Shown here: positions 1-36,315 of the stretch, one piece after another
How positions within the stretch are numbered: the first letter of the stretch is position 1
How the letters are laid out: each line of letters opens with the position of its first letter
Source of the DNA: an uncultured Eubacteriales bacterium
GTDB taxonomy: Bacteria > Bacillota > Clostridia > Saccharofermentanales > UBA5734
Direction: 5' to 3'
Length of the DNA: 36,315 nucleotides
NCBI GenBank assembly: GCA_903919045.1
Contig: CAIXGU010000009.1
Coordinates: 1 to 36,315, forward strand
The notes under the pieces: model-generated
What the model was told of the DNA's origin: nothing
Seen by the model: the letters and a program-made list of their open reading frames with translations, nothing else
The model's database searches: none
Position numbers and translations under genes: made by a program

Positions 1-531
1 CGGCGCAGGCTTCGCGGGCGCAGACGGGGCCGGGGCCTCGCCCTCCGGCTTCTTCTTCGGGATGCGCGTCGGGCGCTTCAGGAAGGAGTGCTTCGGCTCC
101 TTCGGCGGCGCCTTCGCCTCCGGTGCGGGCGCGCCCGCGGGACGGCGGCCCGTGTGGACCTCGCCCGCCTGGATGCGCCGGATCACCGGGAGCAGCCGCT
201 GCCCGAATTCCTCGTAGCAGTGCGTGCAGCCCAGCAGGCCGCGGGTCCGGAACTCCTCGAAGCTCGTGCCGCAGTAGGCGCAGCGCTCGCCCGTGAAGGC
301 CGACCCGGGGATCCCCGACATGCCGCCGGCCATCTGGAACAGGTTCAGGCCGCCGCCCCCGAAGGGCTCCGCGCCGAAGAAGCCGGACATCATGTCCCCG
401 GTCTCCCCGAGGTACCCCTGCTCCTTCGCGCACACGGGGCACAGGTCGATCCGGGTGGTCTTCCCGTTCACGTTCTGGGTGATGTGGACCGTGGCCTCCC
501 GCTTCCCGCAGGACGTGCACGCCATCGCCAT
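1..531 (-). CDS. mcsA: McsA-type zinc-finger protein (partial, C-terminus beyond window)
   Basis: McsA is the zinc-finger activator of the arginine kinase McsB and acts with CtsR and ClpC in Gram-positive protein quality control. The visible 177 residues show two four-Cys zinc sites: C5/C8 with C31/C34, and C84/C87 with C102/C105. The second site lies in the typical McsA context CAYCG...FEEFRTRGLLGC and is followed by HTGRRP. The first ATG (531) is chosen because GAGGAG lies 9 bases upstream; ATG 525 is an alternative. The gene follows ctsR by 13 bases, so it is the second gene of the heat-shock operon; mcsB and clpC would lie beyond the left edge. Oddity: residues 131-177 are Pro/Ala/Lys-rich and show no UVR (UvrB/UvrC) motif so far, so that motif is displaced or absent. 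Confidence 0.9.
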   Translation of the reverse strand, partial: MAMACTSCGKREATVHITQNVNGKTTRIDLCPVCAKEQGYLGETGDMMSGFFGAEPFGGGGLNLFQMAGGMSGIPGSAFTGERCAYCGTSFEEFRTRGLLGCTHCYEEFGQRLLPVIRRIQAGEVHTGRRPAGAPAPEAKAPPKEPKHSFLKRPTRIPKKKPEGEAPAPSAPAKPAP

Positions 532-544
532 CGCTCTCGCCTCC

Positions 545-1006
545 TCACGCCACGTACAGGCTCGCCAGCATATGCTTCAGGATGCTCATCCGGACCCGGT
601 CGCGCAGCTCCGGGGGGACCTCCGCGAGCGCCCGGTCGGACAGGGCGGACAGGAACAGGATCCGGGTCGTCCGGTCGAGGGCGCCGTGGTCGGCGAGGTG
701 CTCGACGAGCAGCTGCGCGCCGTGCGACGACAGCCGGTCCCCCGCCGCGGACAGCACGTGCGCCGCATAGGCGTCCGGGCCGCCCTCCGTCACGCGCCGG
801 ATGCGGATCCAGCCGCCCCCGCCGCGCCGGCTCTCCACGTAGTACCCCTGGCCGCTCGAGAACCGCGTCGCGATAACGTAGGAGATCTGCGAAGGCACGC
901 AGTGCACGCGCCCGGCGAGCTCGTTCCGCGTCGTCTCGAGCCGCCCGTCGTTCTCCTCGATCATCTGCTTGATCATGCCTTCGATCAGGTCGCTCAGGCT
1001 GGGCAT
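545..1006 (-). CDS. ctsR: CtsR transcriptional repressor of class III stress genes
   Basis: 153-residue dimeric repressor of clp and ctsR operons, the usual family length. The N-terminal helix-turn-helix is seen in RNELAGRVHCVPSQISYVI (residues 27-45), followed by the winged tetraglycine loop RGGGG (61-65). In other Bacillota this loop senses heat, and its arginine is the McsB phosphorylation target. The C-terminal half (about 75-150) corresponds to the dimerisation domain. The ATG is preceded by AAGGAG at 1016-1021. A two-heptad CtsR-like operator lies directly upstream of that ribosome site (1025-1041), implying autoregulation. mcsA follows after 13 bases. Confidence 0.95.
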   Translation of the reverse strand: MPSLSDLIEGMIKQMIEENDGRLETTRNELAGRVHCVPSQISYVIATRFSSGQGYYVESRRGGGGWIRIRRVTEGGPDAYAAHVLSAAGDRLSSHGAQLLVEHLADHGALDRTTRILFLSALSDRALAEVPPELRDRVRMSILKHMLASLYVA

Positions 1007-1024
1007 GGGGGTCGTCTCCTTGTC

Positions 1025-1041
1025 TTTGTCTTTCTTTGTCC
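1025..1041 (-). promoter_or_regulatory. CtsR operator upstream of ctsR
   Basis: On the minus strand the site reads GGACAAA-GAA-AGACAAA. This matches the established CtsR box (RGTCAAA-NAN-RGTCAAA) in heptad length, 3-base spacer with central A, and all bases except the third of each heptad, where both have A instead of T. It sits between a weak TAGGAT -10 (about 1053-1058) and the ribosome site, so binding would block initiation. Confidence 0.75.
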
Positions 1042-1122
1042 TTCTAGGGCCATCCTATCACCCCGCCGGCCGCCGCGCAAGGCGCGGGGAGCCGGTCGCG
1101 GCGTTCCGTCACGCAGGTGACG

Positions 1123-2553
1123 CTAGCTTTCCGACGGGGTCCCTTCGGGAATCGCGGCCGGCGCGGGGGCGTCCTCGCGGCGGTTCACGAGGTCGTGGAT
1201 CCAGCGCTTCGAGAGGAAGCGCGCGAGGCTGGTCACGAGCTTCAGGAGCTCGTCGGAGGTCGCGGCGAGGTACACGGCCCAGAGCGGCCAGTGGAGGACC
1301 AGCCCGCCGTAGAGGGCGAGCGGGATCGAGAGCACGTACATCGGCACGGTGTCGAGGAGCATCGCGACGAGCGTGTCGCCGCCGCCGCGCAGGACGCCGA
1401 CGATCGAGGCGACGGAGAACGACTTGAGGAACAGCGTCGCCGCGCCGAGGGCGACGAGCAGCATCGCGTTGTCGCGGACGGCGCCCGAGACGCCGAAGAG
1501 GACCATGGCGAGCGGACGCGCGAGGAAGACGAGCGCGCCGACGGCGAGGCCCGTGATCGGCGCGATGACCATGCTGAGGCCGCCGTAGCGGTACGCCAGG
1601 TCGCGGCGGCCCGCGCCGATCTGCTTGCCGACGAGCGCGGCGGTCGCGTTGCCGATGCCGATCGCGAAGACGAAGGCGAGGCGGTCGATCGCCGAGAAGA
1701 CGCCCAGCGCGTCGGCGACGTCGGTGCCCATGCGCGCGTAGATGGCCGGATACACTGTCGTGCCGAGCACCCAGAAGCCCTCGTTGGCCATCACGGGCAG
1801 CGACACGCGCATCGTCTCGAAGAAGAATTCCTTCTTCACGACGAAGACGTCGCGCAGCCGGACGGCGGCCGGCAGGCGGCGGCCGTACACGATCCAGAGC
1901 GTGATGCCGAGCTCGACGACGCGGGCGACGAGCGTCGCGGTCGCCGACCCGACGACGCCCATCTTCGGGAAGCCGAGGAGGCCGTGGATCAGGATGTAGT
2001 TCAGGGCCGTGTTGAGCCCGAGGGCGACCATTGTCGAGAGGAGCGGGGCGCGCGCGTGTTCGGTGCTGCGCATCGCGCCGTAGAAGAGGAAGGAGATCGC
2101 GGTGAGCGGATAGGACGGGGCGATGCGCAGCAGGAACGACGCGCCGAGATCGACGACGGTCGGGTCGTCCGTGAAGATGCGCATGAGGGCCGACGGGAAC
2201 GCGAGCGTGACGGCCATGAAGGCCAGCGACAGCCCGAGGCTGAGCAGCAGGCCGAGCCCGGCGGCGCGGCGCACGCCCTCGAGGTCCCGCTTGCCCCAGT
2301 ACTGGGCGACGAAGACCGAGACGCCGCTCGAGACGCCGAACAGGAAGATCGCGAGGACGAAGTAGGAGGAGTTCGCGAGCGAGACGGCGGCGAGCGCGCC
2401 GGGTCCGATGCCGCCGACGAAGGCCTGGTCGATCAGGTTGAGGCTCGCGCTGATCAGGGCCTGGACGGTGATCGGGGCGGCGATCGCGACCAGGGACCGG
2501 TAGTAGTCCCGGTCCCCGGAGAGGTGTCGGCGGATCCTGTTCGTCGTTTCCAT
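1123..2553 (-). CDS. MATE family efflux transporter
   Basis: 476-residue integral membrane protein of the MATE (NorM/DinF-like) family, which exports cationic drugs or metabolites using a sodium or proton gradient. The usual opening GDRDYYRSLVAIAAPI at about residue 13, the segment NLIDQAFVGGIGPGALAA in the first repeat, and GIGNATAALVGKQIGAG at the start of the second half are typical. About 12 hydrophobic segments fit the family. Substrate cannot be told from sequence. The start is supported by family alignment, but no Shine-Dalgarno sequence precedes it; an extended -10 lies so close that the mRNA would be nearly leaderless. It is separated from the upstream DUF6062 gene by a GC-rich hairpin. 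Confidence 0.92.
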   Translation of the reverse strand: METTNRIRRHLSGDRDYYRSLVAIAAPITVQALISASLNLIDQAFVGGIGPGALAAVSLANSSYFVLAIFLFGVSSGVSVFVAQYWGKRDLEGVRRAAGLGLLLSLGLSLAFMAVTLAFPSALMRIFTDDPTVVDLGASFLLRIAPSYPLTAISFLFYGAMRSTEHARAPLLSTMVALGLNTALNYILIHGLLGFPKMGVVGSATATLVARVVELGITLWIVYGRRLPAAVRLRDVFVVKKEFFFETMRVSLPVMANEGFWVLGTTVYPAIYARMGTDVADALGVFSAIDRLAFVFAIGIGNATAALVGKQIGAGRRDLAYRYGGLSMVIAPITGLAVGALVFLARPLAMVLFGVSGAVRDNAMLLVALGAATLFLKSFSVASIVGVLRGGGDTLVAMLLDTVPMYVLSIPLALYGGLVLHWPLWAVYLAATSDELLKLVTSLARFLSKRWIHDLVNRREDAPAPAAIPEGTPSES

Positions 2554-2562
2554 GGCCTGCCC

Positions 2563-2571
2563 ATCTTACCA
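2563..2571 (-). promoter_or_regulatory. Extended -10 element of the MATE gene
   Basis: TGG-TAAGAT on the minus strand fits TGn plus a -10 hexamer. Transcription would start about 3 bases before the ATG at 2553, giving an almost leaderless transcript, consistent with the missing ribosome site. No -35 hexamer is visible. Confidence 0.4.
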
Positions 2572-2576
2572 CAAGG

Positions 2577-2594
2577 CCGGGCGCCTGCGCCCGG
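2577..2594 (-). terminator. GC hairpin between DUF6062 gene and MATE gene
   Basis: Perfect 7-bp stem CCGGGCG/CGCCCGG with a 4-base loop, 20 bases after the DUF6062 stop. There is no U tract, so termination may be weak or Rho-assisted. Confidence 0.4.
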
Positions 2595-2614
2595 GGGCGG
2601 GGCGGCCGGTTCGG

Positions 2615-3379
2615 CTACTGCAGCGGCGCGTCGCCCTCGAGGCGGCGGATCGCGTTGGGCAGCGCGTCGCGGTGCGCGCTCGCGGGCTGGCCGGCGTTGC
2701 GGTGGTCGAACATCCGCGTGAAGCCCTCGAGGTCGTCCGCCTCGCGGTCGAGCGCTTCGCCCGTCGCGTGCGCCAGCGCCTGCGCGAAGTGCGCCGCACG
2801 CTCGGCCGACAGGTGCTTCGCCGCCCCACGCAGCAGTTCCGCGGCGTGCGGCAGGCAGAAGCCGCCGCAGGCGTGGAAGCGCGTGCGGAACTCCTTCTCC
2901 TCGAAGTACTGCCAGAGGATGACGTCGACGTACCGGTCCATGGTGAAGGCGATCCGCCCGCACATCGCGCACGAGGCGGTGCGCGCCTCGAGGCGCGCGG
3001 CGGCCTCGAGCAGGGCCTCCTTCCCGGAGCCGCCGCCCTTCGCGGCGTCCCGGACGCGCCGCAGCAGCCCGGCGGGCGCCGGGGCCTGCGCCGCCCGCGC
3101 GAGCGCCTCCTTCGCCTCGTCGAACGTCGCGACGGCGTGCGTGTGGTACATCAGGGCGAGGCCGAGCCGGTTCTCGCGGCGGTTGTAGAGCATCGCCGCA
3201 TGCTCGCGGCAGAACCCCTCGGCGTTCGTCGCCACGCGCACGTCGGGCTCCATGAGCGACGGGCCGAGGTAATAGGCCGTCAGGTCGTCGGAGAGCTTCC
3301 GGCGCATCCGGCACAGCGCGCATCCGCCCTCGTGCGCGAAGGCGTCGTTGACCGGGATCGTGTAGATGCGCTCCTTCAT
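2615..3379 (-). CDS. DUF6062 family protein
   Basis: 254-residue protein of unknown function recognised by the opening MKERIYTIPVNDAF and the repeated Cys/His pattern of the DUF6062 family. CALC at 20-23 and FCREH near 56 form one half; CAMC near 138 and GGFCLPHA near 172 form a second, so the protein looks like two copies of a CxxC...FCxxH metal-binding unit. No signal peptide or membrane segment is seen, so it should be cytosolic. The ATG has GGAGG 5 bases upstream. It is divergent from the DNA glycosylase and has its own promoter with a perfect TATAAT. Confidence 0.8.
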   Translation of the reverse strand: MKERIYTIPVNDAFAHEGGCALCRMRRKLSDDLTAYYLGPSLMEPDVRVATNAEGFCREHAAMLYNRRENRLGLALMYHTHAVATFDEAKEALARAAQAPAPAGLLRRVRDAAKGGGSGKEALLEAAARLEARTASCAMCGRIAFTMDRYVDVILWQYFEEKEFRTRFHACGGFCLPHAAELLRGAAKHLSAERAAHFAQALAHATGEALDREADDLEGFTRMFDHRNAGQPASAHRDALPNAIRRLEGDAPLQ

Positions 3380-3432
3380 GCCGTCCTCCCCGCGTGTCCC
3401 GGGGCACCTATGCCGGCCGGGATCCTTCGTCT

Positions 3433-3461
3433 ATTATAGGTCCCGGGGAGGCGCACGTCAT
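3433..3461 (-). promoter_or_regulatory. Promoter of the DUF6062 gene, overlapping the divergent glycosylase promoter
   Basis: Minus strand: TATAAT (3438-3433) preceded at 17 bases by ATGACG (3461-3456, 4 of 6 to TTGACA). The same AT-rich block read on the plus strand gives TATTAT (3432-3437), a possible -10 for the glycosylase gene, so the two units appear to share one melting site. Confidence 0.45.
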
Positions 3462-4479
3462 GGAGGTCCGCGGATTCCGGCTCGTCGAGCGGCCCGCCCG
3501 CACCGCGGGGGGCGCCGTCGGCCTGCCCTCCGTGACCGTGCGCGACGTCGCCGATCTCTCCCCGCGCGGCTTCGACCTCGCGGGCACGCTGACCTGCGGG
3601 CAGGCCTTCCGCTGGCGGGCGCTGCCGGACGGCCGCTTCGCCGGCGTCGTCGGCGGCCGGGCGTACGCGGCCTCCCTCGCGCGCGGCGGGCGCGACCTCG
3701 TCCTCGACGGCGCGACGGCCGAGGACTTCGCCGGCCCGCTCTTCGACCTCCTCGACCTCGGCCGCGACTACGCCCCGATCCTCGCGGCGTGCGCGACCGA
3801 CGATTACATGGAGCGGGCCATCGCCCGATGCGGCGGCATCCGCCTGCTCCGCCAGCCCTTCGCCGAGACCGTGTTCTCCTACATCCTGTCGGCGATGAAC
3901 GGCATCCCGCGGATCATGGGCCTCGTCGAGGCGCTGTCCGCCTCCTACGGCCGCCCCCTGCCCGGCTCCGCGCCGTTCGCGGGCGCCGGGCACGCGACGG
4001 CTCCCGACGGGTCGCTCTTCGCCTTCCCGACGACGGACGCCCTCGCGGACGCCGCCGCGCGGTGCCGCGGCCGGCTCGACGCCTGCCGCGCCGACGCGCT
4101 GTGCGGGAGCCCGTTCGCGGGCTACCGGTGCCCGCTGCTCCTGCGCGCGGCGCTCGCCCTGCGGGCCGGCGCGGTCCCGGACCCGACTGCGCTCGCCGGG
4201 ATGACGAAGGAGGCCGCCCGCAGGACGCTGCAGGCGCTGCCCGGCGTCGGGCCGAAGGTCGCGGACTGCACGCTCCTGTCCGCCGGACTGCGCACGGACG
4301 TCTGCCCCGTCGACCGCTGGGTCGAGCGGGTGCTCGTGACGCAGTACCTGGGAGGACCGGAGCGGATCGGGACGGTACGCGCGGACGACGTCCGACGCTT
4401 CGCGGAGGACCGCTTCGGGGCGTGGGTCGGGATCGCCCAGCTCTGGTTCTTCGCCTATGCGAGGTCCGGCGGGAGCTGA
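3460..4479 (+). CDS. OGG1-family 8-oxoguanine DNA glycosylase / AP lyase
   Basis: 339-residue base-excision repair enzyme predicted to remove 8-oxoguanine. The N-terminal beta domain carries the family signature LTCGQAFRWR (44-53). The helix-hairpin-helix-GPD module contains LPGVGPKVADC with catalytic Lys266 and VCPVDRW with Asp285; the 19-residue separation equals that of Lys249 and Asp268 in human OGG1. The ATG at 3460 is preferred over the upstream ATG at 3394 because GGGGAGG (3445-3451) lies 8 bases before it and family similarity begins after it. Its 3' end overlaps the convergent P-loop/Gls24 gene by 25 bases. A general HhH-GPD alkyl-base glycosylase is less likely. Confidence 0.88.
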   Translation: MEVRGFRLVERPARTAGGAVGLPSVTVRDVADLSPRGFDLAGTLTCGQAFRWRALPDGRFAGVVGGRAYAASLARGGRDLVLDGATAEDFAGPLFDLLDLGRDYAPILAACATDDYMERAIARCGGIRLLRQPFAETVFSYILSAMNGIPRIMGLVEALSASYGRPLPGSAPFAGAGHATAPDGSLFAFPTTDALADAAARCRGRLDACRADALCGSPFAGYRCPLLLRAALALRAGAVPDPTALAGMTKEAARRTLQALPGVGPKVADCTLLSAGLRTDVCPVDRWVERVLVTQYLGGPERIGTVRADDVRRFAEDRFGAWVGIAQLWFFAYARSGGS

Positions 4480-5534
4480 CCCTGCAGCGTCGGGCCCCCG
4501 ACGGGCGGCGGCTGCTGCGGCGGCCCCGGCGGCAGGTGCACGACGCGGCGGGCGCGGACGTCCACCTTCATCACGTTGATCGACGTGTACTTCTCGATGT
4601 CCTTCACGATGCGGTTCTGCGCCTCGCGCAGGACCTCCTGGGCGTTGAAGCCGTAGTACAGGGCGAGCTCGGCCTTCAGCTCGGCGCCGTACGCGTCGTT
4701 CCCCGCCTCGAAGCCGACCAGCCCGGCGACGCCCTTCACGCGGCGCAGGATCAGCTCGGCCATCGTGCGCAGCGCCTCGTCGGAGATCGTGTACTGCCCG
4801 AGGCTCGAGAAGGTCGGCCGGACGACCGTCCGTTCGGTCTCGAGGTGCGGAGGACCGGCGCCGCCGGCGGCGGCCTGCCGTTCGCGCCGACGCAGGAAGC
4901 GCGTCAGCGGTTCGGAGAAGTACCCGGAGAACTCGTGCTTGATCTCGAGGCTCGGGACCGGGATCGCATGCTTTCCTTCGCGCTGCCGCGTGCTCACGGC
5001 GGTGCGGATCTCGTCCTCGGTGCTGACGTCCTCGATGTGGATGCGCTCCGACACGGGCGGCAGCCAGAGGCTCTCGCAGATCCGGTCGACCATCCCGTCG
5101 GACGTGCCGAGGATCATGAGGCTCGCCGGCGCCTGCTCGACGAGCGAGCGGCGCATGACCGACGCGCGGCCCTCCTCGACGAAAAGCGCCTGCCGCACCG
5201 ATTCGAGGCGCGAGTCGGCGCGCTTGGCGGACAGGCCGGCGACGATGCGGCCGCCGTGGATCAGCAGGCCGTCGTCGATGATGTGGGCGATCCCCTGGGA
5301 GCGGGCGACCTTCAGGGCGCGCGTGCTCTTGCCCGTCCCGGACGACCCGATGAAGCCGACGGTCCGGATCAGGGCGAGCGCCTCGCGCATCGCCTTCTCC
5401 TCGTCGGCGGACAGGCTCAGGGCGGGTGCGCGCGCGACGCCCGCAATGCGCCCGATCGTGTCGCGGACGCCGAGGACCCGGCGCTCGCGCTCCGGTCCCT
5501 TCTCCTTCTCCCTGTCCTTGCCGGATTCCTTCAT
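4455..5534 (-). CDS. P-loop NTPase fused to Asp23/Gls24 domain
   Basis: 359 residues in two parts. A P-loop domain (about 55-185) has Walker A GSSGTGKS at 63-70 and an acidic stretch at 86-89. The C-terminal part (about 247-332) is an Asp23/Gls24 envelope-stress domain, recognised by YTISDEALRTMAELILRRVKGVAG and the ending SINVMKVDV-ARRVV. The N-terminus is charged and the C-terminus is Pro-rich; no membrane segment is seen. Gls24 proteins usually form membrane-associated assemblies and lack an ATPase, so nucleotide-controlled assembly is an inference. The gene starts 31 bases after yebC, so it is probably the second gene of that operon; GGGAG precedes the ATG. Confidence 0.8.
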   Translation of the reverse strand: MKESGKDREKEKGPERERRVLGVRDTIGRIAGVARAPALSLSADEEKAMREALALIRTVGFIGSSGTGKSTRALKVARSQGIAHIIDDGLLIHGGRIVAGLSAKRADSRLESVRQALFVEEGRASVMRRSLVEQAPASLMILGTSDGMVDRICESLWLPPVSERIHIEDVSTEDEIRTAVSTRQREGKHAIPVPSLEIKHEFSGYFSEPLTRFLRRRERQAAAGGAGPPHLETERTVVRPTFSSLGQYTISDEALRTMAELILRRVKGVAGLVGFEAGNDAYGAELKAELALYYGFNAQEVLREAQNRIVKDIEKYTSINVMKVDVRARRVVHLPPGPPQQPPPVGGPTLQGQLPPDLA

Positions 5535-5565
5535 CCGAGACTCCCGCCGCCTCTATGGGCGCGCG

Positions 5566-6291
5566 TCAGGACTCCCAGTTGTGATAGACCTCCTGGACGT
5601 CGTCGTGCTCCTCGAGATGCTCGATCAGCTTCTCCAGCTTCTCGACCGTCTCGGCGTCCGTGACCTTCGTCCAGGTGACCGGGACCATCCGGACCGACCC
5701 GTCGAGGAAGGCATAGCCCTTCTTCTCGAGCGCCGCCTTGACCGCGTAGTAGTCCGCGGGCGCCGTCTCGATCGAATAGCCCTCCTCCTCCGCCGCGAAG
5801 TCCTCCGCGCCGGCATCCAGCGCGTCCGCCATCACGGCGTCCTCGTCCTCGCGTCCCTCGCGGTCGACGAGCAGCACGCCCTTCTCCTGGAAGAGGAAGG
5901 AGACGCAGCCGTTCGTCCCGAGGTTGCCGCCGTACTTGTCGAACGTGTGGCGGAGGTCGCCCGCGGTGCGGTTGCGGTTGTCAGTCGCGGTCTTCACGAC
6001 CACGGCGACGCCGCCCGGCCCGTATCCCTCGTAGGAGATCTCCTCGTAGTTCTCGCCGCCCTCGGCGCCCGCCGCCTTCTTGATGCTGCGCCAGATGTTG
6101 TCGTTGGGCATGTTGGCGGCCTTCGCCTTGGCGATCACGTCCTTGAGCTTGGTGTTCGCCTCGGGGTCGGCGCCGCCGCTCTTCACGGCGACCGCCAGCT
6201 CGCGGCCGATCTTCGTGAAGAGGCTGCCCCTCACGGCGTCCGCGGCGCCCTTGCGGCGTCGGATGTTCGCCCATTTGCTGTGTCCGGACAT
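5566..6291 (-). CDS. yebC: YebC/PmpR (TACO1) family protein
   Basis: 241 residues, the normal length of the YebC/TACO1 family. These proteins bind DNA or ribosomes, and some members relieve stalling at proline-rich stretches. The canonical N-terminus MSGHSKWANIRRRKGAAD, the segment NMPNDNIWRSIKKAAG and the acidic C-terminus are present. The ATG at 6291 is fixed by homology and by AAGGAGG 5 bases upstream; longer in-frame extensions are not genuine. A good promoter precedes it. The P-loop/Gls24 gene follows at 31 bases. Many predicted proteins in this window are rich in Pro runs (for example the SHOCT protein with PPPPPPPP), which would suit a stall-relieving role. Confidence 0.95.
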   Translation of the reverse strand: MSGHSKWANIRRRKGAADAVRGSLFTKIGRELAVAVKSGGADPEANTKLKDVIAKAKAANMPNDNIWRSIKKAAGAEGGENYEEISYEGYGPGGVAVVVKTATDNRNRTAGDLRHTFDKYGGNLGTNGCVSFLFQEKGVLLVDREGREDEDAVMADALDAGAEDFAAEEEGYSIETAPADYYAVKAALEKKGYAFLDGSVRMVPVTWTKVTDAETVEKLEKLIEHLEEHDDVQEVYHNWES

Positions 6292-6325
6292 CGATTCCTC
6301 CTTGTCGGGGGGGATTTGCCTATCC

Positions 6326-6355
6326 ATTCTACCTTCCCGGGCCGTGCCGCCACAA
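6326..6355 (-). promoter_or_regulatory. yebC promoter
   Basis: Minus strand TTGTGG (6355-6350), 18-base spacer, TAGAAT (6331-6326, 5 of 6 to consensus). The start point would lie about 30 bases before the yebC ATG. Confidence 0.55.
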
Positions 6356-6404
6356 GGGGCGGACGAGGTCCGCGGGGAGGCGGCCGCGGCGGACGCGGGA
6401 GCCG

Positions 6405-7097
6405 CTAGGGCCGAGCGGGCGGAACGGGCGGCGCGGGCGGCGCGAAGAGCCGGACGGGCGCGCCCGCTGCGTCGAGGACGGCCGGCGCGGCGCCGAGCGG
6501 TTCGAGCAGCGCGGCGCCTGCGGTCCAGTCCGCGAGCTGCCGTCGGAAAGCGTCCTCCGCGTCGGCGCGGACGAGCGCCGTGAACTCCGCGTCGATGCCG
6601 CAGGCGAGGTCGAGCAGGGCTGCGCCGGACCCCCGCATCCCGCGCTGCACGCGCTCGAGGTCGGCGTACGGTACGGTCGCGCGGAAGCGCGCGCACGGCG
6701 CCACGTCGATCGTCCCGGCCGCCTCGAGGACCGCGGATGCCGCCTGGCCGTAGGCGCGCACGAGCCCGCCCGTCCCGAGCGGCGTGCCGCCGTAATAGCG
6801 GACGACGACGACGCAGGCGTCCTCGAGGCCGCGATGCGTCAGGGCCTCCAGCACGGGCAGGCCCGCCGTGCCCGACGGCTCGCCGTCGTCGGAATGCTTC
6901 TGCAGGCGGCGTTCGCCGCCGAGGACGTACGCCGGGACGTGGTGGGTCGCGTCCGGGTATGCGGTCCGGACGCCCGCCAGGAACTCCGCCGCCTGGATCT
7001 CGTCGGCGACGGGGGCGCAGGCCGCGTGGAACACGGAGCGCCGCTCCTCGAGTCGGACCCGCGCCGCGCCGGCGACGGTCCGGTAGGGACCTCTCAT
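6405..7097 (-). CDS. yigZ: YigZ/IMPACT family protein
   Basis: 230 residues. The YigZ family is widespread; its eukaryotic relative IMPACT regulates GCN2 and the bacterial role is unresolved. The N-terminal UPF0029 domain carries the signature KHSDDGEPSGTAGLPVLEAL and VVVRYYGGTPLGTGGLVRAYG (about residues 66-118). A C-terminal ferredoxin-like domain follows and the tail is Ala/Pro-rich. The ATG has AAGGAG 11 bases upstream, slightly long. The gene begins 24 bases after the Nudix gene on the same strand, so the two form an operon. A GC-rich region with short hairpins but no U tract separates it from yebC. Confidence 0.93.
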   Translation of the reverse strand: MRGPYRTVAGAARVRLEERRSVFHAACAPVADEIQAAEFLAGVRTAYPDATHHVPAYVLGGERRLQKHSDDGEPSGTAGLPVLEALTHRGLEDACVVVVRYYGGTPLGTGGLVRAYGQAASAVLEAAGTIDVAPCARFRATVPYADLERVQRGMRGSGAALLDLACGIDAEFTALVRADAEDAFRRQLADWTAGAALLEPLGAAPAVLDAAGAPVRLFAPPAPPVPPARP

Positions 7098-7121
7098 GGG
7101 GGCGGGCGCTCCTTTACGGGA

Positions 7122-7535
7122 TCAGACGCACTCCTTGAACTTCTGGTAGGAGAGCATCAGCAGGGACTTGTCCTGGCTGTACGTGATCCGCTCGAGCGCC
7201 TCGTCGATCGTCAGGAACGCGCCCTCGACGAATTCCTGGTCGGGGTTCGGGACGACCTCCTCGGCGTCGGATTTCATGATGTACCACGTGATTTTGTTGC
7301 AGACCGGACGCTGCCGGGAGACCGAGAAGAACTCGTAGTTGGTCCGTCCGGCGGTGGCCACGATGCGGGCGCGGACGCCGGCCTCGGCGTTCACGCGGGA
7401 GACCGCCACGTCGTCCGGATAGTCCCCGTTGCGGATGACCCCCTTCGGGAACACCCATTCGCCCTTCTCGTTCTTGAGGACCAGGACCCGGTCGCCATGG
7501 AAGACGACGCCGCCGGCGCAGTTCCGAACCAGCAT
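7122..7535 (-). CDS. Nudix-fold protein with degenerate Nudix box
   Basis: 137 residues matching the small Nudix fold: AGGVVF near 7, then GEWVFPKGVIRNGD leading into the box at 32-54. Against the consensus GX5EX7REUXEEXGU, the box has D for the first E, SR in place of RE, and AE in place of EE. Two of the metal-binding glutamates are therefore missing and hydrolase activity is doubtful; this may be a feature of a clostridial subfamily. The start is supported by GAGGAGG about 6 bases upstream and a perfect TATAAT. It is first in an operon with yigZ and divergent from the DUF4015 gene. Confidence 0.82.
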   Translation of the reverse strand: MLVRNCAGGVVFHGDRVLVLKNEKGEWVFPKGVIRNGDYPDDVAVSRVNAEAGVRARIVATAGRTNYEFFSVSRQRPVCNKITWYIMKSDAEEVVPNPDQEFVEGAFLTIDEALERITYSQDKSLLMLSYQKFKECV

Positions 7536-7585
7536 GGAACTCCTCCTCTCGCGGGGGGCCGCCGCCCTTCCCGCCCTGTGCTTCC

Positions 7586-7591
7586 ATTATA
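7586..7591 (-). promoter_or_regulatory. -10 element of the Nudix-yigZ operon
   Basis: Perfect TATAAT on the minus strand, 50 bases upstream of the Nudix ATG. No recognisable -35 hexamer is present. Confidence 0.5.
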
Positions 7592-7613
7592 CATGAAACC
7601 TTGGCGTCCCCTC

Positions 7614-7649
7614 CTCCTCCGGCGCCGCGGGAACTCCTCCGGCGCCGCG
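7614..7649 (+). repeat. 16-bp direct repeat in the Nudix/DUF4015 intergenic region
   Basis: The sequence CTCCTCCGGCGCCGCG occurs at 7614-7629 and again at 7634-7649 (20-bp period). It contains the palindrome CGGCGCCG. It lies between the two divergent promoters; function unknown. Confidence 0.6.
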
Positions 7650-7699
7650 CGCGGCGCCCTCCGCGGAGCCTCCCGCGGACCCGGGCCGTCCGGCGAGGG

Positions 7700-7728
7700 T
7701 TGAGCCGGGGCGCGATTTCCGTTAGGAT
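7700..7728 (+). promoter_or_regulatory. Promoter of the DUF4015 glycoside hydrolase gene
   Basis: TTGAGC (7700-7705), 17-base spacer, TAGGAT (7723-7728); four of six in each hexamer. The leader would be about 40 bases with AAGGAGG at 7762-7768. Confidence 0.45.
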
Positions 7729-7773
7729 GGCGTTGATGCGCGGAGCCGGGCCGGTTCCGCGAAGGAGGCTTCC

Positions 7774-9153
7774 ATGGATTCATCTCTGCGGCGCGCCGGA
7801 TCCCGGGGCGGTCGCCGGCGCTCCCCCTTCCTCGTGGTCCTGCTCTGCGTCGCCGTCGTCGCCGGCCTGGGAGGCTTCTCCCTCGGGTACTTCGACCTGG
7901 CCCCGACGCCCGGACCGACGGGCACGCCCGCGCCCACCGCGACGCCGACCCTCGACCCCGACCAGCCCACCCCGACGCCTAAGCCGACGGCGACCCCGAC
8001 GGTCGAGCCGACCCCGACCCCCGGCACCTACCCGACGCCGGACTTCTCGCAGAACCTCTCGGATCCGGCGGCGTTCTTCGGACCGCTGCCGACGGTCTCC
8101 GACCCGAAGCCCGCGCCGCACGTCAAGGTCCGCGCGCTCTACGTCGCCGGCGGCGTGAACATGTCGGCGAACCTCTCCCTGATCGAGAAGTCCGAGGACC
8201 TGAACACCGTCGTGGTCGACCTCAAGGAGTCCGACGGCGTCTACTTCGAGACGCAGAACGCGCTCGCGAAGGAGATCAAGGCCGTGAAGGGCGGACTGAC
8301 GCTGAAGTCGTTCGCCGCGAACTGCCACGCGCGGGGCGTCCGGGTGATCGGCCGCATCGTCGTCTTCAAGGACCCGATCCTCGCGGCGGCGCGTCCCGAC
8401 TGGTGCCTCAAGGATCAGTCCGGGAACGTGCTGAAGTTCACGAACGAGGGCGGGAACCCCTTCGTCAGCCCCTACCGCCAGGAGGTCTGGGACTACAACA
8501 TCGCCCTCGCCCAGGAGGCGATCGGCCTCGGCGTCGATGAGATCCAGTTCGACTACATCCGCTTCCCGACCGGTCCCACGAAGTCCGGCGCCGCCGTGTA
8601 CGTCGGCCCGTCGGGGATGGTCCCGACCCGCATCCAAGCGATCAACCGCTTCCTGGCGAAGGCGCGCATCCTGATCCAGGACAAGTACGGCGTGCCGTTC
8701 GGCGGGGACGTGTTCGGCATCATCCTGTCGAGCAAGACGGACAGCAAGAACCTCGGACAGGACTGGGCGACGATCGGCGTCGTGCCGGGGCTCGACAACC
8801 TCTGCCCGATGATCTACCCCTCGCACTACGCGAACAGCTCGACGACGCACTACTCCGGCAACGGGACGGGCACGTACCTGAACGGCACGCTCTACAAGAA
8901 GCCCGACCTCGAGCCGTACGGCGTCATGTACAACGCCCTGCTCCTCGGCAAGCCCGCGACGCAGCAGGCGGGCTTCTCGGCCGTGCGACCGTACCTGCAG
9001 GCCTTCACGGCGAGCTACCTGCCCTCCGGGTACTACCAGGACTACAAGGCGGAGCAGGTCGCGGCGCAGATCAAGGCGATCCGCGACGCCGGCTTCGACG
9101 AGTACATCTGCTGGAACTCGAAGGGGATCTACCCCGCCTCCGCCTTCCAATAG
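7774..9153 (+). CDS. Membrane-anchored putative glycoside hydrolase (DUF4015)
   Basis: 459 residues. A basic N-terminus and one membrane segment (about 19-40) are followed by a Thr/Pro linker (about 43-90), typical of an extracellular protein tethered to the membrane. The rest is a DUF4015 TIM-barrel-like domain: RALYVAGG, VVVDLKESDG, RGVRVIGRIVVFKDP and DEIQFDYIRFP are family motifs, the last at a strand end where acidic catalytic residues are expected. The substrate is not known for the family; a cell-wall or exopolysaccharide role is plausible. The ATG has AAGGAGG 5 bases upstream. It is monocistronic, ending at a 14-bp terminator hairpin. Confidence 0.87.
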   Translation: MDSSLRRAGSRGGRRRSPFLVVLLCVAVVAGLGGFSLGYFDLAPTPGPTGTPAPTATPTLDPDQPTPTPKPTATPTVEPTPTPGTYPTPDFSQNLSDPAAFFGPLPTVSDPKPAPHVKVRALYVAGGVNMSANLSLIEKSEDLNTVVVDLKESDGVYFETQNALAKEIKAVKGGLTLKSFAANCHARGVRVIGRIVVFKDPILAAARPDWCLKDQSGNVLKFTNEGGNPFVSPYRQEVWDYNIALAQEAIGLGVDEIQFDYIRFPTGPTKSGAAVYVGPSGMVPTRIQAINRFLAKARILIQDKYGVPFGGDVFGIILSSKTDSKNLGQDWATIGVVPGLDNLCPMIYPSHYANSSTTHYSGNGTGTYLNGTLYKKPDLEPYGVMYNALLLGKPATQQAGFSAVRPYLQAFTASYLPSGYYQDYKAEQVAAQIKAIRDAGFDEYICWNSKGIYPASAFQ

Positions 9154-9176
9154 GCGCCGCGTTCGCCTGGCAACGG

Positions 9177-9213
9177 AGAAGGCCCTGCGGAGGAGGATGC
9201 CGCAGGGCCTTCT
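9177..9213. terminator. Strong hairpin terminator between convergent genes
   Basis: Perfect 14-bp stem (9177-9190 with 9200-9213) and 9-base loop, followed on the plus strand by TTGTGT. It lies 23 bases after the DUF4015 stop and can serve the convergent SHOCT gene from the other side. Confidence 0.8.
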
Positions 9214-9275
9214 TGTGTCGGGGGATGGGGCGCCCCGCCCGCTGCCAGACGAGCGGGGGCCCCGGGGGTGGCTTC

Positions 9276-9581
9276 TCAGGGGGCGAGGATCCGATCCTTC
9301 ATCTTCCGGTAGGTCTCGTCGTCGACTTCGCCCTTCGCGTAGCGCTCGTTCAGGATGCGCAGGGCGCTCTCGGCGCCGGGCGGCGGGGGCGGAGGCGGGG
9401 GCGCGCCGGCCCCCTGGGGACCGGGTCCCGGCTTCCTGGGCCGGAGGGCGCGGACGATCAGGACCACGGCCAGCGCGATCAGCGCCAGGACGAACAGGAC
9501 CTCGAGTCCGAATCTCACGTACATGATCCAGCCGAGGTTCCGCACCTCGCGGATTCCGTCCAGGTATCTCAGCATGAACAT
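9276..9581 (-). CDS. Small membrane protein with C-terminal SHOCT domain
   Basis: 101 residues. A membrane helix at about 23-45 is followed by a Pro/Gly-rich linker with an eight-proline run, then a SHOCT motif (ALRILNERYAKGEVDDETY) at the C-terminus. SHOCT domains are short oligomerisation helices found at the ends of many bacterial membrane proteins; no enzymatic role is implied. The ATG at 9581 (MFML) is chosen because GAAGG lies upstream; ATG 9575 is possible. A TGGTATGCT extended -10 lies in the 112 bases between it and the serS terminator. Confidence 0.75.
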   Translation of the reverse strand: MFMLRYLDGIREVRNLGWIMYVRFGLEVLFVLALIALAVVLIVRALRPRKPGPGPQGAGAPPPPPPPPGAESALRILNERYAKGEVDDETYRKMKDRILAP

Positions 9582-9693
9582 CGGAGCGACCTTCTTTCCG
9601 TGGGGTCGGGATCCTTCCCGTGTCCTCCACGACCTGAGCATACCAGCGGATGGTGTCGGAAATCCGCAGGCCCTGTGAAGAAACGGTGAACGA

Positions 9694-9726
9694 ACGGGAG
9701 GGACGCGGAAACCGCGCCCCTCCCGT
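9694..9726 (-). terminator. serS terminator hairpin
   Basis: 15-bp stem with one A-C mismatch and a 3-base loop, 24 bases after the serS stop. On the minus strand it is followed by the moderately T-rich TCGTTCACCGTTTC. Confidence 0.65.
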
Positions 9727-9750
9727 GCCGTCGTGCGTCCGCGGCGCCGC

Positions 9751-11040
9751 TCAGCGCGGGCGCAGGCGCTCCTGGCCGCCCATCCACTTCCGCAGGACCT
9801 CGGGGATGACGACGCTGCCGTCGGCCTGCTGGAACTGCTCGACGATCGCCGGGAGGATCCGGCTCGTGGCGAGGCCGGACGCGTTGAGCGTATGCAGGAA
9901 TTCGGGCTTGCCCGTCTCCCTGCGGCGGAAGCGCAGGGATCCGCGGCGCGCCTGGTAGTCGCCGGCGTTGGAGGCCGAGCTGACCTCCTTGTAGTCATCC
10001 ATAGACGGAATCCAGACCTCGATGTCGTAGGTCTTGCGCATCGCGTCGCTGCAGTCGCCGGCGGCGAGCTTGCTGACGCGGTGGTGCAGCCCGAGCCCCT
10101 GCATCAGGCGCTCGGCCTTGCCGACGAGCTCCTCGAGGGCGGCGTCGGAGTCCTCGGGGCGCGTGTACTGGAACATCTCGATCTTGTTGAACTGGTGCCC
10201 GCGGACCATCCCGCGCTCCTCGGCGCGGTAGCTCCCGGCCTCCTTGCGGTAGCAGGGCGTGTACGCGAAGTACCGGAGGGGCAGCAAAATCTCGTCGAGG
10301 ATCTCGTCGCGGTGCAGGTTCACGAGCGCGGTCTCGGCGGTCGGGAGGATGAACCGGAGCGCGCCGCCCTCGGCGTCCTCGCCGCGCAGCTGGAACACGT
10401 CGTCCTTGAACTTCGGGAACTGGCCGGCCGTGTAGCCGCAGGCCTCGGTGAGGATGTGCGGCGGCAGCAGGAACTCGTATCCGTCCTTCAGGTGCTCCTC
10501 CATGAAGTAGCTGAGGAGCGCCCACTCGATGCGGGCGCCGTCGCCCCGGTAGATCCAGAAGCCGCTGCCGCCGAGCTTGGCCCCGCGGGCGTAGTCGATG
10601 ATCCCGAGGGACTCGACGAGATCGACGTGGTGCTTCGGAGCGAACCCGAACGCGGGCTTCTCCCCCCAGCTCCGGACCACGCGGTTGTTCTCCTTGCCGC
10701 CGGCGACGACGTCGTCCGCGGGCAGGTTCGGCAGCCGGTCGAGGAAGTCCTTCTGCTCGGTGTCCATCCGCGCGACCGCGGCGTCCTTCTCGGCGATTCC
10801 GTCGGACAGGCGCTTCATCGCCGCCAGGGTCTCCGTCACGTCCTGCCCGGCCTTCTTCCGCTTCGGGATCTCCGCGGAGACGCGGTTCTTCTCCGCCTTG
10901 AGGCTCTCGACCTCGAAGATCGCCTCGCGGCGGAGGCGGTCCTTCTCGAGGAACGGGCCGAAGTCGACGGCGTGCCCCTTGCGGGCGAGCGCCTCCGTGA
11001 CATAGGCGGTCTGCGTGCGGATCAGCTGGAGGTCGAGCAT
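9751..11040 (-). CDS. serS: Seryl-tRNA synthetase
   Basis: 429 residues, normal for bacterial SerRS, a class II synthetase charging tRNA-Ser in the cytosol. The N-terminal coiled-coil tRNA-binding arm spans about 30-105 (FLEKDRLRREAIFEVESLKAEKN). Class II motif 2 is seen in YTPCYRKEAGSYRAEERGM followed by RGHQFNKIEMF. Motif 3 is GLATSRILPAIVEQFQ, followed by VIPEVLRKWMGG at the C-terminus. The ATG at 11040 is set by homology and AAGGAG 6 bases upstream. No T-box leader fits in the 74 bases between it and the preceding gene, so it may be read through from the zinc-ribbon gene. Confidence 0.97.
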   Translation of the reverse strand: MLDLQLIRTQTAYVTEALARKGHAVDFGPFLEKDRLRREAIFEVESLKAEKNRVSAEIPKRKKAGQDVTETLAAMKRLSDGIAEKDAAVARMDTEQKDFLDRLPNLPADDVVAGGKENNRVVRSWGEKPAFGFAPKHHVDLVESLGIIDYARGAKLGGSGFWIYRGDGARIEWALLSYFMEEHLKDGYEFLLPPHILTEACGYTAGQFPKFKDDVFQLRGEDAEGGALRFILPTAETALVNLHRDEILDEILLPLRYFAYTPCYRKEAGSYRAEERGMVRGHQFNKIEMFQYTRPEDSDAALEELVGKAERLMQGLGLHHRVSKLAAGDCSDAMRKTYDIEVWIPSMDDYKEVSSASNAGDYQARRGSLRFRRRETGKPEFLHTLNASGLATSRILPAIVEQFQQADGSVVIPEVLRKWMGGQERLRPR

Positions 11041-11114
11041 GCGGGTCTCCTTCCTCGTTCGAGGCGCGGCGGCGGGACGACGGTCGGGACGGGCCGGGCG
11101 GCGGTCGGGCGGGG

Positions 11115-11903
11115 TCAGCCGAGCGGCAGGGCCAGGAGCCCGGCGAACCAGCCGGCGACGGCCTGCACGACGGCCTGCAGGATCAGGACGAGGACGCCCG
11201 CGCCGGCCGTGCGTCCGTCGCGCGGGCTCTCGGAGACGGCCCGGCAGGCGAAGAGCGCGAGGAGGACCGCGGCGTAGCGGAGCGGTTCGGCGACCACGTA
11301 GCCGTAATAGTTCAGGACCATCGCGGCGGTCCCGATGGGATTCAGCAGCTGCAGGGCGACTGCGACCGGAATGTAGACCGTGAGCGCGACGGCGTAGGGA
11401 ATCGAGGCGGCGCCGTAGGCGGCGAGCGCGCGACCGGACGACGAGGGACGGCCGGAGGGGCCCTTCCGGGCGACCGCCGCGAAGACCGGCACGGCGACGA
11501 AGAAGGCGAGCAGGGTCGGCACCGGGGCGAGCGCGCCGCGGGCGAGCGCCGGCAGAATGGCCTGGATGCCCTGGTTGTCCCGGAACATCGCGGTCAGGTC
11601 GGCGAGGAACGAGGACAGGAACATCGCGAGGACGATCCACAGGAGCGCGAGCCAGGCGTAGCGCAGCTTCCGGTCGACCCAGACGTCGCGCAGCGCGGCC
11701 GCGGGATCGGACAGGAAGTCCTTCGCGAAGGACGTGCGCGGGGCGGCGGGAGCGGCAGCGGGGGCTTCGGCGGCGGTCGGGGCGGCGGCCGCAGGGGACG
11801 CGGGGGCTTCCGGCGCGGAGGGCGCCGGGGCGGCGGCCTTCGCGCAATCGTCGCAGAGGGGACCCGGATCGGCCGGCTTTCCGCAGTTCGAGCAGAACGG
11901 CAT
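11115..11903 (-). CDS. Zinc-ribbon multi-pass membrane protein (Yip1-like)
   Basis: 262 residues. An N-terminal zinc ribbon (C4, C7, C17, C20) is followed by an Ala/Pro-rich linker to about residue 55. About five to six hydrophobic segments follow from roughly 80 to the end, an arrangement common in Bacillota proteins annotated as zinc-ribbon YIP1-family. Function is not known. The ATG at 11903 has AAGGAGG 8 bases upstream; an upstream in-frame extension lacks a ribosome site. serS follows after 74 bases. The extended -10 of this gene overlaps the stop codon of the M29 aminopeptidase gene. Confidence 0.7.
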   Translation of the reverse strand: MPFCSNCGKPADPGPLCDDCAKAAAPAPSAPEAPASPAAAAPTAAEAPAAAPAAPRTSFAKDFLSDPAAALRDVWVDRKLRYAWLALLWIVLAMFLSSFLADLTAMFRDNQGIQAILPALARGALAPVPTLLAFFVAVPVFAAVARKGPSGRPSSSGRALAAYGAASIPYAVALTVYIPVAVALQLLNPIGTAAMVLNYYGYVVAEPLRYAAVLLALFACRAVSESPRDGRTAGAGVLVLILQAVVQAVAGWFAGLLALPLG

Positions 11904-11964
11904 GGCGTTCGCCTCCTTCAGCGACCGAGGCGGGCGCGGAGCGGCCGTCCCGTCGGTCGAACCC

Positions 11965-11973
11965 AGTATATCA
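11965..11973 (-). promoter_or_regulatory. Extended -10 of the zinc-ribbon gene
   Basis: Minus strand TGA-TATACT; its TGA is also the stop codon of the upstream aminopeptidase gene. The leader would be about 55 bases. Confidence 0.45.
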
Positions 11974-13125
11974 CGGCCCCTGCCGGCCCTCGGCGAGGAA
12001 GACATCGGGGTTCAGGCCGTCGAGGCCCGGCGCGACGAAGCGCCCGTCCTTCCGGATCATCCTGCCGTCGAAGAGGATCTCGCCGCCGCCGTGCTCGGGG
12101 CGCTGGATGCAGACGAGGTCCCAATGGATGCTCGAGCGGTTGCCGTTGAAGGCGCGCTCGTAGGCGGCGCCGGGCGTGAGGTGGAACGAGCCGGCGATCT
12201 TCTCGTCGAACAGCGTGCTGCCGAACGGCTCCAGGATGAGCGGGTTCGTGCCGAACGAGAACTCGCCGACGTACCGCGCGCCCTCGTCGGCGTCGAGGAT
12301 GCGGCGGAACGTCTCGGCGTCGCCGGTGCACGACGCGTCGACGATGCGGCCCTTCTCGAACCGGAACTCCACGTCGGAGAAATCGCGGCCCCAGTAGTTC
12401 GACGGCACGTTGTAGGCGACCGTGCCCTCGACGGAATCGCGCACGGGCGCGGTATAGACCTCGCCGTCCGGCAGGTTCCGCAGGCCGTGGCTGCAGACGA
12501 CGGGGATGCCCTTCACCGAGAACGACAGGTCGGTCCCGGGTCCGCGCACCTCGACGCGGTCGGCGGCCTCGAGGTAGGCGGCGAGCTTCTTCTCGGCCTC
12601 GTGGAGCCGCGCGTAGTCGATCGTGCAGACGTCCATCGCGTAATCGAAGAAGCGGTCGAAGCTCATCCCGGCCTTCTGCGCCTGGCCGCGCGTCGGCCAG
12701 TAGAAGAGCAGCCAGCGCCGCGCGTTGATGATGATGTCCTGCACCTCGCGCATCCCCGCGGCCAGCATCCGCGTCTTCGCGGGGTCGACGTCGGCGAGCT
12801 CGCGGTCGTTCTCGGGCGCCCGGATGGCCAGGTTCGCGGAGAGGTCCTCCCAGCGGCGCTTCTCCCAGGCCGCGCTCGCGGCGAGGAACGCTTCCGACTT
12901 CCCGCCGTCCTGCGGGTCGAGACGGTCGGCCGCAAGACGCCGGAGCTCCTCGTCCTCGAGCTTCACCGAGGCGAACGCCCCGATCCGAGCGGCCTCCTCG
13001 AGCAGCGCCTTCACGAGCGGCTTCGCCGCGGCCGCGGCGTCGATCTGGAAATAGGCGCCCGGCTTCACGTCGAGGGAATGGGTCAGCATCAGGCGGGCGA
13101 GGCGGTCCAGTCGTGCGTCCTTCAT
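11971..13125 (-). CDS. M29 family aminopeptidase (AmpS/PepS-like)
   Basis: 384 residues, the usual length of M29 dinuclear-metal aminopeptidases, which release N-terminal residues from peptides in the cytosol. Expected ligands are visible: Glu in FRFEKGRIVD, Glu in GEFSFGTNP, His and Tyr in GSFHLTPGAAYERAF, and His plus Asp in SIHWDLVC. The start ATG overlaps the stop of the preceding acetyltransferase gene as ATGA and has AAGGAGGAAGGA upstream. It is the last gene of the four-gene Crp-led operon. Cleaving peptides or acetylated peptides alongside the acetyltransferase is conceivable but unproven. Confidence 0.93.
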   Translation of the reverse strand: MKDARLDRLARLMLTHSLDVKPGAYFQIDAAAAAKPLVKALLEEAARIGAFASVKLEDEELRRLAADRLDPQDGGKSEAFLAASAAWEKRRWEDLSANLAIRAPENDRELADVDPAKTRMLAAGMREVQDIIINARRWLLFYWPTRGQAQKAGMSFDRFFDYAMDVCTIDYARLHEAEKKLAAYLEAADRVEVRGPGTDLSFSVKGIPVVCSHGLRNLPDGEVYTAPVRDSVEGTVAYNVPSNYWGRDFSDVEFRFEKGRIVDASCTGDAETFRRILDADEGARYVGEFSFGTNPLILEPFGSTLFDEKIAGSFHLTPGAAYERAFNGNRSSIHWDLVCIQRPEHGGGEILFDGRMIRKDGRFVAPGLDGLNPDVFLAEGRQGP

Positions 13126-15590
13126 GTCGTTCCTTCCTCCTTGGCGGGGGTTCCCATGACCCAGGTCCCGGTCTCCGCGAAGCCGATGCGGCGGTAGATC
13201 GCACCGGCGGCCGGGTTGTCGTAGAACAGGCACAGGCGCTTGCGACCGCCCGAGAGCACGTCGCGGCACAGGCCCGCGACCAGGTGCGTGGCGAGGCCCT
13301 GCCGTCGGAAGGCGGGGTCGGTCGCGACGCCGACGACCATGGCGGATTCCGTGTTCTCGGCGGTGGTCGCGGCGGCGGCCACGATGCGCCCTTCGCGGCG
13401 GACGAAGCAATAGCGGCCCTTCTCCTCGGAGATCGTGCGGGCCATCGACGCGCGCTCGGCGTCGCGCCGGTTCCGCGTGCCGAACTCGTCGATGCGGCAG
13501 TACAGGTCGACGAGCTCCTCCACGTCCTCCAGCGTGGCGCGCGCCACGTCGTCGGCGACGTGCGGCCCGCCCGGGTCGCGCACCGCCTCGAGGCGCGACA
13601 GGAAGGTCTCGCGGAAGCGGAAGCCCGTCGGCAGGCCCGGCTTGAGGCGCTCGATCACCTCGCGCTTCCCCGAGACGGAGTTCTCCGGCTGCTTGCGGAT
13701 CGTCCGCAGCAGCGGCTCCGGATCGAAGTCGGCGTACCGGCTGTAGGGGATGAAGTGGTCGTTGTAGCGGAGCAGGACGGAATCGACGCGGCCGTCGCGC
13801 TCGTACGCGAAGAGGTCCTGGAACGGCCGGTCGAAGCCGTACCCCTCGAGGTCCCCGAGGAGGAAGAGATTGACGTCGGGCTCGTCCGAGAGGTAGTCCA
13901 CGAGCCAGCCGCGGTCGGCCTCCCCGAGTCGCCGCAGGTCGTGCGCGCGGAAGAAGGCCTCGGCGGCGTCGACGGCGTCGCGCACCCGGAAGAGGCGCGC
14001 GTCCGCGAGGCCGACCTTCCCGTGCGCGACCCGGTCCGTCGCGTCGAAGGCGGCGACGGCTTCCGGAAAATCGTCGCTGTCCATCTTCATCTCCGGGAAC
14101 ACCGCCCAGCGGTGGCCTCCTTCGACCTCCGGATCGAGGACCGGGCCGCCCTGTTCGGTCCAGCCGCGGCATCCGGAGCGGGTCTCGGCGTAGTGGATCT
14201 CCGTGCAGCGGTCATAGCCGACGCCGAGGAGCAGGCAACGGGCGTCCTCGTGGTAGAGGGCGGCGCAGGGCGTCCCTTCGCCGAACCCGAACGCCAGCGG
14301 CTGGTCGAAGACGAGGCGGTCCGCCCTCGGCCCGAGCGCCGCGAACGAGACGTGGGGGTGGTTGCCGCGCCGGATCCCGGGCCAGGTGCGGAAGGCCTCC
14401 GCGACGGCGCCGATCCCGCGCGTGGGCGTGACCGCGGGGTCGTAGCCCGGCATTTCGCGGCGGATCTCGTCCCACCATGCGCGCGGGACCGGCGGGTGCC
14501 GCCAGTGAGAGGGCTCGGTGGCGCCGCCGGTCTGCGAGGGCATGACGAGCGTGCCCTCCAGCCCGACGGCCGCGAGCAGCCCCTGGACGACGGCCTGGGC
14601 GCCGCCGCAGACCCAGCCCATCCGGCTCATCGCGACGTGCGCGACGACCGTGTCGCCCCGCCGGATCCCGAGCCGTGCGAGGTCGTCGGCGATCCGGCGC
14701 GCCGTGACGAGCGCACCGCGCGCGACGGCGTCGCCTTCGTTCCCGGACTTCTCCGGCGTCGTCGCGAGGCCCGGTCCCTGCAGGCCGCCCTCGGCGGGCG
14801 CGAGCGCCTTCTCGTACCAGCGCGCGAACAGGCGGTCGCGGCGGTAGCCGGCGGCGCGGTAGAGTGCGGACGCGGCGCGGTTCGCGGTCGCGACGGTCAG
14901 CGTGAGCGAGCGGGCGCCGCGGCTCCGGGCGATCCCTTCGGCGGCGGCGAGCGCCGCGCGGCCGAGGCCCTTCCCGCGGAAGTCCGGAAGGAGTCCGATC
15001 GCGTCGAGATGCGCCTCCGAACCGGGCGGAAGGACGGAGGCGGGCGGGAACGCGAGCAGGCACACGCCGGCCGTCCGGCCGCCCGTTCGAAGCAGGAAGG
15101 CCGTCCGCCCGCCTTCGCTCCGCCATTCCCGGGCCTCCTCGAGCGGCATCGCCCCGGCGTTCGGGGTCTCGGCGAAGGCGAGGTCGTGCACGCGCACGAA
15201 CTCCGCTTCGTCGGCTTCGGACAGCGGCTCCAGGACCAGCGCGGCCTCGGCGGGCGCAGCTGGGGACGCGGCGTCGCAGGGCGCTGCGCCCTCCCCTGCC
15301 TCGCCCGCTTCCGGCAGCTCCTTGCGCAGGAACTCCATGTCGTACGCGAAGCTCCAGCCGGCCGGAGTCTCCGAAGGCGGCAGGAGGTGCTCGCCGACGG
15401 CCCGGAAGCCGGCCTTGAGGACGCGGGCGCCCGCCGCTCGGGCCGCTTCCTCGCCCAGCGCGAGAAGCGCGGCGGTCTCCTCCGGCTTCCCGGAGAGCGC
15501 GGCCAGGTAGGCGATCCCGGTGCGCGCGACTTCCGCGAGGATCAGGGTCGCCGACCCGCCGGTCGGCAGCGCGAGGGTCCGTGGGTTCAT
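13122..15590 (-). CDS. Tripartite GNAT - AAC(3) - GNAT acetyltransferase fusion
   Basis: 822 residues in one uninterrupted frame. Residues about 1-263 form a GNAT domain; its acetyl-CoA loop is DAIGLLPDFRGKGLGRAAL (196-214). Residues about 290-553 are an aminoglycoside 3-N-acetyltransferase (AAC(3)/YokD) domain: VVAHVAMSRMGWVCGG, LVMPSQTG, TPTRGIGAVAEAFRTWPG, HPHVSFAALG and CLLLGVGYD. Residues about 555-816 form a second GNAT domain with VGVATDPAFRRQGLATHL (753-770). Chromosomal AAC(3)-like proteins do not always confer resistance, so the substrate is open. The ATG has AAGGAG 8 bases upstream. Both ends overlap neighbours by 4 bases (ATGA), in an operon led by a Crp-like regulator. A frame-fusing assembly error is possible but would need two coincidences. 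Confidence 0.85.
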   Translation of the reverse strand: MNPRTLALPTGGSATLILAEVARTGIAYLAALSGKPEETAALLALGEEAARAAGARVLKAGFRAVGEHLLPPSETPAGWSFAYDMEFLRKELPEAGEAGEGAAPCDAASPAAPAEAALVLEPLSEADEAEFVRVHDLAFAETPNAGAMPLEEAREWRSEGGRTAFLLRTGGRTAGVCLLAFPPASVLPPGSEAHLDAIGLLPDFRGKGLGRAALAAAEGIARSRGARSLTLTVATANRAASALYRAAGYRRDRLFARWYEKALAPAEGGLQGPGLATTPEKSGNEGDAVARGALVTARRIADDLARLGIRRGDTVVAHVAMSRMGWVCGGAQAVVQGLLAAVGLEGTLVMPSQTGGATEPSHWRHPPVPRAWWDEIRREMPGYDPAVTPTRGIGAVAEAFRTWPGIRRGNHPHVSFAALGPRADRLVFDQPLAFGFGEGTPCAALYHEDARCLLLGVGYDRCTEIHYAETRSGCRGWTEQGGPVLDPEVEGGHRWAVFPEMKMDSDDFPEAVAAFDATDRVAHGKVGLADARLFRVRDAVDAAEAFFRAHDLRRLGEADRGWLVDYLSDEPDVNLFLLGDLEGYGFDRPFQDLFAYERDGRVDSVLLRYNDHFIPYSRYADFDPEPLLRTIRKQPENSVSGKREVIERLKPGLPTGFRFRETFLSRLEAVRDPGGPHVADDVARATLEDVEELVDLYCRIDEFGTRNRRDAERASMARTISEEKGRYCFVRREGRIVAAAATTAENTESAMVVGVATDPAFRRQGLATHLVAGLCRDVLSGGRKRLCLFYDNPAAGAIYRRIGFAETGTWVMGTPAKEEGTT

Positions 15591-16627
15591 GGGGCGGCTC
15601 CTTCCTGGAGGCCTTCCTCGAACGCGTCGAGGAAGGCCGCGGGGTGCGATTGCATCGGGAGGTGTCCCGCGCCCGCGATGCGGTGCAGCGGGACGCCGAA
15701 CGTCTCCGCCAGGGACTCTCCGCTGGAGATCGGGATCCAGGCGTCCTCCGTGCCCCAGATCAGGGCGACGCGGACTCCGGTCGCGCGGAGGCGCTCTTCG
15801 AGGTCGGGCGGGACGCCGCCCGCGCCGCTCCGCGCGATCGCGAGCAGGGCGCGCGCCGTGCCGGGCACCCGCAGCGGCGCCGCGTAGGACGCGAGCTCCT
15901 CGTCCGTGGGCGCGCGGCCCATCGCGGAAGCCAGCATCCCGCGCACGCTCCCGGGGAAGCGCAGCAGCAGGTCGAGGACGTCCGCTGCGGCGCGGCCGGC
16001 CGGCGGGAACGACAGCGCGGTACCCAAGCCGCCCTGTGCGCCGGGCTTCCCGGACTCCGCCGCGTGCACCGCGCCGTCGACGAGCACGACGCGCTCGATC
16101 CGCTCCGCCTCCTGCAGGGCCATCCGCGAGACGATCGTCCCGCCCATCGAGTGCCCGGCGAGGATCCACGGGCCGTCGAAGACCGCTTGTTGGGCCGCGA
16201 GGATCTCCGTCAGGCGCCAGAGCGTCGCCGCGTTGCGGGCGTGCGAGTAGGTCGCCGCGTCGATCCGCTTGTCGCTGTACCCGAAGCCGGGCACGTCGGC
16301 CGCCGCGACGGCGAAGCCCGCCTCCGCGAGGGCCGGGGCGACGGCGTCCCAGTTCGCGCCGGACCCGCCGAAGCCGTGCACCAGCAGGATGCGTCCGCGG
16401 AGGGCCATCGAATAAAGCGTGCCGTCCGGCCCGCGGGTCTCCGGGAGATAGGTGCGCACGTAGACCGCTGTCCCGTCGACGTCGACGAGGCGCCCCCCGT
16501 CCGCCAGCGCGCCCGCCTTCTCCGGCGTGTACGCGGAGAGCGGGTACGCGTACGGCAGGACGAGCAGCGCGGCGAGCACGCCCGCGACCCAGGCGAGGAT
16601 CCGCAGCCCCTTTCCCTTCCGCTTCAT
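15587..16627 (-). CDS. Membrane-anchored alpha/beta hydrolase
   Basis: 346 residues. An N-terminal membrane anchor (about 9-30) is followed by an alpha/beta-hydrolase fold. Seen are the oxyanion region LLVHGFGGSGANWD, the nucleophile elbow GHSMGG (Ser), IWGTEDAWIP with the probable acid residue, and GAGHLPMQSHP with the catalytic His. The catalytic domain would therefore face outside. The substrate (ester, lactone, amide) cannot be told. The start ATG overlaps the Crp-like gene stop, and its own stop overlaps the acetyltransferase start, each as ATGA. Confidence 0.9.
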   Translation of the reverse strand: MKRKGKGLRILAWVAGVLAALLVLPYAYPLSAYTPEKAGALADGGRLVDVDGTAVYVRTYLPETRGPDGTLYSMALRGRILLVHGFGGSGANWDAVAPALAEAGFAVAAADVPGFGYSDKRIDAATYSHARNAATLWRLTEILAAQQAVFDGPWILAGHSMGGTIVSRMALQEAERIERVVLVDGAVHAAESGKPGAQGGLGTALSFPPAGRAAADVLDLLLRFPGSVRGMLASAMGRAPTDEELASYAAPLRVPGTARALLAIARSGAGGVPPDLEERLRATGVRVALIWGTEDAWIPISSGESLAETFGVPLHRIAGAGHLPMQSHPAAFLDAFEEGLQEGAAP

Positions 16628-17325
16628 CCGGTCCTCCCTCCCCCGCGCAGCCGCGCGGCGTCCAGGATGCGGACGCTCGAGCGGTGGAACGCGATCAGCC
16701 CCTCGTCGCGCATGCGGCCGAGCTCGCGGGACATCGACGGCCGCGACACGTGCAGGTAGTCGGCGAGCGCGTCGCGGTTCATCGGCAGGTCGAACGTGGC
16801 GCGCCCGGCCCGCCGCTGGGCCTCGAGCAGGTACGCCGCGAGCTTCTCGCGCATGCCGCGGAGCAGCAGGTACTCGACCTTGCGGTTCAGGCCCAGCGCC
16901 TTCTCGGACACGATGCGCAGGAAGTTCGCGGTCATCTCCCGGTGCTGCGCGAGGCACGGCTGGGCGCAGGGCTCGACCACGAACCGCGTCGGCAGCAGGA
17001 TGACCTGCGCGTCGGACGTCGCCTCGACGGTCGCGGGCCATTCCGCCCCTCCGGCGAATGCGGACATCTCGCCGAACAGATCGCCGGGCGAAAGGACGCC
17101 GAGCACGGAGCGCGCGCCGGACGAGCTGGTCCGCACGACCTGCGCGGCGCCCTCGATCAGCACGCCGACCCCGTCCTGCGGCTCGCCCCCGACGCACAGC
17201 GTCCCGCCCCGGCGCGCAGCGAGGGTCCGCGGGCGGGCGCACGCGAGCAGCGCATCGACCGACGCGGGGGCGAGGCCCTCGAAGAGCGGGCAGCGGTAGA
17301 GGGCTTCGGGGTAGGTCCGGCGCAC
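16624..17325 (-). CDS. Crp/Fnr family transcriptional regulator
   Basis: 233 residues. A cNMP-binding-like beta-roll (about 12-115) with GDLFGEMSAF is followed by a dimer helix and a winged helix-turn-helix (about 175-222: RDALADYLHVSRPSMSREL). Cysteines at 12, 29, 44, 120 and 124 could hold a cofactor, but they do not match the FNR pattern. The start is GTG, supported by AGGAGGAG 6 bases upstream. It leads an operon with three ATGA-coupled genes and is divergent from a ferredoxin gene; a 16-bp palindrome lies between them. Regulation of both units is likely. The effector is unknown. Confidence 0.92.
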   Translation of the reverse strand: MRRTYPEALYRCPLFEGLAPASVDALLACARPRTLAARRGGTLCVGGEPQDGVGVLIEGAAQVVRTSSSGARSVLGVLSPGDLFGEMSAFAGGAEWPATVEATSDAQVILLPTRFVVEPCAQPCLAQHREMTANFLRIVSEKALGLNRKVEYLLLRGMREKLAAYLLEAQRRAGRATFDLPMNRDALADYLHVSRPSMSRELGRMRDEGLIAFHRSSVRILDAARLRGGGRTG

Positions 17326-17354
17326 GGAAGCTCCTCCTGGCGGCAGCGGGTGTT

Positions 17355-17370
17355 CGTAGCCGGGGCTACG
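17355..17370. promoter_or_regulatory. Palindromic operator candidate for the Crp-like regulator
   Basis: CGTAGCC-GG-GGCTACG, a perfect inverted repeat in the 98-base divergent region. It lies just downstream of the predicted crp-operon start point and is centred about 41.5 bases before the predicted ferredoxin start point, the classic class II activator position. The sequence does not match Crp, FNR or HcpR consensus sites. Confidence 0.55.
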
Positions 17371-17384
17371 TACTGGATGGCCCG

Positions 17385-17413
17385 ATTGTAGTACACTCGG
17401 CGGCGGAAGACAA
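17385..17413 (-). promoter_or_regulatory. Promoter of the crp-hydrolase-acetyltransferase-pepM29 operon
   Basis: Minus strand TTGTCT (17413-17408), 17-base spacer, TACAAT (17390-17385). Confidence 0.5.
17392..17397 (+). promoter_or_regulatory. -10 element of the ferredoxin gene
   Basis: TACACT on the plus strand, with no -35 match. This fits a promoter that needs an activator at the palindrome. Confidence 0.35.
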
Positions 17414-17423
17414 GGAGACCCCC

Positions 17424-18239
17424 ATGAAGCGCAACATCATCACCATCGACGAGGACAAGTGCAACGGCTGCGGCGTCTGCATCACGGCCTGCCATGAAGG
17501 CGCGCTCGCGCTCATCGACGGCAAGGCGCGCCTGGTCTCGGAATCCTACTGCGACGGCCTCGGCGCCTGCCTGCCGGAGTGCCCCGCGGGTGCGATCGGG
17601 ATCGTGGAGCGCGAAGCCGACGACTTCGACGAGGAGGCCGTGAAGAAGCACCTCGCGAAGGACGGCGGAGCGGACGGGAAGCCGGGCCATCCCGGTCACG
17701 GCGGCCACGGGCATCACGGCCACCACGGTCACCATGCCGACCGCGGCCTGCGCGGCGCGATCCTCGAGGACCTGCCCTGCGGCTGCCCCGGATCCCAGGC
17801 GAAGACGCTCTCCCGCGCCGCCGCGTCACCCGCCCACGCCCCCGCTGCGCCCGCGGCGGCCGCCGAAGCGCCGGTCTCGCAGCTGCAGCAGTGGCCCGTG
17901 CAGATCAAGCTCGTCCCGCCGACCGCCCCCTACCTGCGCCGCGCGCACCTGCTCATCGCCGCGGACTGCGTGGCCTACGCCCGCGCCAGCATCCACGAGG
18001 AGTTCATCAAGGGCCGCATCACCCTGATCGGCTGTCCGAAGCTCGACGAGGGCGACTACTCCGACAAGCTCGCCGCGATCCTGTCGGCGAACGACGTGAA
18101 GAGCGTCACGGTCCTGCGGATGGAGGTCCCGTGCTGCGGCGGCATCGTCCAGGCGGTGAAGTCGGCGATGCAGAAGAGCGGCACGCTGGTACCGTGGAGC
18201 GTGGTGACCGTCGGGACCGACGGGAGTATACTGGACTAG
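17424..18239 (+). CDS. Ferredoxin-like protein with His-rich linker
   Basis: 271 residues. The N-terminal bacterial ferredoxin module has CNGCGVCITAC (C13, C16, C19, C23). The second set CDGLGACLPEC has C43, C49 and C53 with Leu at the middle position, so cluster II lacks one Cys ligand. Residues 88-104 are a Gly/His run with nine His, likely metal-binding. The C-terminal domain (about 155-271) is cysteine-bearing (C182, C204, C237, C238) and of unknown function. The ATG has AAGGAG upstream. It is divergent from the Crp-like operon and followed by a cupin. Electron transfer in a stress response is the likely role. Confidence 0.85.
   Translation: MKRNIITIDEDKCNGCGVCITACHEGALALIDGKARLVSESYCDGLGACLPECPAGAIGIVEREADDFDEEAVKKHLAKDGGADGKPGHPGHGGHGHHGHHGHHADRGLRGAILEDLPCGCPGSQAKTLSRAAASPAHAPAAPAAAAEAPVSQLQQWPVQIKLVPPTAPYLRRAHLLIAADCVAYARASIHEEFIKGRITLIGCPKLDEGDYSDKLAAILSANDVKSVTVLRMEVPCCGGIVQAVKSAMQKSGTLVPWSVVTVGTDGSILD
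18204..18232 (+). promoter_or_regulatory. Possible internal promoter for the cupin gene
   Basis: GTGACC (18204-18209), 17-base spacer, TATACT (18227-18232), inside the end of the ferredoxin gene. A 6-bp hairpin (GGCCGC-GAA-GCGGCC, 18239-18253) would form right at the 5' end of the transcript. Confidence 0.4.
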
Positions 18240-18288
18240 GCCGCGAAGCGGCCGGAGAGGCCGGAGCACGGCCCGGGAGGAGATCGGC

Positions 18289-18615
18289 ATGGTCGAGCGC
18301 AACCACCCCTTCACGCGGACCGACGCGAAGACGATCGAGCGGCTGATCGAGGACGACCACGTCGGCATCAACCACATGGTCCTCGGGAAGGGCGATGCGC
18401 TCCCCGAGCACTTCGCGAACTCGAACGTCTACATGATCGTCGTGCGCGGCGCGGTGCAGCTCGTCCTCGACGACCACGAGGCGAAGTCGTATCCCGCGGG
18501 CTCGATCCTGTCCATTCCCTTCCGTACCAAGATGAACGTCTCGAACGTCGGCGACGCCGTGCTCGAGTTCTTCGTGGTCAAGGCCCCCAGCCCCCGCTCC
18601 ATGCAGGGGATGTAG
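18289..18615 (+). CDS. Small cupin-domain protein
   Basis: 108 residues, a single beta-barrel cupin. Motif 1 is seen as GDALPEHFANSNVYMIVVRG (35-54) but keeps only one of the usual two His; motif 2 is YPAGSILSIPFRTKMNVSNVG. The metal site is therefore degenerate and the protein may bind a ligand rather than catalyse. The ATG has GGAGGAG upstream. It lies 49 bases after the ferredoxin gene on the same strand and probably shares its transcript. A hairpin terminator follows at 18803-18843. Confidence 0.8.
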   Translation: MVERNHPFTRTDAKTIERLIEDDHVGINHMVLGKGDALPEHFANSNVYMIVVRGAVQLVLDDHEAKSYPAGSILSIPFRTKMNVSNVGDAVLEFFVVKAPSPRSMQGM

Positions 18616-18640
18616 ACCAGCGGCCTGACCCGCTGCGGCA

Positions 18641-18689
18641 CGTTCGACGCGGCTCCTGCGAGGCGGGTCCGAGCAGGAGGAGAGCGTCG
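18641..18689 (+). repeat. Outer left arm of inverted repeat
   Basis: 49 bases matching the reverse complement of 19571-19619 at 47 of 49 positions. Weaker similarity (about 60-70%, no gaps) continues outward for about 24 bases. Confidence 0.9.
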
Positions 18690-18719
18690 CATGCGGCGCA
18701 ATACGCGCCGCGATGGTTC

Positions 18720-18771
18720 GGGACGCCCCTCGCCCGCAGTTCCTACGGCGCGTGCCGCTGCGGCGGACGAC
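18720..18771 (+). repeat. Inner left arm of inverted repeat
   Basis: The core 18736-18771 matches the reverse complement of 19429-19464 at 34 of 36 positions. The flanking nonamer GGGACGCCC (18720-18728) is matched perfectly by 19473-19481. Confidence 0.9.
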
Positions 18772-18802
18772 CCTCCGGTCGTCCATCCATCCATCTGCGG
18801 TT

Positions 18803-18843
18803 ACGGGGTGCGGCGTGCGCGATGTTACGCCGTACCCCGTTTT
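18803..18843 (+). terminator. Terminator of the ferredoxin-cupin unit
   Basis: 14-bp stem with one G-T wobble (18803-18816 with 18827-18840), 10-base loop, followed by a TTTT run. It lies about 190 bases after the cupin stop, so the left repeat arms would be transcribed. Confidence 0.7.
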
Positions 18844-18917
18844 CCATGCGGTATCCTTCGGAATGTAGCCACAAGGACCCTTCCTGTCCCTGAATGCACG
18901 CTACGGAGGAATCGTCG

Positions 18918-19373
18918 ATGAAGAAGACCTTCTTTCAGATCGCCGTCCTGCTGCTGCTGATCGCCGCCGTCCCGTTCGCCTACGTCATCGCGGCGCCGAA
19001 CACCCACATGGGGCAGCTGCTCCGTTCCAATGGACTCTATCAGGGGCTCGAGGGCGGCAACGGTTCCGGCGAGGACACGCTCGAGGACCTGGCCTCCCCG
19101 ACCGACGCCGCTCCCACCGGCGACCCGGCGGCCGACGTCACCGGCGGCGCGACGCCCGAACCCACCTTCGATCCGAACGCGCCCGACGTCACCGGCGGCG
19201 CGACTTCCGAAGCCACGTTCGACCCGAACGCGCCCGACGTCACCGGCGGCGCGACCTCCGGCGGCGCCCAGGGCGAGGACGTCGACGACGACGAGGACGA
19301 GGACGAAACCTACGAGGAGCACGACGAAGACGGACCCGAGGACGAGGAGCACGAGATCGAGGACGACGACTGA
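18918..19373 (+). CDS. Membrane-anchored acidic repeat protein of unknown function
   Basis: 151 residues. Basic MKK start and one hydrophobic helix (about 5-26), either a signal peptide without clear cleavage site or an anchor. Then comes a 17-residue repeat with DVTGGAT three times (about 73-115) and a C-terminal tail of almost only Asp and Glu (about 120-151). Such a tail suggests calcium binding or electrostatic interaction outside the cell; no family is recognised. The ATG has CGGAGGA 7 bases upstream. The gene is alone, has its own terminator, and sits exactly between two arms of a long inverted repeat, so it may be cargo of a mobile or invertible segment. Confidence 0.75.
   Translation: MKKTFFQIAVLLLLIAAVPFAYVIAAPNTHMGQLLRSNGLYQGLEGGNGSGEDTLEDLASPTDAAPTGDPAADVTGGATPEPTFDPNAPDVTGGATSEATFDPNAPDVTGGATSGGAQGEDVDDDEDEDETYEEHDEDGPEDEEHEIEDDD
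19134..19257 (+). repeat. 51-nt tandem repeat within the acidic-protein gene
   Basis: Repeat units start at 19134, 19185 and 19236, each beginning with GACGTCACCGGCGGCGCGAC. The third unit is truncated. Near identity at DNA level suggests recent expansion. Confidence 0.85.
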
Positions 19374-19397
19374 CCGTACCTCCGACGCACGCCAACG

Positions 19398-19429
19398 CGA
19401 AGGGCTCCCGGGCGACCGGGAGCCCTTCG
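19398..19429 (+). terminator. Terminator of the acidic-protein gene
   Basis: Perfect 13-bp stem (19398-19410 with 19417-19429) with a 6-base loop, 24 bases after the stop codon. The trailing sequence is only weakly T-rich. Confidence 0.7.
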
Positions 19430-19481
19430 TCGTCCGCCGCAACGGCACGCGCCGTAGGAGCTGCAGGTCGCCGGGCGTCCC
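19429..19481 (-). repeat. Inner right arm of inverted repeat
   Basis: Reverse-complement partner of 18720-18771 (34 of 36 in the core plus the nonamer). It starts at the last base of the terminator stem. Confidence 0.9.
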
Positions 19482-19499
19482 GCATTCCAACGGCGCGTA

Positions 19500-19565
19500 A
19501 CGGGAAATGCCGTAGGAGCTGCGGCTGACAGGGAGCGCCCGGATCGCCAACGTCCCGTACTGCAC
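19500..19565 (-). repeat. Extra, diverged copy of the inner repeat unit
   Basis: It shares GCCGTAGGAGCTGC (19509-19522) exactly with 19451-19464, plus a following GGGACG-like block. It explains why the right side is about 59 bases longer than the left. Confidence 0.7.
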
Positions 19566-19570
19566 TACAA

Positions 19571-19619
19571 CGACGCTCCCCTCCTGCTCGGACCCACCTC
19601 GCAGGAGCCGCGTCGAACG
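19571..19619 (-). repeat. Outer right arm of inverted repeat
   Basis: Reverse complement of 18641-18689 at 47 of 49 positions. Confidence 0.9.
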
Positions 19620-19702
19620 GGACGTAGTCGATCCGGTCGCCGGGCATCAATTTCCGCAGGAAAAACCGCACGATGCGCCCGTTTCCCTTCATCCGTTGTC
19701 CT

Positions 19703-19708
19703 TATAAT
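19703..19708 (+). promoter_or_regulatory. -10 element of the larA-like gene
   Basis: Perfect TATAAT, 58 bases upstream of the ATG. No clear -35 hexamer. Confidence 0.5.
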
Positions 19709-19766
19709 GGAGTCCGGATGGACCCGGCCCCTGCATGGATGCGGGTCGGCTCCGCAGGAGGACGCG

Positions 19767-21041
19767 ATGGAAGGGTTCGCATGGGAAGGCAACGGGCGGC
19801 CGATGACCGACGCCGCGCTGGACGCGGCGCTGCGGCAGGCGGTCGAAGGGCGCACGCTCCGCAAGGCGCTGCTGCTCCCGCCGGACATGACGCGGCTGCA
19901 TTCGTACGCCGGCGTCATCGCATCGAAGCTCTACGCGATGCTCAAGGACCGCTGCCACGTGGACGTGATGCCCGCGCTCGGCACGCATGACGCGATGTCC
20001 CGCGAGGAATGCGCGCACTTCTTCCCCGGCATCCCCTACGAGGCGATCCTCCCCCACCGCTGGCGCACCGACATCGTGAGGATCGGCACCGTGCCCGCGG
20101 ACTTCGTGAAGGAGGTCTCCGAGGGCCTCATCGACTACGCCATCGACGTCGAGGTCAACGAGCGGATCATGGACCCGACGTACGACTGGATCGTGTCGAT
20201 CGGGCAGGTCGTGCCGCATGAAGTCGTCGGGATGGCCAACTACAGCAAGAACGTATTCGTCGGCTGCGGCGGCAAGACGATCATCAACCGGACGCACTTC
20301 CTCGGCGCCGTCTACGGCATGGAGCGCCTCATGGGCAAGGACCATTCGCCCGTGCGCAAGGTGCTCGACTAAGCCGAGCGGGCGTTCCTCTCCGACCGCC
20401 CGCTGGACTACATCCTCACCGTGACGACGGCGCCCGAGGGGGCCGCCGTCCTCGAGGGGCTGTACATCGGCCGCGAGCGCGCGCTGTTCGAGAAGGCCGT
20501 GGCCCTCAGCCAGAAGCGCAACCTGATCTTCCTCGACCGCGCCCCGAAGAAGGTCGTGGTGAACCTCGACGAGCGGGAGTTCAAGAGCACCTGGATCGGG
20601 AACAAGGCCGTGTACCGGACGCGGATGGCCATCGCCGACGGCGGCGAGCTGGTCATCCTCGCGCCCGGGGTGCGCAAGTTCGGCGAGGATCCGGCCATCG
20701 ACGCGCTCATCCGCAAGTACGGCTACGTCGGCAAGCTCGGCGTGCTCGCCGCGTACCGCGGGAACCAGGACCTGAAGGACAACCTGTCGGCCGCGGCGCA
20801 CTTGATCCACGGCTCGTCCGACGGCCGCTTCGGCATCACGTACGCGGTCGAGCACCTGACCCGGGCGGAGGTCGAAGGCGTGGGCTTCCGCTACGCCGCC
20901 CTGTCCGAGGTCCGGAAGCGCTATGACCCCGCGCGCCTCGCGGAGGGCTGGAACGTCCTCCCCGACGGCGAGGAGATCTTCTACATCGGCAACCCCGCGA
21001 TCGGCCTGTGGACCGACCGGACGAAGTTCGAGGCCACCTGA
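19767..21041 (+). pseudogene. LarA-like nickel-pincer racemase/epimerase gene with in-frame TAA
   Basis: LarA family enzymes racemise or epimerise 2-hydroxyacids using a nickel-pincer nucleotide. The frame runs 424 codons, but codon 202 (20370-20372) is TAA. Before it are Asp40/Arg43, His74 in GTHDAMS, His151, Lys161 and His177. The spacings His151-Lys161 (10) and His151-His177 (26) equal those of His174, Lys184 and His200 of Lactobacillus LarA. The C-terminal domain continues in the same frame from AERAFLSDRPLDY to TDRTKFEAT with no other defect. As read, translation yields 201 residues. AGGAGG precedes the ATG. A PfkB kinase follows at 14 bases. Recent nonsense mutation, sequence error, or readthrough are possible. 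Confidence 0.85.
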
Positions 21042-21055
21042 CGGAGGAGGACCCC

Positions 21056-22135
21056 ATGGACCTGACGCTGCGCGAATCGTACAAGTACGCCCTCGTCGTC
21101 CCCACCAGCATGGGCGTGCGCATCACGCCCGAGAACGGCCAGCCCGTGCACAGCAGCCGCCGCTACACGATGCAGGCGACCTCCGCCGAGTCGAACGTCG
21201 CGAGCGTCTCGTCGTTCCTGGGCCTGCCGGTGCACATCCTCACGACGTTCGTGAAGGGCAGCCCGATCGCCGCGTTCATCCAGGGCGACCTGCTGTCGCG
21301 CCGGATGACCTACGAGGGACCCGAGGTCCCGCAGGGCGGCCCGTGGGGCTACCGCCACCAGTTCAACATCGCGGACTCCGGCTACGGCGCCCGCGGACCG
21401 CGCGTCCACAACGACCGCGCCGGCGAGGTCGGCCGCACGCTCAACGTGAAGGACTTCGATCTCGAGCGGCTGTTCGGGAAGGACGGCGTGCGGGTGCTGC
21501 ACCTGTCCGGCCTCATCGCCGCCCTGTCGCCCGAGACCAGCGTCTTCTGCCTCGCGCTCGCCCGGGCCGCGAAGAAGCACGGCACGCGCATCGCGTTCGA
21601 CCTCAACTACCGCGCGACCTTCTGGGAGGGCCGCAAGGCCGAGCTGTCGGCGGTGTTCGCCGAGATCGCCTCGATCGCCGACATCCTGGTCGGCAACGAG
21701 GAGGATTTCCAGCTCTGCCTCGGCGTGAAGGGTCCGGAGGCCGGCGGCAAGGGCCTCGCCTCCAGCATCGACAGTTTCAAGGAGATGATCGCCCGCGTGA
21801 AGGCGGCGTATCCGGACGTGTCCATGTTCGCGACGACGCTGCGCGAGGTCGAGAGCGCGAACCGCCACCTGTGGGGCGCGATCCTGCTGGCCGGCGACGA
21901 CTGGTACGTGGCCGAGCCGCGCGGGATCGGCGTGCTCGACCGGATCGGCGGCGGCGACGGCTTCGTCGGCGGCCTGCTGTACGGCGTGCTGAAGGGCTGG
22001 GCGCCCGAGAAGTGCCTGCAGTTCGGCTGGGCCTCCGGCGCGCTCGCGACGACCTTCCTCGAGGACTACGCGATCCCCGTGGACGAGGACATGGTCTGGA
22101 GCGTCTGGAAGGGCAACGCGCGCGTCAAGCGCTGA
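21056..22135 (+). CDS. PfkB family carbohydrate kinase (KDG kinase-like)
   Basis: 359 residues of the ribokinase/PfkB family, which phosphorylates sugars or sugar acids with ATP. The signature DRIGGGDGFVGGLLYG holds the catalytic Asp at about 301; IAFDLNYRATFW and VGNEEDF are typical of 2-keto-3-deoxygluconate kinases. The ATG at 21056 has GGAGGAGG 5 bases upstream; longer upstream frames overlap the larA-like gene. It probably shares that gene's transcript: an aldonate epimerase plus a keto-deoxy-acid kinase would fit sugar-acid breakdown, which is inference. A 7-bp hairpin (22121-22139) overlaps the stop codon. Confidence 0.88.
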   Translation: MDLTLRESYKYALVVPTSMGVRITPENGQPVHSSRRYTMQATSAESNVASVSSFLGLPVHILTTFVKGSPIAAFIQGDLLSRRMTYEGPEVPQGGPWGYRHQFNIADSGYGARGPRVHNDRAGEVGRTLNVKDFDLERLFGKDGVRVLHLSGLIAALSPETSVFCLALARAAKKHGTRIAFDLNYRATFWEGRKAELSAVFAEIASIADILVGNEEDFQLCLGVKGPEAGGKGLASSIDSFKEMIARVKAAYPDVSMFATTLREVESANRHLWGAILLAGDDWYVAEPRGIGVLDRIGGGDGFVGGLLYGVLKGWAPEKCLQFGWASGALATTFLEDYAIPVDEDMVWSVWKGNARVKR

Positions 22136-22158
22136 CGCGGCGGTCGCCGGGATCGTCG

Positions 22159-22593
22159 TCAGCCGACGTGGAGGTCCGAGACGACCGACCGCTCGAAGGA
22201 GCGCTTCCGGCCGACGACCGCGTCCACGGCGTCCATCACGGGCGCGTAGGAATCGTCGGGCGCGGAGTGGGTGACCAGCACCCCGTGGTCGCGGATCTCC
22301 GCGGCGTGCGCCGCCAGGAACGACCGCATCGGGCTCGCGAGGCCGCCGGCCCAGACCGGCGTCGCCAGGATCACGCGGTCGTAGGACGCGAGGTCGCACG
22401 CGGGTTCGAGCGGCAGGATCGGGACGATCCGCTTCGTGGCGGATTCGAAGCCGCTCCGCATGAAGCCGAAGAAGCCGCGACGCTTCCGGGTTTCGCGGAT
22501 TTCGGCGAGTTCGGCGCCGATCTCCTCGGCGAGCGCCTCGGCGGCCTTCCGCGTGCCGCCGTTCCTCGAGTAGTAGACGATGAGCGTGCCCAT
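22159..22593 (-). CDS. Flavodoxin family protein
   Basis: 144 residues with the FMN phosphate loop YYSRNGGTRKAA (7-18), followed by VILATPVWAGGLASPMRSFL for the second FMN loop. It is a short-chain flavodoxin-like electron carrier or NAD(P)H oxidoreductase component in the cytosol. The ATG has GGAGGAGG 6 bases upstream, overlapping the pirin stop region; the gap to pirin is 16 bases, so they form an operon. It ends 23 bases from the convergent kinase gene. Confidence 0.87.
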   Translation of the reverse strand: MGTLIVYYSRNGGTRKAAEALAEEIGAELAEIRETRKRRGFFGFMRSGFESATKRIVPILPLEPACDLASYDRVILATPVWAGGLASPMRSFLAAHAAEIRDHGVLVTHSAPDDSYAPVMDAVDAVVGRKRSFERSVVSDLHVG

Positions 22594-22609
22594 GGTGCGC
22601 CTCCTCCGG

Positions 22610-23461
22610 TCAGGTGTGCTTCAGGAACGTGCCGTCCTCGAGCTCCTGGAACGCGCGCCGCAGTTCCTCTCGGGTGTTCATGACGATCGGGCCGCCCCAC
22701 GCGACGGGCTCGCGCAGGGGTCTCCCGGCGACGACCAGGACGCGGGCGCCGGCGGTGCCGGCCTGGATTCCCACGGCGTCCCCGTCGGCGAAGCGCACGA
22801 CGCGCGGCGCCTCGGCCTCCTCCGTACGGCCGTCCGCGAGGACGACCGACAGCGACCCCCGCACCACGACCGCGAAGCAGGTCGCCTCCGGAGCGACGGG
22901 CACATCGGCGCACGCCCCGGGCGCGAACGTCGCGTCGAGGAACGTCGGATCCACGTAGAGGTCGGTCACCGGGCCCTTCACGGCTCCGCGGGCGCCGGCG
23001 ATCACGCGGAAGCGCACGCCGGGCTCCTCGACGGTGGGAATCGCGGCGGCGGGGATATCCTGGTAGCGGGGCGCGGTCATCTTCTGCGCCGCCGGGAGGT
23101 TCACCCAGAGCTGCAGGCCGGCGAGCTCGTCGCTCCGCTGGGGCATCTCCTGGTGGACGATGCCGCTGCCGGCGGTCATCCACTGGATGTCGTCGGGTCC
23201 GATCGTCCCGGCGTGCCCGAGGCTGTCCCCGTGCGCGACGGAGCCCGACATCAGGAACGTGACGGTCTCGATGCCGCGGTGGGGGTGCCAGGGGAACCCG
23301 GCGAGGTAGTCCGCCGGGTCCTTGGACCCGAACAGGTCGAGCATCAGGAACGGGTCGAACGCGTCCACGTCCTCGTGGCCGATCATGCGGCGAAGCTTCA
23401 CGCCCGCGCCGTCGCGCGTCGGGATACCGGAAATCGACGGGACGGCGACTCTCTTCTTCAT
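22610..23461 (-). CDS. Pirin family protein
   Basis: 283-residue bicupin. The N-terminal metal site is intact: His59 and His61 in WHPHRGIET, His103 and Glu105 in GSGIVHQEM, the same pattern as human pirin (His56, His58, His101, Glu103). Bacterial pirins can act as quercetinases or bind metabolic enzymes; the precise role here is open. The ATG at 23461 has AAGGAGG 8 bases upstream; the longer frame from 23500 lacks a ribosome site. It is the first gene of the pirin-flavodoxin operon and divergent from chrA. Confidence 0.93.
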   Translation of the reverse strand: MKKRVAVPSISGIPTRDGAGVKLRRMIGHEDVDAFDPFLMLDLFGSKDPADYLAGFPWHPHRGIETVTFLMSGSVAHGDSLGHAGTIGPDDIQWMTAGSGIVHQEMPQRSDELAGLQLWVNLPAAQKMTAPRYQDIPAAAIPTVEEPGVRFRVIAGARGAVKGPVTDLYVDPTFLDATFAPGACADVPVAPEATCFAVVVRGSLSVVLADGRTEEAEAPRVVRFADGDAVGIQAGTAGARVLVVAGRPLREPVAWGGPIVMNTREELRRAFQELEDGTFLKHT

Positions 23462-23561
23462 CGCGGCGTCCTCCTTGCGGGCGCGGTTCGCGCGCCGCAA
23501 GGCCCATCGTAGCGCGGGGCGAGCCCCTGCGCCGTCCCTGCGGTTACGGGACGACGGCAGG

Positions 23562-23570
23562 TGCTATAAT
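23562..23570 (+). promoter_or_regulatory. Extended -10 promoter of the chromate transporter gene
   Basis: TGC-TATAAT is a perfect extended -10. The -35 region has only GGTTAC. The 13-mer at 23538-23550 immediately upstream also occurs at 18795-18807. Confidence 0.65.
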
Positions 23571-23614
23571 CGGTTTCGCCTGCGCGCGTCGCGGAGCTTC
23601 TCCCGGAGGTCCCC

Positions 23615-25210
23615 ATGAAGAGACCGGATATCGGCGCCCTGCTCTCCGTCTTCGCCAAGGTCGGCCTGGTCGGCTTCGGCGGCGGAAGCTCGCTGCTGCC
23701 CCTCATCGAGAAGGAGGTCGTCGTCCGGCACCGCTGGTTCGGCGACGAGGAATACGTCCGGCATTCGGTCGCCTCCAGCGTCACGCCCGGCGCCCTCGCC
23801 ATCAAGCTCGCCTCCGCCGCGGGCTTCGACGCCGCCTCCACCCTCGGAGCGGTCGCCGCTCCCTACGCCGTCGTCCTGCCGGGGCTCGCCCTCATGCTCG
23901 TCCTGCTGAGCGTCTCATCGCTCGTCGGCGGCGCCGCCGTCACGGCGATCCAGCGCCTCTCCGTCGGCATCTTCCTCTTCGTCGTCCTCGTGTTCTGGCT
24001 CTACATCGAGCGGGTCATCCGCCGTCACCGGCGTCCGTGGAAGGCCGCCGCGTTCGCGGCCGGCACCCTGCTCCTCACCATCGGCCCCGCCCTCCGCCGC
24101 ATCGTCGCGGCCGTCTCCGGGCTCTCCGCGGACGACCTGCCGCCGGTCGTCCTCGGGCTCGGCGCTGCCGATGCGATGGCCGCCGCGTTCTTCCTCGTCC
24201 TCTTCCTGGGCGAGCGCAGCGGCCCGGTCCGCCGCACCATCGGCGCCGCGGCCGCGCTCGCGTACGTCGCGCTCTGCGCGCAGGGGCTCCCGTTCGGCGC
24301 AGCGCCCTGGACGAAGGCCGTCGGCCTCGCCGTCCTGCTGGCGCTCGTCCTCGCCTCGGTCGCGTTCGACGCCGCCGCGCGGCGACGGGCGGCGCGGGAC
24401 GCGGGCACCGGCGGCGCGGAGGTTCCGGAGGCCTTCCCCGCCGTCGTCGCGCTGCCCGATCTGCCGGCCTTCCGTCCGATCACGCCGCGCACCTTCCTGC
24501 CGGTCGCCGGAATCCTGCTCGGCATCCCCGCCGTCCTGTTCGCCGCCGCCGCGCTGCTCTTCCCCGCCTTCCTCGTGCCGTACGGCGACGCCGGCGCGAC
24601 GCTCCCCGGCTACGTCTGGGCCTGCGTCGGCGCGACCGTCTCGACGTTCGGCGGCGGTTCCTCGTTCCTCCCGATCGCGGAAGGGTTCTTCGTCGGCGGC
24701 GGCTTCGTGCCCCACGACGCGTTCTACCAGGTCCTGGCCTCGCTGGCCAACGCCCTTCCGGGCCCGATCATCTCCGAGCTCGCGCCGGGCGCCGGATTCG
24801 ACTACGCCTTGGCCGTGACGGGCGGGAACATCGCGGCGGCCTGGCTCGCGGCGCTGCTCGGCGGCGCGCTGACGGTCGCCGTCTCCGTGCTGCCCATGCT
24901 CGCCTTCCTGGGCTTCTACGACCGCCTGCGCGCCTCGCCGCGCGTGCATGCCCTGCAGGAGGTCGTGATGCCGGTCGTGTGCGGCCTGCTCGTCCCGACG
25001 GCGCTCACGCTGCTCGCATCGGCGGTCGGGGTCCTCCACGGGCAAGGCGGGGTCGCGCCCTGGCTCGCGGCGCTGCTCGCCGCCGCAGGCGTCGCGGCGC
25101 TCGTCGTCCTGACCAAATGGACGAAGCCGGCCGATGTCGTGCTGCTGGCCGGCGTCTCGGGGACCTTCTTCGTGCTGGTGACCGGGCTCGCCGCGCTCCG
25201 CGGCGGCTGA
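23615..25210 (+). CDS. chrA: Two-domain chromate transporter (CHR family)
   Basis: 531-residue integral membrane protein with two homologous CHR domains in one chain, the long-chain form. The repeated signature is GFGGGSSLLPLIEKEV near 20 and TFGGGSSFLPIAEGFF near 346. TPGALAIKLA and LPGPIISELA are the matching second motifs. Long-chain ChrA proteins export chromate; many Bacillota members are of unproven specificity. The ATG has CGGAGG upstream. It is monocistronic and ends 7 bases from the convergent metallophosphoesterase stop. Confidence 0.92.
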   Translation: MKRPDIGALLSVFAKVGLVGFGGGSSLLPLIEKEVVVRHRWFGDEEYVRHSVASSVTPGALAIKLASAAGFDAASTLGAVAAPYAVVLPGLALMLVLLSVSSLVGGAAVTAIQRLSVGIFLFVVLVFWLYIERVIRRHRRPWKAAAFAAGTLLLTIGPALRRIVAAVSGLSADDLPPVVLGLGAADAMAAAFFLVLFLGERSGPVRRTIGAAAALAYVALCAQGLPFGAAPWTKAVGLAVLLALVLASVAFDAAARRRAARDAGTGGAEVPEAFPAVVALPDLPAFRPITPRTFLPVAGILLGIPAVLFAAAALLFPAFLVPYGDAGATLPGYVWACVGATVSTFGGGSSFLPIAEGFFVGGGFVPHDAFYQVLASLANALPGPIISELAPGAGFDYALAVTGGNIAAAWLAALLGGALTVAVSVLPMLAFLGFYDRLRASPRVHALQEVVMPVVCGLLVPTALTLLASAVGVLHGQGGVAPWLAALLAAAGVAALVVLTKWTKPADVVLLAGVSGTFFVLVTGLAALRGG

Positions 25211-25217
25211 GCCGTCC

Positions 25218-25898
25218 TCAGGGGGCCGCGGGAGCGCCGGCCGCCGGCGTCGCGCCGGAAGGCGCACCGGGCGGCGGGACCGTCACGATGCGATAGCGGA
25301 AGGCGTTGAGGATCGTGGTGCTCCCGTAGCGGATCGTCGCCGACTGCAGGCTCCCGTAGTTGAGATGCTGGTGGCCGTGGAAGAAGTACATCGGGTGGTA
25401 GCGGTCCAGCAGCTTCCGGAAGGCGGAGAACCCCTGGTGGCAGGGGTCCTTGGCGTCCCCGAGCCCCTCGGCGGGCGCATGCGTGACCAGGATGTCGAAG
25501 CCGCGGCTGCGGAAGAGCTGGAAGCGGAGCCTGGCGACGCGCCGGTCCATCTCCTGCTGCGAGTACTGGTAGTTCCCGAGATTGTAGCGGTGGCTGCCGC
25601 CGAATCCGAGGATGCGCAGGCCCTTCACGACGACCAGGCGGCCGTCGATGTCCTCGCAGCCCTCCGGCGGGTCGACCGCGTAGCGGCTGTCGTGGTTTCC
25701 CGGCACGTAGAGCAGCGGGGCGTGGATGCAGGTCACGAGGAACTCGAGGAAAGCCGCCTTCAGGTCCCCGCAGGCGATCACGAGGTCGATGTCCCGGAAT
25801 CGGTCCGCGTCGAAATGCTCCCAGAGGTACGGGTCCTCGACGTCCGACACCAGGAGGATGCGGACGGGCTTCCGCTCGGCGGCGGGCGCCTTCTTCAT
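25218..25898 (-). CDS. Metallophosphoesterase
   Basis: 226-residue calcineurin-like phosphoesterase. Conserved blocks are SDVED (18-22), CGD (43-45), GNHD (67-70), THAP (139-142) and GHQH (175-178). The first block normally reads DxH; here it is DxE, which I recall as usual in a clostridial subfamily. The C-terminal tail is Ala/Pro-rich. Substrate unknown (nucleotide, cyclic nucleotide or RNA ends are typical). Its ATG overlaps the stop of the ParB-like/Bmp gene as ATGA, so the two products are made in step. Confidence 0.88.
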   Translation of the reverse strand: MKKAPAAERKPVRILLVSDVEDPYLWEHFDADRFRDIDLVIACGDLKAAFLEFLVTCIHAPLLYVPGNHDSRYAVDPPEGCEDIDGRLVVVKGLRILGFGGSHRYNLGNYQYSQQEMDRRVARLRFQLFRSRGFDILVTHAPAEGLGDAKDPCHQGFSAFRKLLDRYHPMYFFHGHQHLNYGSLQSATIRYGSTTILNAFRYRIVTVPPPGAPSGATPAAGAPAAP

Positions 25899-27826
25899 CG
25901 CACCATGTCCTCCGCCTGGTCCTGCTCCATCGTCGGCGCCACGGTCCGGATGCCCTCGACGAACCAATCCATGGACGAGATGCCGTCGAAGCCCAGCGTC
26001 TGGCCTTCGTGCACGCGCAGGTCCCCTCGGCTGTCCCGCAGGGGGCCGGCGAACGGATGCAGCCGCCCTTCGACGAGCAGCGTGCGCATCGCCTCGACGA
26101 GCCTCCGGGTCGCCGGAGGGACCGCGTCCTCGTCGATGTCGAGATCGACGAGGCCGGAGCCCATCCCCCACCAGAACGCGGTCGCGGCGGACCGCACGAC
26201 GAACCGGTCGAGCGGGGTCGCCGGGGTATCCGTCAGCAGCTGCCGGAAGATCCGCTCGTAGAAGACGGCCCAGTGCCAGCGCGGGACGGCGACGCTCCGC
26301 AGGCTCGCGTCCATGGAGTCGGACCAGTCCGCCCCGGTCGCGAGGACGAGGCCGCGGCCGCGCAGCGTGCTCTGCCGCGATACGAGATCGGCGCCGGCCG
26401 CGAGGAGGGAACGCTCTTCCTCGAGCATCGACACGTGGGCGTTCGATTCCCAGTCGGTGGTCCATTGCACGAGGACCTCGGCTCGCGGATTCACCATCCG
26501 GGCGCCGATCGCGAACGCGTTGAGGCCGCTCACGACGTCCGGGACCGGCCAGGTCGCGACGGCGCCGAGACGACCGGTCCGCGACAGGCTGCCCGCGAGC
26601 ATCCCGACGAGGAAGCGCGGCTCGTACATCCGCCCGAAATAGGTCTCCACGTGGGCGTACGGGTGCGCCTCGGAGCAGCAGAAGAACCGGACCGACGGGC
26701 ACTCGATCGCGGCGTGGAGCGTGGCGGCGAGCATCGCGGGCGTGGTCGCGAAGATCGCGTCGAAGCCGCGGGCGGCGAACTCGCGGATCATCGGCGCGGC
26801 CTCGAGCCCCTCGGGGACGTCGTTCAGGCAGACGGTCTCGACGCGGTTCCCGACCGCGGCGGCGGCGGCGAGACGGCCTTCCTCGTGGGCCATCGTCCAC
26901 AGCGAGGCGGCCGGCGTCCGCGCGTACAGGAATCCGATGCGGAGCGGCCGCGGCGGACCCAGCAGGATGCCCAGGAAGCCGCCCGTCGCGGGGGCGGCCG
27001 GCGCCTCGGGCTCCTCGACGATGCGCTCGGCGTCCGCTGCCCGCCGGGTCTTGAGCTCCTCGCCGAGCTGCTTCAGGCGTTCGGCGACCTGTTCCTCGTC
27101 GTCGAGGTCCGGCATCCCGAACAGCCGGAGATAGGAGAGCAGGATGTCGCCCGACGAGTAGCGCGGGTCGATGCCGGCCGACGCGTGCAGGATCCTTCGG
27201 AACGCCTCGAAGTCCGCCGCCTCGAACCGGCGGAAGGCCTCCGCGGAGCAGTCCGGCAGGGCGGCGCAGAGGCGCTGGTGCAGCTCCTCGTACTTTCCGG
27301 GCGACGTGAGCTGGACCGCGTACATGCCGGTGCGGCGGTGGAACTCGAGGAATTCGTAGTAGAGGCGGATCTCCGGATCCGCGGCGTCGTATTCCGGCGT
27401 CCAGCGGACGATCTCGGCCCGCACGGTGTTGACGCGGAAGTACTTGAGGACGCTGACCCGCTTGTTCCCCTCCTCGGCGTAGAAGTCGCCGAGGTACTCG
27501 ACGAGCTTCACGGGGGTGTGGAACCCCTCCGCCATGTGCGCATCGCACAGCGCGCGCCACTTGGAGGCGAATTCGGACCGGTCGGGCATGACGGGCAGGA
27601 ACGACGGGGAGAACCCGACGGCCCGGGCCTCGGAGACGGTCCCGACGACCAGGCGCGAAGGCACGTCCCGGACGAAGAGGCTCTGGCGGGAGACGATCGT
27701 CCGGCCGCCGAGCCGCGTCTCGAGCGTCGGGAGCCGGCCGGTCCCGCCCTTGGCGCGGTCCGCGTCCCGGTCCTTGCGTCCCTTGCGGGAGGCATCCCTG
27801 TATTGGCCTTCCGTCTCCGTTCCCAT
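25895..27826 (-). CDS. ParB-like / Bmp (PnrA-type) fusion protein without signal peptide
   Basis: 643 residues. The N-terminal part (about 55-135) resembles a ParB/sulfiredoxin-like fold with EEGNKRVSVLKYF at 118-130. Residues about 295-625 resemble the Bmp/PnrA family of nucleoside-binding proteins (LRIGFLYARTPAASLW, GFDAIFATTPAM, YEPRFLVGMLAGSLSRTGRLG). Bmp proteins are usually secreted lipoproteins of ABC importers, but no signal peptide or lipobox exists here and no transporter genes adjoin, so a cytosolic sensor is inferred. No ribosome site precedes the ATG; a GACAAT -10-like hexamer (27833-27838) ends 6 bases before it, suggesting a leaderless mRNA. It is coupled to the metallophosphoesterase. 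Confidence 0.8.
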   Translation of the reverse strand: MGTETEGQYRDASRKGRKDRDADRAKGGTGRLPTLETRLGGRTIVSRQSLFVRDVPSRLVVGTVSEARAVGFSPSFLPVMPDRSEFASKWRALCDAHMAEGFHTPVKLVEYLGDFYAEEGNKRVSVLKYFRVNTVRAEIVRWTPEYDAADPEIRLYYEFLEFHRRTGMYAVQLTSPGKYEELHQRLCAALPDCSAEAFRRFEAADFEAFRRILHASAGIDPRYSSGDILLSYLRLFGMPDLDDEEQVAERLKQLGEELKTRRAADAERIVEEPEAPAAPATGGFLGILLGPPRPLRIGFLYARTPAASLWTMAHEEGRLAAAAAVGNRVETVCLNDVPEGLEAAPMIREFAARGFDAIFATTPAMLAATLHAAIECPSVRFFCCSEAHPYAHVETYFGRMYEPRFLVGMLAGSLSRTGRLGAVATWPVPDVVSGLNAFAIGARMVNPRAEVLVQWTTDWESNAHVSMLEEERSLLAAGADLVSRQSTLRGRGLVLATGADWSDSMDASLRSVAVPRWHWAVFYERIFRQLLTDTPATPLDRFVVRSAATAFWWGMGSGLVDLDIDEDAVPPATRRLVEAMRTLLVEGRLHPFAGPLRDSRGDLRVHEGQTLGFDGISSMDWFVEGIRTVAPTMEQDQAEDMVR

Positions 27827-27869
27827 GCTCGGATTGTCGCACAGAACGGGGGCGCGTGGCGATACCCTC

Positions 27870-27898
27870 GTGACGGGCGGCAGGCGCAGCCGTAGAAT
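27870..27898 (+). promoter_or_regulatory. Nitroreductase gene promoter
   Basis: GTGACG (27870-27875), 17-base spacer, TAGAAT (27893-27898). The leader would be about 25 bases with AGGAGG at 27918-27923. Confidence 0.55.
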
Positions 27899-27929
27899 GG
27901 AGGCATCCGTCCGCGTCAGGAGGTCCGCC

Positions 27930-28538
27930 ATGGCCAACCTCTTCGAGGAGCGCCGCTCCGTCGGCGACATCGACCCCGCCTGGCCCGTGCCCGACGGCAC
28001 GCTCCGGGAGATCGTGCGCCTAGCCTCCTTCGCCCCTTCCGCCAGCAACCTGCAGCCCTGGCGTCTCATCGCCGTCCGCTCCGACGAAGCGAAGCGGCGG
28101 CTGCACGAGGCCGCCCGGCGCCAGCCGCGCATCCTCGCGGCGCCGGTCACGCTGATCGTCGTCGGCGACGGCGAAGGGTACCGTGCGTCGAATCCCAGCT
28201 GGGCCGAGCTCATCGAGCGGGGCGCCGATCCCGAGCGCGTCGCGCGTTCCGTCGCGCGCGCCGCCGAGACCTACGGTGCGACGCCCGAGACGCGCACGCG
28301 CTTCGCGCACAAGAACGCCGCGCTGTTCGCGATGTCCCTGATGCTGGCCGCGAAGCACCTCGGCGTGGATTCGCACCCGATGGACGGATTCGACATCGAC
28401 GGCGTGTCGCAGGCGTTCGGGCTCCGCCCCGGCGAGCAGCCGGTCGTGCTGATCTCGCTCGGCCGCCACGACGACGCGAAGCCGCTCGCACCCCGGCGCC
28501 GGCGGAGGACCTACGAGGAACTGGTCGAGGAGGCCTGA
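27930..28538 (+). CDS. Nitroreductase family protein
   Basis: 202 residues of the FMN-dependent nitroreductase fold. FEERRSV at the N-terminus contacts FMN, and SFAPSASNLQPWRL (about 34-47) is the usual FMN-binding segment. HKNAALFAMSLMLAAKHLGVDS and MDGFDIDGVSQAFG are typical C-terminal helices. It would reduce nitro compounds, quinones or other acceptors with NAD(P)H; the substrate is unknown. The ATG has AGGAGG 7 bases upstream. Monocistronic, divergent from the ParB-like/Bmp gene and convergent with the sulfotransferase operon. Confidence 0.9.
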   Translation: MANLFEERRSVGDIDPAWPVPDGTLREIVRLASFAPSASNLQPWRLIAVRSDEAKRRLHEAARRQPRILAAPVTLIVVGDGEGYRASNPSWAELIERGADPERVARSVARAAETYGATPETRTRFAHKNAALFAMSLMLAAKHLGVDSHPMDGFDIDGVSQAFGLRPGEQPVVLISLGRHDDAKPLAPRRRRRTYEELVEEA

Positions 28539-28595
28539 CGGACGCGTCCGCCGCACGCGGCTTCCTTGCCGGATCGTCCGCCGCTGCGCGGCGCC

Positions 28596-30734
28596 TCAGC
28601 CGACGGTGACCTTGTACCCGGTCGCCACGTACCCCTGGTGCATCGCGCCCTTCGCCGCGTCGCTCCCCTCGCGCACCGCGCCGAGCACCGAGACCGCGTA
28701 GGTCCCGGCCGGCAGCGCCGTCGCGTCGATGCTGGCGAAGAACCGTCCGTTGAGGGCGCTCGTCGTCGGGAAGACATAGGCTCCGCGCGGGCTCCGGAGC
28801 ACGAGGTAGGTCCGGCCGAGGAGGTAGGCCCGGCCGTCGTACCGGATCGCGCCGTCGACGACCAGCCGGCCATGCTCGTCCACGAAGCGGGCGAAGCTCG
28901 CCTCGATCTTCCCGAAGTAGACGGGCGGCGCCTTCACGTCGGTCGTCGACGCAACCGTCGCCGCTTCGCCGAGCCGCACGCCGCGCACCGTGCCGAGCGG
29001 CGCCGGCGCCGCGAGCACCGCGGGGACCGCGACGCGTTCGGCCTGGTAGGTCTCGGCCGACTTCGAGAGGGCCGTCCCGCGGGCGGTTACCTCGAAGACG
29101 ACCGTCCCGTCCTCCGCGACCTCCACGACCCGCGACCACGTCTCGACGTCGCCCGTCACGCCCTGCAGGATGTCGTCGACAGGGACCCCGGCCACGCGCA
29201 GCTGCCCGCCGAAGTCGAGCAGGCGGTTCCCCGTCTCCGGGAGCCAGTCGGCGTCGCCGAGGAACGTCGCGTAGCAGTCCGAGCCCCGGGCCTCGCCGTA
29301 GGACCAGATCTGTCGCACGGTGCGGTCGGACAGGCGGATGCGGTACTGGACGCCGCGGGAGCGGTTCTCCGCCGCAGGCACGGCCTCGGCTTCCGTGAAG
29401 CCGCGCACCGGGCCGTTGTCGAGCAGCAGCAGGTCGATCGTATCGGGGTCGCCGTCGAGGTCGGGCAGCAGCTTGACGCCGTGCTGGCCCCAGGACCAGT
29501 CGAACTCCGCGCCGACCGGCTCGAGGAGCTTGTCCGCGAGTTCCGCCGACGCGCCGCCGTATCCTTCGTGCGGCCCGAGGATCCACTGGACGGCCCCGGT
29601 CTCCGCATCGATCGAGACGACCTGGCTCTGGATCGGGGAGGACACGATCAGGGCGCCGTGCTCCGGGTCGGCCGCGACGGCGTTCATGTGCATCCAGTCG
29701 ACGTTCGGGGCGTTCGCGATGCCGGGATCGAAATGGTCGTACGGATCGCGCGTCTCGTCGAGGATCGTCCGGAAATCGTAGGACCGCAGGATCCCCCCGG
29801 TCGCGGGGTCGAGGACCAGGGCGACGTCCTCGCGCGTGCCCGCCGCGGCCATGTCCCGCGGGTTGGAGGCGGCGAGCCAGGTGCCGTCCGGCGCCTCCGC
29901 GAGGCTGTGGTGCACGCCGTTCGGGACCTCGATCTCCCGGAGGACCTTCCCGAGTCCGTCGAATTCCCAGAGCGACGTCATGTTGTAGGGGATCTGCCGG
30001 TACTCGTCGCCCGTCGACAGCCAGTGCCCGTTCGCCAGCGGGACGACCGTCGTCCCGTGGGCCATCCGCGTCCGCGAGAGGTACCCGCGCACCTGTGCGT
30101 GCGCATCGATCCAGCACGTGTAGGAGTCCTCGAAGCAGGCGACCATCAGCGTCAGGCCCGGCTCCATCCGGTCGGGCATCGACACGATGCTCCCGTAGAC
30201 CTGGAAATCCGCCGGGAGCGGCTCGGTCGCGACGGTCAGCGCCACGGATCCGCCGTTCCCGTCCGAGAGGACGACCCGGTTCTCTCTGCCGGCGTAGAGG
30301 TAGAGCAGCTGGATCTCGTGGTGGGTGCGCGCGCCCTCGATGGAATAGGCGATCGTCGAGGCCGGATCGTCCCCTGGGACGGTGACGGAGATCGTCGTCG
30401 GCGCGTCGGTCTCGAAGATCGCGAGCGCGGTGCAGGGATTCATGCCGTAGGGGTCGACCACGACGTACGGGTCGTCGAACGCGCGCGGCGCGGCGCGGTA
30501 GTCGGCGAGGATCTCCTGCTCGACCGCCGCCTGCTCGTCGAGGAAGTCATCGGAAGGCACCTCGCGCAGCGCGGCGAGGGCGCTTGCCGTCGGACGCACG
30601 AGCGCGCCCGAGGCGAGGATCGCCGCGGCGGCGAGGACGAGGGCGAGCGGGAGGCCGACGGCGAGGAGGGTCATGCGCCGGCGCCCCGTTCCGGCCGTCC
30701 GCGAACGCCCTCCGGATCCGCCCGGCGCCATCAT
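28596..30734 (-). CDS. Arylsulfate sulfotransferase, membrane-anchored (copy 1)
   Basis: 712 residues. AssT enzymes transfer sulfate from a phenolic sulfate ester to another phenol without PAPS. A membrane anchor (about 21-43) precedes an N-terminal Ig-like domain (about 85-185; FDDPYVVVDPYGMNP). A beta-propeller follows, with VHHSLAEAPDGTWL (His275-276) and VDWMHMNAV, where His349 is the likely sulfate-carrying His (E. coli His436). About 120 extra residues at the C-terminus form another beta-rich domain. The start ATGATG overlaps the lipoprotein stop. It is the last of four overlapping genes and has a paralogue in the same operon. No clear terminator follows, only short GC hairpins. Confidence 0.87.
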   Translation of the reverse strand: MMAPGGSGGRSRTAGTGRRRMTLLAVGLPLALVLAAAAILASGALVRPTASALAALREVPSDDFLDEQAAVEQEILADYRAAPRAFDDPYVVVDPYGMNPCTALAIFETDAPTTISVTVPGDDPASTIAYSIEGARTHHEIQLLYLYAGRENRVVLSDGNGGSVALTVATEPLPADFQVYGSIVSMPDRMEPGLTLMVACFEDSYTCWIDAHAQVRGYLSRTRMAHGTTVVPLANGHWLSTGDEYRQIPYNMTSLWEFDGLGKVLREIEVPNGVHHSLAEAPDGTWLAASNPRDMAAAGTREDVALVLDPATGGILRSYDFRTILDETRDPYDHFDPGIANAPNVDWMHMNAVAADPEHGALIVSSPIQSQVVSIDAETGAVQWILGPHEGYGGASAELADKLLEPVGAEFDWSWGQHGVKLLPDLDGDPDTIDLLLLDNGPVRGFTEAEAVPAAENRSRGVQYRIRLSDRTVRQIWSYGEARGSDCYATFLGDADWLPETGNRLLDFGGQLRVAGVPVDDILQGVTGDVETWSRVVEVAEDGTVVFEVTARGTALSKSAETYQAERVAVPAVLAAPAPLGTVRGVRLGEAATVASTTDVKAPPVYFGKIEASFARFVDEHGRLVVDGAIRYDGRAYLLGRTYLVLRSPRGAYVFPTTSALNGRFFASIDATALPAGTYAVSVLGAVREGSDAAKGAMHQGYVATGYKVTVG

Positions 30735-31306
30735 CCCGCCCCCAGCCGCAGCCAGAGCCGCGTGCGGCCGTCCGAGCCCTCGTGCACCAGGTGCAGCGCG
30801 CCCTTCGCGGCGGACTCGGGGATCTCGAAGCAGACGAAGCCTTCGTTCCGTCCGAAGGTCAGGTCCGTCGACTTGACGCGCGGGAACCCGAAGCTCTCGA
30901 GGAACGTGTCATTGGCCATCCGGCTCCACGAGCCGCCCGCGCCGTCCTCGACGCGGACATCCTTCCAGGAGAAGGCGGGTGCGCCGGCCTGCTTCTTCTC
31001 GACGACGAGCTCGAGGAGCAGGAAGGTGCTGCCGGAGGCCGGCTTCTGCTCGATCGGGGTCTCGCTCGTGGTTCCGTCGTACTGGGTGTAGGCCCGCGTT
31101 CCCTTCAGGTCGGCCGCCGCTTCGGCGGACACCACCGCCAGGTTCCAGGCGGTCTCGGTGCGGACGTCGTCCGCACCGGACGGCGCGGCCGTCGGCGGAG
31201 GGCCGTCCCACGCGGTCGGCGTGGCGGTCGGGGCGGCGCACCCGCCGAGCAGCAGCGCGGCGGCGAGCGCGAGGATCGGGGCGGTCGGGGTCCTACGAGA
31301 TTCCAT
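30731..31306 (-). CDS. Lipoprotein with DUF4352-like domain
   Basis: 191 residues. Signal peptide with lipobox LLGGC (Cys23), then a Thr/Pro/Ala linker. A beta-sandwich follows: TFLLLELVVEKK near 93, DVRVEDGAGG, FVCFEIPESAAKG and a closing strand. The pattern fits the DUF4352/immunoprotective extracellular fold, though similarity is weak. It lies outside the membrane. GGAGGTGA precedes the ATG. The gene overlaps the upstream sulfotransferase by 14 bases and the downstream one by 4, so it is probably an accessory subunit of one or both enzymes. Confidence 0.75.
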   Translation of the reverse strand: MESRRTPTAPILALAAALLLGGCAAPTATPTAWDGPPPTAAPSGADDVRTETAWNLAVVSAEAAADLKGTRAYTQYDGTTSETPIEQKPASGSTFLLLELVVEKKQAGAPAFSWKDVRVEDGAGGSWSRMANDTFLESFGFPRVKSTDLTFGRNEGFVCFEIPESAAKGALHLVHEGSDGRTRLWLRLGAG

Positions 31307-33029
31307 GGGATGCCTTCACCTCCGCTGGGATCAGATCGAGCGCGGGCGTGCCGATGCCGAGGTCGTTCGACTCCGGGCCGTAGATGGGCAGCCGCTGCAC
31401 GCGATAGGTGTACACGTCGCCGTTCCTGCGTATGGAAAAGGCCGATGTCTGCCAGACGAGGCTTCCGTCCGGAGCCGTCTCGATCGCCGTCGGAGAGAAG
31501 AAGCCCGCGGCGTTGGGTACGAATCCGCCCAGGAGGTTCCCATTCGGCAGGAGGTCCGCGGACCCCCACTGCTCCGTATACAGGGTCCGCCCGTACTGCT
31601 TTCCGTACTGGCGGATCTGCCGGACCGTCCTCTTCCGCTCGTCGATCCGGTACTGGACGACGCGGGAATAGGCCTCGGCTCCGTTCAGGGGTCTCTGGTT
31701 GCCGTTGTCGAACAGCAGGAGGTCCAGCGTCGCCGGGTCCCCGTCCTGATCCGGCAGGATCTTCGGGTCGTGCTGGTTGTAGAACCATTCGAAGCCGTCG
31801 CCGACGGGCCGGAGCAGCAGGGATTCGTCCATCGGCTGCCACCCGTCGGGATTCGCCAGGATCCAGCGGACGTCGCCTGCGGGCCAGGAGAGGCAGACGA
31901 CGGCCGACTGGCTGCGGCCGGAGACGAGGATGTCCGACCGGCCCGGTACGAGCGAGATGGCGTTCAGGTGGAACCAGTCGACGGCCGACGCGTCCATCAA
32001 GCCGCGGCGGGCGCGGGTCAGGACGCGCTTCAGGTCCAGCGTCCGGACGACCTGTCCGGTCGCGGCGTCCATCTGGTAGACCAGGTCCGCCAGCGTCTCG
32101 CCCTGAGAGCCGGTCGCGAGCCAGGTGCCGTCCCCGAGGTCGGTCAGGTCGTGGTGGAGACCGTACGGCGCATAGAGGACCCGGAAGACGCGCCCGATGA
32201 GATCCGTCTCGTAGATCACCGCGTCGCCGGCGCTTTGGGCGGCCGCCATCAGGATCCGTCCGTTCGGGAGATACTCCGTCGAGGCCCCGTATTCGCCCTC
32301 GGTGTACCAGCGGATCACCCCGTGCGCATCCAGGGCGACCTTTCGGGAGCCCAGCAGGCAGTAGAACGTGAATCCCGGACGATAGGCCGCGGGCTGCGCG
32401 AGGCGGGTCCGGAGGACGATGTCCGCGAGATCGGGCGGAAGCGGTTCGGACTCGACCGTCAGCTCCTTCGTGGAGGTCCGGCCTTCCTGGTCGCGGGCGG
32501 TGAGCCGAACCGCCGTTCCCCTGCCCGCGAAGAGCCCGTGGACCGGCAGGAGGAAATCGGTCCGGTAGCCGTCGAAGGCGAAGTCGACGGATGCGAGCGG
32601 ATCCGCACCCTCCACCCGGATCGAGACCTGGAGGGGCACCGCGGACCGGAAGACGACGAGAGCCGTGAGCGGCGAGTACCCATAGGGATCCACGACGACG
32701 AGCGGGTCCTCGAACGCGTAGCGTCCGCTGTCCAGTTCCTGCAGGAGGCCTGCGTCGACCGACGCCTGATTGCGGAGGCGATCCACGGCCTGCGCGACGT
32801 AGCGCGGCGTCGGCGTGACCTCGGGCGCTTGGGTCGGCGCTTGGGTCGGCGCTTGCGTCGGCGTTACGGAGGCCTCCGCCGACGGCGTCGCGCTCGGGGA
32901 GACCGTCGGACCGAAGGCGCTCCCCGGCACGGAGAGTCCCCGGACGAACGAGACGACGAGCACCGCGGCCATGAGGGCCGTCGCGGCGACGCCGACGGCC
33001 GTCGTCCTCGCGATCGCGGCCCTAGCCAC
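31293..33029 (-). CDS. Arylsulfate sulfotransferase, membrane-anchored (copy 2)
   Basis: 578 residues from a GTG start. A membrane anchor (about 10-30), then a linker with three TQAP units, then the same order as copy 1: Ig-like domain (FEDPLVVVDPYGYSP), propeller with LHHDLTDLGDGTWL (His292-293) and VDWFHLNAI with catalytic His354. It lacks the C-terminal extension of copy 1. The GTG at 33029 has AAGG 8 bases upstream and overlaps the upstream stop as GTGGCTAG; a TTG at 33062 is less likely. Clear paralogy to copy 1 but low identity suggests different substrates. Confidence 0.85.
   Translation of the reverse strand: MARAAIARTTAVGVAATALMAAVLVVSFVRGLSVPGSAFGPTVSPSATPSAEASVTPTQAPTQAPTQAPEVTPTPRYVAQAVDRLRNQASVDAGLLQELDSGRYAFEDPLVVVDPYGYSPLTALVVFRSAVPLQVSIRVEGADPLASVDFAFDGYRTDFLLPVHGLFAGRGTAVRLTARDQEGRTSTKELTVESEPLPPDLADIVLRTRLAQPAAYRPGFTFYCLLGSRKVALDAHGVIRWYTEGEYGASTEYLPNGRILMAAAQSAGDAVIYETDLIGRVFRVLYAPYGLHHDLTDLGDGTWLATGSQGETLADLVYQMDAATGQVVRTLDLKRVLTRARRGLMDASAVDWFHLNAISLVPGRSDILVSGRSQSAVVCLSWPAGDVRWILANPDGWQPMDESLLLRPVGDGFEWFYNQHDPKILPDQDGDPATLDLLLFDNGNQRPLNGAEAYSRVVQYRIDERKRTVRQIRQYGKQYGRTLYTEQWGSADLLPNGNLLGGFVPNAAGFFSPTAIETAPDGSLVWQTSAFSIRRNGDVYTYRVQRLPIYGPESNDLGIGTPALDLIPAEVKASHGIS
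32827..32862 (-). repeat. 12-nt tandem repeat, three units
   Basis: Units GCTTGGGTCGGC (plus-strand reading) at 32827, 32839 and 32851, the third with one change. They encode the TQAP repeats of the sulfotransferase linker. Confidence 0.9.
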
Positions 33030-33330
33030 GGCGGAGCGCCTTGCGGAGCAGCGTCTCAGCAAGGATCAAGACGTAGGGGAATGCGAGCGCGCAGAGGGAT
33101 GCGAGCGCCGCGAACTTCGCGACCGCGTTCACTGTGGCGAAGAGCTCGGGGATCGCCGCGGCCCCGTGCCCCCGCAGGAAGGAAACAAGGACGACGAACG
33201 CGTCGATCGCGAAGGCGAAACCGAGGGTGCGGACGAGGAAGGCGACGGAGACCAGCGGCGTCCCCTTCTCGCGTCCGTACAGGATCGCGGCCAGCATGCC
33301 GGGAACGAAGACCAGGAGCGACTGGAGCAT
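33022..33330 (-). CDS. Small hydrophobic membrane protein, unknown
   Basis: 102 residues with about three membrane segments (roughly 3-17, 28-52, 62-94), a basic loop between the first two and the basic end LLRKALRRG. No family is recognised. GGAGGTGGAGG lies immediately before the ATG, and an extended -10 (33362-33370) precedes it. As first gene of the four-gene sulfotransferase operon it may be a membrane partner or scaffold; this is inference from gene order and overlap only. Confidence 0.7.
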   Translation of the reverse strand: MLQSLLVFVPGMLAAILYGREKGTPLVSVAFLVRTLGFAFAIDAFVVLVSFLRGHGAAAIPELFATVNAVAKFAALASLCALAFPYVLILAETLLRKALRRG

Positions 33331-33361
33331 CCTCCACCTCCGTGTTCGGCCGAATGGCACC

Positions 33362-33370
33362 AGTATACCA
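33362..33370 (-). promoter_or_regulatory. Extended -10 of the sulfotransferase operon
   Basis: TGG-TATACT on the minus strand, start point about 25 bases before the first ATG. The same TGn-TATACT form occurs at 11965. Confidence 0.55.
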
Positions 33371-33416
33371 TCCCGCCCGCGCGCGGCATCCCCGCAACGC
33401 ACCCGGGAGAAAGGAA

Positions 33417-33452
33417 GGGACCGGTCCCGCCGTGTTCGGCGGAACCGGTCCC
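33417..33452 (-). terminator. Terminator of the PplA-like lipoprotein gene
   Basis: 15-bp stem with one mismatch and a 6-base loop. Read on the minus strand it is followed by TTCCTTTCTCC, a pyrimidine tract. It lies about 45 bases after the stop. Confidence 0.75.
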
Positions 33453-33459
33453 CTCGTCG

Positions 33460-33477
33460 CCGGACCGCGGGGTCCGG
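33460..33477 (-). terminator. Second hairpin directly after the lipoprotein gene
   Basis: Perfect 7-bp stem CCGGACC/GGTCCGG with a 4-base loop between the stop codon and the main terminator. It may protect the mRNA 3' end rather than terminate. Confidence 0.45.
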
Positions 33478-33495
33478 CCCTGCTCGGCGGGTTCC

Positions 33496-34035
33496 TTACT
33501 TCGCGTTCGCGATCGCCTCCTGGGCGACGACGAGGAAGTCGGAGATGCCGATCGTGACCTTGCCGTTCAGGTCGGCTTCGTCGGAAACGAGGCCTTCGGT
33601 CTCGGAGGTCTTGGTCTTCATGCCCTTGATCTGGTCGGAGGTCTTGCCGACCATCCACTTCTCCAGGTCCGCGACCTGCTTGTACCACTCCTGGACGGCG
33701 TTGCCGTACTTGACCATGCCGTACTCGTCGCCGAGCTCGACCTTCGTCTTGCCTTCCGCGGTCAGGTCGGTGACGATCTTGCCAGCCGCGTCGAAGGAGG
33801 CGGTGATCTGCGCGTCGTCGATGCGGATGCCGACGACCTTGCCGTTGGCGTCCACGGCGGCGGCCGCGAACAGGGCGTCGGAGATGATCGTGCCGGCCTT
33901 GTCGGCCGTCGCGTCCGCGGAGCGGTCCGCGAAGGTGACCTTGTGGCCCAGGCCGAGCTTGGTGGCCCCGCCGGTCGCGGCGCAGCCCGCGAGGAGAAGG
34001 ACGACGAGGGTGACGATGAGGATCTTCTTGAACAT
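33496..34035 (-). CDS. PplA/FMN-binding-like lipoprotein
   Basis: 179 residues. Lipobox LLAGC (Cys18), then a single domain resembling the FMN-binding/pheromone cAD1-type lipoproteins: DALFAAAAVDANGKVVGIRID, TKVELGDEYGMVKYG, EWYKQVADLEKWMVGKT, and the ending GISDFLVVAQEAIANAK. In PplA, ApbE attaches FMN at a D-x-x-(S/T)-G-A-T site; here the matching place reads NGKVTIG, so only the Thr may remain and flavinylation is uncertain. AGGAGGG precedes the ATG by 5 bases. It has its own promoter and terminator, and lies 138 bases downstream of the NusG-II/Gx pair. Confidence 0.75.
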   Translation of the reverse strand: MFKKILIVTLVVLLLAGCAATGGATKLGLGHKVTFADRSADATADKAGTIISDALFAAAAVDANGKVVGIRIDDAQITASFDAAGKIVTDLTAEGKTKVELGDEYGMVKYGNAVQEWYKQVADLEKWMVGKTSDQIKGMKTKTSETEGLVSDEADLNGKVTIGISDFLVVAQEAIANAK

Positions 34036-34099
34036 GATTCCCTCCTGTGTGCCTTGATTCGTTCGTCGCCTCTGGCAAAGGGCGACGCCAATGGATGCG

Positions 34100-34108
34100 A
34101 TTATATCA
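34100..34108 (-). promoter_or_regulatory. Extended -10 of the PplA-like lipoprotein gene
   Basis: TGA-TATAAT on the minus strand, a perfect extended -10 in the most AT-rich patch of the window. The start point is about 60 bases before the ATG. Confidence 0.65.
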
Positions 34109-34173
34109 TAATCGTAACTAGCGGTACCAGTATCGCGCTTGGCACTTTCTTGCCGATTTCCGGCACGATTCGG

Positions 34174-34746
34174 CTAGATGCGCTTCAGGCGGCGCAGGAC
34201 GGGAACGACGGCGGCGGCCGTCGGGATGCCGGTGAGAAGTCCCACGAGCAGCAGCATCGGAAGGTAGGTGGTCGCGAGCGACAGGTCCCGCAGGACGAGG
34301 CAGGCCGCGGCGACCTGCCCTACGTTGTGCGCGGCCGCGCCGCCCATGCTGACGCCGTACGGCGAGAACAGACGGTCGCCGCCGAGCCGGAGCAGGGCCA
34401 TCGCCAGCAGCGCGAGCGCCCCGCCGGACAGGGAGAACAGCAGCGACGACGGCCCGAGGAACAGCGCCGTGAGCAGGCATCGGACGAGCAGGACCGCGGA
34501 GGCGTCGAAGAAGGAGAGCCGGTAGAGCGCGAACAGGGTGACGACGTTCGCGAGTCCCAGCTTGACGCCGGGGACGGGGATCAGCAGCTCGATCGGGATC
34601 CAGCGCTCGACGATCGACAGGACCACGGCGAGCGACACCAGCACGCCGTCCACGGCCAGGCGCCGGACGTAGGCCGACACCGCGTGGGGGTGTTCCATCG
34701 CGGTCGAGCCGCGCTCGCGTCCGGCGGTCTTCCCGTCGCGGCTCAT
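34174..34746 (-). CDS. Gx transporter family protein (heptaprenyl diphosphate synthase component I; EetB-like)
   Basis: 190-residue membrane protein with about five to six helices. The family signature VPGVKLGLANVVTLFALY (about 58-75) is present, followed by GGAAAHNVGQVAAACLVL. Related to ECF-type substrate-binding subunits; the Listeria homologue EetB belongs to the flavin-based extracellular electron transfer locus. Its ATG overlaps the NusG-II stop as ATGA, with GGTGA upstream. Pairing with a NusG-II gene and a nearby PplA-like lipoprotein supports the comparison. Ndh2, ApbE and quinone genes are not in this window. Confidence 0.87.
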   Translation of the reverse strand: MSRDGKTAGRERGSTAMEHPHAVSAYVRRLAVDGVLVSLAVVLSIVERWIPIELLIPVPGVKLGLANVVTLFALYRLSFFDASAVLLVRCLLTALFLGPSSLLFSLSGGALALLAMALLRLGGDRLFSPYGVSMGGAAAHNVGQVAAACLVLRDLSLATTYLPMLLLVGLLTGIPTAAAVVPVLRRLKRI

Positions 34747-35177
34747 CGGTTCACCACGTCCACGTCGCCGGCGTCCCCGAGGACGCGGAGCAGCAGGTGG
34801 CCCGGCACGCAGGCGGCGACCTGCGGGGCGTGCGAGATCCAGCCCGTGCGCACGCAGACCTTGTCGGGGCAGTCGGCCGCCTCGAAGCGGATCGCGCCGC
34901 CGCCGGTCCGGACCGTGTAGTGGTACCCTTCGGATTCGAACGCATACGTCGCGTCCTTCGCGAGGTCGGCGGCCGTGAACGTCCGCAGGACCGTCCCGTC
35001 GCGCACGACGGCGGCGCCGCCCGCGCGCACGGACGAGAGGGAGGACGCCGTCCAGAGGGCGACCGCCAGCGCGACGGCGGCCAGCACGACGAGCAGGTCG
35101 CCGGGCCGGACCTCCTTGCGGAGCCGTCCCGGTTCCCTGCGGACGCGCTCGGGGTCCCTGCGGGCGCGGGCGTTCAA
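34743..35177 (-). CDS. NusG domain II-containing membrane protein (EetA-like)
   Basis: 144 residues. A basic N-terminus and one membrane helix (about 28-50) are followed by an extracellular NusG_II domain with the diagnostic ADCPDKVCVRTGWIS and QVAACVPGHLLLRV. The two conserved Cys regions may form a disulfide or hold a group. The start is probably TTG at 35177, overlapping the GGDEF-protein stop as TTGA; no ATG or GTG is available ahead of the membrane helix. The gene order NusG-II then Gx transporter is that of Listeria eetA-eetB. Confidence 0.83.
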   Translation of the reverse strand: MNARARRDPERVRREPGRLRKEVRPGDLLVVLAAVALAVALWTASSLSSVRAGGAAVVRDGTVLRTFTAADLAKDATYAFESEGYHYTVRTGGGAIRFEAADCPDKVCVRTGWISHAPQVAACVPGHLLLRVLGDAGDVDVVNR

Positions 35178-36082
35178 GCGATGCGGTCCCCGCCGGCCAG
35201 GACCGCGCCGAGGAGCTTGCGCTCCAGGAGCGCGAGTATCGGGCCTTCCGTCGGCTGCGCCGGCATCTCGATGTGGAGGGCGAAGCTCGCGGTGAGACTC
35301 TCCCGCGTGCCGTCCTTCTCCGCGACGAGCGCGGCGACGCGCTCCCGCAGCCGCTCGGCCACGGTCCTCAGCCCGGCGTGCCCCGTATTGCGCATCACGA
35401 CGAGGAAGGTCTCCTCCGCGGCCCGCGCGACCCAGTCCTGCTCGGAGCGCATGCTCGTCCGCAGCGACGCGCCCACGACCCGGGCGGCTTCGGTCGCGAA
35501 GGCCTCGCCGTGCCGGGCCTTGAGCCGGGCGTAGCCGTCGATCGCGACGAGCACGAGGGAGAGCGGATAACGGGTGGAGCGCGCCCGCGCGAGTTCGCGC
35601 GGCAGCCGCACGTCGATCGACTTCCGGTCGAGCAGGCCCGTCGCGGGGTCCAGCGTGGAACCCATCTCCACCTGGTCGAGCAGCGCCTGCAGCTCCGTGG
35701 CGTCGATGCGCGCGCCGCCCTGCGCCACGAGCGTCCCGGTCAGGTCGCGCATCGCCTCGACGACGACGCCCTTCCCGCCCGTCTGGAGCGGGATCGCGCT
35801 CGTGAGCCAGATCCGGCCCCTATGGAACTCGAACCGGTCGAGCCGGACGTTGTCCCGGAAGGCCTGCGCCGCGAGGCAGTTCCGGCAGGCCTCCTCGCCG
35901 CTCCAGAAGCCGCGGCACGCGGACGGAGGGGACGTCGCGCCCTCGGCGACCCGTTCGGTCACGCGACGCGCGACGGGGTCGACCACGCGGAGGACGTCGT
36001 AGAGCTCCCCCTTCTTCTCCAGGAGATCGACGATGCGGTCGATGGTGCCGTTCTCCTCGGGCTCGAACGACTGCGCTGTCAT
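35174..36082 (-). CDS. PAS-like/GGDEF protein with degenerate active site
   Basis: 302 residues. An N-terminal PAS-like sensor (about 15-125) opens YDVLRVVDPVARRV and carries a Cys set ACRGFWSGEEACRNC (C56, C66, C69). A GGDEF domain starts at DPATGLLDRKS (145) but has AEETF (222-226) in place of GGDEF, so cyclic-di-GMP synthesis is not expected. It may bind a nucleotide or act through its sensor. The ATG has GAGAGGAG about 8 bases upstream. It leads the operon with the NusG-II and Gx genes, translationally overlapping the former, which suggests it senses a condition relevant to them. Confidence 0.85.
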   Translation of the reverse strand: MTAQSFEPEENGTIDRIVDLLEKKGELYDVLRVVDPVARRVTERVAEGATSPPSACRGFWSGEEACRNCLAAQAFRDNVRLDRFEFHRGRIWLTSAIPLQTGGKGVVVEAMRDLTGTLVAQGGARIDATELQALLDQVEMGSTLDPATGLLDRKSIDVRLPRELARARSTRYPLSLVLVAIDGYARLKARHGEAFATEAARVVGASLRTSMRSEQDWVARAAEETFLVVMRNTGHAGLRTVAERLRERVAALVAEKDGTRESLTASFALHIEMPAQPTEGPILALLERKLLGAVLAGGDRIA

Positions 36083-36152
36083 GGTCGGCGCTCCTCTCCA
36101 TGCTCGGGCGTCCGCGGCGGGCGGCGCCCCATCGTGCCACAGGCCGGCTGCG

Positions 36153-36315
36153 CTAGGATCCGAGGACCGCGAGGAACTCCTTCGGATCGAGGATGCGGAT
36201 GCGGCGCCCTTCCCGGTTCAGGGCCTCGGCCTTCTCCCGGCGGGACGTCCGCGAGGCGCCGGCGGCGCCCCTGGCGGCGCGTCCGCCCGGCTTCGCGTGC
36301 GCGTGCCCCGCGCCG
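36153..36315 (-). CDS. C-terminal fragment, probable BRCT-domain protein (partial)
   Basis: 54 codons remain before the TAG at 36153. The last part, KAEALNREGRRIRILDPKEF followed by LAVL, resembles the end of a BRCT domain as in DNA ligase or PolC-type exonuclease proteins. The part before it is Gly/Ala/Arg-rich linker. The rest lies beyond the right edge. The assignment rests on about 30 residues. Confidence 0.45.
   Translation of the reverse strand, partial: GAGHAHAKPGGRAARGAAGASRTSRREKAEALNREGRRIRILDPKEFLAVLGS

Follow-up and report, generated by a model that had tools for sequence, protein, structure and literature searches.

Four overlapping genes on the minus strand (33330-28596) of the window, that is, the whole 36,315-nt stretch of DNA analysed here from an uncultured Eubacteriales bacterium, encode in this order a three-helix membrane protein (TM3), an arylsulfate sulfotransferase (AssT2), a DUF4352-like lipoprotein and a second arylsulfate sulfotransferase (AssT1). 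On balance, the four genes probably constitute a cell-surface sulfation unit, in which a canonical AssT2 and an AssT1 with an altered pocket would act independently of PAPS together with the lipoprotein and TM3. The features of this cassette are as follows.

33022..33330, minus strand: TM3, the first cassette gene, an ORF of 102 aa for a three-helix membrane protein
31293..33062, minus strand: AssT2, a predicted canonical exported arylsulfate sulfotransferase (PF05935, 4.6e-58; PF17425, 4.9e-9)
31914..31916, minus strand: AssT2 Arg383 (TTG numbering), counterpart of E. coli Arg374 by alignment
31770..31772, minus strand: AssT2 His431 (TTG numbering), counterpart of the catalytic E. coli His436 by alignment
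30731..31306, minus strand: DUF4352-like lipoprotein, an ORF of 191 aa with the lipobox LLGGC followed by a beta-sandwich
28596..30734, minus strand: AssT1, a predicted exported AssT, an ORF of 712 aa (PF05935, 1.4e-64)
29634..29636, minus strand: AssT1 Pro367 (motif VSSPIQS) at the E. coli Arg374 position by alignment
29481..29483, minus strand: AssT1 His418, counterpart of the catalytic E. coli His436 by alignment
28599..28913, minus strand: C-terminal beta-sandwich of AssT1 (about aa 608-712), from the secondary structure of the model

The ORFs, coordinates and overlaps agree with the four overlapping genes of the preliminary description. AssT2 may start at TTG 33062 or at GTG 33029; the latter, which gives a protein of 578 aa, is the more plausible start, and the former is retained as an alternative. 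TM3 and AssT2 overlap by 8 nt with the GTG start (GTGGCTAG, including the TM3 stop) and by 41 nt with the TTG start, AssT2 and the lipoprotein gene by 14 nt, and the lipoprotein gene and AssT1 by 4 nt (ATGA). Overlaps of this kind typically mark translationally coupled genes. Three hydrophobic segments in TM3 (aa 1-19, 31-49 and 73-91) agree with the three-helix membrane protein recognized earlier; assignment of TM3 to the CD20 family was rejected (16.5 bits against a cut-off of 27.9). Neither AssT1 nor AssT2 has a lipobox; in both, a single hydrophobic segment lies at the N-terminus. The cassette products are predicted to be located at the cell surface, facing outward. The genes upstream of TM3 differ between the window and the genome of the sister species, and the cassette is therefore taken to end at TM3. 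Downstream, a convergent nitroreductase-like gene is kept in the sister species; it lies on the opposite strand and was not counted as part of the cassette.

Two other parts of the window were inspected by eye. Upstream of the cassette (33496-35177, minus strand), a lipoprotein, an Hpre_diP_synt_I-like membrane protein and a NusG_II-like protein resemble flavin/electron-transfer sets; these genes are not beside the cassette in the sister species. The protein encoded at 25895-27800 (minus strand), kept in the sister species at 70% identity, resembles BMP/PnrA-type binding proteins in its C-terminal part and has no obvious signal peptide.

The same four genes occur in the same order in the sister species (G001, an AlinenLipids Clostridiales MAG), the only other genome of the genus that was compared, with identities of 68% for AssT1, 63% for the lipoprotein, 45% for AssT2 and 40% for TM3, and with the same downstream neighbours. 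All four genes, with the lipoprotein gene first, are also present in SZUA-373, a MAG from a different order of the Clostridia than the window; neither of the two order-wide searches listed the genome found by the other. When SZUA-373 was left out of the profiles, they still recovered its lipoprotein (5.7e-34), TM3 (1.1e-9, with a profile from the window and G001 alone) and AssT1 (7e-237), so these genes are homologues rather than look-alikes. The neighbourhood analysis proposed in the preliminary description has thus yielded the same set in two other genomes, and the arrangement is not due to chance. AssT is uncommon in the order of the window, with five of 188 genomes above the cut-off, and the full cassette is present in three genomes only, all of them MAGs or unnamed assemblies; a fourth was not found in viral contigs (no AssT1), in plasmids (diverged AssTs only) or in the families of G188 and G449.

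A related arrangement is found within a single protein. In G698, one ORF of 1664 aa with a signal-like N-terminus comprises a lipoprotein-type domain (aa 39-161), two AssT domains, an InlB-like repeat and three SLH domains. Since Arg is kept at the position changed in AssT1, the second AssT domain is not a proven AssT1. The genes upstream of the fusion gene (L063, 242-5498) look by eye like sugar-nucleotide, GtrA-like and glycosyltransferase-like genes, possibly a surface glycan locus, which hints at a surface glycan as acceptor. The recurrence of the set in a distant Clostridia lineage and the joining of two AssT domains with the lipoprotein-type domain in G698 suggest that the cassette products probably work together.

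Linkage was also seen in G449 and G868. The lipoprotein gene of G449 overlaps a gene for an AssT2-like enzyme, with another AssT on the opposite strand at a distance of about 4 kb; that of G868 is directly upstream of an AssT gene. In a sample of 391 genomes of the class, AssT was present without the lipoprotein in G030, G644, G719, G741 and G902, and in Enterococcus and Aerococcus the AssT genes have different neighbours. The second condition that would speak against the preliminary description, usual occurrence of each AssT without the other three genes, applies to AssT at large (Enterococcus, Aerococcus, G030, G644 and G719, among others) but not to the AssT1 lineage, which is inside the cassette in all three of its occurrences. 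Since the AssT genes of other groups are frequently solitary, the coupling belongs to the AssT subfamily of the cassette. Two further AssT neighbourhoods were observed. In G209, two neighbouring AssT genes, both very diverged, lie on one strand with no lipoprotein or TM3 (L065, contig C77, 80-3576); in a Rhodothermales MAG, a lipoprotein AssT precedes a diverged AssT-related protein with Ser at the Arg374 position (L031, 9821-13135).

The cassette lipoprotein has no Pfam match, PF11611 included, in a Pfam scan of the cassette products. Its relative in G868, however, matches PF11611 with 27.3 bits (cut-off 25.9), and its structural model (overall pLDDT 70, with values above 75 for most of the core) was matched by Foldseek to the DUF4352-type proteins YxkC (9a4z, 1.7e-6) and YjhA (3cfu, 3.4e-3). 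Since its weak relatives in other genomes are clear DUF4352 proteins, the label DUF4352-like given to it earlier is right by descent, and the lipobox agrees with its designation as a lipoprotein. It shares a predicted fold with YxkC and YjhA but has diverged past Pfam detection, and its strong homologues were found beside AssT only. Among the 391 class genomes, strong matches to the family (1e-50 or better) are confined to the window, G868 and G698, all beside AssT, and the next best match is 7e-7; the domains of these three are rows of the search model, so that the informative result is the lack of any further strong match.

The two sulfotransferases are paralogues, as first described. They match PF05935 (Arylsulfotrans) with 218.9 and 197.5 bits (cut-off 24.2) and the N-domain PF17425 far over its cut-off, and share about 40% identity over 423 aa. 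Structure prediction was performed on single chains and, among the AssTs, covers AssT1. The AlphaFold2 model of AssT1, from a nine-row alignment (pLDDT 74, pTM 0.74), has an N-terminal membrane helix (24-42), an N-terminal beta-sandwich, a beta-propeller and an additional C-terminal beta-sandwich. The extra C-terminal domain of the preliminary description is thereby seen in the model, and a similar tail is present in relatives from G030 and G038. The best PDB match of the model is E. coli AssT (3elq, 1.6e-24, TM 0.64 by target), followed by Cpz4 (9kf6, 3.2e-13). By sequence and by predicted fold, AssT1 is a member of the family with an altered pocket.

The active site was compared in an alignment of 25 domains, three of them AssT1. 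Pairwise alignments with PDB sequences had hinted at loss of the catalytic His; the profile alignment removed this hint by setting the QH motif on E. coli His436. The equivalents of the sulfuryl-binding residues His252, His356 and Asn358 and of the catalytic His436 are kept in all 25 domains, and the loss of the catalytic His in homologues, which would speak against the preliminary description, did not appear. AssT2 retains the complete H, H, N, R, H set, whereas the Arg374 position is occupied by Pro in all three AssT1 orthologues, within the invariant replacement motif SSPIQS. Among the 22 other domains, 21 have Arg at this position, and the remaining one, the distant protein from Rhodothermales, has Ser. 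Neither AssT1 nor AssT2 retains Thr501. Published ASTs are stated to share the active-site residues, Arg374 among them (PMC13426309), and AssT1, as aligned here, departs from this conservation at one fixed position. The change in its sulfuryl pocket suggests that AssT1 uses a different donor or acceptor.

A search for APS kinase in the 94% complete genome found none, and the same search was positive in 11 of 14 control genomes, suggesting that the sulfuryl donor is probably scavenged environmental aryl sulfate rather than PAPS-derived. Contig C195 (L092) carries a radical-SAM gene (6-1487) that by eye resembles anaerobic sulfatase-maturating enzymes, followed by a gene (1498-2931) whose product is the one PF00884 protein detected in the genome, a cytosolic sulfatase carrying a signature of the Cys type (CAASR). 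Judging from the presence of this sulfatase/maturase-like pair and the lack of a detectable APS kinase, the organism seems to make no PAPS yet to use organosulfates, and this would suit an extracellular enzyme fed by environmental aryl sulfates.

In the proposed sulfation unit, AssT2 would take a sulfuryl group from an extracellular aryl sulfate onto the histidine equivalent to E. coli His436 and pass it to an acceptor. AssT1, tethered beside AssT2 with the same fold and histidines but a changed pocket, would use another donor or acceptor, while the DUF4352-like lipoprotein and TM3 may keep both enzymes at the membrane or offer the acceptor to them. The earlier suggestion of host phenols as acceptors is without support: the sister genome is an AlinenLipids MAG, with no sign of an animal host.

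Several characterized systems resemble parts of this unit. E. coli CFT073 AssT (3elq) shares with the cassette AssTs the His/His/Asn/His set, export, which is predicted here, and the fold, as modelled for AssT1. However, it is a single enzyme with the disulfide-forming partners DsbL/DsbI, whereas the cassette encodes two enzymes, predicted to be membrane-tethered, with a DUF4352-like lipoprotein and TM3, and AssT1 lacks the equivalent of its Arg374; no DsbL/DsbI-type thiol oxidase was detected among the four cassette products by Pfam scan. Cpz4 of caprazamycin biosynthesis has the same broad fold as the AssT1 model, is PAPS-independent and offers a model for a relay, but belongs to an antibiotic pathway, unlike the cassette AssTs. 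The caprazamycin pathway uses an aryl sulfate shuttle, and we know of no twin enzyme, lipoprotein or TM3 for Cpz4. Cytosolic PAPS-dependent loading of an aryl carrier, as in a shuttle of this type, is not indicated here, as no APS kinase was detected in the 94% complete genome. The AST of Desulfitobacterium hafniense and other Cluster II ASTs are likewise PAPS-independent enzymes of Firmicutes; by published description they are single enzymes with conserved active-site residues (PMC13426309), unlike AssT1. Sutterella wadsworthensis also has many AssT paralogues in one genome, but its 17 AssT genes are reported as typically not lying in operons, unlike those of the cassette, and all 17 products as having Arg374, unlike AssT1 (PMC10932419).

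A serious alternative, though one to which we give less than even weight, is that two independent AssTs of differing specificity share the operon and the lipoprotein without forming a complex or exchanging products. The fixed difference in one pocket residue between AssT1 and AssT2 would fit this explanation, as would the several unlinked AssTs of some genomes (G868 and G902); however, the G698 fusion and retention across orders suggest a tighter coupling. It is also conceivable, if rather unlikely, that AssT1 is a subunit with little or no activity of its own, serving to bind substrate or as a scaffold for AssT2. The Arg374 equivalent is indeed lost in every AssT1 orthologue alongside the invariant SSPIQS, and the extra beta-sandwich could bind glycan or protein, but retention of all four His and Asn equivalents is unusual for a dead enzyme, and the AssT1-specific invariant basic residues Arg246 and His389 might compensate for the loss.

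The preliminary description had proposed an extracellular sulfate-relay complex. Its conserved unit of two diverged, exported AssTs with accessory proteins stands, backed by the G698 fusion, while the relay itself is a guess. We regard as improbable a relay in which one AssT would load the sulfuryl group onto a small phenol or glycan intermediate, from which the other would move it to the final acceptor. In its favour, AssT1 was found paired with AssT2 every time, the G698 chain holds two AssT domains, and Foldseek matched the AssT1 model to Cpz4, which a review describes as an enzyme of the AST type within an antibiotic pathway (PMC13426309). Against it, the cassette has neither an intermediate nor a carrier protein nor a biosynthetic gene.

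In the maximum-likelihood tree, the three AssT1 proteins form a 100/100 clade, and the AssT2 proteins of the window, G001 and SZUA-373 form a 99/97 clade with a protein encoded on contig C67; outside the latter clade, G449_a joins next (100/97), followed by domain 1 of the G698 protein (95/90). The C67 protein (L025, 364-2130) is the third and last PF05935 protein of the whole genome besides AssT1 and AssT2, a lipoprotein-form AssT2 relative with 45% identity to AssT2; its gene lies on a short contig with no cassette around it. Downstream of it is a gene for a lipoprotein of 315 aa, whose similarity to that of the cassette is weak at most. Because AssT1 and AssT2 form separate supported clades, the pair is old and was inherited or transferred together. 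An ordinary recent tandem duplication with no functional meaning is therefore highly improbable: tandem or nearby AssT pairs are known also in G209, G449 and Rhodothermales, but the tree and the conserved set, with two old clades each kept in place across two orders, contradict it.

According to a 2026 review, the natural acceptors of most bacterial ASTs are unknown and their physiological roles poorly understood (PMC13426309). The cassette, with its fixed membrane partners and a surface-anchored fusion, offers a concrete system for the acceptor and two-enzyme question, and the fixed Arg-to-Pro change is a natural probe of the role of the active-site arginine. Improbable as well is a dedicated, membrane-tethered two-enzyme machine outside the cell, in which the canonical AssT and the lineage-specific Arg-to-Pro AssT would exchange one sulfuryl group or jointly build a sulfated surface glycan, with the DUF4352 protein as adaptor. 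If such a machine exists, a bacterium without PAPS could decorate its own surface with scavenged sulfate.
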